From positions 62,001 to 126,000 of the forward strand of contig NZ_AMSF01000025.1 of NCBI RefSeq assembly GCF_000334915.1: a stretch of DNA of 64,000 nt, written 5' to 3'. The notes under the pieces are model-generated. The model did no database searches and had not been told where the DNA came from. It was given only the letters and a program-made list of their open reading frames with translations. How positions within the stretch are numbered: the stretch's first letter is position 1; the number at the start of each line of letters is the position of its first letter. The stretch is from Dyella ginsengisoli LA-4 (GTDB taxonomy: Bacteria; Pseudomonadota; Gammaproteobacteria; Xanthomonadales; Rhodanobacteraceae). Positions 1-64,000 of this stretch are shown in pieces. Made by a program: the position numbers and the translations under genes.

Positions 1-2163
1 ACGCTGTTCGAGGCGATCGTGCTGGTGGTGCTGGTGGTGATCCTGTTCCTGCAGACCTGGCGCGCCTCGATCATCCCGCTGGTCGCCGTGCCGGTGTCGC
101 TGATCGGCACCTTCGCGGTGATGCACGTGGCCGGCTTCTCGCTCAACGCGCTGTCGCTGTTCGGCCTGGTGCTGGCGATCGGCATCGTGGTCGACGACGC
201 CATCGTGGTGGTGGAGAACGTCGAGCGGCACATCGAGCACGGCATGGCGCCGCGTGAGGCGACCAGGCAAGCGATGAAGGAGGTGACCGGGCCGATCGTA
301 GCCACGGCGCTGGTGCTGTGCGCGGTGTTCGTGCCGGCGGCCTTCATCAGCGGCCTCACCGGCGAGTTCTATCGCCAGTTCGCGCTGACCATCGCGATCT
401 CCACGGTGATCTCCGCGTTCAACTCGCTGACCCTGAGCCCGGCGCTGTCCGCGCTGCTGCTCAAGGAACGCGGCGCGCCGAAGGACAGGCTGAGCCTGGC
501 GATCGACCGCGGCTTCGGCTGGCTGTTCCGCCCGTTCAACCGCTTCTTCGTGCGCAGCGCGAACGGCTACGTCGGCGGCGTGAAGCGCGTACTGGGCAAG
601 GGCTCGATCGCGCTGGTGATCTACGGCGGTCTGGTGCTGCTGGGCGTGTTCGGCTTTGCCAAGGTGCCGACCGGCTTCGTGCCGGCGCAGGACAAGCAGT
701 ACCTGGTGTCGTTCGCGCAGCTGCCCGACGCCGCCTCGCTGGACCGCTCGGAGGACGTGATCCGCCGCATGAGCGCGATCGCGCTGAAGCAGCCCGGCGT
801 GGAGAACGCGGTGGCGTTCCCCGGCCTGTCGATCAACGGCTTCACCAACTCGCCGAACAGCGGCATCGTGTTCGTCACGCTGAAGCCGTTCGACCAGCGG
901 CGTGACCCGTCGCTGTCGGCCGGAGCGATCGCCGGCGCGCTGAACCAGAAGTTCGCGTCGATCCAGGACGCCTACATCGCGATCTTCCCGCCACCGCCCG
1001 TGCAGGGCCTGGGCACCATCGGCGGCTTCCGCCTGCAGGTGGAAGACCGCGGCGACCTCGGCTACCAGGAGCTGTACAAGCAGACCCAGAACCTGATCGC
1101 GGCAAGCCGGAAGGAGCCGGCGCTGGCGGGGCTGTTCTCCAGCTACCAGGTGGCGGTGCCGCAGATCGATGCGGAGGTGGACCGCGAGAAAGCCAAGGCC
1201 GAGGGCGTGGACCTGGCCGACGTCTACCAGACCATGCAGGCCTACCTCGGCTCGCTGTACGTGAACGATTTCAACCGTTTCGGGCGCACCTACCAGGTGA
1301 ACCTGTCGGCCGAACCGCGCTTCCGCCGCGAGCCGCAGGACATCACCCAGCTGAAGACGCGCAACGCGGCCGGACAGATGGTGCCGTTGGGCTCCTTCGT
1401 CACGGTCAGCCAGACCGTGGGTCCGGACCGGGTGATGCACTACAACGGCTATCCCACCGCCGAGATCAACGGCGGCCCGGCACCGGGCTACAGCTCGGGC
1501 CAGGCGCAGGCGGCGATCGAGCAGCTGGCCCACAAGACCCTGCCCAACGGCATGAGCTTCGAATGGACCGAGCTGACCTACCAGCAGATCCTCGCCGGCA
1601 ATACCGCGGTGCTGGTGTTCCCGCTGTGCGTGCTGCTGGTGTTCCTGGTGCTGGCCTCGCTGTACGAGAGCGTGACCCTGCCGCTGGCGGTGATCCTGAT
1701 CGTGCCGATGGTGCTGCTGTCGGCGATCTTCGGCGTGTGGCTGAGCGGTGGCGACAACAACATCTTCACCCAGATCGGCCTGATCGTGCTGGTCGGCCTG
1801 GCGTGCAAGAACGCGATCCTGATCGTCGAGTTCGCCCGCGAGGCGCAGATCCTGGAAGGCCTGGACCGCGTGCAGGCAGTGCTGGAGGCGGCACGGCTGC
1901 GGCTGCGCCCGATCCTGATGACCTCGTTCGCCTTCATCATGGGCGTGGTGCCTCTGGTGCTCTCGCACGGTGCCGGTGCGGAGATGCGTCATGCGATGGG
2001 CGTGGCGGTGTTCTCCGGCATGCTCGGCGTCACCTTCTTCGGGCTGGCTTTCACCCCGCTGTTCTACGTGTTGATCCGTGGCTGGAGCGAGCGCGCGTCC
2101 GAGCGTCGCGCCGCCCGCAAGGCCGCCGCGCAGCTGTCGCTGCCGGCGCTGGAGGAGCATTGA
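1..2163 (+). CDS. RND efflux pump inner-membrane subunit, MexF/OqxB-like (5' truncated)
   Basis: Proton-driven inner-membrane pump of a tripartite multidrug efflux system. The frame is open from base 1 (reads TLFEAIVLVVLVV), so the gene starts outside the window and about 720 C-terminal residues remain of a usual 1,040-1,060. The paired aspartates of the proton relay are in GIVVDDAIVVVENVER, and the partner lysine is in GLACKNAILIVEFA. Wording such as TGPIVATALVLCAVFVPAAF and STVISAFNSLTLSPALSALL is closest to the MexF/OqxB branch rather than AcrB. One base separates the stop codon from the channel gene start, so the two are one operon. The membrane-fusion gene and any regulator lie upstream. 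Substrates cannot be told from sequence. Confidence 0.95.
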   Translation, partial: TLFEAIVLVVLVVILFLQTWRASIIPLVAVPVSLIGTFAVMHVAGFSLNALSLFGLVLAIGIVVDDAIVVVENVERHIEHGMAPREATRQAMKEVTGPIVATALVLCAVFVPAAFISGLTGEFYRQFALTIAISTVISAFNSLTLSPALSALLLKERGAPKDRLSLAIDRGFGWLFRPFNRFFVRSANGYVGGVKRVLGKGSIALVIYGGLVLLGVFGFAKVPTGFVPAQDKQYLVSFAQLPDAASLDRSEDVIRRMSAIALKQPGVENAVAFPGLSINGFTNSPNSGIVFVTLKPFDQRRDPSLSAGAIAGALNQKFASIQDAYIAIFPPPPVQGLGTIGGFRLQVEDRGDLGYQELYKQTQNLIAASRKEPALAGLFSSYQVAVPQIDAEVDREKAKAEGVDLADVYQTMQAYLGSLYVNDFNRFGRTYQVNLSAEPRFRREPQDITQLKTRNAAGQMVPLGSFVTVSQTVGPDRVMHYNGYPTAEINGGPAPGYSSGQAQAAIEQLAHKTLPNGMSFEWTELTYQQILAGNTAVLVFPLCVLLVFLVLASLYESVTLPLAVILIVPMVLLSAIFGVWLSGGDNNIFTQIGLIVLVGLACKNAILIVEFAREAQILEGLDRVQAVLEAARLRLRPILMTSFAFIMGVVPLVLSHGAGAEMRHAMGVAVFSGMLGVTFFGLAFTPLFYVLIRGWSERASERRAARKAAAQLSLPALEEH

Positions 2164-2164
2164 G

Positions 2165-3598
2165 ATGAATTACCCGATCCGTTGGAGTGTGCTCGCCGGC
2201 GCGCTGTTGCTGGCCGGCTGCATCAGCGTGGGGCCGGACTATCACCGCCCCAGCGAAAAGCCGGTGACCTTGCAAGGCATGGACGCCACGCAGCAGTCGA
2301 ACGCGAACTTCCAGGCCGACTGGTGGCGCCAGTTCAACGATCCGACGCTGGATGCGCTGATCGCCCGGGCGGCGGAGAACAGCCCCGACCTGAAGATCGC
2401 CGTGGCCCGGCTGAAGCAGTCGCGCGCCCTGCTCGGCACCGCCGAATCGCAGCGGTGGCCGGACATCCAGACCACCGCCGCGTACAGCCGCAGCCGCGAG
2501 CAGGCGCCCGGCTTCAGCAGCCAGCGCAGCACGGTCACCAGCTACCAGGCCGGCTTCGACGCCAGCTGGGAACTGGACCTGTTCGGCGGCGTGCGCCGCT
2601 CGGTGGAGGCCGCCCGCGCCGACAGCGAGGCCGGCGAAGCAGCGCTGCAGGATGCGCAGGTCAGCCTGTTCGCCGAAGTCGCCCGCTACTACTTCGGCCT
2701 GCGCGGCACCCAGCTGCGGCTGGACGTGGCCAACCGCGACATCGCCAACCAGCAGGCCTCGCTGAAGCTGATCGCCAGCCGCGCCGAGGTCGGCACCGGC
2801 TCGGACCAGGACGTGGCCAGCGCCCGGGCCCGCCTCGCCGGCGTGCAGGCGCAGCTGCCGCTGCTGGAGGCCCAGGCGCAGGCCGACCGCTTCCACCTGG
2901 CGGTGCTGCTCGGCGAGCGGCCGGGCGCGCTGGACATCGACCTGTCGGCGAAGGGCTTCAAGCCGATCGACGCGGTGCTGCCGATCGGCCACGCCGACGA
3001 CGTGCTGGCCCGCCGGCCGGACATCCGCGTCGCCGAACGCGAGCTGGCCGCCGCCAATGCGCGCATCGGCGTGGCCAGGGCGGACTGGTTCCCGCACGTC
3101 TCGCTCGGCGGCTTCGTCGGCTTCCTGGCCGGGCGCAGCAACGACTTCGGCAGTCCGGCCACGCGCGCCTGGTCGGTCGCGCCAAGCATCCGCTGGGATG
3201 GTCTCAACGTGCAGCGCGTACGCTCCGGCGTGAAGGCCAGCGAAGCGCGCGCTGACGAGGCCCGCGCCAACTACCAGCGCACGGTGCTGCGCGCGCTGGA
3301 GGACGTCGACAACGCGCTGGTCGGCTACAACCGGCAGCGCGAGCGGGTACAGCACCTGGTCGAACAGGCCGACCAGAGCCGCCACGCGGCCTCGCTGGCC
3401 GGGGCCCGCTACGAAGCCGGCGCCGCCGACTACCTGGAGCTGCTGGACGCCGAGCGCACCCAGCTTGCGGCCGAAGACCAGCTGGCCGAAGCCGAGGCCG
3501 GCGTGAACCTTCGGGCGATCGCCCTGTACAAGGCCCTGGGCGGCGGCTGGCAGGCCTGTGGCGATGCGCAGTGCAGCGCGGTGGCGAAGGCCGACTGA
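2165..3598 (+). CDS. RND efflux outer-membrane channel lipoprotein, NodT/OprM family
   Basis: Outer-membrane channel partner of the pump encoded just upstream. The ATG at 2165 is preferred over upstream in-frame codons because it begins a lipoprotein signal, MNYPIRWSVLAGALLLAGC, with lipobox LAGC and the modified Cys at residue 19. Typical family landmarks follow: VGPDYHRP at the mature N terminus, WWRQFNDPTLDALI, and the repeated helical TolC-like halves, e.g. VARLKQSRALLGTAESQRWP and ELAAANARIGVARADWFPHV. At 477 aa it has the normal length for NodT-type efflux lipoproteins. It overlaps nothing and is followed by a hairpin and the convergent AI-2E transporter gene. Confidence 0.95.
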   Translation: MNYPIRWSVLAGALLLAGCISVGPDYHRPSEKPVTLQGMDATQQSNANFQADWWRQFNDPTLDALIARAAENSPDLKIAVARLKQSRALLGTAESQRWPDIQTTAAYSRSREQAPGFSSQRSTVTSYQAGFDASWELDLFGGVRRSVEAARADSEAGEAALQDAQVSLFAEVARYYFGLRGTQLRLDVANRDIANQQASLKLIASRAEVGTGSDQDVASARARLAGVQAQLPLLEAQAQADRFHLAVLLGERPGALDIDLSAKGFKPIDAVLPIGHADDVLARRPDIRVAERELAAANARIGVARADWFPHVSLGGFVGFLAGRSNDFGSPATRAWSVAPSIRWDGLNVQRVRSGVKASEARADEARANYQRTVLRALEDVDNALVGYNRQRERVQHLVEQADQSRHAASLAGARYEAGAADYLELLDAERTQLAAEDQLAEAEAGVNLRAIALYKALGGGWQACGDAQCSAVAKAD

Positions 3599-3613
3599 GG
3601 AACGATCCGGGCC

Positions 3614-3635
3614 GCGTCGCCATGGACGGCGACGC
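3614..3635. terminator. Hairpin between convergent genes (candidate terminator)
   Basis: Perfect 8-bp inverted repeat GCGTCGCC / GGCGACGC with a 6-base loop. It sits 16 bp after the efflux channel stop and 15 bp before the stop of the convergent AI-2E gene. It has no clear T-run, so it is only a candidate terminator, working in either direction. Confidence 0.4.
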
Positions 3636-3650
3636 ACGGGACGGAAGGCG

Positions 3651-4829
3651 CTAGCGCTGCACCATCAACGCGAACCAGCGCCAGTTGGGCACGCGTTCGG
3701 CGATCAGCTTGGCGCTGGTCAGCATCGGCACCGCCAGCAGCGCGCCGGGGATGCCCCAGAGGAAGCCCCACAGCAGCAGCCAGATCAGGATCGCCACCGG
3801 GCTCACCCGCATGCGCCGGCCGAGGATCATCGGCGTCACCAGGTTGCCCTCCACCACCGTGATGCTGGCGAACACCAGCGCCGGCAGGAGCGCCTGGGTC
3901 AGCTCGCGGAAATTCATCATGCCGACCAGCAGCAGGATGGTGGCGGTGGTGATCGCGCCGACGTAGGGAATGAAGTTCGCGATCATCGCGATGCTGCCCC
4001 ACAGCAGCGGGTCGGGCACGTGCAGCAGCCACAGCATGAACGCTGTCACCGCGCCCAGCGTCATGTTGATCAGCGTGGTGATCAGGATGTAGTGCGAGAC
4101 CTCGGTCTGGATGCTGCGCACGATGCTCACCGCGTGCCGCTTGTGGTGGAAGCTGGGGATGATCTCCACCAGCCGACGCAGCAGGTCGTCGCCGTAGATC
4201 AGGAAGAAGAACACCAGCAGCGTCACGGTCAGCACGGCGGCGAGCACCTTCGGCGCCGCGGCCAGCACGTCCCAGGCGGTGACCGCGACCGACGCCTGCC
4301 GCGGCGGCTGCACGCGCACCGCGACCTGGCCGTTGACCAGGCTCTGGGTGGCGCGACTGGCCGCTTCCAGCGGTCGGGTGATGCCCTTGAGCTTGGGCAC
4401 GAAATTGCGCAACGCGGCCGGCGCGTCGTGGAACCAGCCCAGCGCCGGCTGCGCCAGGGCGGTGGCGCCGGCGCCGATACCCCCCATCAGGGCGACCATC
4501 AGCAGGCTGGCGCTGAGCCAGCGCGGCAAATGGCACCGCGCACCCAAGGCGACGATCGGATTGAGCGCCACGCCGAGAAAGGCGGCGAGCACCAGCGGGA
4601 TCAGCAGCACCTTGATCACCACGATCGTGTAGAGCACCGCCAGCAGCAGCAGCGTGCTGAGGGTGAAACGCAGCGCCCGGATGTGCCCCCGCGTGCCATG
4701 TGGCGCGCGGGCACGCCGCCGCTCGATCCGCGGCGCCGGTGGCAGTGGGGCCACAACCGGCAAGGGCGCAGGCGACGGGGCCGGCGCCGGTTCGACGCCA
4801 GCTTCCGGCGCAGGGTCGGTGTGACTCAT
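3651..4829 (-). CDS. AI-2E family transporter (PerM/TqsA-like membrane protein)
   Basis: Polytopic inner-membrane protein of the AI-2E transporter superfamily, whose members export small solutes or autoinducer-like compounds or act as ion exchangers. The 392-aa product has a Pro/Ala-rich cytoplasmic N terminus (about residues 1-45), a first transmembrane pair around LRFTLSTLLLLAVLYTIVVI, a soluble middle section, and the family's C-terminal membrane block (ISHYILITTLINMTLGAV-like, NFIPYVGAITTATILLLVGM, then VVEGNLVTPMILGRRMRVSP). NFIPYVG and EGNLVTPMILGRR are hallmark motifs. It is the last gene of a five-gene minus-strand operon; its ATG overlaps the upstream stop codon (ATGA). The actual substrate is unknown. 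Confidence 0.9.
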   Translation of the reverse strand: MSHTDPAPEAGVEPAPAPSPAPLPVVAPLPPAPRIERRRARAPHGTRGHIRALRFTLSTLLLLAVLYTIVVIKVLLIPLVLAAFLGVALNPIVALGARCHLPRWLSASLLMVALMGGIGAGATALAQPALGWFHDAPAALRNFVPKLKGITRPLEAASRATQSLVNGQVAVRVQPPRQASVAVTAWDVLAAAPKVLAAVLTVTLLVFFFLIYGDDLLRRLVEIIPSFHHKRHAVSIVRSIQTEVSHYILITTLINMTLGAVTAFMLWLLHVPDPLLWGSIAMIANFIPYVGAITTATILLLVGMMNFRELTQALLPALVFASITVVEGNLVTPMILGRRMRVSPVAILIWLLLWGFLWGIPGALLAVPMLTSAKLIAERVPNWRWFALMVQR

Positions 4830-5149
4830 GGGGTATCCGGCGATTCCCGATCGCCGCCGTCCGGGTCGACCAGTCCGTCCAGCCCGTTCTCGACCAGCAG
4901 GCGCACGCCCTGGGTCACCAGCGGCAGCAGGCCACTACCGAGCAGGGATCCCACCCCCGGCACCCGCAGCGGATGGACGTCGAGCTGGCCCAGCACCACT
5001 CCGGCGCCAGCGGCCACGCTCACGCTGGCAACGGGGTAGTCGCGCACACGCTGGAGCAGGGCCTGGGCCGGCTCGCCCAGTTCGGCGCGCGCGGCACGGA
5101 CTTCGGCCTGGGCGAGGCGGACCTTGGCGAGTCGACGGATGACACTCAT
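4826..5149 (-). CDS. Hypothetical small protein in holin/DUF883 operon
   Basis: A 107-aa product starting MSVIRRLAKVRLAQAEVRAA. I do not recognise the family. The first 40 residues form a charged helix rich in Ala, Arg and Glu. A Gly/Ala/Val-rich segment (VASVSVAAGAGVVLGQL) follows and could be a membrane-inserting hairpin, then a second hydrophobic stretch, and the tail is acidic. The longer open frame upstream is rejected because this ATG overlaps the stop of the holin-like gene (ATGA), and its own stop overlaps the AI-2E ATG the same way. That double coupling supports it as a real gene. Context suggests an envelope role, like its neighbours. Confidence 0.75.
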   Translation of the reverse strand: MSVIRRLAKVRLAQAEVRAARAELGEPAQALLQRVRDYPVASVSVAAGAGVVLGQLDVHPLRVPGVGSLLGSGLLPLVTQGVRLLVENGLDGLVDPDGGDRESPDTP

Positions 5150-5619
5150 GGTGGCGGGGTCCGGGCGGGATCGGTGGTGGCGGCGTCCGCTTCGCGGGCC
5201 TTGGCCGCCGCGCTGCGCATCATCGCACCGAACTCGCCGCGCGTCGCCGGCAGGCTGAGCCAGTGCAACGCACGCCGGAACAGCACGATCGCCGCGGTCA
5301 GCACGACGCCCTGCAGCAGCACCAGCACGGCCAGCGCCCACAGCCAGGAGTCGAACCAGCGCGCCAGCGCCACGCCGATCAGCGCCAGCGCGGTGAGACC
5401 CAGGCCCACGCCGGCTACCGTGGCGATCAGGCCAAGCGCCAGCAGCAGCGAGACCGCTCCGCGCGCCAGCGACAACTCGGCCAGGAACAGCCGCCACTGC
5501 GCACCGAACAGGTGGCGCACCGCTTTGGCGAGACGCCCCAGTTCGTCCAGCAGGCGCGACGACGCGGCGGGGTCCGGTGGGGTCTCGGCGGCGGGCTCGC
5601 CGCGCGGAGTCTCATCCAT
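5146..5619 (-). CDS. Phage-holin-like membrane protein (DUF1469/Phage_holin_3_6 type)
   Basis: Small inner-membrane protein of 157 aa. The cytoplasmic N terminus (about 50 residues) has an amphipathic section, LDELGRLAKAVRHLFGAQWRL. Two long hydrophobic helices follow, SLLLALGLIATVAGVGLGLT and LWALAVLVLLQGVVLTAAIV, then a charged Ala-rich tail. This is the layout of the widespread chromosomal holin-like proteins that travel with DUF883/YqjD proteins (compare the E. coli yqjDEK neighbourhood). Despite the family name there are no phage genes here. The stop overlaps the next start (ATGA). A general role at the membrane in stress or stationary phase is inferred from context. Confidence 0.85.
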   Translation of the reverse strand: MDETPRGEPAAETPPDPAASSRLLDELGRLAKAVRHLFGAQWRLFLAELSLARGAVSLLLALGLIATVAGVGLGLTALALIGVALARWFDSWLWALAVLVLLQGVVLTAAIVLFRRALHWLSLPATRGEFGAMMRSAAAKAREADAATTDPARTPPP

Positions 5620-5648
5620 GCATGACGGTCCGGTGCGCGGGTCGCTGA

Positions 5649-6026
5649 TCAGCGGCGCAGCAGCCGGCCGAGCAGCCAGCCGGCACCCAGCGCGATGGCC
5701 ATCGACTGCAGCGGCTTCTCGCGGACGTAGTCGCGTGCCTGGTCGACCCAGTCCTCGGCGCGATCGCGGGCGTGGTCGTAGGCTTCGCGGCCGCGCTCGC
5801 CATATTCAGTGGCCTTCTCGGTGGCATGGGTAGCGGCGCCCGCGGCCTTGTCAGTGGCACGGTGCAGACCTTCCTCGACCCGGTCGGCGGCGCGGTCGAC
5901 CGCTTCCTTGGTGCTGGCCACGGCGTGCGAGGTGGCCTGCTTGACGCGCTCGGCGCCCTCCTCGATGCGTACGGCGGCGTTCGGGCGGTCAACGGTGGAG
6001 CTGGCGATATCGGCGGGTTTGTTCAT
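5649..6026 (-). CDS. DUF883/YqjD-ElaB family membrane-anchored protein
   Basis: Product of 125 aa with a long charged helical region (about residues 15-100) built of repeats such as ATDKAAGAATHATEKA and a C-terminal membrane anchor, SMAIALGAGWLLGRLLRR. It matches the C-tail-anchored DUF883 family (YqjD/ElaB/YgaM of E. coli), which associate with ribosomes at the inner membrane in stationary phase. The conserved motif YVREKPLQSMAIALGAGWLL is the clearest signature. It lies 29 bp upstream of the holin-like gene and 48 bp downstream of the DUF1328 gene, all on the minus strand, forming a stress-type envelope operon. Confidence 0.9.
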   Translation of the reverse strand: MNKPADIASSTVDRPNAAVRIEEGAERVKQATSHAVASTKEAVDRAADRVEEGLHRATDKAAGAATHATEKATEYGERGREAYDHARDRAEDWVDQARDYVREKPLQSMAIALGAGWLLGRLLRR

Positions 6027-6074
6027 GGGTGACTCCCGGGGGCAGTGGATCGGACGTGACGGCGGACAACGGAC

Positions 6075-6233
6075 CTATCTGGCGGCGCGGCGGAAGAACG
6101 CCACCACGGCCAGCACCAGGAAGATCACGAACAGGATCTTCGCGATACCCGCCGCGGCGCCGGCGATGCCAGCAAAACCGAACACGCCGGCAATGATGGC
6201 AATGACCAGGAAAACCAGAGCGTAATGAAGCAT
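6075..6233 (-). CDS. DUF1328 small membrane protein (YtjA-like)
   Basis: A 52-aa protein, [20 protein letters not shown]... ending FFRRAAR. It has two hydrophobic helices separated by a Gly/Ala turn ([14 protein letters not shown]) and a basic tail, which is the full pattern of the DUF1328 family. The start is supported by GAGG seven bases upstream of the ATG. It is the first gene of the minus-strand operon that continues into DUF883, holin-like, hypothetical and AI-2E genes. Family members are often induced by envelope or osmotic stress. A perfect 14-bp palindrome sits 33 bp upstream. Confidence 0.9.
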
Positions 6234-6265
6234 GGCGCAATCCTCATGCGGACGAATTGACGGTG

Positions 6266-6279
6266 GGCATGTACATGCC
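6266..6279. promoter_or_regulatory. 14-bp perfect palindrome upstream of envelope operon
   Basis: GGCATGTACATGCC is a perfect palindrome 33 bp upstream of the DUF1328 start, inside the 117-bp gap to the next gene. Its position fits an operator or activator site for the five-gene operon. The binding protein is unknown. Confidence 0.4.
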
Positions 6280-6350
6280 TGATTGCGCCATTACCCCATA
6301 CCGGACGCCTCGCCCATGTGAAGAAGTGCCTGAATCACCTGAAGATTCGA

Positions 6351-7457
6351 TCACCTTTCCGATGACGTTCCCGGCCCGTCGTAGGTCACCCGGTACACCG
6401 CGCCGGCCAGGTCGTCGCTGATCAGCAAGCTGCCGTCCGGCAGCATCTGCACGTCGGCCGGGCGTCCCCAGGCTTTCTCGTCCTGCATGAAGCCGGTCAC
6501 CAGCGGCTCATAGGACAGCACCTTGTCGCCATCCAGCCTGACGGTCATCACCCGGTAGCCGGACTTCTTCGTGCGGTTCCAGGAGCCGTGCTCGGCGATG
6601 ATGATCGCGTCGCGGTAACTGGCCGGGAACTGGCGCCCGGTGTAGAAGCGCATGCCCAGCGAAGCCACGTGTGCGCCGAGCTTGAGCGCCGGCGCACGGT
6701 AGTCGCTGCAGCGCTTGCCCTTGCCGAACTCCGGATCGAGCGTGTCGCCCTGGTGGCAGTAGGGAAAGCCGAAGTGCTGGCCGGTGCGGGTGACCTCGTT
6801 CAGGGTGTCGCTGGGCATGTCGTCGCCCATCAGGTCGCGGCCGTTGGAGGTGAACCAGAGGTGCCCGGTGCCCGGCTGCCAGTCGAAGCCGACCGAGTTG
6901 CGGATGCCGTAGGCGACGTCCTCCAGACCGCTGCCGTCGGCGTTCATGCGGGTGATCTTGGCGTAGGCCTTGCCGCGGTCGCAGACATTGCACGGCGCGC
7001 CGATCGGCACGTACAGCTTGCCGTCCGGGCCGAAGGCGATGAACTTCCAGCCGTGATGCATGGCGGTAGGGAAGGCGTCGCTGACCAGCTGCGGCGCGGG
7101 CGGGTCGTCCAGGTGGTTCTCGATGTCGCGCAGCACCAGGATCCGGCTCACCGCCGACACGTACAGGTCGCCGTCCTTGAACGCCACGCCCACCGGCAGG
7201 GTCAGCCCGCTGGCGATCACCCGCACCTTGTCGGCGACGCCGTCGCCGTTGCTGTCGGTGAGCGCATAGACCTTGCCGGCGTCGTTGGAACCGACGAACA
7301 CCGTGCCCTTCGCGCCGAGCGCGATCTCCCGGGCATCCGGCACCTGGTCGGCGTACACGGTGATTTGGAAGCCCTTGGGCAGGGTCAGCCGGTCGAGGTG
7401 GATGGCGGCGGCCGCGGGCAGGGCGAACAGCGCCAGGAGGACGGCAAGCATGCGCAT
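6351..7457 (-). CDS. Exported sorbosone-dehydrogenase-like (PQQ-type beta-propeller) protein
   Basis: A 368-aa exported protein with a signal peptide (MRMLAVLLALFALPAAAAIH) and a six-bladed beta-propeller of the glucose/L-sorbosone dehydrogenase family. Characteristic stretches are LPKGFQITVYADQVPDAREI, DSNGDGVADKVRVIASGL, PVGVAFKDGDLYVSAVSRIL, HHGWKFIAFGPDGKLYVPIG, and near the end WGRPADVQMLPDGSLLISDD. The cysteine pair in GAPCNVCDRGKAYAKI is common in this family. It probably oxidises a sugar or aldehyde in the periplasm with PQQ, but no PQQ biosynthesis genes are in the window. The start is the ATG followed by a standard signal peptide; the much longer open frame upstream is antisense to the AAA gene. 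Confidence 0.88.
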   Translation of the reverse strand: MRMLAVLLALFALPAAAAIHLDRLTLPKGFQITVYADQVPDAREIALGAKGTVFVGSNDAGKVYALTDSNGDGVADKVRVIASGLTLPVGVAFKDGDLYVSAVSRILVLRDIENHLDDPPAPQLVSDAFPTAMHHGWKFIAFGPDGKLYVPIGAPCNVCDRGKAYAKITRMNADGSGLEDVAYGIRNSVGFDWQPGTGHLWFTSNGRDLMGDDMPSDTLNEVTRTGQHFGFPYCHQGDTLDPEFGKGKRCSDYRAPALKLGAHVASLGMRFYTGRQFPASYRDAIIIAEHGSWNRTKKSGYRVMTVRLDGDKVLSYEPLVTGFMQDEKAWGRPADVQMLPDGSLLISDDLAGAVYRVTYDGPGTSSER

Positions 7458-7565
7458 GGGACGATCCTCGGTGAGGGTACCCGGCCACGATAACCGGGCA
7501 CGTGATGCTTCGCGACCGTGGCCGGCAGGCTCTGCTACCGTTACCGGCCTCATCGAGGGGCAGGC

Positions 7566-9041
7566 ATGAGCGAATTGCAGGACCTCACCACGCTGGTGCG
7601 CGCCACGACGCCGCTGCTGGTGATCGAAACGGTAGACGAGCAGCGGGTGATCGACTGCTTCCGGCACGTCATCGCGCAATCGCTGCGCCCGCTGTGGCGC
7701 TGGACGATCACCGATGGCCTGGGCCGGCTGGATTTCGCCCACGCCGACCCGGACGTACCCCCGGACGTCACCACCACGCTGGAAGCGATCCGCAGCGCGC
7801 CCGATCCCGGCGTGTTCCTGCTGTTCGATTTCCACCCGCTGGTGCGCTACGCGATGAGCCAGCGCATGCTGCGCGAGATCGTGCAGCGGCAACGCTCGGC
7901 CGCCCACACGGTGGTGCTGGTCGGCGCCCGGGTGGAGCTGCCGGAGGAGCTGGAAGCGCTCGCCCTGCGCGTGCCGCTGGCGCTGCCGGACCTCAAGGAA
8001 CTGGCCGGCATCATGCGTGGCGAGGCGGCTGCCTGGCAGCGCGAACACGGCCGCCGGCTGGAGGTGGACAACGAGGCCGCACGCACCATCGTGCGCAACC
8101 TGGTCGGCCTGTCCGCCTCCGATGCGCGGCGCATCGTGCGCAAGCTGATCTACAACGACGGCGCACTCGGCCAGCACGACCTGCCCGAGCTGATGCAGTC
8201 GAAGTTCGAGCTGCTCAACCGCTCCGGCCTGCTGCACTACGAATACGCCACCGCCAGCTTCGCCGACGTCGCCGGCGTGCGCCGTGTGCGCGAGTGGGTG
8301 CAGCGGCGGCGCGCGGTGTTCCTGTCGCCCGAATCGGTGCCGATGCTCGACCCGCCGAAGGGCCTGCTGCTGCTCGGCGTGCAGGGCTGCGGCAAGAGCC
8401 TGGCGGCCAAGGCGATCGCTGGCGGCTTCGGCGTGCCGCTGGTGCGGCTGGACTTCGGCACGCTCTACAACAAGTACCAGGGCGAGACCGAGAAGAACCT
8501 GCGCGAGGCTCTCGCCAGCACCGAGCTGCTCAGTCCCTGCGTGCTGTGGATCGACGAGATCGAGAAAGGCCTGGCCGGCGGCGGCGAGGACGGCGGCGTG
8601 TCGCGCCGCGTGCTCGGCTACCTGCTGACATGGATGGCCGAACGCAAGGCCAAGGTGTTCGTGGTGGCCACCGCCAACGCCGTGCACGAACTGCCGGCCG
8701 AGCTGCTGCGCAAGGGCCGCTTCGACGAGATCTTCTTCGTCGACCTGCCGACCGAGCCGGTGCGCGCGGAAATCTTCCGGCTGCACCTGGAGCGCCGGAA
8801 GCTGCCGGTGGACAGCTTCGACCTGCCCGCGCTGGCCGCAGCGAGCGAGGGCTTCTCCGGCGCCGAGATCGAGCAGGCGATCGTCAGCGCGCTGTACGAC
8901 GCGGTCGGCGCCGGCGCGGCACCTGACCAGGCGCACCTGCTCGCCGCGCTGGCACAGACCCGGCCGCTGTCGGTACTCATGCGCGAGCAGGTCGATGCCC
9001 TTCGGCAGTGGGCCAGCGGTCGCTGCGTGCCGGCGGACTGA
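7566..9041 (+). CDS. AAA family ATPase, Ycf46-like
   Basis: Cytoplasmic AAA+ ATPase of 491 aa. An N-terminal domain of about 220 residues (starting MSELQDLTTLVRATTPLLVI) resembles Ycf46 proteins of cyanobacteria and plastids. The AAA module has Walker A GVQGCGKS at about 271-278, Walker B VLWIDEIEKG at about 326-335, sensor-1 VVATANAVHELPAELLRKGR with the arginine finger region, and the lid EGFSGAEIEQAI. The pore-loop region is YNKYQGETEKNLREAL. GAGGGGCAGG lies just upstream of the ATG at 7566. It is divergent from the dehydrogenase-like gene and convergent, 12 bp apart, with the kinase gene. In cyanobacteria Ycf46 is linked to CO2 use; the role here is unknown. Confidence 0.9.
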   Translation: MSELQDLTTLVRATTPLLVIETVDEQRVIDCFRHVIAQSLRPLWRWTITDGLGRLDFAHADPDVPPDVTTTLEAIRSAPDPGVFLLFDFHPLVRYAMSQRMLREIVQRQRSAAHTVVLVGARVELPEELEALALRVPLALPDLKELAGIMRGEAAAWQREHGRRLEVDNEAARTIVRNLVGLSASDARRIVRKLIYNDGALGQHDLPELMQSKFELLNRSGLLHYEYATASFADVAGVRRVREWVQRRRAVFLSPESVPMLDPPKGLLLLGVQGCGKSLAAKAIAGGFGVPLVRLDFGTLYNKYQGETEKNLREALASTELLSPCVLWIDEIEKGLAGGGEDGGVSRRVLGYLLTWMAERKAKVFVVATANAVHELPAELLRKGRFDEIFFVDLPTEPVRAEIFRLHLERRKLPVDSFDLPALAAASEGFSGAEIEQAIVSALYDAVGAGAAPDQAHLLAALAQTRPLSVLMREQVDALRQWASGRCVPAD

Positions 9042-9053
9042 CCTGCGCTGCCG

Positions 9054-10454
9054 TCAGGCCGGCGGCAACGAAAACACCAGCATGACGACCAGGCCGGGCG
9101 ACGCGTCGTCCAGCACCAGCGCGGCGCGGTGCAGTTCGGCGACCGAGCGCACCAGCGCCAGGCCCAGGCCGTTGCCTTCGGTGTGGCGGCTGCGGTCCAG
9201 CCGCATGAACGGCTGCAGCACCTGCGCGTGCTCGTGCGTCGGGATGCCGGGGCCGTCGTCGCGCACGCCGGCATGCAGCTCGTCCCCGACGCGCTTCAGT
9301 TCCAGCGTGATCCGCGTGCCCGGAGGGGTGTGGCGGATCGCGTTCTCGATCAGGTTGACGAAGGCCTGCACCAGCAGGCCACGATCGCCCGACACCGGCG
9401 GCTGCGGCGCGATCCGCGCGTCGAGGTGGTGCCCTTCGGCTTCGGCCACCGCGGCATAGGCGTCGTGCAGTTCGGCCAGCATGGTGGCCAGGTCCACCGA
9501 CGCGAAACCGCTGCGCATTTCGCCCGATTCGATGCCGGCGATGCGCAGCAGCGCCTGGAACACGTCGAGCAGGCCATCGATCTCGGCCAGCGCGGCATCG
9601 ACGGCCGCCTCGTGGGCGGCCGGGTGCGGCGGCGGGGTGCGCAACTGCTCGAGCCGGCGGCGCAGGCGGGTCAGCGGCGTGCGCAGGTCGTGCGCGATGT
9701 CGGCGCCGAGCCGGCGCACGTCGGCCAGCAGCGAGGCGATGCGGTCGAGCATCTGGTTGACGGTGAGCGCGATCATGTCCAGCTCGTCGCCCGCGCCGCG
9801 CAGCGGCATGCGGTGGTCCAGGTCGCCGTCGCTGATCCGTTCCGCCGCCACCGACATCGCGCCGACCCGGCGCAGCAGCTGGCGTCCGATCAGCCAGCCG
9901 ACCACCAGCGACACCGCCACGATCAGCGCCAGTGCGAGCAGGAAGATCCGCTCGGCCACCTCGCGCATGTGGCGGATGTAGTACGCGTCGCGGCCGACCA
10001 CCAGCCAGCCACCGCGGGCGGTACGCAGGGTGTAGAGGGTGAGCAGGTGCTCGCTGGGGCTCGGCGCCAGCGAGGTGGCCCGCGGGGTGAGGCGTCGCTC
10101 GGACCAGCCTTCGCGCGCCGGGCGGTCGTCCAGGTTGCCGGCCAGCTTGATGCCGTTGCCGGCATACAGCGCATACCAGCGCTCCAGCCCGGCGCCGAGG
10201 ATGATGCGCTCCTCGATCTCGGTGCTCAGCGCATCCAGCCCGCGCTGGTAGGACAACAGCGCCAGATCGCGCGCGTCGGCGACCAGCTCCTGCCGCTGCT
10301 CCGAACGCGCCTCGCGCTCGGTGCCCAGCCACAGCACCGCCGCGGTAAGCAGCGAGGACAGCGAGAACATCCCGGCCAGGATCAGCGCCAGCCGGAATGC
10401 GCTGGTCTGCCTATGCCGGGCCGGTCGGGAGCTGGAGGCGATAACCGTAGCCAC
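9054..10454 (-). CDS. Two-component sensor histidine kinase (OmpR-class partner)
   Basis: Membrane histidine kinase of 466 aa. TM1 spans about 20-44, a short periplasmic domain about 45-167, TM2 about 168-190, then HAMP (190-245). The HisKA motif is GADIAHDLRTPLTRL with His255. The ATPase domain has the N box FVNLIENAIRHTPPGT, G1 DDGPGIP and G2 GNGLGLALVRSVA. The start is GTG at 10454, overlapping the end of the upstream response regulator gene by 44 bp, so the pair is translationally linked. It lies downstream of a TonB receptor and phosphodiesterase-type hydrolase on the same strand, which suggests but does not prove that it responds to their substrate. Confidence 0.93.
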   Translation of the reverse strand: MATVIASSSRPARHRQTSAFRLALILAGMFSLSSLLTAAVLWLGTEREARSEQRQELVADARDLALLSYQRGLDALSTEIEERIILGAGLERWYALYAGNGIKLAGNLDDRPAREGWSERRLTPRATSLAPSPSEHLLTLYTLRTARGGWLVVGRDAYYIRHMREVAERIFLLALALIVAVSLVVGWLIGRQLLRRVGAMSVAAERISDGDLDHRMPLRGAGDELDMIALTVNQMLDRIASLLADVRRLGADIAHDLRTPLTRLRRRLEQLRTPPPHPAAHEAAVDAALAEIDGLLDVFQALLRIAGIESGEMRSGFASVDLATMLAELHDAYAAVAEAEGHHLDARIAPQPPVSGDRGLLVQAFVNLIENAIRHTPPGTRITLELKRVGDELHAGVRDDGPGIPTHEHAQVLQPFMRLDRSRHTEGNGLGLALVRSVAELHRAALVLDDASPGLVVMLVFSLPPA

Positions 10455-11097
10455 GCACCGTCTCGATGAAGCTCGCGCCGCCGGCGTCGCGCACCTTGCT
10501 GCGCAGCCGCGACATGTGGGTCTCGACCACGCTGGTGCGGGGGCTGAAGTGGAAGTGCCAGACCTGCTCGAGCAGCATCGAGCGGGTCACCACGTTGCCG
10601 GCGTGGCGCATCAGGATGTCGAGCAGGCGGAACTCGGTGGGCGTGAGTTCCAGCCGCTCACCACGGCAGCTGGCCGAATGGCGCGTCGGATCGAGCACCA
10701 GCGGACCCCACTCCAGCAACGGCGATTCGCGGTTCAGCGCCGGCCGGCGCGACAGCGCACGCAGCCGCGCCACCAGTTCGGCCATCGAGAACGGCTTGCC
10801 TAGGTAGTCGTCGGCGCCGGCATCCAGTCCCTCGATGCGCTGGTGGGTTTCGCACAGCGCGGTGAGCATGATGATGCGCGACTGCACATCCGCATTGCGC
10901 ACCGCGCGGATGAAGCTGATGCCGTCCAGCCCGGGCAGCTTGCGGTCGACCACGATGCCGTCGAACGCCCCCTGCACGGCGAGCGCGAGCCCCGCGCGGC
11001 CATCCGCGACCGCGTGGGTGACATAGCCCTCTTCGTACAACCCGCCATCGATCCACTCGCGGGTGTCCCGGTCGTCCTCGACGATCAGAATGCGCAA
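10411..11097 (-). CDS. Two-component response regulator, OmpR/PhoB family
   Basis: DNA-binding response regulator of 228 aa. The receiver begins RILIVEDDRDTREWIDGGLY; the phosphoacceptor Asp is in IVVDRKLPGLDG, the switch Thr in MLTALCET, and the Lys in DDYLGKPFSMAEL. The C-terminal winged helix contains RLELTPTEFRLLDILMRHAG and VETHMSRLRSKVRDAGGASF. The chosen start is TTG at 11097, because GGAGG lies five bases upstream and the receiver begins at once. The frame stays open to a GTG at 11202 directly after the upstream stop, which would add 35 residues without family character. It is paired with the overlapping histidine kinase. Confidence 0.9.
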   Translation of the reverse strand: MRILIVEDDRDTREWIDGGLYEEGYVTHAVADGRAGLALAVQGAFDGIVVDRKLPGLDGISFIRAVRNADVQSRIIMLTALCETHQRIEGLDAGADDYLGKPFSMAELVARLRALSRRPALNRESPLLEWGPLVLDPTRHSASCRGERLELTPTEFRLLDILMRHAGNVVTRSMLLEQVWHFHFSPRTSVVETHMSRLRSKVRDAGGASFIETVRGYGYRLQLPTGPA

Positions 11098-11202
11098 GGC
11101 ACCCTCCGACTCGCTGCCGCCGGCAGGCACCTTGCGGTCGCTCCCGGCACTCGAACCGATCACGTTAGGCGACGAATGTGACGGGTCGATGATGTGCGGC
11201 AC

Positions 11203-12693
11203 TCAGTGCGATCCGTGCGCAGACAGTCCGGTCCAGCGCACGCCCGGAAGGGTCGGTGTGCCCTGCTCGTGCACCGCCTGCAGCGCTTCCGGATCCAGCC
11301 CGAGCGCAGCCAGCACGGTCGGCGCCACCTGGGTAGTGGAGACGGGCGCGTCCAGCCTGCGTCCGGGTTCCGGCAGCATCGGGCCGGCCACCAGCAGGGC
11401 GACGTGGGTGTCGTCGGTATCGAAGCCGCCGTGCTCGGCGCGCTTGCTGGCACCGGGCTTGTCGTAGATCACGCCCGCCTGCGGGATCACGATCAGGTCA
11501 GGCGTGCGCACGTCGTGCGCCGGTGACGGGAACAGCAGGCCCAGCGCCCGGCCCCACAGCACCCGCTCGATGCCGAGCCGCTCGCGGTCGGCCAGCAGGG
11601 TGCGCGCAACGGTGCCGGTGGTGCGTTCGTCATGCAGCCACACCAGTGCGCTGCGGTCGGTGGTGAGCTGGGCCGGCTCGCCGTCCGCGGCGGCGGCGAT
11701 CACCGCACGCAGCGCCTTGTTCGACACGTGGCGCAGCTGGTCCGGATCGACCGGGCCGTTGCCGTGCTTGGCGGTGAGGATCACCAGCGTGCTGGCGTCC
11801 AGGTGACGCCGCGCCAGCTCGTCCATCAGCTGGCCGATCAGGGTGTCGACGTGGGTGAGCGCAGCGTCCAGCGAGGGCGTCGGCGTGCCGTCGGCGTTCT
11901 GGTAGCCGGCGAGCTTCTCCGCCACGTTCACGCTCTGCAGATTGAGTCCGAACAGGGTCGGCACCGGCGCACGGCTACGCCCGTCGTGGCGGTAGCCGTC
12001 CACCTCGTGGATCACCGCCTGCATCTTGCCGGTGTCGTAGGTCTCGGTGCGGGCGATCGAGGCGGTCACGGCGTCGGTGTCCGGATGGTCCTCGCCGTCG
12101 GTGCCGATCTCCGGCGTGTACAGGTCCGCCACGCCGTCGCCGGACGGGCCCTGCACGATGGCGTAGGACGGATGCTTGTCGGCCCACGCGGTATAGCCAC
12201 CGCCGGCACGCACCACGTTGAAGATGGTGTTCACCCGCAGGTACTGCCACGGATAGACCGGGCGGCAGCCATGCGCCGGATCGCGCGGCAGCTTGCTCGC
12301 ATCGATGCCCTGGCCATCGGGGGTGTCCACGGCCTCGTTGAACTTCGCGTGCGCTCCGGAAGCGATGCACGGACCGGTCGACGGGGCCAGTGAACGGTCC
12401 CAGGTGTTGTCGTAGTAGACCCCGGTCGCCGCGGGCGTGCCGCCGGTGACCAGCGCCAGCAGGCCGGGGAACGAGTCGGCCGGCACCACGGTGTTGGCGT
12501 GGGTGTACTCCACGCCCCGGGCCGCCAGTGCGGCGAGATGGGAGTCGGGATGGATCTCGATGTAGTTGCGCAGGTCCAGCGCATGCAGGCCGTCGACGCT
12601 GATCAGCAGGACGTGGCGGACCGGTGCCGCCGAGGCGGCACCACAGCCGGCGACCAGCCAGGCCGCCAGCGCAAGTTGAAGGATTTTTTTCAT
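11203..12693 (-). CDS. Exported alkaline-phosphatase-superfamily hydrolase (nucleotide pyrophosphatase/phosphodiesterase type)
   Basis: A 496-aa secreted metallohydrolase. Its signal region, MKKILQLALAAWLVAGCGAA, contains a possible lipobox (VAGC), so it may be a lipoprotein. Alkaline phosphatase superfamily features are visible: first metal site HVLLISVDGLHALDL, the nucleophile region NTVVPADSFPGLLALVTGG, LVILTAKHGNGPVDP, and a C-terminal HGGFDTDDTHVALLVAGPML with the metal-binding His/Asp. It probably cleaves phosphodiester or pyrophosphate bonds of nucleotides or similar compounds outside the cytoplasm. It begins 57 bp after the TonB-dependent receptor gene on the same strand, so the two probably form an uptake-and-cleavage operon. 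Confidence 0.88.
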   Translation of the reverse strand: MKKILQLALAAWLVAGCGAASAAPVRHVLLISVDGLHALDLRNYIEIHPDSHLAALAARGVEYTHANTVVPADSFPGLLALVTGGTPAATGVYYDNTWDRSLAPSTGPCIASGAHAKFNEAVDTPDGQGIDASKLPRDPAHGCRPVYPWQYLRVNTIFNVVRAGGGYTAWADKHPSYAIVQGPSGDGVADLYTPEIGTDGEDHPDTDAVTASIARTETYDTGKMQAVIHEVDGYRHDGRSRAPVPTLFGLNLQSVNVAEKLAGYQNADGTPTPSLDAALTHVDTLIGQLMDELARRHLDASTLVILTAKHGNGPVDPDQLRHVSNKALRAVIAAAADGEPAQLTTDRSALVWLHDERTTGTVARTLLADRERLGIERVLWGRALGLLFPSPAHDVRTPDLIVIPQAGVIYDKPGASKRAEHGGFDTDDTHVALLVAGPMLPEPGRRLDAPVSTTQVAPTVLAALGLDPEALQAVHEQGTPTLPGVRWTGLSAHGSH

Positions 12694-12749
12694 GGAGTTT
12701 CGCGCAGAGAAGAGGAAATCCCGCCGCCGGATGCGGCGGCAGGCAGGGT

Positions 12750-15092
12750 TCAGAACGGCAGCGAGAACGTGCCCATCACCGCGCGGCCGGCGACCGCGTA
12801 GAACAGCGGCACGCCGTTGGCGGTGCTGGTTTCGTCGATCAGCGGGGTCTGGTTGGTCAGGTTGCTGATGCGCAGACCGAAGCGGCTGCCGCGCGGCAGG
12901 AAGCCGCCGTCCTGCAGCGTGTAGTTCAACGACAGATTGACCATCGTCACCGCCGGCAGGCGGTAGATCAGCGCCGGATTCCCGTTCGCATCCACGCCGG
13001 TGTCGCCGTAGCTGACGCCCACGTGCTTGGCCAGCAGCGAACCGCTGAAGGCGCCGGCGTGGTAGAGGACGCCGGCGGCAGACGTGGTCCTGGGTACCTT
13101 CTTCAGCTGCAGGTTGGTGCTGTTCACGGTCGCCTTGTTGTAGCTCGCGTTGCCGTAAAGGCTGAAGCCACTACCTACATAGACGCTGCCTTCGACCTCG
13201 GCGCCGCGGTAGCGGGTGCCGCCGAGATTGGTGAAGAACGTTTCCTTGCCGACCTTGTGGCTGCTGATCTGGTTGGAGAAGTTGATCGCATACACGTCGC
13301 CGGACAGGGTCCACGCGCCACCCTGCCAGCTGGTGCCGAGCTGGTAGTTCCTGGTCGACTCGGTCTGCAGGCCCTGGTTGGCCGTGCTCGGGTTGGCCAC
13401 GTAGTACAGGTTCTCGTTCGGCGCCAGGTAGCCTTCGGCAGCCTGCAGATAGGCGGACCATTCCGGCGAGATGGCGTAGTGCAGGTCGAACGAGGGCAGC
13501 GCCTTCTTCCATGTCTGGCTGTAGTCGAAGGCGGTACGCACCTTCTGCTGGATCGGCGCCACGTCGTGACGCTTGAAATAGACGTATTTCAGCCCAGGCG
13601 TGAAGGTGAGCTGGTCGGTGATGTGCCAGGCGTACTGCAGATAGGGCTGGATCGCCCAGAAGGTGCCGTCGATGCGGCGATCGGTGGCCCGGGTCGTCGT
13701 GTCGCCGCCCTTGAGGACCGGGTTCAACGCGCCGCCAAGAGTGAAGTCGATCTCGGCCTCGTATCGGTGGTAGAGCTGCTTGTTGGCCCATACGCCGTAA
13801 TCCAGCTCACCCGGCCCCAGTGACTGGGTCATGCGCAGAAGGTCACCCCAGTTGCGATATAGCAGGTACATCTTCTGGCCGGGGATGTTGGTGTCGCCGT
13901 AGACGGTGCCGTTGGGGGTGCCCAGACCCGGCGGAAAGGTGCCGTCGCCGGTCGAGCCGGCCGGGCCGCTGAGCTGGCCGTAGTCCATGTTGCCGCCGTT
14001 CGGGTCCAGGCCGTTCCAGCCGCGGTGATAGTACGAATAGGTGTACAGCTTGTTGTCGAGCGTTACCTCGCCGAGGTCCGAGGCAAGGTCGATGTATTCG
14101 AAGTCGCTGTTGAAATGGTCGTAGTTGTAACCGGTGTAAGCCTGGCTGAGCGGATTGCTGGACAGCCCGTAGCGCTTGCCGAACACCTGCATCTGGCCCT
14201 GCATGCCGCCGGTGTAGGGGTAGTTGCCATCAGACACATACGGATACGAGGTGGCGCCGACGATTGCCGCGTTGCCGCCGCCGTTGGTGTTGCGCATGGC
14301 CAGAACGGTGAGCGTGGTCGAGTCACCGAACGGCTGCACGAACTTTGCGGCCAGGTTGCTGCGGTCGACGGTGGCCCCGGACAGATAGCCGTCCGAACGC
14401 AGCTGGCGGTAGTCGAGGTAGCCGCTGCCGCCGCTGGCGAGCGTGCCGGTGTTGAACTTCACACCGGCCAGCCGGGTGGCAAAGCTGCCGAAACCGCCAT
14501 AGACCTCGGTAGTGGTGTGCGCCAGCGGGTCGCGGGTCTGCATCCCCACCGTGCCACCGAAGGTGGCGTAGCCGATGGTCGAAGCCTGGCCCGGGCCGCG
14601 GTCGACCACGACCTGCCCCAGGTCCTGCGGCATGAAGTAGTTCGACGAGTGATGGGTGAAATCGTTGGAGTCGCCGACCGGGATGCCGTCCATGGTCAGG
14701 TTGTACTGCCCATCGCCCATGCCGCGGATGACGAAGCCCTTGTTGTTGCCCAGACCCGGGCCGTTCGGCTCGATGTCGACCACGCTCGGCGCCAGCGCGG
14801 CGATCGAGCTGTAGCTGCCCATCGGCATGGTGTTGTTGTCGATATAGCCCTGGTCGACGATCGAGGACGGCTGGATCGCCTTGAGCGACACGTGGGTCGG
14901 CATTTCCGTCTCTCGCGGGGCGGTGGCCACCACGTGGATGCCCGCAAGGTTCTTGACGTGGCCACGGGCGGCCGTCGCGGTGGCGGCTGTGTCAGGCGCA
15001 GGTGCGTCGGCAGCACGGGCGGCGGGCACCATCGCGGCGGCAAGGGCCAATGCGAGCACGGTGGGTGACGGGAAGCGGCGATGCAACGACAT
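12750..15092 (-). CDS. TonB-dependent outer-membrane receptor
   Basis: Outer-membrane active-transport receptor of 780 aa. It has a signal peptide (MSLHRRFPSPTVLALALAAA), a TonB-box-like segment near LAGIHVVATA, and a plug domain with GFVIRGMGDGQYNLTMDGIP and DRGPGQASTIGYATFGGTVG. A 22-strand-type barrel follows, ending in the usual terminal Phe (MGTFSLPF). There is no N-terminal secretin/STN signalling domain, so it is a transporter rather than a FecA-type transducer. It is followed at 57 bp by the exported phosphodiesterase-type gene, then by a two-component system, all on the minus strand. Energy would come from TonB/ExbBD such as the set at 53.5-55.8 kb. The substrate is unknown; a phosphorylated compound is inferred from the neighbour. 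Confidence 0.93.
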   Translation of the reverse strand: MSLHRRFPSPTVLALALAAAMVPAARAADAPAPDTAATATAARGHVKNLAGIHVVATAPRETEMPTHVSLKAIQPSSIVDQGYIDNNTMPMGSYSSIAALAPSVVDIEPNGPGLGNNKGFVIRGMGDGQYNLTMDGIPVGDSNDFTHHSSNYFMPQDLGQVVVDRGPGQASTIGYATFGGTVGMQTRDPLAHTTTEVYGGFGSFATRLAGVKFNTGTLASGGSGYLDYRQLRSDGYLSGATVDRSNLAAKFVQPFGDSTTLTVLAMRNTNGGGNAAIVGATSYPYVSDGNYPYTGGMQGQMQVFGKRYGLSSNPLSQAYTGYNYDHFNSDFEYIDLASDLGEVTLDNKLYTYSYYHRGWNGLDPNGGNMDYGQLSGPAGSTGDGTFPPGLGTPNGTVYGDTNIPGQKMYLLYRNWGDLLRMTQSLGPGELDYGVWANKQLYHRYEAEIDFTLGGALNPVLKGGDTTTRATDRRIDGTFWAIQPYLQYAWHITDQLTFTPGLKYVYFKRHDVAPIQQKVRTAFDYSQTWKKALPSFDLHYAISPEWSAYLQAAEGYLAPNENLYYVANPSTANQGLQTESTRNYQLGTSWQGGAWTLSGDVYAINFSNQISSHKVGKETFFTNLGGTRYRGAEVEGSVYVGSGFSLYGNASYNKATVNSTNLQLKKVPRTTSAAGVLYHAGAFSGSLLAKHVGVSYGDTGVDANGNPALIYRLPAVTMVNLSLNYTLQDGGFLPRGSRFGLRISNLTNQTPLIDETSTANGVPLFYAVAGRAVMGTFSLPF

Positions 15093-15172
15093 GGTGAGCT
15101 CTCCGGAGCGGCGCGAGAATTCCCGCCATGCTCGGCAGCCGCTGTGGCGGCGCCTTTACCGTGAGCTGCCGA

Positions 15173-16498
15173 TCACTGCTCGGAAACCTTACGAAACCGC
15201 AAGCCTGCGGACTCGACGCCGAGCGCCGACTCGATCGCGTCGGCGGCCGACGCGGCGCCATCCATGCCGCGCAGCATGCCGGCGGCGGCTTCGGCATGGG
15301 CGCGGTGGCCGGCATCGAGCAGCGTGCGCAGGCGTGCGCTGGCCGGACCGCTGCGATAGCGCGTGGCCGGAAGCACCTCGGCCACGCCCAGGCGCTGCAG
15401 GCGCGCGGCGTTGTCGTGCTGGTCGAAGCCGTGCGGCACCACCAGCGACGGGACGCCGGCATGCAGGGTCTCGCCACAGGTGCCGACGCCGCCGTGATGC
15501 ACCACCGCCGCGGCGTGCGGGAACACGGCGGCGTGGGGCGCATATTCCACGCAGACGATCCCGTCCGGCAGCGTGCGCGGCAGTCGCGCGCGCATCTCTG
15601 GCGAACCGGTGAACAGCACCGCACGCCGGTCCAGCGCGACGGCGGCCGCCAGGCTCTCGCGCAGGAAGGACGCGTTGGCATGCACCGCGGTGGAGCCCAG
15701 CGAGAACACCAGCGGCGGCGGGCCCGCGCGCAGGAAATCGGCCAGCGCCGGATCGAGCCCGTCGGGCTGGACATGGCGGGCGAAGCCGCACTGGCGCGTA
15801 TGGGGCGGCCAGTCCGGCTGGGGCTGGCCGAGCAGCTCGGGAAACAGCGCCAGGTTGCCGCCGGGCGCGAACTGCCCCCGATGGAACGGATCGCCGCGCG
15901 GCGATTCCGGCGGCAGTCCCAGCTCGCGCCGGAACGCCCGCACCGGGGCGGTCCAGCCGCGCGTCACCCGACGCGACAGCCGCTGCAGCAGGCGCCCGCG
16001 CGCGGGCGTAGCGCGGAAGAAGCGGTCAGGCACGGCCAGCCCGGTGGCGGGCATGTCGTAGGCCGACAGGAAGCTGGCGGGCGCCAGCACCGCGGATAGC
16101 CAGCGCAGCCGTCCGGCCGCCTCCAGCGTCTCGCCGAGGATCTGCCCGGCGAAGGCCAGCGTGCTGGTGACCAGCAGGTCGGCCTCTTCACATAGCGGCG
16201 CCAGCTTCGCGTAGCTGGCACGCACGTCGGCAGCGGCGAAGTCGCGCACCACGAAAGCCGGGCCGCGCCAGGGATGGAAAGCCTTGGCGGTGAACGCCTC
16301 GCGGTCGTCCGGCTCGGGCATGCCGCTGGCGTCGGAGAACACCAGTCCGGCCCGCTCGATCGCCTCGCGGTGCACCGGGTGGGTTGCCACCGTGACGCGG
16401 CGCCCGCGCGCGGCCAGCGCCTGGCCGACCGCGAGGAACGGGAACAGGTCGCCAAGCGAGCCGACCGTGGCGAAGACGATGTGCCTGTCCGGGTGCAT
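15173..16498 (-). CDS. UGT/MGT-type glycosyltransferase (GT1-like)
   Basis: Cytoplasmic glycosyltransferase of 441 aa with the GT-B fold. The N terminus reads HIVFATVGSLGDLFPFLAVG, the classical GSxGDxxP motif. The C-terminal donor-binding region includes VFSLGSTAVHANASFLRESL and AAVVHHGGVGTCGETLHAGV, the HxGxGT signature, then VPHGFDQHDNAARLQRLGVA. This is the pattern of macrolide, sterol and zeaxanthin glucosyltransferases, so it probably moves a sugar from a nucleotide sugar onto a small hydrophobic acceptor. The start ATG at 16498 gives the expected N terminus. It lies 80 bp upstream of the TonB receptor start on the same strand but has no obvious functional tie to it. Confidence 0.9.
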   Translation of the reverse strand: MHPDRHIVFATVGSLGDLFPFLAVGQALAARGRRVTVATHPVHREAIERAGLVFSDASGMPEPDDREAFTAKAFHPWRGPAFVVRDFAAADVRASYAKLAPLCEEADLLVTSTLAFAGQILGETLEAAGRLRWLSAVLAPASFLSAYDMPATGLAVPDRFFRATPARGRLLQRLSRRVTRGWTAPVRAFRRELGLPPESPRGDPFHRGQFAPGGNLALFPELLGQPQPDWPPHTRQCGFARHVQPDGLDPALADFLRAGPPPLVFSLGSTAVHANASFLRESLAAAVALDRRAVLFTGSPEMRARLPRTLPDGIVCVEYAPHAAVFPHAAAVVHHGGVGTCGETLHAGVPSLVVPHGFDQHDNAARLQRLGVAEVLPATRYRSGPASARLRTLLDAGHRAHAEAAAGMLRGMDGAASAADAIESALGVESAGLRFRKVSEQ

Positions 16499-16606
16499 GT
16501 CGATCCCATCGATGCCGAATGGTCCGACAGCATAGCGACCCCGTCCGCGTTGACCGGAATCGCACCGGCCCGCATGCTCGACGGCCCGTCCCGATCGGTC
16601 TCCGCC

Positions 16607-17029
16607 ATGAGCGACCTCGCCCCGTTCCATCTCGCCTTTCCGGTGACCTCGCTGGCCAGCGCGCGGGCGTTCTACGGGGACCTGCTCGGCTGCCCGGAAG
16701 GGCGCAGCAGCGGGGACTGGGTCGACTTCGACTTCCGCGGCCACCAGATCGTCGCCCACCTCGCACCGGACGAAGTGCGCGCGGCCGCCGCGCACGACGT
16801 GGACGGCGACGCCGTGCCGGTGCGCCACTTCGGGCTGGTGCTGCCGATGGACGAATGGCAGGCGCTGGCCGACCGGCTGCGCGCTGCGGGGGTGCGTTTC
16901 GTGATCGAGCCACACGTGCGCTTCGTCGGCCAGAGCGGCGAGCAGGCCACGATGTTCCTGCTCGACCCCTGCGGCAACGCGCTGGAGTTCAAGGCGTTCG
17001 CCGACCCGTCGCGGCTGTTCGCCAAGTAG
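16607..17029 (+). CDS. VOC family (glyoxalase/dioxygenase superfamily) protein
   Basis: A 140-aa cytoplasmic protein with the vicinal-oxygen-chelate fold. Visible landmarks are FHLAFPVTSLASARAFYGDL at the start (first beta-alpha-beta unit with a metal-site His), LPMDEWQALADRLRAAGVRF in the middle, and TMFLLDPCGNALEFKAF at the end, where the final Glu is a usual metal ligand. It is divergent from the glycosyltransferase gene and six bases upstream of the DUF3820 gene, so they are probably cotranscribed. The reaction cannot be told from sequence; relatives include lyases, isomerases, dioxygenases and resistance proteins. Confidence 0.85.
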   Translation: MSDLAPFHLAFPVTSLASARAFYGDLLGCPEGRSSGDWVDFDFRGHQIVAHLAPDEVRAAAAHDVDGDAVPVRHFGLVLPMDEWQALADRLRAAGVRFVIEPHVRFVGQSGEQATMFLLDPCGNALEFKAFADPSRLFAK

Positions 17030-17035
17030 GCGCCG

Positions 17036-17242
17036 ATGGAGGCCGAAGACCTCAAGCGCCTGGTCACCGTGCGCATGCCTTACGGCAAGTACCAGGGCCG
17101 GCTGGTCGGCGACCTGCCCGGGGCGTACCTGGCGTGGTTCGCCCGCAAGGGCTTCCCGCCCGGCCAGCTGGGCCGACTGCTCGCACTGTCGCTGGAGCTG
17201 GACCACAACGGCCTGCGCGGGCTGCTCGATCCGCTGCGCTGA
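17036..17242 (+). CDS. DUF3820 family small protein
   Basis: A 68-aa protein with the DUF3820 (quorum-sensing-regulator-like) signature: TVRMPYGKYQGRLVGDLPGA, then YLAWFARKGFPPGQLG, ending in an Arg/Leu-rich helix. It is complete for the family (65-75 aa). It starts six bases after the VOC gene stop and ends 56 bp before the 2OG oxygenase gene, so all three may be one transcript. Its function is unknown. Confidence 0.85.
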   Translation: MEAEDLKRLVTVRMPYGKYQGRLVGDLPGAYLAWFARKGFPPGQLGRLLALSLELDHNGLRGLLDPLR

Positions 17243-17298
17243 TCGCGCGGCGCCGATGGGCGTATGCTGCGCGCCCCTGCCCTGACCGCCGCCGGACC

Positions 17299-17913
17299 AT
17301 GACCAGCCTCGCCGACCGTTTCCAAACCGCTGCCGACGCGCTGGCCGGGGACGGCTGGTGCGTGCTCGGCCCGCTGCTGCCGGCGGAGGCGACCGCAGCC
17401 CTCGCCGCCGAGTGCATGGGGATGCACACCGCGCACCGCATGACCCCTGCCCGCGTCGGCACCGGGCAGGCGGCCCCGGCGCTGCGCGGCGACCACACCC
17501 GCTGGTTCGAGATGAATGCGCTGAGCGAGGCGCAGCAGCCCTTCGTGGAGGCCATCGAGACCCTGCGCCACGCGCTCAACCGCAGCCTGATGCTCGGGCT
17601 GGCGGAGAGCGAAGCGCACTACGCGGTGTATCCGCCGGGCGCGCGCTATGCGCGGCACCTGGACCAGCTGCGCGGTCGCGACGCCCGGGTGGTGTCGGCG
17701 GTGTACTACCTCAACGACGATTGGTACCCGGAGGACGGCGGCGCGCTGCGGCTGTACCTGGACGATGGCCGTACCCACGACGTGCTGCCACGGGCCGGCA
17801 CGCTGGCGCTGTTCCTGTCCGACCGCTTCGAGCACGAAGTACTGCCGGCCACACGCGAGCGGATGAGCATCGCCTGCTGGATGCGCCGGCGCGAACCCGG
17901 CGCCCTGCCCTGA
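17299..17913 (+). CDS. 2-oxoglutarate/Fe(II)-dependent oxygenase (prolyl-hydroxylase-like)
   Basis: A 204-aa protein with the double-stranded beta-helix core of 2OG-Fe(II) dioxygenases. The iron-binding HxD motif is in GARYARHLDQLRG, with the preceding HYAVYPPG as in the SM-20/EGLN prolyl hydroxylase branch. The distal His is in FEHEVLPATRERMSIACWM, where the Arg would bind the 2-oxoglutarate carboxylate. VSAVYYLNDDWYPEDGGALR is typical. The substrate is unknown (a protein prolyl or small-molecule substrate is possible). It ends three bases before the stop of the convergent hydrolase gene. Confidence 0.88.
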   Translation: MTSLADRFQTAADALAGDGWCVLGPLLPAEATAALAAECMGMHTAHRMTPARVGTGQAAPALRGDHTRWFEMNALSEAQQPFVEAIETLRHALNRSLMLGLAESEAHYAVYPPGARYARHLDQLRGRDARVVSAVYYLNDDWYPEDGGALRLYLDDGRTHDVLPRAGTLALFLSDRFEHEVLPATRERMSIACWMRRREPGALP

Positions 17914-17916
17914 AAC

Positions 17917-18924
17917 TCAGCGCGCGTCGGCCACCGCGTTGAAGCGCGCGGCGATGTAGTCGTCGGTGAAGCTGGTCATGTCCCAGCCGCGGATGAAGCC
18001 GCAGTGGCCGCCGTAGCGGGCGATGTCCAGCTCCACGTTCGACGGCAGCCGGAGCTGCTCGAAGGCGTTGACCGGGATCACCGGATCGTCGCGCGCGGTC
18101 ATGATGGTGGCCGGAATGGTCAGCTCGCGCAGTGTCTCGCCGGCCACCGAATAGCCGTCCAGATAGCCTTCCAGCGAATCGAAGTCGGTGTGCCGCAGCA
18201 CCAGCGCCTCGGTCAGGCCGCGCAGGTTCTGCTTCAGCTCGGCCAGCTCGAAATAGGTGTGCTGCGGGAACAGCGACTGCTTGACCTTCAGCGAATGGCG
18301 CCACTTCTGCATGAAGTAGGCCTGGTAGAACCACGGCGCCTGCTTTTCCAGCGAGAACAGGCCCTCGGCCGGATCGATGATCGGGCACACCGCCAGCGCG
18401 TAGGACAGCGGGATCCCCAGCTGCGGCGCCTGCAGCGCCGCGCGCAGCGCGAAGTTGCCGCCCAGCGAGAAACCGGCCAGCGCCATCGGCCGGGTCGGCC
18501 AGCGCTCGGCGATCTCGCCCAGCGCGTGCACCACCTCGTCGATGCGGCAGGAGTGGAACAGCGCCTCGTTGAGGTGATGGCTGTCGCCGTGGTCGCGGAA
18601 ATTCAGCCGGAACACGTCCCAGCCGTCGGCGAGCAGGCGGCTGCCGGTCTGCAGCACATAGGTGGAATCGACGCTGCCCTCCCAGCCGTGGAAAAGCACG
18701 GCCAGCCCGCGGGCTTCCGGTCGTTCGCGCTGCGCGGTGAAGGCGCCGCTGAGCCGCACGTCGCTACCGCCGCCGACCATCACGTGTTCGGCTCCCTCGG
18801 CGACCGTGCGCGCGCTGCGCGGCAGCAGCACGCGCCGCACGCCGCTGGAGGAGAGCATGGTCTGCAGGTGGCCGCTGCGCAGCGGCCACGGCGGCAGGAA
18901 GTCGCTGCCCTTCGGGAGCGTCAT
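17917..18924 (-). CDS. YheT-like alpha/beta-fold hydrolase
   Basis: A 335-aa hydrolase of the YheT/EMB8 branch. It starts MTLPKGSDFLPPWPLRSGHL, the common opening (FxPPWxLRxGHLQT). The oxyanion strand is AVLFHGWEGSVDSTYV, the nucleophile elbow AGFSLGGNFALRA, the acid region IMTARDDPVIPV, and the catalytic His is in IARYGGHCGFIRGWD. Probably an esterase or lipase acting on acyl substrates. Its ATG overlaps the stop of the acyltransferase gene (ATGA), so the two are translationally coupled, pointing to shared lipid metabolism. Confidence 0.9.
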   Translation of the reverse strand: MTLPKGSDFLPPWPLRSGHLQTMLSSSGVRRVLLPRSARTVAEGAEHVMVGGGSDVRLSGAFTAQRERPEARGLAVLFHGWEGSVDSTYVLQTGSRLLADGWDVFRLNFRDHGDSHHLNEALFHSCRIDEVVHALGEIAERWPTRPMALAGFSLGGNFALRAALQAPQLGIPLSYALAVCPIIDPAEGLFSLEKQAPWFYQAYFMQKWRHSLKVKQSLFPQHTYFELAELKQNLRGLTEALVLRHTDFDSLEGYLDGYSVAGETLRELTIPATIMTARDDPVIPVNAFEQLRLPSNVELDIARYGGHCGFIRGWDMTSFTDDYIAARFNAVADAR

Positions 18925-19736
18925 GCGCCGGCCTGACCCGGGGTGGCGTCTTCCAGCGCAGCGGCAATGCGCTCGCGCGACAGTTCGGCCATGCGGCGAC
19001 GTGCGTCCGGCGTGGACGGCACCGGTTCGAGGAAGTGCACTTCGGCATCCAGCGGCGCGCTGCCGAGCAGGCGCAGGAAATTGGCCATGAAGCTTTCGTG
19101 CTCGCGGAAGCCGGCGTCGATCACCCGGCGTCCGTTCTTCGAGAAGCGCAGCGCCACCGGCTGCACCCGTACCTCGGCATCGAGCGCGGCCTGGAAGATG
19201 CGCGCGTGGAACACCTTCAGCACGCCGTTGTAGCCGGTGCCACCCTCGGGAAACACGGCCACCGAACGTCCCTCGCGCAGGCGATCGACCATCACCGCCA
19301 TCACCGAGGTCAGCGAGTGGTTGGAACCGCGGCGATGGAAGATGGTGCCGCCGTTGGCGGCCATCCAGCCGACCAGCGGCCAGCCGGCGATCTCGGCCTT
19401 GGCTACGAAGCAGGCGGCGCGCTGGCTGTGCAGCAGCTCGATGTCGATCCACGAGGTGTGGTTGGCGACGAACAGCACCGGGTCGGGCAGCGGCTGGCCG
19501 ATCAGCACCGAGCGCAAGCCGAAGATGCGCATCAGCAGGCGCGACCACCAGTTGATCATGCGGTGGGCGAACGGCGCGCGGCCGTTCTTCATCACCCGGT
19601 GCTTGTTCCAGCTGAGGATCAGCGAACACAGCAGGATGCCCAGCACGATATGCCCCAGCAGCAGCGGCACGCGCCACAGGTAGCGGATCGGCTGCCAGGG
19701 AGCGCGTTCGTGCGGGGGTGCGGTATCCGTACTCAT
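18921..19736 (-). CDS. Lysophospholipid acyltransferase (PlsC-like)
   Basis: Membrane-associated acyltransferase of 271 aa. One hydrophobic helix near residues 20-43 (LLLGHIVLGILLCSLILSWN) precedes the PlsC domain. Its catalytic HX4D motif is in FVANHTSWIDIELL, and the second block is VAVFPEGGTGYNGVLKVFHA. It transfers an acyl chain to a lysophospholipid or similar glycerol-phosphate acceptor. The downstream YheT-like hydrolase gene overlaps by four bases. The start ATG at 19736 gives a normal length. Which lysophospholipid it uses is not decidable here. Confidence 0.9.
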   Translation of the reverse strand: MSTDTAPPHERAPWQPIRYLWRVPLLLGHIVLGILLCSLILSWNKHRVMKNGRAPFAHRMINWWSRLLMRIFGLRSVLIGQPLPDPVLFVANHTSWIDIELLHSQRAACFVAKAEIAGWPLVGWMAANGGTIFHRRGSNHSLTSVMAVMVDRLREGRSVAVFPEGGTGYNGVLKVFHARIFQAALDAEVRVQPVALRFSKNGRRVIDAGFREHESFMANFLRLLGSAPLDAEVHFLEPVPSTPDARRRMAELSRERIAAALEDATPGQAGA

Positions 19737-19802
19737 CAGCCGGTTAGTTTAGCGTTAGTTCGCCGCAACGACATGCGTCGCAAGGCAGGGTGGGGGACCG
19801 GT

Positions 19803-20279
19803 TCAGCCGCCGACCTGGCCCAGCGGCAACGATGGCGAGCGCTTCACCGTACGCAGCACGAAGCTGGAATTGACGTCGGCCACGCCGGCCGCGGTGAGCA
19901 GCCGGTCGAGCAGGAAGCGGGAGAAATGCTCGAGGTCGGCCACGTAGACATGCATCAGGTAGTCCATGTCGCCGGTCAACGCGTGGCAGGCCACCACCTC
20001 CTCCCAGGCGTTGACCTGGGCCACGAAGCGTTCGATCGCCGCCGCCTCGTGCTTGGCCAGCTGCACGCGGACGAAGGCCTGCAGGCCGAGACCCACCGCC
20101 TGCGGATCGACCTGGGCGGCATAGCCGGCGATCACGCCCTCCGCTTCCAGTCGCTGCACCCGGCGCAGGCAGGCGGACGGCGACAGGCTGACCCGTTCGG
20201 CCAGCTCGGCATTGGTCACGCGGCCGTCGCGCTGCAGCTCGGCCAGCAGGCGCAGGTCGGTGCGGTCGAGATTCATCAT
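19803..20279 (-). CDS. Lrp/AsnC family transcriptional regulator
   Basis: A 158-aa regulator with an N-terminal helix-turn-helix (DRTDLRLLAELQRDGRVTNA, then LSPSACLRRVQRLEAEGVI) and a C-terminal RAM ligand-binding domain (CHALTGDMDYLMHVYVADLE, where GDMDY is the hallmark). The start is placed at 20279, which has an AAG-type site upstream; the frame extends to an ATG at 20294 that lacks one, and another ATG sits at 20276. It is divergent from phhA, and a strong inverted repeat lies between them. By analogy with regulators next to phenylalanine hydroxylase genes it probably controls phhA in response to aromatic amino acids. Confidence 0.92.
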   Translation of the reverse strand: MMNLDRTDLRLLAELQRDGRVTNAELAERVSLSPSACLRRVQRLEAEGVIAGYAAQVDPQAVGLGLQAFVRVQLAKHEAAAIERFVAQVNAWEEVVACHALTGDMDYLMHVYVADLEHFSRFLLDRLLTAAGVADVNSSFVLRTVKRSPSLPLGQVGG

Positions 20280-20312
20280 GCAACTTTCTTTCATTTGAGG
20301 CGTGATATATCG

Positions 20313-20353
20313 TGTTTTGTTGCTGATATAACGACTTGTTCAGCAATAAAACA
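20313..20353. promoter_or_regulatory. Inverted repeat, candidate Lrp/AsnC operator for phhA
   Basis: Arms of 14 bp, TGTTTTGTTGCTGA and TCAGCAATAAAACA, match at 13 of 14 positions with a 13-bp spacer. The region is AT-rich against a GC-rich background. It lies 34 bp from the regulator start and 62 bp from the phhA start, a typical place for an Lrp-type operator working on both genes. Confidence 0.65.
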
Positions 20354-20415
20354 AGCCTCGTGCGCAGGTCTGTCCGTATGATGGTGCGCCTGCCATCCCT
20401 TTCCGGAGCCACGCC

Positions 20416-21309
20416 ATGGAAAACGCCACGCCACGCCGGGTCGAGCACCAGCAGACCGACCGCGGTTACGTGCCGGTGTACGCCACCGGCGTCGTCGAGC
20501 AGCCCTGGGACAGCTACACCGCCACCGACCACGAGGTGTGGAACACGCTGTACCGGCGCCAGCGCGAGCTGCTGCCCGGGCGCGCCTGCGCCGAGTTCCT
20601 CGAGGGCGTGGAGCGTTTCGGGATGGGCGAGAACGGCATTCCGAAGTTCGCCGACCTGAACGAGCTGCTGGGCAGGACCACCGGCTGGCAGATCGTGGCC
20701 GTGGAAGGCCTGCTGCCGGACGAGGTGTTCTTCGACCACCTGGCCAACCGCCGCTTTCCGGTGAGCTGGTGGATCCGCAAGCCGGACCAGCTCGACTACC
20801 TCAGCGAACCGGACCTGTTCCACGACCTGTTCGGCCACGTACCGCTGCTGCTCAACCCGGTGTTCGCCGACTACATGCAGGCGTACGGCCGCGGTGGCAT
20901 GAAGGCGTTCGGCATCGGCCCCGAAGCGCTGATGAACCTGACGCGCCTGTACTGGTACACGGTGGAATTCGGGCTCATCAACACGCCGGAGGGCCTGCGC
21001 ATCTACGGCGCCGGCATCGTCAGCTCCAAGGGCGAGTCGATCTACTGCCTGGACTCGGCCGCGCCCAACCGCATCGGCTTCGGCCTCGAGCGGGTGATGA
21101 ACACGCGCTACCGCATCGACACCTACCAGCAGACCTACTTCGTGATCGAGGGCTTCGAGCAGCTGTTCGACGCCACCCGGCCGGACTTCACGCCGATCTA
21201 CCAGCGGCTCGCGGCAAAGGCACCACACGCGGCCGGCGACGTGCTGGACAGCGACCGCGTGTTCAACGTCGGCACCCGCGAGGGCTGGGCGACCAACGCC
21301 GATACCTGA
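20416..21309 (+). CDS. phhA: Phenylalanine 4-monooxygenase
   Basis: Tetrahydrobiopterin- and iron-dependent hydroxylase converting phenylalanine to tyrosine in the cytoplasm, 297 aa as expected for the bacterial monomeric enzyme. The iron-binding triad is visible in LFHDLFGHVPLL (two His) and the Glu in YWYTVEFGLI. SEPDLFHDLFGHVPLLLNPV and YGAGIVSSKGE are family signatures, as is FPVSWWIRKPDQLDYLSEPD. GGAG lies eight bases before the ATG. It is divergent from an Lrp/AsnC regulator with a shared inverted repeat, so induction by phenylalanine or tyrosine is likely. No pterin dehydratase (phhB) gene lies beside it. Confidence 0.97.
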   Translation: MENATPRRVEHQQTDRGYVPVYATGVVEQPWDSYTATDHEVWNTLYRRQRELLPGRACAEFLEGVERFGMGENGIPKFADLNELLGRTTGWQIVAVEGLLPDEVFFDHLANRRFPVSWWIRKPDQLDYLSEPDLFHDLFGHVPLLLNPVFADYMQAYGRGGMKAFGIGPEALMNLTRLYWYTVEFGLINTPEGLRIYGAGIVSSKGESIYCLDSAAPNRIGFGLERVMNTRYRIDTYQQTYFVIEGFEQLFDATRPDFTPIYQRLAAKAPHAAGDVLDSDRVFNVGTREGWATNADT

Positions 21310-21321
21310 AACAGGCCGCGC

Positions 21322-22017
21322 TCAATGGCGCATGGCGGCCTGTCCATGCGCGTCCACCCACGGCTTCACGATGCCGATCCACAGCGCGTAGCCGCTGCGG
21401 TTCATGTGCAGGCCGTCCGGGCGGAACCACTTGTCTTGGGGCTGGCCGTCCGGACCGAGCATCGGCGTGAAGATGTCCAGATAGCTCACGCCCGATTGCG
21501 TGGCGGCCCAGTCGCGGATCTTCTCGTTGGCTTCGCGAATCTGCGGCAGCAGCGCCTTGCGCGCCATGCTCGGCTTGATCGCGATGAAGGCGATCGGCAC
21601 GCCCGGATCGACCGCGCGCGCCTTGTGCACGAAATCCTGGAACTCCTTCAGCACGAAGGCCGGGCTGTCGCCGGCGGCGATGTCGTTGTCGCCTGCGTAC
21701 ATCACGATGGCCGACGGCTTGTACGGGGCCAAGATGCGGTCGGCGAAGTACGTGGAATCATTGATCTCCGAGCCGCCGAAACCGCGGTTGATCGTGCGCA
21801 CCTCGGGGAAGTCGCTGGCCAGCGTGGTCCAGAAACGGATCGAGGAGCTACCGATGAACAGCACCGCGCCCGGTGCCGGCGGCTGTGCCCGGTCGGCCGC
21901 TTCGAAGGCGGCGATGTCCTTGCTCCAGATCGTGTGGTCGTTGGCGGCATCGCGCTCGTGGGCGATCCCCAGTGCGGGCAGCAGGGCGAGCAGTGACAGC
22001 AGTATCCAGCGGGGCAT
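21322..22017 (-). CDS. Exported SGNH/GDSL-type hydrolase
   Basis: A 231-aa protein with a signal peptide (MPRWILLSLLALLPALGIAH) and an SGNH esterase fold. Block I has the nucleophile Ser in AVLFIGSSSIRFW, block II the Gly in NRGFGGSEINDS, block III the Asn in YAGDNDIA, and block V the Asp/His pair in FRPDGLHMNRSGYALW. It probably removes acyl or acetyl esters from a carbohydrate or lipid in the periplasm. An AGGAAG ribosome-binding site precedes the ATG. It converges with phhA, 12 bp apart, and no neighbour suggests its substrate. Confidence 0.9.
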   Translation of the reverse strand: MPRWILLSLLALLPALGIAHERDAANDHTIWSKDIAAFEAADRAQPPAPGAVLFIGSSSIRFWTTLASDFPEVRTINRGFGGSEINDSTYFADRILAPYKPSAIVMYAGDNDIAAGDSPAFVLKEFQDFVHKARAVDPGVPIAFIAIKPSMARKALLPQIREANEKIRDWAATQSGVSYLDIFTPMLGPDGQPQDKWFRPDGLHMNRSGYALWIGIVKPWVDAHGQAAMRH

Positions 22018-22051
22018 GAGGGTCTTCCTGGCCGGTCGGGGAATCCGAACC

Positions 22052-22729
22052 CTAGCGCGCGCGAGGCAACTCCGACACCCTCAGCACGGTGGCGATGCGC
22101 GCGCCGTCCCAGCGGTACACCAGGTGCTCGGACTGCACGCAGGGGGCCAACAGGTCGGGATAGAACACCGCCGCGCACTCGCCGCCCGGATGCCGCACGC
22201 TGTCGTAGACGATGCCATTGGAGCCGTCCGCGCGCAGCGTGCGCGCCAGCGCCACGCTGGGGCCGTAGTCGTCGGCATCGTGCATCTGCGGCCAGCCGCC
22301 GCGCAGGTCGTGCAGGCGGCCGGTGATGCTGGTGCGGTAGCAGCGCATCGGGATCTCGCACGGCGGCTCGGCCGTCGCCGCGAGGAAGCGCTCGCGGTGG
22401 TAGACCGTTTCCTCCACCGCCGTGGTCACGCTGTGCCCGGCGTAGAACACGCCCCAGCTGCCGTCGGAGAAGCGGCTGCCTTCCGGGTTGAGGTGGGTGA
22501 ACGCGGCCATCACCGGCGTGCTGCCCGGCCCGCTGATGCGGCGCGTCTTCGGCACCAGCTTCAGGGCGTCGGCCTCCTCGCGCAGACGCGGATTGGTCAG
22601 CGCCTCGATCGCGAACACCGCGTCGAGATCGGCTGGATCGGCGATGCGGTCGAACAGCCCGACCGGCGGGAAACGGCTGGGCACGATGCGATAGGCATGG
22701 CTCCAGCGGATGCGCTTGATCGGGGGCAT
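22052..22729 (-). CDS. RES-domain toxin (NAD+-degrading type)
   Basis: A 225-aa RES-domain protein. RES toxins of type II toxin-antitoxin systems (e.g. MbcT) deplete NAD+. The three residues that name the family can be placed: Arg86 in EGSRFSDGSWGVFYAG, Glu106/Glu107 in VTTAVEETVYH, and Ser177 in IVYDSVRHPGG. The N terminus HAYRIVPSRFPPVGLFDRIA is conserved in the family. The ATG at 22729 is chosen because the family N terminus begins there; it leaves 100 bp after the antitoxin stop, longer than usual, so a non-ATG start further upstream (e.g. GTG at 22741) is possible. The antitoxin gene lies directly upstream. Confidence 0.9.
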   Translation of the reverse strand: MPPIKRIRWSHAYRIVPSRFPPVGLFDRIADPADLDAVFAIEALTNPRLREEADALKLVPKTRRISGPGSTPVMAAFTHLNPEGSRFSDGSWGVFYAGHSVTTAVEETVYHRERFLAATAEPPCEIPMRCYRTSITGRLHDLRGGWPQMHDADDYGPSVALARTLRADGSNGIVYDSVRHPGGECAAVFYPDLLAPCVQSEHLVYRWDGARIATVLRVSELPRAR

Positions 22730-22829
22730 CTCGGCGGTCACGTCGGTGCTCGGCAGGGACTCGGTGAAGGACGTCGGAAAGGCTGGCAGCGCGGCGTCTC
22801 CCCGGTCGCGACCGGCGCCACGGCGCGGC

Positions 22830-23222
22830 TCACCCGCGCTGCGCATCCAGGTACTGGCGCACCACGAACAGGTCCGCCACGTTGCCCGACAGCATCCGCT
22901 CCAACGCCGACTGGCCGCCGAACAGCGCCGCCTGGTTCGGCTTGCGCAACCAGGCATCGGCCTGGGCCGGATCGGGAAACAGGATCTGCAGCGCCTTGAA
23001 GATGCCCAGCAGGTAGCTGATGCGCTCGATCACGTCGCGCCCGGGGCTGCCGTCCTGCTCGCGCTTCCACTTGTAGAACGTGGACTCCGGCGGATCGCCC
23101 AGCAGTTTGCGCTGCTCGACCACGCGCAGCTTCCACACCTCGGCCAGCCGGAAAAAACTGCGCAGGGCCGGGCCGCCGAGATCGGCCAGATGCAGGGTCG
23201 CCGCTTGCGGACTGGAAACCAT
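22830..23222 (-). CDS. Xre/MbcA/ParS-type antitoxin of RES toxin
   Basis: A 130-aa protein with an N-terminal helix-turn-helix region (about residues 20-60, e.g. EQRKLLGDPPESTFYKWKRE) and a C-terminal toxin-binding domain (DUF2384/MbcA-ParS) including LGIFKALQILFPDPAQADAW and NQAALFGGQSALERMLSGNV. It should neutralise the RES toxin encoded downstream and repress the pair's own promoter. The ATG at 23222 has AGGA eight bases upstream. An imperfect inverted repeat in front of the gene is a candidate operator. Confidence 0.92.
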   Translation of the reverse strand: MVSSPQAATLHLADLGGPALRSFFRLAEVWKLRVVEQRKLLGDPPESTFYKWKREQDGSPGRDVIERISYLLGIFKALQILFPDPAQADAWLRKPNQAALFGGQSALERMLSGNVADLFVVRQYLDAQRG

Positions 23223-23233
23223 ACGATGTTCCT

Positions 23234-23264
23234 ATATGGAGCTTGTGTGCAATTTACTCCACAT
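23234..23264. promoter_or_regulatory. Imperfect inverted repeat before toxin-antitoxin operon
   Basis: ATATGGAG and CTCCACAT pair at seven of eight positions around a 15-bp spacer, in an AT-richer stretch 12 bp upstream of the antitoxin start. This is where an autoregulatory Xre operator would be expected. It is weak by itself. Confidence 0.3.
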
Positions 23265-23449
23265 ATGAAGTCATGGACACCGGGCCCGCGTGGGGTATGC
23301 CGCACGCCGTTCAGGCACGTCATCGCCGCACGATGACCCGAAAACCGGCATGCGCTCACAGCGCCAGGGATTTTCCATCGCCTACCATGCTTCCACACGG
23401 ATCTGGCCCGCGGGCCGGATCATCCCCTGCAAGGACCCAGGGAGACTCC

Positions 23450-24349
23450 ATGCCAAGGAAGCACGCAGCGCTCGCCCTACTGCTGGCCATGACCGGATGG
23501 CTGCCGATCCGGTCGCAGGCCGCAACCGCGCCGGTGACATCGACCCGTGCCACCCGCCCGGTGTCGACGTCATCAACGACGGGCACCCACGATCGTCTTT
23601 TCGTTGCGCTGTTCGATTGCAGCTGGAAAAAGGCGCGCAAGGGACCCACCGAGCCCACCACCGTAGCCTGGATCCACCAGCAGCTGATCCGGGGTACGGC
23701 GCCCAAGTCGATTGGCACCGGTTACGTAAGCACCGACTGCGCCCACGACAATTGGCTGACCCTGGACAAGCATGGCGAAGCGTTTGCCGGCACCCGGCTT
23801 GCCGCCATGTACAAGCAGCTCTCGGTGCGGTCGGAAGCGTGGCTCAGGGAGGACCCCGATGCCCGGATCAGCCTGCTGATCGTCGGTGGCAGCTGGGGCG
23901 CCCTGCAGGGCGCCGAATTCACGATGATGGTCGACGTGCTGGGGTTGCATTCCCCCACGGGTGAAGTTCTTGTGCCACCGCACCGGACAGCCCAGGCTCT
24001 TGCCCTGCTGGCCCCTACCGGCTACTTGCCGCCAGAGCTGCACCTGCCCCCCTCGGTGATTTCCGGCTTCCAGCTCAGCGCGACGGACGAGAAACGCCCT
24101 GATTTCCAGTCGCTGCCGATCCTCGGTGACGGGCGCTCGAGCGACGGACGCTTCATCAGCCTGCCGGTTCCTGGTTCGCTTTCGGACGTCTGCGGCGGCT
24201 ACCGCCTGAATGGGCTCTCCACACGTGCCGCCAACCTGCTGATTCAATACATCAACCGGCTCAGCACCGTGCCACTGCTCAGCGAGCAGCCCGAGCCGGA
24301 CGATCCGCGGATGAACGTGGTGCATCGTTCGGAGGAGGAAGGCCCGTGA
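23450..24349 (+). CDS. Exported, catalytically degenerate Tle1-like (DUF2235) paralog
   Basis: A 299-aa protein with a signal peptide (MPRKHAALALLLAMTGWLPI...), preceded by GGAG. From about residue 48 it aligns with the Tle1-like effector encoded at 25239: VISGFQLSATDEKR versus VISGIQLTSTDERR, and EQPEPDDPRMNVVHRSEE versus KQPEPDDPRLNVVHRSEE. The nucleophile Ser is kept (GGSWGA, Ser148), but the catalytic Asp is Ala188 (LLAPTG versus LMDPVG), the His is Leu244 (PGSLSDV versus PGAHSDV), and the LDGTGND motif has become FDCSWKK. It stops where the effector continues for 140 more residues. It is probably an inactive exported relative, but whether it is immunity protein, decoy or relic is unknown. 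Confidence 0.75.
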   Translation: MPRKHAALALLLAMTGWLPIRSQAATAPVTSTRATRPVSTSSTTGTHDRLFVALFDCSWKKARKGPTEPTTVAWIHQQLIRGTAPKSIGTGYVSTDCAHDNWLTLDKHGEAFAGTRLAAMYKQLSVRSEAWLREDPDARISLLIVGGSWGALQGAEFTMMVDVLGLHSPTGEVLVPPHRTAQALALLAPTGYLPPELHLPPSVISGFQLSATDEKRPDFQSLPILGDGRSSDGRFISLPVPGSLSDVCGGYRLNGLSTRAANLLIQYINRLSTVPLLSEQPEPDDPRMNVVHRSEEEGP

Positions 24350-24452
24350 AATCTTTCCGTTCTGCAGCCTGGCCGTTCGAGGCGGCCGCGCAAGCCAGGC
24401 CCGTTCAAGTGCCGGATCTTCCGGATCGTGCCTCGTACACCCGCATGTCCGG

Positions 24453-24479
24453 GATCGAGGCTCCCGCGAGCCGAGGATC
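24453..24479 (+). repeat. Small hairpin in 233-bp gap of the effector locus
   Basis: GGCTC and GAGCC pair around a CCGC loop, flanked by GATC on both sides. It lies in the 24350-24582 gap, where the reading frame stays open (from a GTG overlapping the upstream stop) but codes for nothing recognisable. It could be a weak attenuator or chance. I see no other feature in the gap. Confidence 0.25.
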
Positions 24480-24582
24480 GGGTTTGATTCACGCAAGCAG
24501 CGGATACGTGCCAGCCCATCCTTCATCGCTCTCGCCCAGGCCGGCCAGCAGGCTGGGCAACTTCCCGTCCAGCTCGCTCTGC

Positions 24583-25218
24583 ATGAGTGCACCGACGCGA
24601 GACGGGAGGGGGGCGAGCCGCTCGTCGAACCTCTCGCGCGTACTTGCCGCATGCTTTGCCCTTCTCCCCCTTTCCGGGTGCATCCAAGCCATGACCCAAA
24701 CGCCCGTCGCACAACACATGGTCAACGGCAATCTTCTGCCGTTGCGATTCAAGATCCACAGCTTCTCGGCGTATGCGTTCAATACGTTGAAGTGCAAGGT
24801 CATCTACTTCAACGAGGACTTCACGGCGGAAGACGCCGACAAGCCCTCCGGCCCGCCCCCCGAGGGCGACTACCGCTCCACCTGGGGCTTTGGCTCCTAC
24901 AGCGGCATCCGCAACTTCCCGGGCCCGGTCGAAGTGACCTGGACCTCGCTGGATGGGCAGGACCATCACGCGTCGATCGATCTGGCGGAGATCTTCAAGG
25001 GCGAAGAGATACTGCATCGCGTGCCCGACGAGGAAATCCCCGACGGAATGTATCCGCAGGGTCTCTATCTCGACCCGGGCATTTTTGTCGAAGTGAACGA
25101 CCGGACGATCAGCGTGTACATGAAGGCGATGATCCCCACAAAACACCTTCAGATTCCTGGGAACAAAAACAGCAACACCAGACACGATCTGATGCTCGCC
25201 TGGACTCACACGTACTGA
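24583..25218 (+). CDS. Lipoprotein, candidate immunity protein of the Tle1-like effector
   Basis: A 211-aa lipoprotein with signal region RVLAACFALLPLSGC, lipobox LSGC and Cys33. The mature part of about 180 residues looks beta-rich (KIHSFSAYAFNTLKCKVIYF, GPVEVTWTSLDGQDHHASID). It sits directly before the phospholipase-effector gene (20-bp gap). Periplasmic lipoproteins in that position are the usual immunity proteins (Tli) of Tle phospholipases, so immunity is a reasonable inference, not shown. The frame is open back to a GTG at 24346 overlapping the upstream stop, but the 79 extra residues lack character. The ATG at 24583 has a weak ribosome site, so the start is uncertain. Base composition is less GC-rich than the surroundings. 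Confidence 0.7.
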   Translation: MSAPTRDGRGASRSSNLSRVLAACFALLPLSGCIQAMTQTPVAQHMVNGNLLPLRFKIHSFSAYAFNTLKCKVIYFNEDFTAEDADKPSGPPPEGDYRSTWGFGSYSGIRNFPGPVEVTWTSLDGQDHHASIDLAEIFKGEEILHRVPDEEIPDGMYPQGLYLDPGIFVEVNDRTISVYMKAMIPTKHLQIPGNKNSNTRHDLMLAWTHTY

Positions 25219-25238
25219 TCTGACGGGAGTGCCAAGGA

Positions 25239-26648
25239 ATGGCAGAGAAGCATCAAATGCAACCGGATGGTTTTCTCGGCGACGGGGTTACGTTCTATCC
25301 AGCCAACAGCACGCGGTTGGCCATGTACGAGAGGGCTCGGGAGCAGCTGACCAAATTCGAGGAGCCCGTGCTTATCCACGCTGGAAATCCTCACGAATAT
25401 CTCTTTGTTGCCGCCCTTGATGGAACGGGTAATGACGTCAACAAAGATCCCGAACACGCCACGAATGTAGCCCGGATACGGCAAGCGATCGCAACGCATA
25501 CATCCGAGCATCCGAATATCCGGGTTGACTATGTTGCTGGCGCAGGCACCCAGAGCAATGCCCTCAAGCGCGCAATAGATGGTGCCGACGGCTACACCTG
25601 CGAAGAACGCGCTGAGCTCATGTACAAGAAGTTTATCGAGCAGGCCAAGGAGTGGCATGAGGCTGATCCGGATGCTCAGATTTCCATCGCTTCAATCGGC
25701 TTCAGCCGGGGAGCAGATGAGGTCGCCATCTTTGCTCGCTTGGTGCACGAACGTGGTATCCAGGACCCCGCTGGCGCCAAATACACCTACACCTCCGACG
25801 GTCTGGTGAAGCAAGTCGAGTACACCCTGCCTCCGCTGGTGCAACCCGGCCAGGTCGCACAGGCGGTGGCGTTGATGGATCCGGTCGGTACCGGCAGCGA
25901 GGTGCGCAACGACGACCGACGGCTGCCGCCAACGGTGATTTCCGGCATCCAGCTGACCTCTACGGACGAGCGACGCTGGCTATTCAAGTCAGACCACATC
26001 ATCGATCCGGGCATCACCCCGGACGGCCGCTTCGCCGGTATCTACGTGCCGGGCGCACATTCCGACGTGGGCGGCAGCTATCACCGCAATGGCCTCTCCA
26101 ACCGGGCCGGCAACCTGGTGATCGACTACCTCAACGGCCTCAGCGACCAGCCGTTCCTGACCAAGCAGCCAGAGCCGGACGATCCGCGACTCAACGTGGT
26201 CCATCGGTCCGAAGAGGGCATGTTCATCTATCGCATCACGCCGAAGGTCGACCGGCTCAAGCCCGAGGGCTATCGCGAGCTGCTGGTGCCTCGCCGCGAT
26301 ATCGGCAAGGTCGCCGATCCGTTCAACAACGAGCCGCGCGACGAGACGGTCAACGCGCGCTACCCGCGCCAGGCGATGCCGAATGGCCCGGTACCCGACG
26401 CACCCGCGGCCTTGGTCGGTCCCCAGGCGCAGTCCGTATCCGCGGAAGTCGATCGCATGCTCGCGTCCGCACGTGCAAACGACTGGTCAGGCTTTCGGCA
26501 AGGCACCGAACGCTTCGCGGCCCTGGACCCGGGCCAGGCATTGCGCCAGGAGGCTCGCGCAACCGTGGACAAGCAGATGCAGACGCGGGAATCGCCGCCG
26601 CAAAGGCCCGATCTTCCGGTCACTCCATCCCAAGGCTGGCAACGATGA
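25239..26648 (+). CDS. Tle1-like phospholipase effector (DUF2235 domain)
   Basis: A 469-aa alpha/beta hydrolase of the DUF2235/Tle1 family, whose members are antibacterial phospholipases delivered by type VI secretion. Visible motifs: AALDGTGND at about 58-66, nucleophile elbow SIGFSRGADEVA with Ser156, catalytic-type Asp214 in ALMDPVGTG, the STDERR motif at 241-246, and His274 in YVPGAHSDVGGSYHRNGLS. All three triad residues are present. There is no signal peptide, as expected for a delivered effector. Residues about 395-450 form a charged helical tail (SAEVDRMLASARANDWSGF) outside the hydrolase domain. The next gene starts inside its stop (ATGA). Secretion genes are not in the window; X-type T4SS delivery is an alternative, although no clear XVIPCD tail is seen. 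Confidence 0.85.
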   Translation: MAEKHQMQPDGFLGDGVTFYPANSTRLAMYERAREQLTKFEEPVLIHAGNPHEYLFVAALDGTGNDVNKDPEHATNVARIRQAIATHTSEHPNIRVDYVAGAGTQSNALKRAIDGADGYTCEERAELMYKKFIEQAKEWHEADPDAQISIASIGFSRGADEVAIFARLVHERGIQDPAGAKYTYTSDGLVKQVEYTLPPLVQPGQVAQAVALMDPVGTGSEVRNDDRRLPPTVISGIQLTSTDERRWLFKSDHIIDPGITPDGRFAGIYVPGAHSDVGGSYHRNGLSNRAGNLVIDYLNGLSDQPFLTKQPEPDDPRLNVVHRSEEGMFIYRITPKVDRLKPEGYRELLVPRRDIGKVADPFNNEPRDETVNARYPRQAMPNGPVPDAPAALVGPQAQSVSAEVDRMLASARANDWSGFRQGTERFAALDPGQALRQEARATVDKQMQTRESPPQRPDLPVTPSQGWQR

Positions 26649-27232
26649 ACGCGCCGGGCCCTCTGCAGCCGGCCGAAGTGGCTGGCCTGATCAGCAAGAC
26701 CGCCGTGCTGATGGAGCAGTTCGACCGCCGCTGCGGCGAGATCGAGCAGCGCCTGCTTACGCATTCGGGCGAGCTGGAGCGGTTGAGCCAGCAGGTGCCG
26801 GCGATCGTGCGGCAGTCGGCGGACGGCTCGCTGCACGCGCTGCCGGGGCTGGTGATGGACCGGCTGGGTGGCGGCCTGGAACGGCCGGTGCAGGACTACC
26901 AGCAACGCCTGCATCGTGCCGGCGGCGAACTGGAGACCGCAGCGCTCAAGCTCGGTGGACAGATCGAACGGCTGCAGCGACTACACCGGCTGCTGCTGTG
27001 GAAGACGGTCGCCGCCGTGGCAGCCTGTCTGGCTCTGCTGCTGGCCGGCGGTGCGTGGCTGTCGCTGCACTATGCGGGTGTGATCGAACAGAACCGGCTG
27101 TCGGCCGAACTGCTGCAGGCCTACAACCGCGCCGACGTCACGCTGTGCGACGGGCGCCTGTGCGCCAACGTCGAGACCCGCGGCAAGCGCTACGGCGAGC
27201 GCGGCCAGTACGCCCCGGTCGCACCCCGCTGA
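26645..27232 (+). CDS. Coiled-coil, single-TM protein coupled to the effector gene
   Basis: A 195-aa protein I cannot assign to a named family. Residues 1-115 are mostly helical with heptad-like spacing (e.g. EIEQRLLTHSGELERLSQQV and LKLGGQIERLQRLHRLL). One transmembrane helix follows at about 117-143 (KTVAAVAACLALLLAGGAWL), then a short outer segment with a close cysteine pair, LCDGRLCANV (Cys168, Cys173). Its ATG overlaps the effector stop (ATGA), so it is made with the effector. Topology would place the coiled coil in the cytoplasm and the Cys pair in the periplasm. Possible roles are effector loading or anchoring, or a second immunity factor; none is shown. Confidence 0.75.
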   Translation: MNAPGPLQPAEVAGLISKTAVLMEQFDRRCGEIEQRLLTHSGELERLSQQVPAIVRQSADGSLHALPGLVMDRLGGGLERPVQDYQQRLHRAGGELETAALKLGGQIERLQRLHRLLLWKTVAAVAACLALLLAGGAWLSLHYAGVIEQNRLSAELLQAYNRADVTLCDGRLCANVETRGKRYGERGQYAPVAPR

Positions 27233-27252
27233 CGTCGCTCACCGCGGACCAT

Positions 27253-29034
27253 TCAACCGGCCGGCCTGGACTTGCAGTCGCAGCCGTAGTCCGGCTCCGG
27301 GCCGCCGTCGGCGATGAACCGGTCGATGCGCTTCTCCAGCACCGGCAGCGGCACCGAGCCGATCTGCAGCACGGTGTCGTGGAAAGCGCGCAGCTTGAAC
27401 TTGTCGCCCAGCGCCTGCTCCGCCTTGTGGCGCAGCTCCAGGATCTTCAGGTAGCCGATCTCGTAGGACAGCGCCTGCGCCGGCCAGCTGATGTAGCGGT
27501 CGACCTCGTTGGCAATCTCGCGATCGGACAGCGCGGTGTTCTTCGTCAGGTAATCGATCGCCTGCTGGCGGGTCCAGCCATCGTGGTGGATGCCGGTGTC
27601 CACCACCAGCCGGCAGGCGCGCCACATCTGGTAGGTGAGGTAGCCGAAGCGCTCATAGGGCGTGTGGTAGATGCCCATCTCGTTGCCGAGGTACTCGGCG
27701 TACAGCGCCCAGCCCTCGCCATAGGCGGAGATGTAGCCGTCGCGGCGGAAGGCGGGCTGGCCGCGTTGCTCGGCGGCCAGGGCCAGCTGCAGCGCATGGC
27801 CGGGCATCGACTCGTGCAGGGTCAGCGCCGGCATGTTGTAGAGCGGGCGCGACTTCAGGTCGTAGGTGTTGACCAGGTAGGTGTCGGCACCACCGCGACC
27901 GGAGGTGTAATACGGCGCGATGTCGGCCGGCACCGGCTCGATCGCGAAGCGTTGGCGCGGCAGCCGTCCGAAGAACTTGCCGAGCTGGCCATCGACCTGC
28001 TTGGCCACCCAGGCCGTGCGCATCAGCAGCTCGTCCGGGGTCTTGGCGTAGAACTGCGGGTCGGTGCGCAGGAAATGCAGGAACTCGGGGAAGCTGCCCT
28101 TGAAGCCGGTCTGCTTCATCGTTTCCAGCATCTGCGCGTGGATCTTCGCCACCTGCTCGAGGCCCAGCTGATGGATCGCCTCGGGATCCAGATCCAGCGT
28201 GGTGTACTCGCGGATCTGCTGGCGATAGAACGCCTTGCCGTCCGGCAGCGCCTCGGCCGCCAGCGTGGTGCGCGCCTGCGGCACGTATTCGTTGCGGAAG
28301 AACGCCAACAGCTTCTGGTAGGCCGGGATCACGTCGTCGCGCACGCGGCGCAGCGCCTCGCCCTGCAGGGCCTGCGCCTGGTCGGTGGAGAAGCTGTCCG
28401 GCAGGTGCTTGAACGGCGCGTAGAAGCTGCTGTCGGTCGGATCGGCGAGGTCGGCGACCGCGGCGATCGACACGTCGCGCCCGTCCAGCACTGCCCGCGG
28501 CACGCTGAAGCCACGCTTCAGGCCGGCGCGCATGTTGGCGATCTGCTGGTCGAAGTAGGCGGGGATCTGGCCGAGCCGGTCCAGGTAGTGCTCGTAGTCG
28601 TCGACGCTGCGCAGGTGATCGTCGTGCAGTTCGTAGCCGATGTCGCCCCAGAACGAGGAGTCGCTGTTGAACGGCATCTGCCAGACCTTGAAGCGCTGGT
28701 CGGCGAGCAGGTTGGCGATCTGCGCGCGGTAGACCTCGTAGTTCACCCGCTCGCCGGGCGACAGTGCCTGCAGGTCGATCGCATCCAGGTCCTTCAGCAC
28801 CTGCTGCCAGCGCTCCAGCCTTGCCTGCTGGGTCGCCGCATCGACGCTGTCCAGGCGGCCGTCGCCGGGGACGGCCTCGCCCGAGCTGCTGATGCCGCTC
28901 TGCCCGGTCCGCCATGCCCACTCCTGCGAATAGATCGCATGGAAGCGTGCATCGGCATCGTTCGCCTGTGCGCCGGCCATGACGGGGACCAGGCCCAGGA
29001 CCGCGGCCAGCAGGCCGCCCAGCAGGTACTTCAT
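27253..29034 (-). CDS. Exported DUF885 family protein (HExxxGH metallopeptidase-like)
   Basis: A 593-aa exported protein of the DUF885 family. It has a signal peptide, MKYLLGGLLAAVLGLVPVMA. The conserved metal-site motif is in PALTLHESMPGHALQLALA (HESMPGH), followed by GYISAYGEGWALYAEYLGNE, where the Glu is the likely third ligand. Other signatures are RDVSIAAVADLADPTDSSFY and YEIGYLKILELRHKAEQALG. Family members are predicted zinc peptidases of the periplasm, often annotated only as DUF885. Cysteines near the C terminus (DYGCDCKSRP) are unusual. The long open frame extending upstream is rejected because the signal peptide fixes the start. It converges with the effector locus, 20 bp apart. 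Confidence 0.9.
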   Translation of the reverse strand: MKYLLGGLLAAVLGLVPVMAGAQANDADARFHAIYSQEWAWRTGQSGISSSGEAVPGDGRLDSVDAATQQARLERWQQVLKDLDAIDLQALSPGERVNYEVYRAQIANLLADQRFKVWQMPFNSDSSFWGDIGYELHDDHLRSVDDYEHYLDRLGQIPAYFDQQIANMRAGLKRGFSVPRAVLDGRDVSIAAVADLADPTDSSFYAPFKHLPDSFSTDQAQALQGEALRRVRDDVIPAYQKLLAFFRNEYVPQARTTLAAEALPDGKAFYRQQIREYTTLDLDPEAIHQLGLEQVAKIHAQMLETMKQTGFKGSFPEFLHFLRTDPQFYAKTPDELLMRTAWVAKQVDGQLGKFFGRLPRQRFAIEPVPADIAPYYTSGRGGADTYLVNTYDLKSRPLYNMPALTLHESMPGHALQLALAAEQRGQPAFRRDGYISAYGEGWALYAEYLGNEMGIYHTPYERFGYLTYQMWRACRLVVDTGIHHDGWTRQQAIDYLTKNTALSDREIANEVDRYISWPAQALSYEIGYLKILELRHKAEQALGDKFKLRAFHDTVLQIGSVPLPVLEKRIDRFIADGGPEPDYGCDCKSRPAG

Positions 29035-29095
29035 CGAGACGTTCCCTCCGCGGATCAGTCGGTGATCTTCGCAGAGATTGCGCGCAATGCCAGCG

Positions 29096-29800
29096 TCAAT
29101 CCATGCCGGCGTAGTAACTGCGCATCGCCGTGAGGTAGGCGTCGAGGTTGTGTTCCGGGCGGTCGGCGAAGCATTCGCCGGTCTCGCCCAGGCCAGCGAT
29201 GCGGTCCGGCCGGAAGTTGCGGAAGTCCCGGCGCAGCCGGCACCAGGTGCCCAGGGTCCAGGCGCCGCCCCAGAACGCCAGGCACAACGGTTCGACTTCG
29301 CGCTCGCTGGAGCGCCCGGCCTCGTCGCGATAATCCAGCCGCAGCACCTGGCGCCCCTCGATGGCCGCGTGCAGCCGGTCGATGCGGGCGGCGAACGCGG
29401 CCTGCGCCTCGTCGCGCCAGACCGGCGCATAGATGCGCGTACGGGAAGAGCGCTCGCGCAGCTCCGGCGGCAGCACCGCCTCGATCTTCATCAGCGCCGC
29501 CTGGGCGCCGGCAGACAGCCGGTCGCCGGCGAACGCCCGCACGAAGCGCGTGCCGACCACCAGCGATTCGAGCTCGTCGGCGGTGAACATCAGCGGCGGG
29601 ATGTCCGCGCCCTTGCGCAGCACGTAGCCGACCCCGGCTTCGCCCTCGATCGGCACGCCGGACAGCTGCAGGTCGGCCACGTCGCGATAGACCGTTCGCA
29701 GCGAGACGCCCAGGGTGCCGGCCAGCGAACGGGCCGGCAGCGCGGTGCGGCGGCCGCGCAGGGCATGGATGATGAGGAACAGGCGGTCGGCGCGGCGCAT
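29096..29800 (-). CDS. YafY-type transcriptional regulator (HTH plus WYL domain)
   Basis: A 234-aa DNA-binding regulator. The N-terminal winged helix begins MRRADRLFLIIHALRGRRT and contains SLAGTLGVSLRTVYRDVADL, then the wing SGVPIEGEAGVGYVLRKGAD. The C-terminal half is a WYL ligand-binding domain (QVLRLDYRDEAGRSSEREVE, then LAFWGGAWTLGTWCRLRRDF). The ATG at 29800 matches the usual MRRADRLF start; a GTG two codons upstream is also in frame. Such regulators normally control an adjacent gene for a small-molecule response. The nearest candidates are the GST gene upstream and the GFA/NIPSNAP group beyond it. Confidence 0.9.
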   Translation of the reverse strand: MRRADRLFLIIHALRGRRTALPARSLAGTLGVSLRTVYRDVADLQLSGVPIEGEAGVGYVLRKGADIPPLMFTADELESLVVGTRFVRAFAGDRLSAGAQAALMKIEAVLPPELRERSSRTRIYAPVWRDEAQAAFAARIDRLHAAIEGRQVLRLDYRDEAGRSSEREVEPLCLAFWGGAWTLGTWCRLRRDFRNFRPDRIAGLGETGECFADRPEHNLDAYLTAMRSYYAGMD

Positions 29801-29895
29801 CCGCACATGATGCCCTGCCCCCGGTCGCAGCGCCTGCGACGTCGGTCATGCCGGTCCGCGCGGATTCCTGCCCGGACCGACCGGCAACCCATGGC

Positions 29896-30522
29896 TCAAC
29901 CCTGCTGCGCGGCGTAGTCGGCGTCCTTCGCCAGCGCCCGCTGCATCGCCGGACGGGCGAGGACGCGATCGATGTAGCCGCGGATCGCCGGGTGCTCCGG
30001 CACCAGCTGGAACTTCGTGGTCCAGTTAAGGGCGGTTCCCCACAGCACGTCGGCTGCGGTGAAACGCTCGCCGAACAGCCAGGGACCGGTCGTCAGCTGG
30101 GCCACCAGGGTGTCGTAGACCTGCTCCCAGGTGCCGTAGGGCGAAGTCGATGGCGCCGCCGGTTCGCGCTTCATGGCGCGATCGACGATCGCCGGCTCGA
30201 AGCACGAGCCGTAGAACACCAGCCAGCGCAGATAGGGGCCGCGCAGCGGGTCGCCGATCGACGGCGCCAGGCCCTTTTCCGGATACAGGTCGGCCAGGTA
30301 GATGAAGACCGCGGGCTGCTCGGCCACCAGCGCACCATCGTGGAGGATTGCCGGCACCTTGCCCATCGGGTTGATCGCCAGGTAGTCCGGTGCCCGCTGG
30401 GCGCCGGTCTTCAGGCTGAGCAGATGCAGGTCGTAGTCCACGCCCAGTTCCTCGAACAGGGCGAGCGTGCCGCCGGCGCGGGTCTGCGGGGCGTAGAAGA
30501 AGGTGACTCGGGGCGTGGTCAT
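29896..30522 (-). CDS. Glutathione S-transferase family protein
   Basis: A 208-aa cytoplasmic protein with a thioredoxin-like N-terminal domain (TTPRVTFFYAPQTRAGGTLA; then NPMGKVPAILHDGALVAEQP with the conserved cis-Pro and the Glu-Gln where many GSTs have Glu-Ser) and an all-helical C-terminal domain ending with GERFTAADVLWGTALNW, the N-capping box of GSTs. It probably conjugates glutathione to electrophiles or isomerises small molecules. The frame extends to an earlier ATG at 30564, but ATG 30522 gives the canonical N terminus. It lies between the YafY regulator and the GFA gene, all on the minus strand. Confidence 0.9.
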   Translation of the reverse strand: MTTPRVTFFYAPQTRAGGTLALFEELGVDYDLHLLSLKTGAQRAPDYLAINPMGKVPAILHDGALVAEQPAVFIYLADLYPEKGLAPSIGDPLRGPYLRWLVFYGSCFEPAIVDRAMKREPAAPSTSPYGTWEQVYDTLVAQLTTGPWLFGERFTAADVLWGTALNWTTKFQLVPEHPAIRGYIDRVLARPAMQRALAKDADYAAQQG

Positions 30523-30560
30523 GGCGGGCGATCCCTCGTGGTGATGGCTCGGCGATGGTT

Positions 30561-30965
30561 TCACAGGTGGCGGGTTTCCGCCGACGGGTGCATCCAGTCG
30601 TTGTCCCGGCCGTTGCTGTAGCGCAGAGGTGCGGCGATCAGCGCCTGCGGCTCGACATCGTCCAGGCAGGCCAGGTTGATGCTCAGGAAATCGCCGCCGA
30701 GCACGTCCAGGTGGCCACGCCCGAACGGATGCACGCCACAGTGGCGGCAGAACAGGTGATGCATCGAGCGCGTGCCGAACTGGTAGTCCGACAGCTCCTC
30801 TTCGCCGCGGATCAGGCGGAACGCATCGGGCCGCACGATGACGCCCCAGGCCCGGGTCTTGCTGCAGATCGAGCAGTTGCAGCGACCGGTGCCCTCGGCC
30901 AGGTCGATGTCGGTTTCGAACGCGACGGCGCCGCAGTGGCAGCTGCCGTGATAAGTGGTCTTCAT
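30561..30965 (-). CDS. GFA family zinc-binding protein
   Basis: A 134-aa protein of the glutathione-dependent formaldehyde-activating (GFA/CENP-V) family. The zinc ligands are clear: [16 protein letters not shown] with CxC, then [13 protein letters not shown] with CxxC, and [13 protein letters not shown] with CxxC. Members bind glutathione adducts of formaldehyde or similar, though activity in non-Paracoccus members is unproven. The ATG overlaps the stop of the NIPSNAP gene (ATGA), making it the last gene of a four-gene coupled chain. Confidence 0.92.
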
Positions 30966-31726
30966 GCAGGTGTCTCCATGGAAGGTTCGACGCGTCGCGT
31001 CGCCATGTGGCCGCGCAGCAGGGACCGGGGTGTCGGCGCCAGGCGCAGCAGCTGCGGCGGCCCGGCCAGCCGGCGCGTCCACGCCTGCAGGGGGTTTTCC
31101 TCCGCCTCGGCCAGCAGCATCGCCGGCCACGGTGCGATGGCCGCCGGCGGATCGAACAGGCCGAACCAGACGAACACCGGCTCGTTCTCCCGCACCGGCA
31201 GGCGCGGAAAGTTGTTCGGCGCCGTTTCGCTCAGGCCACTGCCCAGCACCCGCAGGCCACGAGCCGCCAGCCACGGGCGGATCTCGTCGTCGAACGCACG
31301 GGCCAGCGTCGTACCGACCATGGCCTCGACCGGGCAGACCATGGCCGCCAGCCAGCCGGGAGGCCCGGCACGTCCCGGGACCGGCCGGCTCGCCCCCGGC
31401 AGGTCGAGCGGTTGCCAGGGACGCAGCAGCAGCACATCGTCCGAATCGATCATGGTGGCGTTGGCCGCGTCCCGGTGGTGATGCCAGACCGGGCCGTCGT
31501 AGAACGCGCCCAGCGCCCGTGCCCGCGTCGCCATGTCGGCAAAGCCGCGCAGCCAGACGAAGCGGTCCGGATCGTCCAGGTCGCGGAACTGGCCCGGCAG
31601 CACGATGCCCAGCGCCTCCTGGGACTCGACGAACTCGCGTTCGAACAACTCCACCAGGCGCTCGCGCTGGCCCGCGCGCAGGGTGTACTGGCGCAGCTCG
31701 AGCACGCCGATCGCCGGCGCGCTCAT
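30962..31726 (-). CDS. NIPSNAP family protein
   Basis: A 254-aa protein with two ferredoxin-like NIPSNAP segments. The first begins [20 protein letters not shown], continues [20 protein letters not shown] and includes [27 protein letters not shown] proteins have no settled function; bacterial ones often sit with oxidative or electrophile-response genes. Its start and stop overlap both neighbours (ATGA at each end), so it is translationally coupled to a 61-aa small protein upstream and the GFA protein downstream. Confidence 0.88.
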
Positions 31727-31908
31727 CGGCGGCTCCTTCCCGGGCGCAGCAGCAGGGCCACCATGGCGAAAAGATGCGCACGCTTCGGACGCGCCGGGTC
31801 TTTCGTGGGGACCTCGCGCGGCGCCTGGATCCAGTGACCTTCCGTCAAGGTACCGCGCAGCCGCAGCGGGCCGTAGGCACGGATCACGCGTTCGAACCGG
31901 GTGCTCAT
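31723..31908 (-). CDS. Small hypothetical protein (61 aa) in DJ-1/NIPSNAP chain
   Basis: Product of 61 aa starting [20 protein letters not shown] and ending in an Arg-rich tail after a short hydrophobic stretch ([13 protein letters not shown]). I do not recognise a family. It is supported as a gene because its ATG overlaps the DJ-1 stop and its stop overlaps the NIPSNAP ATG, both as ATGA, so ribosomes would pass straight through. It could instead be only a coupling device. An in-frame start 33 bp further upstream encodes a poly-Gly stretch and is less likely. Confidence 0.6.
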
Positions 31909-32519
31909 GCCACCGCCTCCTCCACCGGTTCGCCCACGCACCAGGGCGGCAACTGCGCGTGCTTGAACAGGCGGTACCAGTGTTCGCGGTCGCTCGGGTT
32001 GTAGAGGTCGAGCGTGCGGATCACCTCGCGGGCGAATTCCACGCTGCCCAGGTGACTGGCGGTGATCACGCCGCCGTCGCTGACCGCCAGGACCTCGCTG
32101 TCGTACTGGCTGGCACCGGCGTAACCGGGTATCTGGGCGAGCTGCCCGGCCCAGTTTCCGGTGTGGCGGCAGTCATCCAGCAGGCCGGCACGGGCCAGCG
32201 CCAGCACGCCGCTGTCGATGCCGGCGACCGGGGCACCGCCGGCGTGGATCTCCGCCACGAGGTCGACCGCCGGCTGCCCTTCCCCGCGCTGCCACAGATG
32301 CCCGCCGGGCACGATCACCAAGGCCGCGCGCTGCGGGTCGACCTCGGCCAGGGTGGTGTCGGGCTGCACGGTCAGCCCGCCCATCGAGGTCACGGCCTCC
32401 GGGCCGAAGCCGACCGTCCGCACCTGCCAGTCGCCCGGGCGACGCACCTCGCACAGGGCCAGCGCGGCCTGCCAGTCGGCGAAGCCGTCGAACACCAGAA
32501 CATGAACCGTATCGCGCAT
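31905..32519 (-). CDS. DJ-1/PfpI family protein
   Basis: A 204-aa member of the DJ-1/PfpI superfamily (class I glutamine-amidotransferase-like fold). It begins [20 protein letters not shown], with VIVPGGHLW in the middle. At the nucleophile elbow, where active members have AICxG, it reads [15 protein letters not shown], with Asp-Ser in place of Cys. The usual cysteine is therefore missing and glyoxalase- or deglycase-type activity is doubtful; a sensing or regulatory role is possible. It starts the ATGA-linked chain DJ-1, small ORF, NIPSNAP, GFA. It is divergent from fbp with a 155-bp gap. Confidence 0.85.
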
Positions 32520-32674
32520 GGGCTTGCCCTCCGTGGGTGGAGCGCAAGCATGGTCCCGGGCTGCTGCCAACGTGCTGTCAGCAGCCCGACCGTTCGGGGC
32601 GGATAGTGAGTGCCGGCTGGCGTGGCCCCGGCGCGCACGGGACAATGGCGGTCCTTTTCCGTCACGGAGACGCC

Positions 32675-33709
32675 ATGAAGCCCGTTTCGCTGATCCAGTT
32701 CCTGATCGAGGAACGCCGCGCCGGCCACATCAACGCGGAGCTGTCGCTGCTGATCGAGGTGGTGGCGCGCGCCTGCAAGCGCATCAGCGTGGCGACCAAC
32801 AAGGGTGCGCTCGGTGGCGTGCTCGGCATGGCCGCCGGCGAGGGCGACGCGGCCAGCATCAACGTGCAGGGCGAGGCGCAGAAGAAGCTGGACGTGATCT
32901 CCAACGAGATCCTGCTGGAGGCGAACGCCTGGGGCGGCCACCTCGCCGCCTGCGCGTCGGAGGAGATGGAGGATCCGCAGCCGATCCCCGACATGTACCC
33001 GAAGGGCAACCACCTGCTGCTGTTCGATCCGCTGGACGGCAGCTCGAACATCGACGTGAACATCTCCGTCGGCACGATCTTCTCGGTGCTGCGCTGCCCG
33101 GACGGCGTGACCGAGCCGAAGGCCGAGCACTTCCTGCAGGCCGGCACCGAGCAGCTGGCCGCCGGCTACGTGGTGTACGGCCCGGCCACGGTGATGGTGC
33201 TGACCTTCGGCCACGGCACCCATGAGTTCACCCTGGACCGCGAGGTCGGCAGCTTCGTCCTCAGCCGGCGCGACATCCGCATCCCCGAGGCCACCGGCGA
33301 ATTCGCCATCAACATGTCCAACCAGCGCCACTGGGAGGCGCCGATGCAGCGCTACATCGGCGAGCTGCTGGCCGGCAAGGACGGCCCGCGCGGGCGCGAC
33401 TTCAACATGCGCTGGGTCGCCTCGATGGTGGCCGACGTGCACCGCATCATCACCCGCGGCGGCGTGTTCTTCTATCCGCTGGACGCCAAGATCAGGGCCC
33501 AGGGCGGCAAGCTGCGGCTGATGTACGAAGCCAACCCGATGGCCTTCATCGTCGAGCAGGCCGGCGGCGCGGCGACTACCGGCCGCGAGCGCATCCTCGA
33601 CGTACCGCCGGGTGCCCTGCACCAGCGTGTGCCGGTGTTCCTCGGTTCCCGCGAGGAAGTGGAGCGTGCGACCCACTACCACCGCGAGGCCGACGGCCTG
33701 CGCGGCTGA
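32675..33709 (+). CDS. fbp: Fructose-1,6-bisphosphatase, class I
   Basis: Cytoplasmic gluconeogenic enzyme hydrolysing fructose 1,6-bisphosphate to fructose 6-phosphate with Mg2+. The 344-aa length is normal. The metal and phosphate site is in [20 protein letters not shown], with CASEEMEDP upstream supplying acidic ligands, and the substrate-binding [20 protein letters not shown] and [17 protein letters not shown] downstream. The ATG at 32675 has CGGAGA just upstream. It stands as a single gene, divergent from the DJ-1 chain and followed by a long hairpin. Confidence 0.97.
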
Positions 33710-33715
33710 CCGCAC

Positions 33716-33755
33716 GGCGCGGGCGTTCCGCAGGGGTTTGCGAAGCGCCCGCGCC
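33716..33755 (+). terminator. Long hairpin after fbp (candidate terminator)
   Basis: Perfect 10-bp arms GGCGCGGGCG and CGCCCGCGCC around a 20-base loop that can itself pair (TTCCGCA with TGCGAA, one bulge). It begins six bases after the fbp stop. There is no T-run after it, so it may act in mRNA stability or as a factor-dependent terminator. Confidence 0.45.
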
Positions 33756-33832
33756 ATGGCTTGCAGCACTTGGAGCGGTGCCCCGCGCGCTGCTAGGTTC
33801 GAAGGCTTCTCCACCCGCCGAGAGAGCCGCCG

Positions 33833-35872
33833 ATGTCCCGAGTCTCCCTGCTGCCGCTGGCCCTGCTGGCCGGCCTGACCCTGCCGGCCTTCGCCGGCAC
33901 CGCGCCGGTCGATCCGCGCATCGACCATCTGCTGACCGAGCTGGGCAAGGTGCGCGGCATCCACGGCGTGCAGCTGTCGCCCGACGGACGCCAGCTGGCC
34001 TGGGTGGTGGACACCGACGGCGAGCCCGCGGTGATGCTGGCGAAGGCCAATGGCCGCGACGCCCACCGCCTCAACACCCGCGACGCGGCCGGCAGCTGCC
34101 GTGAATCCAGCCTCGCCTGGGCGCCGGATTCGCAGCACCTCGCGTTCCTCTCCACCTGCGCCAGCATCGGCGCGGGCAAGGGCCACCCGGCCGTGGTGGT
34201 GGCCGACACCCGTGGCGCGGCCGCCCCGGTGAAGCTGGCCGCACTGGATGGCTACGCCCGCGCGCTGCGCTGGTCGCCCGACGGCCGCGAGCTCGGCTTC
34301 CTCTACGTCGAAGGCGCCACCCGTGCCGCCAGCGCGGTGGCCGCGGCCAAGCCGGCCGCCGGCGAGATCGGCGTGGACGGGCTGGAGGTGCAGCGCATCG
34401 CCGCGGTGCCCGCCAGCGGTGGCACCGTGGAGATGCTCACCCCGGCGTCGAGCTACGTCTACGAATTCAGCTGGTCGCCAGACAGCCGCCAGCTCGCCTA
34501 CGTCGCCGCGCCGGCGCCCGGCGACAACAACTGGTGGATCGCCAGGCTGTACGCGCAGGAGGCGAAGGCCGGCGCCGAGCCCCGCGCACTGGTCGACACG
34601 CGCACCGTGGAAGGCCCGCTGCACGGCCTGCAGATGGCGCTGCCGCGCTGGTCGCCGGACGGTTCGCGGATCGTCTTCATCGGCGGCCTGATGAGCGACC
34701 AGGGCGCGACCGGCGGCGATCTCTATGCCGTGCCCTCGACCGGCGGCGCGGTCACCGCGCTGACTCCGGGCATCAAGGTCACCCCGGTGTGGTTCGGCTG
34801 GACCGGGGCCGACCGCCTGCTGGTGGCGCAGATCCGCAACGGCCGCAGCGAGGTGGCGCCGTACGCCATCGACGCCCGCCACGCCACGGCGCAGGCGCCG
34901 CTGTTCGCACTGGACGCCAGCCTCGGCGACGGCACCGCGGCGATGGGCCTGTCGCTGTCGGCCGACCATGCGAAGGTCGCGTTCGCGCAGAGCTCCTACG
35001 CCGCCGCGCCGGAAGTGCATGCCGGCCGGCTGGGGCGCACGCCGCCGCCGGCGGTCACCGCGATCAACGCGGCGCTGAAGCCGTCGTGGGGCAAGGCCGA
35101 GTCGGTCGAGTGGGACAACGAGGGCCGCCACGTGCAGGGCTGGCTGCTGTACCCGGCACACTACGACGCGAAGAAGTCCTACCCGATGATCGTCGCCGTG
35201 CACGGCGGTCCGGCCAGTGCCGTGCTGCCGCGCTGGCCGGCGGTCGGCTTCGGCGGCGTGCCGTTCTCGGCGCTGGACTACTTCGTGTTCATGCCCAACC
35301 CGCGCGGCAGCTACGGCCAGGGCGAGGCCTACGTGCAGGCCAACCGCAAGGACTTCGGCTACGGCGACCTGCGCGACATCCTCGCCGGCGTCGACACCAT
35401 CGAGAAAAAGCTGCCGGTGGACGACAAGCGCCTGGGCCTCACCGGCTGGAGCTACGGCGGCTTCATGAGCATGTTCGTGCCGACCCAGACCCAGCGCTTC
35501 CGCGCGGTGGTCGCCGGCGCCGGCATCTCCGACTGGCAGAGCTACTACGGCGAGAACCTGATCGACCAGTGGATGATCCCGTACTTCGGTGCCTCGGTGT
35601 ACGACGATCCGGCGGTGTACGCGAAGAGCTCGGCGATCCACTTCATCAAGCAGGTGAAGACGCCGATGCTGATCGTGGTCGGCGACCGCGACGCCGAATG
35701 CCCGGCCCCGCAGTCCTTCGAGATGTGGCACGCGCTGCGCACGCTCGGCGTGCCGACCTCGCTGGTGGTGTACCCGAACGAGGGCCACCACTTCGTCGAC
35801 CCGGCGCACCAGCGCGATGTGCTGCAGCGCGCGCTGATGTGGTTCGAGAAGTACCTGCCGCCGGGCGGCTGA
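33833..35872 (+). CDS. Exported S9 family (prolyl oligopeptidase/DPP-type) peptidase
   Basis: A 679-aa serine peptidase with a signal peptide (MSRVSLLPLALLAGLTLPAFA) and a seven-bladed propeller (e.g. HGVQLSPDGRQLAWVV, YEFSWSPDSRQLAYVAAP, ALPRWSPDGSRIVFIGG) followed by an alpha/beta-hydrolase domain. The catalytic triad is seen in LTGWSYGGFMSMF (Ser), VVGDRDAECPAPQ (Asp) and YPNEGHHFVDP (His); NPRGSYGQGEAYVQ is another S9 mark. It probably trims peptides, often after Pro or Ala, in the periplasm. A strong intrinsic terminator follows. Confidence 0.95.
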   Translation: MSRVSLLPLALLAGLTLPAFAGTAPVDPRIDHLLTELGKVRGIHGVQLSPDGRQLAWVVDTDGEPAVMLAKANGRDAHRLNTRDAAGSCRESSLAWAPDSQHLAFLSTCASIGAGKGHPAVVVADTRGAAAPVKLAALDGYARALRWSPDGRELGFLYVEGATRAASAVAAAKPAAGEIGVDGLEVQRIAAVPASGGTVEMLTPASSYVYEFSWSPDSRQLAYVAAPAPGDNNWWIARLYAQEAKAGAEPRALVDTRTVEGPLHGLQMALPRWSPDGSRIVFIGGLMSDQGATGGDLYAVPSTGGAVTALTPGIKVTPVWFGWTGADRLLVAQIRNGRSEVAPYAIDARHATAQAPLFALDASLGDGTAAMGLSLSADHAKVAFAQSSYAAAPEVHAGRLGRTPPPAVTAINAALKPSWGKAESVEWDNEGRHVQGWLLYPAHYDAKKSYPMIVAVHGGPASAVLPRWPAVGFGGVPFSALDYFVFMPNPRGSYGQGEAYVQANRKDFGYGDLRDILAGVDTIEKKLPVDDKRLGLTGWSYGGFMSMFVPTQTQRFRAVVAGAGISDWQSYYGENLIDQWMIPYFGASVYDDPAVYAKSSAIHFIKQVKTPMLIVVGDRDAECPAPQSFEMWHALRTLGVPTSLVVYPNEGHHFVDPAHQRDVLQRALMWFEKYLPPGG

Positions 35873-35901
35873 GCCAACCGACCGGGCCGGATGAAGCACA
35901 G

Positions 35902-35928
35902 GGGCGAGTCGCAAGACTCGCCCTTTTT
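35902..35928 (+). terminator. Rho-independent terminator of S9 peptidase gene
   Basis: Perfect 9-bp stem GGGCGAGTC / GACTCGCCC with a GCAA tetraloop, followed at once by TTTTT. It lies 29 bp after the stop codon. Confidence 0.9.
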
Positions 35929-35986
35929 GCAAGGGGCGCGCCCGGCCTCCCCCGGCCCTGCCACGAGTCACGCTTGACGACGACCC

Positions 35987-36012
35987 ATGTGTATTGATGT
36001 ACTGATACACAT
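35987..36012. promoter_or_regulatory. Inverted repeat over the start codon of the GntR/YtrA regulator
   Basis: ATGTGTAT and ATACACAT are perfect 8-bp arms with a 10-bp spacer. The right arm includes the first two bases of the ATG at 36011, so bound protein would block transcription or initiation. This fits autoregulation by the GntR-family protein encoded there. Confidence 0.65.
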
Positions 36013-36394
36013 GGACGCATCGCTGCTTACCATCCAACCCGCCTCGGCCGAGCCGATCTACCGGCAGATCGTCGAGCAGCTGCGCCGCCTGATCGCCGGC
36101 GGCCAGCTCGCCGCGGGCGACCTGCTGCCCTCGGTGCGCGAGGTGGCGGCGTTCCACGCGATCAACCCGATGACCGTCTCGCGCGCCTACGGCATGGCCG
36201 AGTCCGAAGGCCTGCTCGAGCGACTGCGCGGCAAGGGCATGGCGGTGGCTGCCACCACGCGGCCGACACAGACGCAGGCACAGCGGCTGGCTCTGCTGGA
36301 GCCGCAGCTGCTGGCGCTGGCGCGCCACGCCCGTGAACTGGAACTGCCCGCCGCGGCGGTGCTGCGGCGGCTCGGCCGCCTGCTGGAGGACTGA
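36011..36394 (+). CDS. GntR family regulator, YtrA subfamily
   Basis: A 127-aa regulator with a GntR winged helix (EPIYRQIVEQLRRLIAGGQL, then LLPSVREVAAFHAINPMTVS, and YGMAESEGLLERLRGKGMAV) and only a short helical tail. This is the YtrA layout, which typically represses linked ABC-transporter genes. The ATG at 36011 is chosen; the frame is open further upstream, but that part holds the inverted repeat. The following CPBP gene starts one base after the stop codon, and ABC ATPase and permease genes follow, so the whole set is probably one autoregulated operon. Confidence 0.92.
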   Translation: MDASLLTIQPASAEPIYRQIVEQLRRLIAGGQLAAGDLLPSVREVAAFHAINPMTVSRAYGMAESEGLLERLRGKGMAVAATTRPTQTQAQRLALLEPQLLALARHARELELPAAAVLRRLGRLLED

Positions 36395-36395
36395 G

Positions 36396-37172
36396 ATGTT
36401 TATCCACCTCGCCCTGATGGGACTGGTTGGCTGGCTGCTGGTGGCCGAGCCCCTGCTGGGGAGGCGCGCATCGTTGCACCTTGGGCAAGCGCTCGATCGC
36501 GGCGAAGCGGATGCGCGCACGCGATTCCTGCTGGCCTGGACCTGGCAGGGCTGGACCCTGGTCGGTGTAACGCTGGCGATCGCGCTAGGCCTGGCCGGAT
36601 GGAGCCCGGCGCAACTGGGTCTGGCCTGGCCGCGCGTCCCGGCTGGCCTCGACGGCGGCGTCCTGCTCGGAATGACGGCGTCCATGATCGCCGGCGCCCT
36701 GATCGCCGCAGTCGGGCTGTGGGTAGCGGCGCGCCGACGGCACGGGACACCTGCGGCAACCCCGGCGATCCCGGCAGCACCGGCAGCCGTGCTGCGCATG
36801 CTGCCGCGCACCCGGCGCGAACGGCTTGCCTTCGCTGCACTGGCGCTGACCGCCGGTATCGGCGAGGAGATCGTCTGGCGCGGCTTCGGCCTGGCCGTAT
36901 TGCGCACCTGGCTGCCCCATGCCGGCCCGTTGCCTTACGTGCTGCTGCTCGCCACAACGTTCGGCTGGGCCCACCTCTACCAGGGCCGCGCCGGGGTGAT
37001 CGTCACCGCGCTGGTCGGCGGCGTGTTCGCCGCGCTCTATCTCGCCAGCGGCAGCCTGCTGGTCCCGATGGTGCTGCACGTGCTGATGGACCTGCGCGCC
37101 CTGCTTATCCGCTTGCCACCGGACGACCCTCACGCGGCAGCGTCCGGTCCATCCACCAGGGAGGTTTCATGA
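36396..37172 (+). CDS. CPBP family intramembrane metalloprotease
   Basis: Polytopic membrane protein of 258 aa with the CPBP/Abi (Rce1-like) motifs: motif 1 AGIGEEIVWRGFGLAVLR (EExxxR), motif 2 TFGWAHLYQGRAGVIVT (FxxxH), and motif 3 LLVPMVLHVLMDLRA (HxxxD-like). Family members process or bind membrane peptides, often for bacteriocin immunity or prenylated substrates. The ATG at 36396 is one base after the regulator stop, and its own stop overlaps the ABC ATPase start (ATGA-type). Its presence suggests the exporter handles a processed peptide or an envelope-active compound; that is inference. Confidence 0.88.
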   Translation: MFIHLALMGLVGWLLVAEPLLGRRASLHLGQALDRGEADARTRFLLAWTWQGWTLVGVTLAIALGLAGWSPAQLGLAWPRVPAGLDGGVLLGMTASMIAGALIAAVGLWVAARRRHGTPAATPAIPAAPAAVLRMLPRTRRERLAFAALALTAGIGEEIVWRGFGLAVLRTWLPHAGPLPYVLLLATTFGWAHLYQGRAGVIVTALVGGVFAALYLASGSLLVPMVLHVLMDLRALLIRLPPDDPHAAASGPSTREVS

Positions 37173-38065
37173 ACGCGATGCTCAAGGACGCCGCCGACCG
37201 GCTCGATCCGCCGCTGGCGGCCCATGGCCTGGGCCATGGTTACGAGGGTGCCACCGTGCTGCACGGCATCGACCTGGCGCTGGCACCGGGCAGCGTGCTC
37301 GGCCTGATCGGCCGCAACGGTGCCGGCAAGTCCACCCTGATCCGCGCCATGCTCGGCCTGCTCGAACCGGCTGCCGGCGAGGCCCGTGTGTTCGGCCAGC
37401 CGGCGCTGCGCATGGACGACCAGGCAAAGGCGCGTCTGGCCTACGTGCCGCAGCAGCCGGAAGCCCTGGGCTGGCTCACCGCCGCACAACTGCTCGACTA
37501 CGTCGGCCGGTTCTATCCCCGATGGGATGCGCGCTTCGCCGGAAAGACCCTCGAGCGCTGGAAGATCCCGCCAAACAAGCTGCTGGCCAAGCTGTCGCCG
37601 GGTGAGCGGCAGCGGGTCGACCTGATCAGGGCACTGGCCTCGCAGCCGGAACTGCTGGTGCTGGACGAACCGGCCGCCGCGCTCGATCCGGTCGCCCGCC
37701 GCGAACTGCTGCGCGAGGTGGCGCTGCGGGCCGGCGAATCCGGCACCACCGTACTGTTCTCCACCCACATCGTCTCCGACCTGGAGCGGATCGCGTCGGA
37801 CATCGCCTTCCTGCACGAGGGAAAGCTGCTGCTGCACTGCGCCGCCGACGACACCAAGGAGCGCTTCGCCCGGCTGTGGCTGCCGGCGGCGATGAGTGCG
37901 GCCGCACCCGCCGCTGCATTGAGTCGGCGTCGGCATGAGGACGGCAGCCTCAGCCTCGTGGTGGAGCGCGATGAGCGCGGCCAGTGGCCGGAGGCGTCAC
38001 GGTTGAACGGAGCGCGCGTCGACGCGCTGGGGCTGGAGGACCTGTTCGTGGAGGTGGCCGAATGA
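37169..38065 (+). CDS. ABC transporter ATP-binding protein
   Basis: A 298-aa ATPase. Walker A is GLIGRNGAGKSTLIRAML; the Q-loop is AYVPQQPEALGW; the signature is AKLSPGERQRVDLIRAL, LSPGE rather than the usual LSGGQ; Walker B is LLVLDEPAAALDPVARREL; and the switch His is in TVLFSTHIVSDLERIASD. The C terminus has about 70 extra residues. It starts within the CPBP stop and its own stop overlaps the permease ATG (ATGA). Together with the permease it forms an exporter of the kind YtrA-type regulators control (e.g. cell-wall-antibiotic response in Bacillus). Confidence 0.93.
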   Translation: MNAMLKDAADRLDPPLAAHGLGHGYEGATVLHGIDLALAPGSVLGLIGRNGAGKSTLIRAMLGLLEPAAGEARVFGQPALRMDDQAKARLAYVPQQPEALGWLTAAQLLDYVGRFYPRWDARFAGKTLERWKIPPNKLLAKLSPGERQRVDLIRALASQPELLVLDEPAAALDPVARRELLREVALRAGESGTTVLFSTHIVSDLERIASDIAFLHEGKLLLHCAADDTKERFARLWLPAAMSAAAPAAALSRRRHEDGSLSLVVERDERGQWPEASRLNGARVDALGLEDLFVEVAE

Positions 38066-39552
38066 GAGCGCGCGACCTGCTGCTGACCTTCGGGCGGACC
38101 ACCTACCCCTCGGTTCGGTGGCTCGTGGGAGGCGTGTTCCCGCTCGGGGTCGCGGTCGCCATCGTTGTCCGCCTGCTGTGGCCGGGGGCGAAGGGCGGAC
38201 ATATCGCGCTGCTCGCCTTCGAGGGCGGCGTGGCCTACCTGTGGGCCTTTTTCATGCCGGCGAGCCTGCTGCTGGCCCGCGACGCCCGGCAACTGCGCAT
38301 TCCGCGGCTGGAGGCGGTGGCAGCCGCTGCCGTCGGGCTCGCGGCGCTGGCGACCGTCGGAATCGGGGCAGCACTCGGAAAAGCGACGCTGGGGGAGACC
38401 AGCGCGGCCGCCCTGACCGCGCTGGTGCTTGCATCGGGATTCGCATTCAGCCTGCTGCCGGGTCCGGTAGCAATGCTGATCGGACTCCTTCCCGCCGCGT
38501 CCGACGCGGCGCGGCGGGTGCTGCCCGTTCCCACGCTCGACGATCCCCGTTCGACGATCTGGTGGGCAGTGGCCGCGGCAGGCTTCGGCGTGATCTGTGC
38601 CATACGCTGGCACGGGCTGATTCGCCTGGACGACCGCGAGGCCGAACGCTCCAGCGCCATGGTGATGCGCCTGCGCGGCAAGAACGCCACCGGCCATTGG
38701 GCCGGCAGCGGCGCCGGCGTCCGCACCGTGGATCGGCGACGGCCGGGCTGGCTGCAGCCGGAGGCGAACCTCCGGCGCACCGGCCCGGCGCATCCGGTGG
38801 CCTCGCTGCGCGTGGCGCTCGGCGGCGGGTTCGTGCCGCAAACCCTGCGGGGACTCTGCCGCCGCGGCCTCACGATGGCCGGGCCGATGCTGGTCTTCAT
38901 CGCTGCGATGATGCTGATCCTCGCCACCAAACCTGATGCCACCGTGTCGTCGCTGGGGGTGATCTATGCACTGGGCACCCCCATGCTGGCCGGGCTCGCG
39001 TTCATGCTGGCACTCGGCCTGCCGCTGGTCAGTGCCCTGACCGTGCGCCAGCGCTGGTCCACGTCGCAGCGCGAACTGGCGGTGCTGGGGGTGCTGCCCG
39101 GTCTGGGTACGCCCGACCGGGTCCGCCAGGCTCTGCTGCGGGCTGCCCTGGCGCGGCCCGTCGTCATCAATCTGCTGCTCACCGTGGCGGGATGGATCAT
39201 CGCCCAGCGCATGAATCTCAGCGTCATCGCCACCCTCGCGCTGGTCGGGGCGCCGCTGCTCTGCCTCCTTGCCGGCGTGGCGTTGACGCTCGACGCGCTC
39301 GGCCCGCAGCCGTTGCGCGGCTGGGCCCTCGGTCTGGTGTGCAGCGCATTGACCATCGTGGTGCTCATCAGCACGATCACCGGCATGCTCGCCAGCCAGT
39401 TGCGGCAAGGCGGTCCCTGGGCCGGATCGCCTGCCTTGTGGAGCATCTACCTCGCGGTGGCGCTGGCACTGACCACGGTGCTCGGCTGGATCGCAGCACG
39501 CGGCGCTCGCGGCATGGCACGGCAGCCACACCCGTTCCTCGCCCACGGATGA
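38062..39552 (+). CDS. ABC transporter permease-like membrane protein
   Basis: Integral membrane protein of 496 aa with many hydrophobic helices, e.g. LVGGVFPLGVAVAIVVRLLW, VAAAAVGLAALATVGIGAAL, MAGPMLVFIAAMMLILATKP and LVCSALTIVVLISTITGMLA. No strongly conserved motif is visible, as is common for ABC-2-like permeases. Assignment rests on its position: its ATG overlaps the ATPase stop (ATGA). Codon use is like that of its neighbours. It is followed 16 bp later by three paralogous small membrane protein genes. Confidence 0.8.
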   Translation: MRARDLLLTFGRTTYPSVRWLVGGVFPLGVAVAIVVRLLWPGAKGGHIALLAFEGGVAYLWAFFMPASLLLARDARQLRIPRLEAVAAAAVGLAALATVGIGAALGKATLGETSAAALTALVLASGFAFSLLPGPVAMLIGLLPAASDAARRVLPVPTLDDPRSTIWWAVAAAGFGVICAIRWHGLIRLDDREAERSSAMVMRLRGKNATGHWAGSGAGVRTVDRRRPGWLQPEANLRRTGPAHPVASLRVALGGGFVPQTLRGLCRRGLTMAGPMLVFIAAMMLILATKPDATVSSLGVIYALGTPMLAGLAFMLALGLPLVSALTVRQRWSTSQRELAVLGVLPGLGTPDRVRQALLRAALARPVVINLLLTVAGWIIAQRMNLSVIATLALVGAPLLCLLAGVALTLDALGPQPLRGWALGLVCSALTIVVLISTITGMLASQLRQGGPWAGSPALWSIYLAVALALTTVLGWIAARGARGMARQPHPFLAHG

Positions 39553-39568
39553 TCCAGGAGCGTCGACC

Positions 39569-39907
39569 ATGACTCCGACCACGGCACGAAGCCTCGCCGA
39601 GCAATATCGACTCCCCGTCGCCACGACCGCCGAGATCGTCGGTGAGGCGACCCGTCAGGCGCTGCTGCGCTCCGGATGGTGCTGGACCCTGCTCGTGATC
39701 GGGCTCGGCGGCGCCGCTGGCCTGGCGTATGCGCTGGGCGATTCCGCCCCGGGAGACCATCACGAACTGAACATCTTCGCCCTGCTCATGGCGATCCAGG
39801 TGGTGATGCTGGCCTGGCGGCTGCTGGGCCAACGACTGGCGCGCCGGGCCATCCATGCCGAGGCGGCACGCATCGCCGCTCGCGCCCATCCGGAGCCGGA
39901 CGCATGA
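39569..39907 (+). CDS. Small membrane protein, first of three tandem paralogs
   Basis: A 112-aa protein of unknown family. It has an N-terminal helix with SLAEQYRLPVATTAEIVGE, two predicted membrane helices (WTLLVIGLGGAAGLAYAL and IFALLMAIQVVMLAWRLLG), and a basic/Ala-rich C-terminal helix (AIHAEAARIAARAHP). GGAG precedes the ATG. The two following genes have the same plan and related end motifs, and this stop overlaps the next ATG. It may be an accessory subunit of the adjacent ABC exporter; no function is known. Confidence 0.78.
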   Translation: MTPTTARSLAEQYRLPVATTAEIVGEATRQALLRSGWCWTLLVIGLGGAAGLAYALGDSAPGDHHELNIFALLMAIQVVMLAWRLLGQRLARRAIHAEAARIAARAHPEPDA

Positions 39908-40236
39908 TCGCGCGCACCGCGATCCGCCCGGAATGGCTGGCCGCACGTTACGGGCTGCGGCTGCCGGTGGCACGCGCCGTGGTACGCGACCACAGCCTCA
40001 GGCAGTGGCGGCGCTACGGCTGGCTGGCGCCTCCCACCGCCGCGCTCTGGCTGACCAGCGCGGCCGGAGACTTCGGGTGGGTGATACTTCCACGCGGTTG
40101 GGGCGGTCTCATGGTGGCTGCCGCGCTGCTGCTGCTCGGCCTGCACCTGTGGCTGGCACAGCGCGCGGCACGGGTGACGATCATGGCCGAAGCGGAGCGG
40201 CTGGCGCGCGATCCCATCGCTCGCAGCAGGGAATGA
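39904..40236 (+). CDS. Small membrane protein, second of three tandem paralogs
   Basis: A 110-aa product beginning MIARTAIRPEWLAARYGLRL. It repeats the plan of the preceding gene: an N-terminal LAARYGLRLPVARAVVRD helix, two membrane helices (WLAPPTAALWLTSAAGDFGW and LMVAAALLLLGLHLWLAQRA), and a C-terminal TIMAEAERLARDP helix. Its ATG overlaps the previous stop (ATGA). The longer frame upstream is rejected because it is a shadow of the first paralog. Function unknown. Confidence 0.78.
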   Translation: MIARTAIRPEWLAARYGLRLPVARAVVRDHSLRQWRRYGWLAPPTAALWLTSAAGDFGWVILPRGWGGLMVAAALLLLGLHLWLAQRAARVTIMAEAERLARDPIARSRE

Positions 40237-40240
40237 CGTC

Positions 40241-40585
40241 ATGCGATGGATCACCACGCAGCGCTTGGCCCGCGCCTACCGCCTTCCGTGGACGCAGGCC
40301 GAACGGATCGTGCGCGAGGAGTGCCTGCGGGCCGGCACGCGCGGAGGTCGCGCATGGGCGCTGGCGCTGATCCACCTCGCCGGTCTGTTCTGGCTGCTGT
40401 TCGGTGCCCACTGGCTGTTCCCCGCCCTGCATGGGTGGACACGCATGGGGATCGAATCGCCCGGCCTGCTGGTGTCGATGATCACCATGCTCGTGCCGCG
40501 CCTGCTCGCCGGTGATGTCATGCGGGTGCATGCCGAGGCGCTCGCCGCAACCGCGGAGCATTCAGAACAACTGCCCCTGCGGTGA
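40241..40585 (+). CDS. Small membrane protein, third of three tandem paralogs
   Basis: A 114-aa product beginning MRWITTQRLARAYRLPWTQA. It has an N-terminal RLARAYRLPWTQAERIVREE helix, two membrane helices (WALALIHLAGLFWLLFGAHW and LLVSMITMLVPRLLAGDV), and a C-terminal VMRVHAEALAATAEH helix, matching the two preceding proteins. It starts four bases after the second paralog. Its last 24 bp overlap the 3' end of the convergent radical SAM gene, so the C-terminal tail is shared antisense. Function unknown. Confidence 0.78.
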   Translation: MRWITTQRLARAYRLPWTQAERIVREECLRAGTRGGRAWALALIHLAGLFWLLFGAHWLFPALHGWTRMGIESPGLLVSMITMLVPRLLAGDVMRVHAEALAATAEHSEQLPLR

Positions 40586-41659
40586 CGACGGGCGCGGCGG
40601 CACGAAGCGGGTGGTGTCGAGCTGGAGATCGCGCGCGCGGCCGAAGCCGTGCCGGCGACAGGCGACCTCGAAGCGCCGCTTGAGCAGGTCGGCGAACACG
40701 CCCTGCCCGCGCATGCGGGTGCGGAAGTCGCTGTCGTAGTCGCGCCCGCCGTTCATCTGCTGCACCAGGCTCATCACGTGGGCCGCGCGATCCGGGGCGT
40801 GCAGGGCCAGCCATTCGCGGAACAGCGTCTTCAGCTCGTACGGCAGGCGCACCACGGTGTAGCCGGCGCAGGAGGCGCCCGCGTCGGCGGCCTGTTCGAG
40901 CACCGCCTCCATGTCGCGGTCGTTCAGCGCGGGGATGATCGGCGCGACCAGCACACCCACCGGCACGCCGGCCGCGGCCAGCGCGCGGATCGCTTTGATC
41001 CGCCGGTGCGGGGCGCTGGCGCGCGGTTCCAGCTTGGCCGCGAGGTGGTTGTCCAGCGAGTTCACCGACACGAACACCTGTACCAGGTTGGCCTCGGCCA
41101 TCGGTGCGAGCAGGTCGAGATCGCGCTCGACCAGCGCGTTCTTGGTGACGATCGTGCATGGGTGCCCGCAGCCGGCCAGCAGCTCCAGTGCGGCGCGGGT
41201 GAGGCGCCAGCGCTTCTCGATCGGCTGGTAGGGATCGGTGTTGCTGCCGATGTTGATCGGCTCCACGCGGTAGCCCGGGCGTGACAGTTCGTGGCGCAGC
41301 ACCTCGGCGAGGTTGCCCTTGGCGCGCAGCTTGGTCTCGAAGTCGAGGCCCGGTGACAGGTTGAGGTAGCTGTGCGAAGGCCGCGCGAAGCAGTAGATGC
41401 AGCCGTGCTCGCAGCCGCGGTACGGGTTCATCGCCTGGCTGAAATGAATGTCCGGCGAGTCGTTGCGGGTGATCACGCTGCGCGCGCGTTCTTCGCTGAC
41501 TTCGGTGCGTGGCCGTGGCGCTGCGTCGTCCAGCAGTGCGCTCTGCCAGCCGTCGTCCTCGGCCTGGCGGCGCAGGGTCTCGAAGCGGCCTTCCGGGTTG
41601 GAGGCCGCACCACGGCCTCTGTGGGCCCGGGGCGAAAAGGGGTCGTTGAAGTCGGACAT
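40562..41659 (-). CDS. PA0069-family radical SAM protein
   Basis: A 365-aa SplB-like radical SAM enzyme. The [4Fe-4S] motif is in NPYRGCEHGCIYCFARPSHS (CxxxCxxC), followed by SYLNLSPGLDFETKLRAKGN and INIGSNTDPYQPIEKRWRLT, typical of the PA0069/Rv2578c family. The C terminus holds LFREWLALHAPDRAAHVMSL. The substrate is unknown; relatives repair or modify DNA photoproducts, but this subgroup is uncharacterised. The ATG at 41659 begins MSDFNDPFSPRAHRGRGA, the usual start, rather than the earlier in-frame codon at 41710. Confidence 0.92.
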   Translation of the reverse strand: MSDFNDPFSPRAHRGRGAASNPEGRFETLRRQAEDDGWQSALLDDAAPRPRTEVSEERARSVITRNDSPDIHFSQAMNPYRGCEHGCIYCFARPSHSYLNLSPGLDFETKLRAKGNLAEVLRHELSRPGYRVEPINIGSNTDPYQPIEKRWRLTRAALELLAGCGHPCTIVTKNALVERDLDLLAPMAEANLVQVFVSVNSLDNHLAAKLEPRASAPHRRIKAIRALAAAGVPVGVLVAPIIPALNDRDMEAVLEQAADAGASCAGYTVVRLPYELKTLFREWLALHAPDRAAHVMSLVQQMNGGRDYDSDFRTRMRGQGVFADLLKRRFEVACRRHGFGRARDLQLDTTRFVPPRPSSPQGQLF

Positions 41660-41804
41660 GGGACGCAGCCTGGTTGACAAGCATCTCACCGCGCGCGACC
41701 GCTTTGGCACAACCGGATCGCTGCGCTGACGCCCGGCCCGGAAGCAGGTTTATGATCGGCGCCACCACCGGGGCGCGGCACCGGGTCGACGAGGCATTCC
41801 TCTC

Positions 41805-42032
41805 ATGCGCTGGCTTTGGCTGACCGGAACGGTGCTGGCTTTCGTGCTCTGCTTCACCCGCCACGGGGGCGGGGCCATGGCGATCTGGCTATTGCTGGGC
41901 CTGGTCGGACTGCTGGGCACCGGCCTTGCCTTCGCCCAGACCCGGATCAGCTCCAGCGCCCGCGCCGAATCGCTCTCCAGTTACGACCTGCAGCGGCTGC
42001 GCGAGGGCAAGCCGCCCCTCGGCCACGACTGA
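41805..42032 (+). CDS. Small hypothetical membrane protein (75 aa)
   Basis: A 75-aa protein with two hydrophobic helices (MRWLWLTGTVLAFVLCFTRH and AIWLLLGLVGLLGTGLAFAQ), then a soluble tail, TRISSSARAESLSSYDLQRL. I do not know the function, though short proteins of this kind with a SARAES...DLQRLREG tail seem common in this group of bacteria. It is a stand-alone gene, divergent from the radical SAM gene and followed by a strong terminator. Confidence 0.75.
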   Translation: MRWLWLTGTVLAFVLCFTRHGGGAMAIWLLLGLVGLLGTGLAFAQTRISSSARAESLSSYDLQRLREGKPPLGHD

Positions 42033-42051
42033 GCGATCCCGTCCGTAAAAG

Positions 42052-42079
42052 AAAAGCCACGCCTCGCGGCGTGGCTTTT
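42052..42079. terminator. Bidirectional intrinsic terminator
   Basis: Perfect 12-bp stem AAAAGCCACGCC / GGCGTGGCTTTT with a TCGC loop. The A-run on the left and T-run on the right make it work for both the small membrane protein gene (+) and the porin gene (-). Confidence 0.92.
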
Positions 42080-42123
42080 CGCAGGTATGACCGCGGACGG
42101 CCGGCGCCCGCCGTGGCACCGAC

Positions 42124-43527
42124 TCAGAAGTTGTACTTTGCGCTGAGCGAGACCTGGTTCGCCTTGGTGGTCGTGGTGTTGGTGCCATCGGCCGTGCTGT
42201 CCAGCTCGGAATACAAGTATTCCAGGCCAAGCTCGTACGCGCCGGAGGTGTAGATCAGGTTGAGCGCGGACTGACGATTCTCCAGTCGACCGACCGAGCC
42301 GTGGCCCAGCCAGGCCACCACGTCACTGCGCTTGGGCTTGCTGTAGCCGTAGAACGCGTTGGCGCTCCAGTTCGGCGTGAACTTGTAGCCGGCCTGCAGG
42401 AAGCCGCCGTTCTCCTTGATGTCGCCGAACTGGATCAGGCCGCCGAACACCTGGCCCAGACCCTTGCCGGTGTAAACGTTGCCCTTGAACATCCAGTTGC
42501 CCGGATGCCAGTTGCCGCCCACCTCGAAGCCCTGGCTGTCGATCTTGGTGGCGATCGGCGTTGCCGCGGTGCCGTCGACGCCGCGCAGATCGATCTGCGA
42601 GTAGTGCGCGACGAAGTAGGCCAGCCAGTCCTTGTCCTGCACGTGCAGGCGCGCCTGCAGCTGCGGACGGAAGCCGGCGTTGGCGCCGGTGAGGTAGTTC
42701 ACGTTGTTGCCGGGGCCGTCCCATGAGCCCTCGAAGGCACCCAGGTCCAGTCGCCACTTCGGACCGTCCGAACCGTGGTTGAGATCCTGCATCATCACCA
42801 CGCCCGGGAAGCGCCAGCCGATCATGCCGGTGCCGTAGCCGAGCGGGAAGGCGATGTGGGTGATCGAGGCCGGCACGTTGTCGAGCGGGAACAGCAGGTC
42901 CCACTGCTGGCCGACGCGGATCGTGGTGCCGCTGGAGGCGTTGGCCAGATCCATGTACGCCTGGCGCAGGCGCGGCGTCGGCTGCGACAGCGAGTAGGCG
43001 CCGGTGCCGTTGAAGCCGCCGAAGAAGTCCATCTCGATCCGGCCGCCGCCGGTCCAGTTGTCATTGAACTTGGCGCCCTTGAAGTCGAGCCAGAAGCGGG
43101 TGTTGCGCACGTCGAAGCCGCTGGTGTTGCCGTGCGAGCCGGGCACCGGGAATTCGGCGTTCTGACCGTTGCCGAAGGTGAAGCTCTTGTCCTGGCTGAA
43201 CGCGGTGGCCGAGACGAAGCCATGCAGGGCCACCGATACGCCGGGCGCGCTGCTGAACGCCGACGGGGCCGGGGGCGGCGGCGGCGGCGTGCTGGCGACC
43301 TTCTCGATCTGCTGCTGCTGCGCCTGCTGGTTGCCCTGGATCTGCTGCAGCGCCTCGCGCATCTGCGCCAGCTCCTTCTGCTGCTCGTCGAGCTGGGCCT
43401 GCTGCTTCTCGATCAGCGCCTGCAACGCCTTGACGTCGGTCTTCTGCTTGGTGGCGGCGAACGACGAGCCGGACACCGCCAGCCCGAGCGCGACGGCGAC
43501 GGCGAAGAACATCGGATTTCTTTTCAT
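42124..43527 (-). CDS. DcaP-like trimeric outer-membrane porin
   Basis: A 467-aa outer-membrane protein. A signal peptide (MKRNPMFFAVAVALGLAVSG) precedes a Gln-rich coiled-coil section (about residues 33-75), a Pro-rich linker (STPPPPPPAP), and then a beta-barrel starting GVSVALHGFVSATAFSQDKS and ending in the terminal Phe of SLSAKYNF. This layout matches the DcaP family, whose Acinetobacter member takes up negatively charged substrates such as dicarboxylates. It lies 231 bp downstream of an MHS-family transporter gene on the same strand, behind a strong hairpin, which suggests a shared substrate, probably an organic acid. Confidence 0.88.
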   Translation of the reverse strand: MKRNPMFFAVAVALGLAVSGSSFAATKQKTDVKALQALIEKQQAQLDEQQKELAQMREALQQIQGNQQAQQQQIEKVASTPPPPPPAPSAFSSAPGVSVALHGFVSATAFSQDKSFTFGNGQNAEFPVPGSHGNTSGFDVRNTRFWLDFKGAKFNDNWTGGGRIEMDFFGGFNGTGAYSLSQPTPRLRQAYMDLANASSGTTIRVGQQWDLLFPLDNVPASITHIAFPLGYGTGMIGWRFPGVVMMQDLNHGSDGPKWRLDLGAFEGSWDGPGNNVNYLTGANAGFRPQLQARLHVQDKDWLAYFVAHYSQIDLRGVDGTAATPIATKIDSQGFEVGGNWHPGNWMFKGNVYTGKGLGQVFGGLIQFGDIKENGGFLQAGYKFTPNWSANAFYGYSKPKRSDVVAWLGHGSVGRLENRQSALNLIYTSGAYELGLEYLYSELDSTADGTNTTTTKANQVSLSAKYNF

Positions 43528-43717
43528 GGCTTGTATCCCCGGATGGAAGGACCGGTATCGGTGGAGCTGCGCCCGGTGGGTAGCGCTCCGCCCGTTATCG
43601 ATCGCAAGTGGCGAAACATTAGGAGCACGTTAATCGCGGACTTCGCCCCGGCGCATTACGACTTTCGTCGCGCCGCACCGCCGCGTAAAAAGCTGCGGCA
43701 TCGACCGTGGTCCGACC

Positions 43718-43750
43718 GGTGCCGACCTTCCTCCCGGGAAGGTCGGCACC
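43718..43750 (-). terminator. Strong hairpin between transporter and porin genes
   Basis: Perfect 14-bp arms GGTGCCGACCTTCC / GGAAGGTCGGCACC with a five-base loop, eight bases after the transporter stop. On the minus strand no T-run follows, so it may attenuate or separate the messages rather than end them fully. The rest of the 43528-43758 gap shows no further gene. Confidence 0.6.
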
Positions 43751-43758
43751 GGCACCGC

Positions 43759-45414
43759 TCAGTCGTGGATGGAAACGTGCTTGGTCTCGTGCAGGAACAG
43801 GCCGCCAATCACCACGCTCATCGCGGCGATGATGATCGGGTACCACAGGCCGGCGTAGAAATCGCCCGTGGCCGCCACGATGCCGAACGACACCGAGGGC
43901 AGGAAGCCGCCGAACCAGCCGTTGCCGATGTGGTACGGCAGGCTCATCGAGGTGTAGCGGATGCGGGTCGGGAACATCTCCACCAGCCATGCCGCGATCG
44001 GGCCGTAGACCATGGTGACGTAGATCACCAGGATCCACAGCAGCAGCATCACCATCGGCTTGTTGATCATCGCCGGGTCGGCCTTGGCCGGATAGCCGGC
44101 TGCGTTGACAGCCGCACCGACCTCCTCGCCGAACGCCTTGACCTTGGCGGCGAAGTCCGCCTTGGCCATCTGGGAGCCGTCGAACGACGGGAGGTCCTTG
44201 CCGCCCACCGACACCACCGCCACCGTGCCCGGAGCCGCGGCGACGTTCTCATACGGCACACCGCGCTTGGTCAGGAAGCTCTTGGCCACATCGCAGGAGC
44301 TGGTGAACACCTTCTTGCCGATCAGGTCGATCTGCACGTGGCAGTCCTTCGGATCGGCGGTGACGCGGATGGGCGCGGTAGCAATGGCCGACTCGATCGC
44401 CGGGTTGCCGTAGTGGGTGAGCGCCTTGAAGATCGGGAAGTAGGTCAGCGCGGCCAGCAGGCAGCCGGCGAGCACCACCGGCTTGCGGCCGATGCGGTCG
44501 GACAGCCAGCCGAACACCACGAAGAACGGGGTGCCGATCAGCAGCGCGCCGGCGATCATCAGCTGGGTGGTGGTCGCGTCGATCTTCAGCGTGTTGCCGA
44601 GGAAGTACATCGCGTAGAACTGGCCGGCGTACCACACCACGGCCTGGCCGGCGGTGGCACCGAGCAGCGCCAGGATCACCACCTTGAGGTTGCCCCAGCG
44701 GGCGAAGGACTCGGTCAGCGGCGCGGTCGACTGGCGGCCCTCTTCCTTCATCTGCTTGAACGCCGGCGACTCCGACAGCTGGAGGCGGATGTACACCGAC
44801 ACGGCCAGCAGCACCGAGGACAGCAGGAACGGGATGCGCCAGCCCCACTCGTCGAACTTCGGACCCAGCGCGACCTTGCAGCCCAGGATCACCAGCAGCG
44901 ACAGGAACAGGCCGAACGTCGCGGTGATCTGGATGAAGCTGGTGTAAAGGCCGCGCTTGCCGTCCGGCGCATGCTCGGCCACGTAGGTCGCCGCACCACC
45001 GTACTCGCCGCCAAGGGCCAGGCCCTGCAGCAGGCGCAGCGCGATCAGGATCACCGGAGCAGCGACACCGATGGTTCCGTAATTCGGCAACACGCCGACC
45101 AGGAACGTCGACAGGCCCATGATCAGGATGGTGACGAGGAAGGTGTACTTGCGGCCCACCAGGTCACCGATGCGCCCGAACACGATCGCGCCGAACGGAC
45201 GCACCGCGAAGCCGGCGGCAAAGGCCAGCAGGGCGAACACGAAGCCGGACGCTTCGTTGAGACCGGAGAAGAACTGCTTGGCAATGATCGCCGCCAGCGA
45301 GCCGTAAAGGTAGAAGTCGTACCACTCGAAGACGGTGCCGAGGCTGGATGCGAAGATCACCCGCCGATGGCTGACATCGAGCGCGGTATCCGCGGTGGTG
45401 CCGGTGGTGGCCAT
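43759..45414 (-). CDS. MHS family MFS transporter (organic acid/proton symporter)
   Basis: A 551-aa major facilitator of the metabolite:H+ symporter family. Marks are SLGTVFEWYDFYLYGSLAAI at the start, GRIGDLVGRKYTFLVTILIM, ALRLLQGLALGGEYGGAATY, and EMFPTRIRYTSMSLPYHIGN. Twelve helices are expected. It is longer than the usual 430-450 because of an insertion of about 110 residues (roughly 343-453) between membrane helices, containing a Cys pair (DCHVQI and SSCDVA) and an acidic stretch. The ATG at 45414 is divergent from acs with a 336-bp shared control region. Acetate, citrate or a similar organic acid is the likely cargo by context. Confidence 0.9.
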   Translation of the reverse strand: MATTGTTADTALDVSHRRVIFASSLGTVFEWYDFYLYGSLAAIIAKQFFSGLNEASGFVFALLAFAAGFAVRPFGAIVFGRIGDLVGRKYTFLVTILIMGLSTFLVGVLPNYGTIGVAAPVILIALRLLQGLALGGEYGGAATYVAEHAPDGKRGLYTSFIQITATFGLFLSLLVILGCKVALGPKFDEWGWRIPFLLSSVLLAVSVYIRLQLSESPAFKQMKEEGRQSTAPLTESFARWGNLKVVILALLGATAGQAVVWYAGQFYAMYFLGNTLKIDATTTQLMIAGALLIGTPFFVVFGWLSDRIGRKPVVLAGCLLAALTYFPIFKALTHYGNPAIESAIATAPIRVTADPKDCHVQIDLIGKKVFTSSCDVAKSFLTKRGVPYENVAAAPGTVAVVSVGGKDLPSFDGSQMAKADFAAKVKAFGEEVGAAVNAAGYPAKADPAMINKPMVMLLLWILVIYVTMVYGPIAAWLVEMFPTRIRYTSMSLPYHIGNGWFGGFLPSVSFGIVAATGDFYAGLWYPIIIAAMSVVIGGLFLHETKHVSIHD

Positions 45415-45750
45415 GCTGTATTCCCCTCTGGTCAGGACGGCTCCGCGCCAGGGCGGAGGTGGTGCCGCGTCACCGCGGCCATGTTTCGGGGCCGGACCTC
45501 CCCCGGTCCGTGATGCCCCGTCAAACACGTGATGCCTCCGCGCGACGATCGTGCCGGTGGCAAGACGTCGCAGTGGGGGCGTGGCCGAGCATGGGGATGC
45601 TGCAATGCGCGCAGCTATTCGGCTTTGGTCGAGAATCGACGAAAGTCGAAGCGGTTCCGCGGGGGTGCTGCAGTGCGTCGAACGCTACACTCGGGCAAGG
45701 GCGTCGGCATCCCCGCCATCGCGCCACGCAGCCATCCCAAGGAGCCCGTC
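45415..45750. promoter_or_regulatory. 336-bp divergent control region between MHS transporter and acs
   Basis: This is the only gene-free stretch above 300 bp. It holds no convincing open frame. At 45628-45640 GTCGA and TCGAC form a 5-bp inverted repeat around GAA, and a further GTCGA follows at 45645-45649. This makes a candidate binding site for the CrbR regulator or another activator. AAGGAG just before 45751 is the acs ribosome site. No sigma-54 site was found by eye. Confidence 0.4.
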
Positions 45751-47691
<1,941 letters not shown>

Positions 47692-47734
47692 CCATGAGCG
47701 GGAGCGCAGTGGATGCGTTCCCGCGAGCCATCCC

Positions 47735-48409
47735 ATGCCCGACGTTCTGATCGCCGACGACCATCCCCTGTTCCGCGACGCACTGGAGCGCGCGGTGGTC
47801 TCCGCCCTGCCCGCGGCCGCAGTGCATTGCGCGGACAGCGTCGACAAACTGATGGCGCTGATCGAGCAGTATCCGGAGGCGGACCTGCTGCTACTGGACC
47901 TGCACATGCCCGGTGCCCGCGGCTACTCGGCCCTGGCACACATCCGGGGCCAGTACCCGGGCCTGCCGACCATCGTCGTTTCCGGCCATGAGGAGGCCCA
48001 GGTGGCTCGCCGCGCGCTGGCACACGGCGCCTCGGCCTACATTCCGAAGTCGACGCCGGGCGACGAGATCGTGCAGGCGATCCATGCCGTGCTCGACGGC
48101 AACACCTGGCTGCCGCACCAGCTGGTCGGCGGCGAGATCGCGCTCAAGCGCGACGAGGCCGACGTCGCCGCACGGGTTGCGTCGCTGACACCGCAGCAGT
48201 TCCGCGTGCTGACGATGATCGCCGAGGGCCAGCTCAACAAGCAGATCGCGTGGGACCTGGGTGTGTCCGAGGCGACGGTGAAAGCCCACATGACCGCGAT
48301 CATGCGCAAACTGGGGGTCAACAACCGCACCCAGGTAGCGCTTGCCGCAAGCCAGCTGGCGGTGGACCCCGGCGCCATGCAGCCGTTCCCCGACGACGAC
48401 TCGGAGTAG
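47735..48409 (+). CDS. crbR: LuxR/NarL-type response regulator, CrbR-like
   Basis: A 224-aa regulator with an N-terminal receiver (PDVLIADDHPLFRDALERAV; phosphoacceptor Asp in LLLLDLHMPGARGYSAL; Lys in SAYIPKSTPGDEIV) and a C-terminal LuxR helix-turn-helix (LTPQQFRVLTMIAEGQLNKQ, then IAWDLGVSEATVKAHMTAIM). In Pseudomonas and Vibrio, CrbR activates acs when signalled by the SSF-type kinase CrbS. Here it directly follows acs and converges with crbS, so the assignment is strong. It probably binds the acs and transporter promoter region. Confidence 0.9.
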   Translation: MPDVLIADDHPLFRDALERAVVSALPAAAVHCADSVDKLMALIEQYPEADLLLLDLHMPGARGYSALAHIRGQYPGLPTIVVSGHEEAQVARRALAHGASAYIPKSTPGDEIVQAIHAVLDGNTWLPHQLVGGEIALKRDEADVAARVASLTPQQFRVLTMIAEGQLNKQIAWDLGVSEATVKAHMTAIMRKLGVNNRTQVALAASQLAVDPGAMQPFPDDDSE

Positions 48410-48418
48410 GCGCGGCGA

Positions 48419-51400
48419 TCAGCCGTTGCTGGCCTGGCGACGCACCAGCGCTCCGAGCAGCGCGCGCAGCGCAGCCGGGCGCACCGGTTTGTGCAGCAGC
48501 GGGTAGCCGAGTTCGCGCGCGCGCTGCTTCAGCTCGCTGCTGCCGTCGGCGGTGATCATCGCCACCGGCGGCAGGCTGCCCAGCCGCAGCCGCAACTGGT
48601 TCAACGCCTGCAGGCCATCGGTGCTGTCGGCCAGGTGGTAGTCCGCCAGCACCAGGTCGACCCCGCCGCGACGCAGCTCGGCCTCGGCCTGCGCCACGTC
48701 CTCGGCAAGCCGGCAATCGACGCCCCAGCGCCCGAGCAGGGCCTTCATACCATCGAGGATGGCCGGGTCGTTGTCCAGGCAAAGCACGGTCAGCGGCAAC
48801 TGTTCGCCGGTCGGCAGGCGCGGGGCGACCGCGGGGCGACGGGGCACCGCAGCCACACGCGGCACGACGCATCCGAAGCAGCTGCCGTGTCCCTCGCGCG
48901 AATGCAGTTCGAGACGATGCCCCATGATCGCCGCGATGCGGTCGCAGATCGACAGTCCCAGGCCCAGCCCCTTCTCGCCCCACGGCGAAGGCCGCTGCAG
49001 GCGCTGGAACTCGTCGAAGATGTGCGCACGCTGCTCCGGCGCGATGCCGGGCCCGGTGTCCCATACCTGGATGCGCACCTCGTCGCCGTCGCGCCGCGCG
49101 CCCAGCAGCACGCCACCTTCGCGGGTGTAGCGCAGGGCATTGGAGAGGAAGTTCTGCAGGATCCGCCGCAGCAGCTGCGGATCGCTGCGGATGGACAGGT
49201 TGGTCGGCACCACGCGCAGTCGCAGGCCACGCTGCTCGGCGACCACGGCGAACTGCGCGCGCAGGGAATCGAACAGGTCGGCCAGGGCGAAATCGCCGAA
49301 CTCCGGCTGATAGCGTCCGGCATCCAGTCGCGAGACGTCGAGCAACGCGTCCAGGAGGTCCTCGGCGGCACGGAACGAGGCGTCGATGCGCTCGGCCAGG
49401 CGGCGCGACTCCTCATCCAATGCCGGCTGCTGGCGCAGGGCCGAGGTGAACAGGCGGGCGGCGTTGAGCGGCTGCAGCAGGTCATGGCTGGCGGCGGCGA
49501 GGAAACGGGTCTTGGAGACCATGGCCGCCTCCGCCTCGCGCTGCGCGCGCGCGGTGGCGTCCAGCGCCTCGCTCAACTCGGCGGTGCGCTGGTCCACCCG
49601 TTGCTCGAGATTCTCGTTCGCCTCGCGCAGCGCGAGCTCGGCATGCTTGTAGGCGGTGACGTCGGTGTAGGTGGTGACATAGCCGCCACCGGGCAACGGC
49701 CGGCCGCGCATCTCGATCACCGTCCCGTCCGGGCGCACGCGCTGGAACAGGTGCGGCGTACCGGCGCGCAGGTGGCCGATGCGCTTGGCCACGTGTTCCT
49801 CCACCTCGCCCGGGCCGCATTCGCCGTGCTCGGCGTTCCAGCGGATCAGGTCGGCGACCGGCACGCCGATGTAGACCATGCCGTCGGGGTAGTCGAACAG
49901 CTCGAGGTAACGGCGGTTCCAGGTGACCAGGCGCATCCGCGCATCGACCACGCTGATGCCCTGGGAGACGTTCTCCAGCGTGGTGGAGAGCAGCTCGCGG
50001 TTGAAGCGAAGCTCCTGCGAGGCTTCGTCCATCAGCGCCATCGCCTCGGCGATGTCCAGGCCCGAGCCGGACAGCGCGCCCATCAGGATCCGCCGCGCGC
50101 TGGCCGCACCCACCGCGCCGGCGAGCAGGCGTTCGGTGTACTGGATCAGCGCGCGGTCGGCCGATTCGTTCGGCTCCAGCGCCTTGCCCTGGCGCAGGCC
50201 GTATTCGGCGAAAGCGCGTTGCGAACTGCGCTCGCCCACGATGCGACCGGCAATCGTCATCAGGTCGCCCACCGCGACGCGCCCGCGCCAGTCGCCGCTG
50301 CCGCTGCTGCTGGCGATATAGGGATCGACGAACATCGCGGCATGGATGCGCTCGGCCAGGCTGGGTCGGAAGCGCAGCGAGATGAACACCAGGCAGCCCA
50401 CGTTGAGCAGCAGCGACCAGAAGGTGCTGTGCATCACCGGGTCCCAGCCGCTGAGGTGGAACAGCGCCTGCGGCCGCAGCCAGGAGATGCCGAACGGCCC
50501 CTCCTGCAGCCAGCTGGCATGGCGATCGATGGCCGGCAGCAGCAGGGTGTAGAACCAGGAGGCGAAGCCGGCGAGCAGGCCGATCGCCACACCGGACTGG
50601 CTGGCGCCACGCCAGTACAGCGCCGCGATGATCGCCGGCGCGAACTGCGCCACCGCGGCGAAGGCCAGCAGGCCGGTCGCCGCCAGATTGGCGTTGTCCG
50701 CGACCAGCCGGTAATAGCCGTAGGCCAGCAGCGAAAGCGAGATGATGGCCACGCGCCGGATGCGCAGCAGCAGCAGCGAAAGGTCCTGGCGCTGCTCCAG
50801 CCGCAGCCGTCGGATGCGCAGCAAGGCCGGCATCACCAGGTCGTTGCTGATCATGGTCGAGAGCGCCACGGTGGCGACGATCACCATCCCGGTTGCGGCG
50901 GAGAAACCGCCGATGAACGCCACCAGGGCCATGCCGCGGTCGCCGTGCGCCAGCGGCAGGTTGAGCACCCAGGCATCGGCCAGCCCACCGCGTACCGCCG
51001 GCAGATGCATGCCGGCGGCCACGATCGGCAGCACCGCCGCGCTGATCAGCAGCATGTACAACGGGAACATCCAGCGCGCACGGTGCAGGTCGTGGGGGTC
51101 CTCGCACTCCACCACGCCGATCTGGAACTGCCGCGGCAGACAGAACATCGCGAGAAAGGCGAGCACGGTCTGCGCCAGGAAGCCCGGCGACTGGCCCTGG
51201 GTGAACCGCGCTGGCGGCAGCGCTGCCAGGGCATCCCAGCCGGGCCCGCGCCAGAGGGCGTAGATGGCGAGCGTGAGGAAGGCGACCAGCTTGATGATCG
51301 ACTCCAGCGCGATCGCCAGCATCATCCCGTGATGGTGTTCGCTGGCGTCGATGCTGCGGGTGCCGAACAGGATGGCGAATGCGGCCAGCAACAGCGCACA

Positions 51401-51889
51401 CCAGAGCGCGCTGTCCGCGGAAGGAATGATCGACGTCGGCCCGGTATCCGACAGCACGTCCACCGACATCGCCATCGCCTTGAACTGCAGTGCGAGGTAG
51501 GGCACGACAGCCGTGACCGCGATCAGCGCGACCAGCGCGGCCAGGCCGTGCGATTTGCCGAAGCGCGCGCCGATGAAGTCGGCGATGGTGGTGATGTTGC
51601 GCTGGCCGGCCACGGTTACCAGCCGGCTCATCAGGCCGAAGCCGAACAGGAACAGCAGCGCCGGACCCAGGTAGATCGGCAGGTAGGCAAGGCCATCACG
51701 CGCCGCCGTGCCGACCGCACCGTAGAACGTCCAGGACGAACAGTAGACGGCAAGCGCCAGGCTGTAGACCAGCGGCCGCAGGGACGCCTTGCGCGGGTAC
51801 AGCGGGTTGCGGTCGCCCTTCCAGGCGACCACGAAGAGCAGCCCCACGTAGAGTGCGGCCACGATCAGCAGCAGCCAGCCTGAAATCAC
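48419..51889 (-). CDS. crbS: CrbS-like hybrid sensor kinase with sodium:solute symporter domain
   Basis: A 1,156-aa membrane kinase. The first 500 residues are an SSF transporter-like domain of about 13 helices, beginning ISGWLLLIVAALYVGLLFVV and including ALAVYCSSWTFYGAVGTAAR and GQRNITTIADFIGARFGKSH. A PAS region follows (VVDARMRLVTWNRRYLELFD), then a coiled coil, HisKA with AAASHDLLQPLNAARLF (His802), a HATPase domain (ILQNFLSNALRYTREGG, DTGPGIAP, GLGLGLSICD), and a C-terminal receiver (VDLVLADYHLADS, Asp1083). The GTG at 51889 is chosen because the first helix begins there; the longer frame to 51988 adds a basic tail without character. It converges with crbR (9-bp gap). Confidence 0.92.
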   Translation of the reverse strand: MISGWLLLIVAALYVGLLFVVAWKGDRNPLYPRKASLRPLVYSLALAVYCSSWTFYGAVGTAARDGLAYLPIYLGPALLFLFGFGLMSRLVTVAGQRNITTIADFIGARFGKSHGLAALVALIAVTAVVPYLALQFKAMAMSVDVLSDTGPTSIIPSADSALWCALLLAAFAILFGTRSIDASEHHHGMMLAIALESIIKLVAFLTLAIYALWRGPGWDALAALPPARFTQGQSPGFLAQTVLAFLAMFCLPRQFQIGVVECEDPHDLHRARWMFPLYMLLISAAVLPIVAAGMHLPAVRGGLADAWVLNLPLAHGDRGMALVAFIGGFSAATGMVIVATVALSTMISNDLVMPALLRIRRLRLEQRQDLSLLLLRIRRVAIISLSLLAYGYYRLVADNANLAATGLLAFAAVAQFAPAIIAALYWRGASQSGVAIGLLAGFASWFYTLLLPAIDRHASWLQEGPFGISWLRPQALFHLSGWDPVMHSTFWSLLLNVGCLVFISLRFRPSLAERIHAAMFVDPYIASSSGSGDWRGRVAVGDLMTIAGRIVGERSSQRAFAEYGLRQGKALEPNESADRALIQYTERLLAGAVGAASARRILMGALSGSGLDIAEAMALMDEASQELRFNRELLSTTLENVSQGISVVDARMRLVTWNRRYLELFDYPDGMVYIGVPVADLIRWNAEHGECGPGEVEEHVAKRIGHLRAGTPHLFQRVRPDGTVIEMRGRPLPGGGYVTTYTDVTAYKHAELALREANENLEQRVDQRTAELSEALDATARAQREAEAAMVSKTRFLAAASHDLLQPLNAARLFTSALRQQPALDEESRRLAERIDASFRAAEDLLDALLDVSRLDAGRYQPEFGDFALADLFDSLRAQFAVVAEQRGLRLRVVPTNLSIRSDPQLLRRILQNFLSNALRYTREGGVLLGARRDGDEVRIQVWDTGPGIAPEQRAHIFDEFQRLQRPSPWGEKGLGLGLSICDRIAAIMGHRLELHSREGHGSCFGCVVPRVAAVPRRPAVAPRLPTGEQLPLTVLCLDNDPAILDGMKALLGRWGVDCRLAEDVAQAEAELRRGGVDLVLADYHLADSTDGLQALNQLRLRLGSLPPVAMITADGSSELKQRARELGYPLLHKPVRPAALRALLGALVRRQASNG

Positions 51890-51976
51890 CGTTGGCCCTC
51901 GCCCGATGCGCGCGCGTCCGTGGCGCTCCTGTCCGGTTCTTGTGCTGGCCGCATGCGGCCCGGCACCATGCCGGGC

Positions 51977-52618
51977 ATGTCCGAGCATGTCCGGCCGCCG
52001 CAGGCCAAACTAGCAGAGCCCCTGGGCGAAGACGAGATTCACGTGTGGTCCTGCGCCTATCGCCCCGGCGTGGGGCGGGCTCCGCTGCGGCGCCTGCTCG
52101 CCCGGTATCTGGGGTGCGAGGCGGACACGCTCCAATTGCATGAAGAGGAGCACGGCCGACCGACACTTCTGACTGGCAGGCACGCGGCGCTCTGTTTCAA
52201 CTGGTCGCACAGCGGCGAGCGCGCGCTCGTTGCGGTGGCCCGGACGGTTCAGCCCGGTATCGATCTCGAGCATCGCGGCCGGCGCACGCGTGATGTGCTG
52301 GCACTCGCCAGGCGCTTCTTCGCCAAGGCCGAGGCAACCGCGCTCGAACGCTGCGACGATACCGCCCGGGTGCTGCAGTTCCTGCGCTTTTGGACGGCCA
52401 AGGAGGCGCTGCTCAAAGCGCAGGGCCGCGGCCTGGCGTTCGGCATGGAGCGGGTCGTCGTGTCGTTCGACCTAGGCGGCCCGGAACTGCTCGCGTTCGA
52501 AGGTGAAGCACTCGAAGACTGGCACCTGGAAGAGCTCATGTGCGACGAAACGTGGGTGGCCGCGCTGGCCTGGCGCGGTCCCTCGATGGAGGTCCGCTGG
52601 CGCGGCGATTTCGAGTGA
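51977..52618 (+). CDS. 4'-phosphopantetheinyl transferase (Sfp-type)
   Basis: A 213-aa transferase that moves the phosphopantetheine arm from CoA onto carrier proteins. The Mg/CoA motif is [20 protein letters not shown] (GIDLE), and the second block is [20 protein letters not shown] (WxxKEA). [16 protein letters not shown] is the conserved upstream block. Its size is that of the Sfp/AcpT group rather than AcpS. Starts at 51977 or 51968 are both possible; neither has a clear ribosome site. It is divergent from crbS and 91 bp upstream of pdxJ. The carrier-protein partner is not in the window. Confidence 0.9.
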
Positions 52619-52709
52619 TCCGGCGTCACGCAGTTGGCGTACTCTTGACGTCCGCCGCGGTGTTTCGCTCCGCGCGCGTCCTTCCCTCGCCGCGCTGGTG
52701 CCGACTTAC

Positions 52710-53453
52710 ATGACCCTGCTGAGCGTCAACCTCAACAAGATCGCCGTGCTGCGCAACTCGCGCGGCGGCGACGAGCCCTCTCTCGCCCGGGCTGCACATA
52801 CCTGCATCGAAGCCGGTTGCGGCGGCATCACCGTCCATCCGCGCCCGGACCAGCGACATATCCGGCCCGACGATGTCCGGTTGCTGGCGCAGCTGCTGCG
52901 GGGGCGCGTCGAGTACAACATCGAAGGCAACCCGTTCGCCGAGGCCCGCGGCAACTATCCGGGTTTGCTGGCGTTGGCCCGCGAGGTGAGGCCGACGCAG
53001 ATCACCCTGGTGCCGGACGGCGACGGCCAGATCACCTCGGACCACGGTTTCGACCTGGTGCGTGACGCAGACCGGCTGGCGCCGCTGGTGGCCGGCTTCC
53101 GTGAAGTCGGTTGCCGGGTCAGTCTGTTCGTGGACGCCGGGACGACCAACTTTGAGCCGGCGGTGCGCATCGGCGCGCAGCGCGTGGAAATCTACACCGG
53201 CCCCTATGCCGCCGCTTTCGCGGAGGGCCGCGTCGGCGATGCGCTTGCAGCCTGCGTGGAGACCGCCCGGCGGGCGCAGCAGGCGGGGCTCGCGGTCAAC
53301 GCCGGCCACGACCTGAGCCAGGCAAATCTCGGCACGTTCAAGGCGGCCATCCCCGGTCTGGCCGAAGTGTCGATCGGTCATGCGCTGATCGGCGAGGCAC
53401 TTTACGACGGGCTCGCGGCGACGGTACGCCGCTACCTGAGGATCCTCGACTAG
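52710..53453 (+). CDS. pdxJ: Pyridoxine 5'-phosphate synthase
   Basis: A 247-aa TIM-barrel enzyme that joins 1-deoxy-D-xylulose 5-phosphate with 3-amino-1-hydroxyacetone phosphate in vitamin B6 synthesis. Hallmarks are [68 protein letters not shown], and [20 protein letters not shown]. Length is normal. The gene precedes a strong bidirectional terminator and converges with the exbD-exbB-tonB genes; Xanthomonas also keeps pdxJ next to its tonB-exbBD cluster (from memory). Confidence 0.97.
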
Positions 53454-53486
53454 CCAGCGGTCGGCAAGAACAGCTCCGGAAAAAGA

Positions 53487-53511
53487 AAACCCCCGCTCGA
53501 GGCGGGGGTTT
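53487..53511. terminator. Bidirectional intrinsic terminator between pdxJ and exbD
   Basis: Seven-bp GC stem CCCCCGC / GCGGGGG extended by AAA/TTT, with a five-base loop. It serves pdxJ (+) and the exbD end of the TonB operon (-). Confidence 0.92.
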
Positions 53512-53543
53512 CCGTTCACGCTTGCGTTTCCGGCAGAGCTTAC

Positions 53544-53948
53544 TTACTGCTCGGTGAAGCCGATCTTGACCAGGCCGTAGCTCTTCGCGTCCGCCAGGGC
53601 CCGAGCGAGATACTCGTAGGCCACCGCGTCATCCGCGTTGATCTGGATTTCCGGCTGGTTGGTCTGCTGCGCGATCACCGCCATCTGGGCTTTCATGCCG
53701 GCCTCGTCGACAGGCACATCGTTCCAGTAGTAGGCACCCGATGCGTCGATCTTCAGACGGATCGGATCGAGATGATCGGTATCCGGCGGCGGGTTGTTGG
53801 TCGGCTGCGGCAAATCGATCTTCACGTCATGCGTCACGATCGGCGCGGTGAGCATGAAGATGATCAGCAGCACCAGCATCACGTCGACGAGGGGCGTGAC
53901 GTTGATGTCCGCCATCGGCCCCTTGCCGCTTCCCGTACTGAAAGCCAT
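53544..53948 (-). CDS. exbD: Biopolymer transport protein ExbD (second copy)
   Basis: A 134-aa component of the TonB energising complex. It has a cytoplasmic N terminus, one transmembrane helix carrying the proton-conducting Asp (INVTPLVDVMLVLLIIFMLT), and a periplasmic domain (IQINADDAVAYEYLARALAD). It shares its N terminus with the adjacent ExbD (GPMADINVTPLVD versus GPMSEINVTPLVD) but has a different periplasmic part, so it is a duplicated, diverged copy. Five bases separate the two genes. Together with ExbB and TonB it powers receptors such as the one at 12.7-15.1 kb. Confidence 0.95.
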   Translation of the reverse strand: MAFSTGSGKGPMADINVTPLVDVMLVLLIIFMLTAPIVTHDVKIDLPQPTNNPPPDTDHLDPIRLKIDASGAYYWNDVPVDEAGMKAQMAVIAQQTNQPEIQINADDAVAYEYLARALADAKSYGLVKIGFTEQ

Positions 53949-53953
53949 GGTCG

Positions 53954-54364
53954 TTACTCCTTCGCCGTCGTGATGAAACCGACGTGGACCATGCCCTGGT
54001 CCTTCGCATCGGAGAGGATCTTCTTCACGATCTTGTACTCGGTCGTCTTGTCAGCGCGGATCTGGAGTTCCGGCTGGGGAGACTCGGACGCAGCCACGGC
54101 CAGGGCCGCCTTCAGCTGGTTCTCGTCCACCGATGCATCGTTCAGGAACATCGATCCGTCCGCCTGCACGGCCAGGTCCAGCGGCTTGATGGGCTTGGGG
54201 TCAGCCTTGATCGGAGTCGCCGTGGGTAGCTTGACGGTGATCCTGTGGCTGGCCAGCGGTGCCGTGATCATGAAGATAATCAGCAGCACCAGCATCACGT
54301 CCACGAGGGGCGTGACGTTGATTTCCGACATCGGACCGCCGGAATTTCCGGTGCTCATCGCCAT
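53954..54364 (-). CDS. exbD: Biopolymer transport protein ExbD (first copy)
   Basis: A 136-aa ExbD/TolR-type protein. The membrane helix is INVTPLVDVMLVLLIIFMIT, with the conserved Asp. The periplasmic domain includes ITVKLPTATPIKADPKPIKP and LQIRADKTTEYKIVKKILSD. It lies between exbB (11 bp upstream) and the second exbD, all on the minus strand. A pair of exbD genes after exbB is the known arrangement in Xanthomonas. Confidence 0.95.
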   Translation of the reverse strand: MAMSTGNSGGPMSEINVTPLVDVMLVLLIIFMITAPLASHRITVKLPTATPIKADPKPIKPLDLAVQADGSMFLNDASVDENQLKAALAVAASESPQPELQIRADKTTEYKIVKKILSDAKDQGMVHVGFITTAKE

Positions 54365-54375
54365 GGGTCAGGCCC

Positions 54376-55110
54376 TCACTTGCCTTCGACGCGGGCGCCA
54401 GTGGCGAAGAAGTCGTGCAGGTCGTGCGCGAACTCGTCGAACTGGGCGTAGGTCAGACGGTTGGAGCGGTTGAAGAAGTTGTAGGCGAGCAACGCCGGGA
54501 TTGCGGTGAACAGACCGATCGCGGTCATGATCAGCGACTCACCCACCGGGCCGGCCACGGCCACCATCGACGCGTTGCCAGCGGCAGCGATGCCGATCAG
54601 CGCGTTGTAGATGCCCCACACGGTACCGAGCAGACCGACGAACGGAGCGGACGAGCCGACCGTTGCCAGCAGGGTCAGGCCGCCTTCCAGGCGCAGGCTC
54701 TCGCGGGCCACGGCCTGACGCAGGGCGCGGTCGATGAACTCCGAACGGCTCAGCGTCTGGGCCAGACCGTTGCCGCCAGCAGCAGCCTGCTGGTGGTGGG
54801 CGACGGCCGAGGCCGCGTCCAGGGCGATCTTGGAGAACGGCTCGCTCTTCGGCTGGGCCTCGAGCTCGCGGATGGCTTCCTGGGTGGAACCGGTGTTCCA
54901 GAAGCCATCGATCACCTTGTCGGCGCGCGAACGGACCATCGCGTTGCGAATCGCGTTGGCGACGATGAAGTACCACGAGGACACAGACATGATCACCAGG
55001 GTGACCAGCACGATCCAGCCAAGCGGATCGAGGTTGTGGAGAAGTGCGTCGAAGCCGATCTGCTTCATCGCTTCGGCGTTGGACAGAGGTGCAGAGGTCT
55101 CTTGGAACAT
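54376..55110 (-). CDS. exbB: Biopolymer transport protein ExbB
   Basis: A 244-aa three-helix inner-membrane protein of the MotA/TolQ/ExbB family. The first helix (DPLGWIVLVTLVIMSVSSWY) is preceded by a short periplasmic N terminus. Helices 2 and 3 sit in GLTLLATVGSSAPFVGLLGT and GPVGESLIMTAIGLFTAIPA, both with family motifs (APFVGLLGTVWGI, ESLIMTAIGLFTAIPALLAYN). It forms the pentameric proton channel around ExbD. It lies 47 bp downstream of tonB. Confidence 0.96.
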   Translation of the reverse strand: MFQETSAPLSNAEAMKQIGFDALLHNLDPLGWIVLVTLVIMSVSSWYFIVANAIRNAMVRSRADKVIDGFWNTGSTQEAIRELEAQPKSEPFSKIALDAASAVAHHQQAAAGGNGLAQTLSRSEFIDRALRQAVARESLRLEGGLTLLATVGSSAPFVGLLGTVWGIYNALIGIAAAGNASMVAVAGPVGESLIMTAIGLFTAIPALLAYNFFNRSNRLTYAQFDEFAHDLHDFFATGARVEGK

Positions 55111-55157
55111 AACGCTACCCTTGGGAAGTCAAGCGTGAACTGTAACTGTAATGGGGA

Positions 55158-55817
55158 TTACAGCTGATTGAGGTTGAAATTGACCGGGACACGGGCGTAA
55201 CCCTCGACCTTCTGACCATTGCGGATCGTCGGGTTGAAGCGCCAGTGGCGTGCAGCTTCGATGGCGGCGCGGTCCAGCTCGCGATAACCACTCGAGACGT
55301 CCACCTTGACGTCCTTCACCGAGCCATCGATACCAACCAGGATCAGCAGCGTCACCGTACCTTCGTGACGCTGACGGATGGCCTGCGGCGGGTAGCGCGG
55401 CTGCAAACGGCTGTTGTAGCTCAGATCCTGGCTGGCCGTGATGTCCGACGGCGGCGCAGGCGGTGCCGGCGGCGCAGGCGGAACCGGCGGTGCCGGGTTG
55501 TTCGTCGCTTCGTCAACCGGCGGCGGCGGCGCCGGCGGCGGCGGAGTCGGCGGCGGCTGCACCTGCTTGATGATTTTCGGCGGCGGCTGCTTCGGCGGCT
55601 CCGGCGGCGGCGGCGGCGGGGGCGGCGGCGGCGGCGGCGGCTCGATGAAGTTTACCTGGACGACCTTATCCTTCTCTTTTTGTGCCTGCTTCGGCGGAGC
55701 CATGGGCGCCACCAGCATCAGGAACGCGAAGGAATGCAGCGCGATGGCGGCTGCCAACGCCCAGGTGCGCCTCCAATTGAACGACTTATTGTCGATTTCG
55801 TGGTTGCTTGAGGCCAT
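55158..55817 (-). CDS. tonB: Energy transducer TonB
   Basis: A 219-aa protein anchored by an N-terminal helix (WALAAAIALHSFAFLMLVAP) with an extreme proline-rich spacer (about residues 55-130, including a run of 14 prolines and PKQPPPKIIKQVQPPP). A C-terminal TonB domain follows (YPPQAIRQRHEGTVTLLILV, SSGYRELDRAAIEAARHWRF, RVPVNFNLNQL). It transmits proton-motive force from ExbBD to outer-membrane receptors. It starts 202 bp after the TPR gene end. Confidence 0.96.
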   Translation of the reverse strand: MASSNHEIDNKSFNWRRTWALAAAIALHSFAFLMLVAPMAPPKQAQKEKDKVVQVNFIEPPPPPPPPPPPPPEPPKQPPPKIIKQVQPPPTPPPPAPPPPVDEATNNPAPPVPPAPPAPPAPPSDITASQDLSYNSRLQPRYPPQAIRQRHEGTVTLLILVGIDGSVKDVKVDVSSGYRELDRAAIEAARHWRFNPTIRNGQKVEGYARVPVNFNLNQL

Positions 55818-55880
55818 CTGTCACTATCTTGGAGCTAGTCGATCGGTGGGCGTTTGCCGCAGCGCTGAAGCGATGTCTCA

Positions 55881-55895
55881 GGCCTTAACAAGGCC
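55881..55895. promoter_or_regulatory. Short inverted repeat upstream of tonB
   Basis: GGCCTT and AAGGCC are perfect 6-bp arms around AAC, 64 bp upstream of the tonB start. It may be an operator or a weak stem from the preceding TPR gene. No recognisable Fur box was found in the 55818-56018 gap. Confidence 0.3.
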
Positions 55896-56018
55896 ATGAA
55901 ACGCGGGAACTTTTCGCGCGCGGAAAGATTTCAACGGTACATCAGCGCAAGGCGTTTGTATAGCTCCCGGGCACGGGTTTTGGACGTCTATTTGTGCCCG
56001 GGGAACAAGGCCTTGGCG

Positions 56019-57308
56019 TTACTTGCCGGCTCCTGCCTTCCGCAACCAGTCCTTGGCCTTTGCCGCGGTTTCCGGATCCTGCGCGGCCTTCCTCATCGCC
56101 GCGATGGCGGCGGGCTTGTTCTTCAGGCCGCGCTCGGCCTCGGCCAGCAGCATGTAGGCCGAACCCTGGTGCTTCACACCCTTGGCAATACCCTGCTGGA
56201 TCAGTGGAACCGCTTCCCGGTTCTTGTTCTGCACCACCAGGATCTGGCCGGCGCGAACGGCGGCCTCGCCGTCGGTCGCCATCGGGATGGCCTTCTTGTA
56301 CGCGGCGACAGCCTTGGCCTCGTTGCCTGCCACGTAGGCCGCATCGCCGAGCAGCTTGTTGTTCTCGTAGGTACTGGGGATGATCCCGCTGGCCATGCCG
56401 TCCTCAAGCGTCTGGACGGCCTTCAGGGCGCTGGGCTTCGGGTTGTCGGTCGTCTGACCGGTGATCAGGTAGAGCTTGGCCAGATTCACATAGTCCTTGT
56501 CGGACTTCAGCACGCCCTGAGCCTTGGCCTTCTCCATCAGCTTGATGGCCTCGGGATACTTCTGCGCCTGCATCAACACCGCCACCGCATTGTTCAGCGT
56601 GGTCGGGTCGTTCGGGTTGGCCTCGAACTGCTTTTCGGCCAACTGCGCAGCCTGGTCGCTCTGACCCGACTCGGCATAGCTCGCCATCAGGATCTGGTTC
56701 CAGCTGTTCTGGGGCTTGTCGGACATCGACATCGCCTGCTTCATCGCGGCGATCGCCTCCGGATACTTCTGCAGCCGGTAGTAGGCATTGCCTTCGAGCG
56801 CGTGGGAGTCAGCCGTGTCGCGCTTGCCCTCGGCGCGCCATTTGGCGATCGTGTCGATCGCTGCCTCGTACTGCTCGTCCGCCAACTGGAACTGGGCCAT
56901 CTCGTATTCGAGCTGGAAGTAGGTGTCATTCGGCATGACCCCGTTGGCCAGTGCCTGGGACAGCAGAGAGATGGCTCCCTTCAGGTCGCCTGCGTTGTAC
57001 TTCAGGCTGGCCAGACCCTGCAGGGCCAGCGCCTGGGCGTACTTGCTCTTGCTCTTGTCCAGAATGGGCTGCAGGACGGACTCGGCTTTGGCCGCGTCGC
57101 CCGAGTTCACCGCATCGAGGCCTTCGTTGAGCTGCTTCTGATCCTTGCTGCTGGTCAGGTCGAGCTTGGGCTCCTTGCGGGTTGCGTTAGGGTACAACGC
57201 TTCCTTCTTGTCCTTGTCTGCATGGCTGGCGTGAGCCACCGGCGCAGCAATGATCGTCAAGGCAAGGGTCGCACCTGCCAGCAACTTGAACAGGGGGGCA
57301 TGCTTCAT
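56019..57308 (-). CDS. Exported tetratricopeptide-repeat protein
   Basis: A 429-aa exported protein with a signal peptide (KHAPLFKLLAGATLALTIIA...) and about nine TPR-like helical repeats, e.g. AQALALQGLASLKYNAGDLK, YFQLEYEMAQFQLADEQYEA, SHALEGNAYYRLQKYPEAIA and QILMASYAESGQSDQAAQLA. A conserved N-terminal region (KLDLTSSKDQKQLNEGL) follows the signal. It is probably a periplasmic scaffold. The start at 57308 has GAGGA five bases upstream; an in-frame start four codons earlier lacks one. Its place between gyrB and tonB suggests a link to envelope energy systems, but none is proven. Confidence 0.88.
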   Translation of the reverse strand: MKHAPLFKLLAGATLALTIIAAPVAHASHADKDKKEALYPNATRKEPKLDLTSSKDQKQLNEGLDAVNSGDAAKAESVLQPILDKSKSKYAQALALQGLASLKYNAGDLKGAISLLSQALANGVMPNDTYFQLEYEMAQFQLADEQYEAAIDTIAKWRAEGKRDTADSHALEGNAYYRLQKYPEAIAAMKQAMSMSDKPQNSWNQILMASYAESGQSDQAAQLAEKQFEANPNDPTTLNNAVAVLMQAQKYPEAIKLMEKAKAQGVLKSDKDYVNLAKLYLITGQTTDNPKPSALKAVQTLEDGMASGIIPSTYENNKLLGDAAYVAGNEAKAVAAYKKAIPMATDGEAAVRAGQILVVQNKNREAVPLIQQGIAKGVKHQGSAYMLLAEAERGLKNKPAAIAAMRKAAQDPETAAKAKDWLRKAGAGK

Positions 57309-57477
57309 GGCTGTCCTCATGTCGGGATTACGCGCAGAAAGGCGTAAGGGGATCCCCAAGACTACCGGCACATGCAATCGATAACAAGTCGCGCTGCCAC
57401 ATGACGATTTTATAAAAATCAAACATTTAGCATGCGGCTGCGTATGCAGTTATCTGTAACGCACCTCCAGCGAACAC

Positions 57478-57507
57478 GGCGGCGCCACCAGAATGATGAG
57501 CGCCGCC
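57478..57507 (-). terminator. Hairpin after gyrB (candidate terminator)
   Basis: Perfect 8-bp arms GGCGGCGC / GCGCCGCC with a 14-base loop, 23 bp after the gyrB stop on the minus strand. No T-run follows. It may reduce read-through into the TPR gene. Confidence 0.4.
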
Positions 57508-57529
57508 GGACGGGCTGGCCTGAACCCTG

Positions 57530-61110
<3,581 letters not shown>

Positions 61111-61119
61111 AACGAAGAA

Positions 61120-61148
61120 CGCCGGAGCGTCAGGTGACGGCTCCGGCG
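61120..61148 (-). terminator. Hairpin between dnaN and recF (attenuator-like)
   Basis: Perfect 9-bp arms CGCCGGAGC / GCTCCGGCG with extra inner pairing (GTCA with TGAC). On the minus strand it is followed by TTCTTCGTT. This may partly separate recF expression from dnaN. Confidence 0.55.
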
Positions 61149-61194
61149 TCCAGTGGCAACAGGGATCGAGCGCCTCTGGCTCACGCGAGCGACA

Positions 61195-62295
61195 TCAGAG
61201 TCGCAGCGGCATGATCACGTGACGGGACTGCTCACTGTCGTCTTCCTGCACCAGGCAACTGGACTGTGCGTCGCGCAGGTTGAGTCGAGCTTTGTCTCCC
61301 CGCAACGCAGCGAGTGCATCCAGCAGATAACCCACGTTGAACCCGACCGCGAGATCCGAAACCGAGGTCTCCGCCTCGACCTCCTCGACGGCCTCTTCCT
61401 GTTCCGGGTTATGCGCCACGATGCGCAGCCTCCCGGGGGAAAGCTCCAGTTTCACCCCACGATACTTTTCGTTGGAGAGAATCGCCGCGCGCTGGAGCGC
61501 TCCCCGCAACACCTCGCGATCCAGCGTCGCCCGCTTGTCCGCACCGAGCGGGATCACCGCTTCGTAATCCGGGAAGCGTCCGTCGATCAGCTTCGAGGTG
61601 AACACCACATCACCACGACGCACCCGCAGGTGATTGCGCCCGAACTCCAGCTCGACCGTGCCATCGCCGTTCTCGAACAGACCGATCAGCTCATTCACGC
61701 CCTTTCGCGGAATGATGATCTGGCGGCGCGCGGAGACCGAACTTTCCAGCTGGGTTTCCTTGAGCGCCAGTCGATGACCATCGGTCGCCACGCAGCGTAG
61801 CGTGTGTTCCTGCAGGTCAAGCAGCATGCCATTGAGGTAATAGCGCACGTCCTGGTTCGCCATCGCGAATGCCGTGCGCTCCATCAGATCCTTGAGCACC
61901 TCTTCCGGCAGGCTGACTTTCTCGACCAGTTCGATCTCGTCGATCGTCGGAAACTCCCCGGCCGGCAAAGTCGCCAACGTGAACCTGCTCCGCCCCGCAT
62001 TGAGCGCTACGCGGTCGCCGTTGAGTTTGAGCTCGATCTGGGCGCCATCGGGCAACGCACGAACGATGTCGAACAGCTTGCGTGCGGGAATCGTGGTTTC
62101 CCCATCAGCCAGGTTCTCTGCGCCCGTTGTCGCGACCATCTCGACTTCCAGATCCGTCCCGGTCAGGGACAGGCGACCGTCGGAGACTCGGACCAGCAGA
62201 TTGGCCAGCACGGGCAGCGTCTGGCGCCTCTCGACGACGCCAACGACCTGCTGGAGCGGCTTGAGCAGGGCTTCTCTTTGGATGCTGAATTGCAT
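61195..62295 (-). CDS. dnaN: DNA polymerase III sliding clamp (beta subunit)
   Basis: A 366-aa ring-forming clamp with three similar domains. It begins MQFSIQREALLKPLQQVVGV, continues RQTLPVLANLLVRVSDGRL, and contains VRYYLNGMLLDLQEHTLRCV and ATDGHRLA. The C-terminal SRHVIMPLRL is the conserved tail (usually MPMRL). It lies in the standard order dnaA-dnaN-recF-gyrB on the minus strand. Confidence 0.98.
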   Translation of the reverse strand: MQFSIQREALLKPLQQVVGVVERRQTLPVLANLLVRVSDGRLSLTGTDLEVEMVATTGAENLADGETTIPARKLFDIVRALPDGAQIELKLNGDRVALNAGRSRFTLATLPAGEFPTIDEIELVEKVSLPEEVLKDLMERTAFAMANQDVRYYLNGMLLDLQEHTLRCVATDGHRLALKETQLESSVSARRQIIIPRKGVNELIGLFENGDGTVELEFGRNHLRVRRGDVVFTSKLIDGRFPDYEAVIPLGADKRATLDREVLRGALQRAAILSNEKYRGVKLELSPGRLRIVAHNPEQEEAVEEVEAETSVSDLAVGFNVGYLLDALAALRGDKARLNLRDAQSSCLVQEDDSEQSRHVIMPLRL

Positions 62296-62548
62296 AGGTG
62301 GGCGTCCCCTAACACTGCTTTTCTGTTTTTAAAAGAAGGGCGGTAGTTGTTTCTGTACCGGTGCAAAACCCGGATTCAGGAAAACAATGATTTAAAATCA
62401 ATACCTTGAAGCAAATCCACCCTGTGTCTGAAGCCTTGGCGAGTCTGTGCGCCAATTGTGGATAAATTTCGATGCCAAAACATCCCCCACTTATCCACAA
62501 GTTTCGGCACCTCTTATCAAGAGCTTGTGCCTGGAACCGGCTTGAACC
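62296..62548. other. dnaN-dnaA intergenic region with DnaA boxes, candidate oriC part
   Basis: This 253-bp gap is markedly AT-rich for the window. It has two opposed consensus DnaA boxes: TTATCCACA at 62491-62499 (+) and its complement at 62457-62465. An AT-rich palindrome, TGATTTAAAATCA, sits at 62388-62400, and another AT-rich stretch at about 62318-62333 is a possible unwinding element. Part of this may be the dnaN promoter. Origins in this position occur in related bacteria, but the neighbouring side of dnaA is cut off by the window. Confidence 0.6.
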
Positions 62549-63895
62549 TCAACCCGTGAGGGTCCGGATCAGCTGTTCCCAGTCCTGCCGCATGCGTGCG
62601 TCGGTCTCGCACAGCTTCTTGATCGTCCGGCAGGCATGGAGCACGGTGGTGTGGTCGCGACCCCCGAACGCCTCCCCGATCTCCGGCAGACTGTGCTCGG
62701 TCAGCTCCTTGGCCAGTGCCATCGCCATCTGCCTCGGCCGTGCCAGCGAGCGCACGCGCCGTTTGGACAACAGGTCCTGCAGACGCACGTTGAAGTACTC
62801 GGCGACGATCTTCTGGATGTTCGGTACCGTGACGGCCTGGGCGTGCGTAGCCAGCAGGTCGCGCAGGGTTTCTTCCGCGAAATCGGTGGTGATCGGTCGA
62901 CCGAAGAAGTTGGCCTTGGCCGCGAGCGTGTTGAGCGCGCCTTCCAGGTCACGAACGTTGGAGCGGATGCGCTTGGCCAGCAACATCGCCACGCTCTCGC
63001 TTACCTGCACGCCCTTGTCCTGCGCCTTGGACAGCAGGATCGCGGCGCGGGTCTCGAAATCAGGCGGTTCGATCGCCACAGAAAGGCCCCAGCCCAGCCG
63101 CGACTTCAGCCTCGGCTCGAGCTTGTCCACTTCCTTCGGGTAGCGGTCGCAGGTCAGGATGATCTGCTGTTTGGACTCGAACAGCGCATTGAAGGTGTGG
63201 AAGAACTCTTCCTGGGTGGTGTCCTTGCCGGCGAAGAACTGGATGTCGTCGATCAGCAGCGCGTCGACCGAACGGAAACGCTGCTTGAACTGATCCATGC
63301 TCTTGGTGCGCAATGCCTCGATCATCGAGCCGACAAACTGCTCCGAGCGCAGGTACAGCACCTTGAAGTCCGGATTGTGCTCGCGCATCAGGTTTCCGGC
63401 GGCGTGCATCAGGTGGGTCTTGCCCAGACCGGTGCCGCCGTACAGCAGCAGCGGGTTGTAGGCCCGGCCGGGATTGGTGGCCACCTGGATCGCGGCCGCC
63501 TTGCCGAGCTGGTTGGACTTGCCCTCGACGAAGGTCTCGAAGGTGTAGTGCGGGTCCAGGTTGTGGACGAACGGCGCGCCCTGGGGGACCTGGGCCACTG
63601 CCGCCGGACGTGCGGGGGCAGTGGCCGACCCAGATCGCGTCGTCGGGGCGCGATAGGTGTTCGACCCGACTTCGAGACGCACCTCGAGCACATGCCCGGT
63701 GAGCTGTTCGATCACCGCTTCGATCCGCGCCAGGTAGCGGTCGCGAACGGTGTCCAGGGTGTAGGGGTTCGGGGCGAACAACTGCAGCCCGGTATGCGCG
63801 TCCCGCGCTTGCAGGGGCATCAGCCAGGTGTGCAGTTCGTCGGCGCCGAGCTCGCCTTCCAGACGCTCGAGGCAGCGCCGCCAGAGATCACTCAT
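62549..63895 (-). CDS. dnaA: Chromosomal replication initiator protein DnaA
   Basis: A 448-aa initiator. Domain I begins [21 protein letters not shown] short linker (about 90-120) leads to the AAA+ domain: Walker [20 protein letters not shown], Walker [15 protein letters not shown], and sensor motifs [20 protein letters not shown]. Domain IV ends with the DNA-binding motif [19 protein letters not shown]. The ATG at 63895 gives the standard N terminus; the frame extends past it into the noncoding region to 63991. A DnaA box lies upstream. Confidence 0.98.
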
Positions 63896-63981
63896 GAATC
63901 GTTCTTTCAACCACGGCAGGGGCGCTTGCGCGCAGGGTGGACGCGAAAGTCTAACAGCACCATCCACCGCGAATGGCAGAT

Positions 63982-63990
63982 TTATCCACA
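63982..63990 (+). other. DnaA box upstream of dnaA
   Basis: TTATCCACA, a perfect consensus DnaA box, 87 bp before the dnaA start. It probably takes part in autoregulation, or is the edge of an origin beyond the window. Confidence 0.7.
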
Positions 63991-64000
63991 CCCCCGTCCA

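Follow-up and report, generated by a model that had tools for sequence, protein, structure and literature searches.

Two-helix small membrane proteins encoded behind a YtrA-type ABC exporter operon: candidate accessory subunits

Described systems and the operon of the window

The closest described systems include ABC transporter operons in which a GntR-type repressor or a small membrane protein accompanies the transporter. The YtrA subfamily of the GntR regulators is described as combining a winged helix with a short C-terminal domain in 120-130 aa (PMC6746942). In Bacillus subtilis, a repressor of this type is encoded in its own ABC operon, ytrGABCDEF, and its operator is given as AGTGTA-13bp-TACACT (PMC8060467). 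The operon studied here has the same arrangement, with GTGTA-12-TACAC as the corresponding pattern, but differs in its content: it has a single ATPase gene and zero to three small hairpin proteins, its long permeases, one or two in number, belong to no Pfam family, and its CPBP gene is optional. This comparison is one of operon layout. The VraDEH system of Staphylococcus aureus is described with a small transmembrane protein, VraH, as the third component of an ABC system, whose interaction with the ATPase VraD depends on the presence of the permease VraE (PMC5786555). Our small proteins are likened to VraH by role; VraDE is grouped with the BceAB-like transporters in the same paper, whereas the permease model here is ABC-2-like.

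The PmtR-Pmt system of Staphylococcus aureus also has a GntR repressor beside an exporter, and the cargo of the exporter is reported to displace PmtR (PMC5080381). Among the NCBIfam models, our ATPase matches PmtA best (E 4.3e-40) and our YtrA has the PmtR model (E 6.9e-14) as its second hit, both below the cut-off. The PmtCD chains have 247-251 residues; our permease, in contrast, is a single 496-residue chain accompanied by the small hairpins. Over most of this permease, the closest solved structure is a mycobacterial efflux pump (8k1o/8k1n/8k1p; VIA Z 9.6 for 8k1o over 386 residues, rmsd 5.9), with 14% identity and a Foldseek E of 0.036, so that common descent is not established.

The window, i.e. 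the whole stretch of 64,000 nucleotides of Dyella ginsengisoli LA-4 analysed here, encodes seven co-directional genes in the order ytrA-CPBP-ATPase-permease-S1-S2-S3, with junctions of -4 to +16 nt (Table 1). The small genes S1, S2 and S3 form the 3' end of the operon. A preliminary description of this DNA had placed three small genes at 39569-40585 behind the other four; the coordinates are right, and gene order and spacing confirm the arrangement. S2 starts 4 nt before the end of S1, the ATPase and permease genes also overlap by 4 nt, and the last 24 nt of S3 overlap the convergent radical SAM gene that flanks the operon; an S9 peptidase gene lies on the other side (both flanks assigned by Pfam). 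GGAG-like ribosome-binding sites precede the genes behind ytrA, that of S3 being weaker.

Table 1. Features of the operon, in positions of the window
Feature	Position	Strand	Observation
-35-like TTGACG upstream of ytrA	35974..35979	+	TTGAC/TTGCA-like element in 57/60 distinct upstream regions
Predicted YtrA operator GTGTAT-N10-ATACAC	35989..36010	.	abuts ytrA start codon
ytrA, YtrA-type GntR repressor, 127 aa	36011..36394	+	Pfam GntR PF00392, E 6.7e-17, residues 17-79
CPBP/Rce1-like intramembrane protease, 258 aa	36396..37172	+	PF02517, E 5e-17
ABC ATPase, 298 aa	37169..38065	+	PF00005, E 4.1e-27
Exporter permease, 496 aa, ABC-2-like model, no Pfam family	38062..39552	+	11 hydrophobic stretches, ~11 membrane helices
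S1, two-TM small protein, 112 aa	39569..39907	+	S1-type clade support 95/96
S2, two-TM small protein, 110 aa	39904..40236	+	S2-type clade support 100/97
S3, two-TM small protein, 114 aa	40241..40585	+	model pLDDT 78.2, pTM 0.51

The window permease has no match above the cut-off in Pfam or NCBIfam, and the ABC-2 membrane model of Pfam matches neither it nor 32 family members at E 0.1. We compared its predicted structure (pLDDT 85.7, pTM 0.84) with the solved ones. The VIA list contains the ABC exporters 8k1o, PmtCD, ABCG2, NosDFY and CcmABCD at Z 8-9.6, the second half matches PmtCD (9q1y) at Z 8.9 over 205 residues, and designed helical proteins reach 9.0. The models support a putative ABC-2-like exporter permease; since the Foldseek match is weak and designed helical proteins score that high, this class assignment rests also on the adjacent ATPase. 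Among the 45 permease loci, ten carry two permease genes in tandem (L065, L066, L067, L073, L077 and L079-L083) and L076 may hold more; the tandem copies fall in different clades in several genomes, e.g. G022, G068, G081 and G146.

The CPBP gene is optional, being called in 8 of the 45 loci and in one of these (L069) before ytrA. In L089, a CPBP remnant lies between ytrA and the ATPase gene; all that can be recognised corresponds to residues 1-31 and 213-245 of a related CPBP protein, and the part between them is missing. L154 (10440-10763), L081 and L082 have an extra membrane gene of 106-107 aa, placed after the second permease and ahead of the small gene; it gives no small-protein profile match and, in the L154 copy, no Pfam family.

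A family of small membrane proteins

The three small proteins are well diverged from each other. The BLASTP alignment of S1 with S3 covers most of both proteins (E 6e-7), that of S1 with S2 only 16 C-terminal residues (E 0.02), and S2 and S3 have no similarity in this pairwise search. With relatives added, profile-profile comparison gave probabilities of 89% for S1-S2, 97% for S1-S3 and 90% for S2-S3, while all 20 control runs with one alignment reversed stayed at or below 12%. Judged by these profiles, the three are members of one homologous family. This agrees with the preliminary description, which took them for tandem paralogs despite their divergence; a lack of profile similarity would have spoken against it, and similarity was found for all three pairs. 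The common N-terminal helix, two membrane helices and C-terminal helix proposed there hold as a majority consensus in two alignments with few invariant columns. In 23 members, the majority pattern runs from LxxxYGLPxxxAxxIxxE through a basic stretch and two membrane helices joined by a short loop to a C-terminal RxxARxxILAxA helix, and the sole invariant positions are M1 and one Ala.

Basic residues are more common in the flanks of the hairpin than in its loop (0.21 per position before the hairpin, 0.11 in the loop and 0.17 after it, in 28 members), which suggests that both ends face the cytoplasm (N-in/C-in). In S2, the first membrane helix has low hydrophobicity, at 1.06 on the 19-residue scale. 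The S3 model, built with nine sequences, consists of a short helix, a long helix including the first membrane stretch, another short helix and a long helix including the second one. The dN/dS values against the nearest relative, G029, are 0.56, 0.27 and 0.64 for S1, S2 and S3, all below 1, compared with 0.17 for the ATPase and 0.06 for the radical SAM gene, so the small proteins are under looser constraint.

None of the 23 members reaches the Pfam cut-off (best E 0.0055, 16.6 bits vs 24.3), nor do the S1-S3 of the window reach that of NCBIfam (best E 0.0022, 17 bits vs 150), in line with the earlier remark that no named family was recognised. Searches of the solved structures with sequence profiles of the small proteins and the permease gave nothing below E 0.04. 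The small-protein model gave a best Foldseek E of 5.3 and a best VIA Z of 7.5 over 18 chains; for such a model this Z is at the level of common helical arrangements and is no demonstration of a new fold.

We searched 147 genomes of the window's family, judged from the available names to be probably Rhodanobacteraceae, with a 23-member profile made from operon copies, counting matches of E 1e-10 or better as strong. There are 28 strong matches in 18 of the genomes; 28 genomes matched at E 0.01, ten of which (best E 1.7e-5 or weaker) were left out of the strong set. In or beside the operon lie 27 of the 28 strong matches, and 26 are behind a permease. One further small membrane gene without a profile match precedes the matched one in G146, G081 and G022, the operon of G022 is followed by an M16 peptidase gene with one strong match behind it, and one, an intact S1-type copy in G006, is far from the operon. 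An M16 peptidase gene follows the operon in L155 (14058-16724, 888 aa; Pfam assignment of this copy), and it is found in a like place in 11 further loci (881 aa in L086), from one genus group and one other genome. In L170 (11889-14921, a Rhodanobacter MAG), the small gene continues in frame into the following peptidase gene, giving 1010 aa with its own C-terminal helix lost; an assembly error could explain this.

Of the 147 genomes, 47 have the operon-type ytrA (E 1e-38 or better) and 45 the permease (E 0.001). Strong small-protein matches occur in 17 of the 47 genomes with operon-type ytrA vs 1 of the 100 without it (Fisher p 5e-9, uncorrected for the relatedness of the genomes). In that single genome, G086, a permease adjoins the small gene at a contig edge. 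The other 30 of the 47 have no strong match, so the exporter would need no small protein in general, and the number of small genes per operon ranges from 0 to 3. Among the named contigs, those with both the operon and a small gene belong to Rhodanobacter (L154, L155, L161), Fulvimonas (L157) and Rudaea (L171). Operons on contigs of Dyella, Frateuria, Luteimonas and Pseudoxanthomonas have no small gene among the genes called; the calls in the compared loci come from a simple script that may miss or misplace genes, and some small genes that it missed were recovered by a six-frame search.

An order-wide search found matches at E 1e-6 in 16 of 299 genomes, three of them in a sister family, and a fourth sister-family genome, G521, matched weakly, at E 6e-9 with the S1 profile only. 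In the class (185 genomes) the only matches besides the window's own were at E 0.001 or weaker, and the S1-type profile found nothing besides the window's own in 299 genomes of the phylum. S1-type copies stand alone in G006, G419, G459, G530 and, weakly, G521. None of the sister-family genes (the last four genomes) is beside a permease or ytrA. The permease is absent at E 0.001 from G419, G530 and G521, that of G459 is elsewhere in the genome than its S1-type copy, and a ytrA of the operon type is missing from G419 and G530 at E 1e-30. Members of S2, S3 and the other two clades of the tree were found only at the operon. The co-occurrence with the ABC operon raised in the preliminary description is hence strong but not absolute: homologs without the ABC genes exist in a few genomes, not widely. 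At L108 (7093-9786), three called genes are repeated at an offset of ~1.5 kb beside an orphan small gene.

The tree of the small proteins separates the S1, S2 and S3 types with supports of 95/96, 100/97 and 91/83, each with rows from more than one genus, and two further clades that were found in one genus group only. Because the S1, S2 and S3 clades each span more than one genus, the triplet is old and not a recent tandem duplication. All four stand-alone copies in the tree (G006, G419, G459 and G530) are S1-type and lie inside the S1 clade; the G521 copy is not in the tree, and the long-branch rows of G076 and of the second G034 copy are in the first tree and were left out of the later one. 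The S1 proteins of G000, G029 and G045 group together (95/91 in one tree, 91/88 in the other). Neither an operon-type ytrA nor a permease turned up in G005. In place of the operon, this genome has between its S9 peptidase and radical SAM genes an ABC1-kinase gene and a remnant resembling S3 that carries two stops, as would be expected for a part that has no use without the rest of the operon.

Permease divergence and the possible role of the small proteins

The permease differs strongly between species of the same genus. We compared the window with G029, G045 and G003, in this order, using 52, 50 and 51 other window genes, whose median identities are 96, 97 and 94% (lowest 64, 58 and 42%). The identities are 89, 29 and 31% for the permease, 93, 75 and 74% for the ATPase, 93, 50 and 45% for S2 and 69, 74 and 55% for S3; S1 has 85 and 40% with no match in G003. 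A TonB-dependent receptor gene of the window (12750-15092, Pfam) is also variable, with 58% and 59% against G045 and G003 and 89% against G029.

The synonymous divergence against G045 and G003 is 1.04 and 1.14 for the permease and 0.18 and 0.20 for the S9 peptidase. Since it is raised in the permease too, an exchange involving distant alleles is favoured over rapid change by itself. The four same-genus permeases do not form a clade in a tree of 20 species (p-AU 0.004, an optimistic value as the clade was named after the first permease tree had been seen and the test used 20 of the species in that tree), while the ATPases of the four species do, with modest support (84/88). It seems that the permease gene was swapped between species and that its neighbours remained in place.

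The small proteins do not travel strictly with the permease, because the S1 proteins of G000, G029 and G045 group together though the G045 permease is of the other type. An obligate pairing of small protein and permease is not supported: small proteins are distributed patchily on the permease tree, with 14 changes of which at least six are forced by starred branches, and S2 and S3 diverge where the permeases are closer, i.e. between G045 and G003, whose permeases are 66% identical but whose S2 and S3 are 43% and 58% identical. That the small proteins persist with different permease types suggests that their partner is the ATPase, or that their role is a general one, rather than that they fit a permease surface. 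The ATPase side would be the constant partner, since these S1 proteins and the four ATPases group while the permeases do not. We speculate, rather against the odds, that the exporter is modular: the permease, presumably the specificity-bearing part, would be replaced from distant alleles, the repressor, operator, ATPase and old hairpin adaptors would stay with the host lineage, and the hairpins would serve as universal couplers through which a single ATPase could power permeases only ~30% alike.

Our analysis points, with about even confidence, to S1-S3 being accessory two-helix membrane hairpin subunits of the co-encoded ABC-2-like exporter in a YtrA-repressed operon, binding the ATPase or its contact with the permease. 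The linkage to the operon, the shared control, the decay where the operon is missing and the hairpin topology all fit this reading. The mechanism that we infer, from topology and binding partner to cargo, induction and the leaderless ytrA start, would be as follows. The hairpins would sit in the membrane with both ends in the cytoplasm, where their N-terminal helical part and C-terminal helix could bind the ABC ATPase or the ATPase-permease contact, and this binding would tune the assembly, activity or substrate range of the exporter. YtrA bound up to the ytrA start codon would silence the operon until the cargo or envelope stress lifts the repression, so that exporter and hairpins are switched on together. 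By analogy, a membrane-active compound would be a reasonable guess for the cargo.

An alternative hypothesis could be that the S1-type proteins are independent membrane proteins, perhaps of the envelope-stress response, which the YtrA operon acquired and which, after duplication there, share no more than their regulation with the exporter. We consider this possible but doubtful. Its best evidence is the position of the stand-alone copies inside the S1 clade, and the three genomes with an S1-type copy and no permease fit it, as does the scattered presence over the permease tree; however, S2, S3 and the two remaining clades are confined to the operon, nearly all strong matches in the family lie there, and G005, which has no such operon, retains only a broken copy. 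It is unlikely, in our view, that S1-S3 are immunity proteins, each against a class of exported or incoming peptide, acting alongside the CPBP protease and the exporter. A set of small hairpins, exporter and CPBP protease is reminiscent of peptide-immunity loci, and both the strong difference of the permease between same-genus species and the varying number of small genes would suit such a function, but few permease loci have a called CPBP gene and the small proteins have no PADLOC match at E 0.01.

The preliminary description had left open whether the small proteins are exporter subunits or a sensing module. The linkage to the ABC operon speaks for the subunit, though not strictly given the lone S1-type copies without a permease, and the sensing module is weakened because ytrA and the operator are intact also in operons without a small protein. 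Membrane sensors passing an envelope signal to YtrA would suit the N-terminal helical part predicted outside the membrane, the basic flanks and a transcription unit shared with ytrA by gene spacing. Control needs no small protein in those operons, however, and two genomes (G419 and G530) have the S1-type gene but no operon-type ytrA, which makes such sensors quite improbable. That S1-S3 are short pieces derived from the permease is hardly credible, even though they are membrane proteins encoded directly behind it: five small-protein alignments compared with the 32-member permease alignment gave at most 5% probability.

If the accessory-subunit reading is true, a family without a Pfam or NCBIfam entry, from one bacterial order as far as sampled, joins the accessory subunits of the ABC exporters. 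The choice of partner, ATPase or permease, would then be directly testable in same-genus species whose permease is far more divergent than the rest.

The YtrA regulator and its predicted operator

The YtrA of the window fits the YtrA subfamily in length, in its GntR domain, in being the first gene of an ABC operon and in the dyad site at its own promoter. We collected 60 distinct regions upstream of ytrA genes more than 60% identical to that of the window. The pattern GTGTA/CTGTA-N12-TACAC ends exactly at the ytrA start codon in 59 of them (56 with GTGTA only), and the -35-like element, where present, lies 7-10 nt upstream of the operator. Scanning 35800-40800 for consensus sigma-70 promoters gave none. 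As this layout leaves no ribosome-binding site before ytrA, the ytrA message is likely leaderless.

The perfect operator occurs exactly once, before ytrA, in seven of the eight genomes searched, with no second perfect copy in these seven; G005 has none. Because the predicted operator abuts the ytrA start and has a single perfect copy per genome, the control of the operon looks local and self-directed. YtrA matches at E 1e-10 occur in 144 of the 147 genomes and are of operon type in 47, so a second YtrA-type regulator is common; the non-operon matches have 35-44% identity among the matches listed. We also considered HpaR1 of Xanthomonas as the same regulator and rejected it by its description: the available text of two papers presents it as a global regulator and mentions no such operon (PMC4730234, PMC6430473). 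One limited literature collection yielded no paper on Rhodanobacter with YtrA or on CPBP with YtrA.

The single-copy operator-like site offers a route to the inducing signal and hence to the cargo. Sites with a single mismatch number one in G000, one in G003, two in G045 and three in G006, and a reversed-pattern control gave 0 except in G032. One of these in G006, a second operator-like site at G006:C1:3280106-3280127 (L201 8107) with a -35-like element, stands before genes for a hydrolase, an ABC ATPase and an ABC-2 permease and away from the orphan small gene found in G006.
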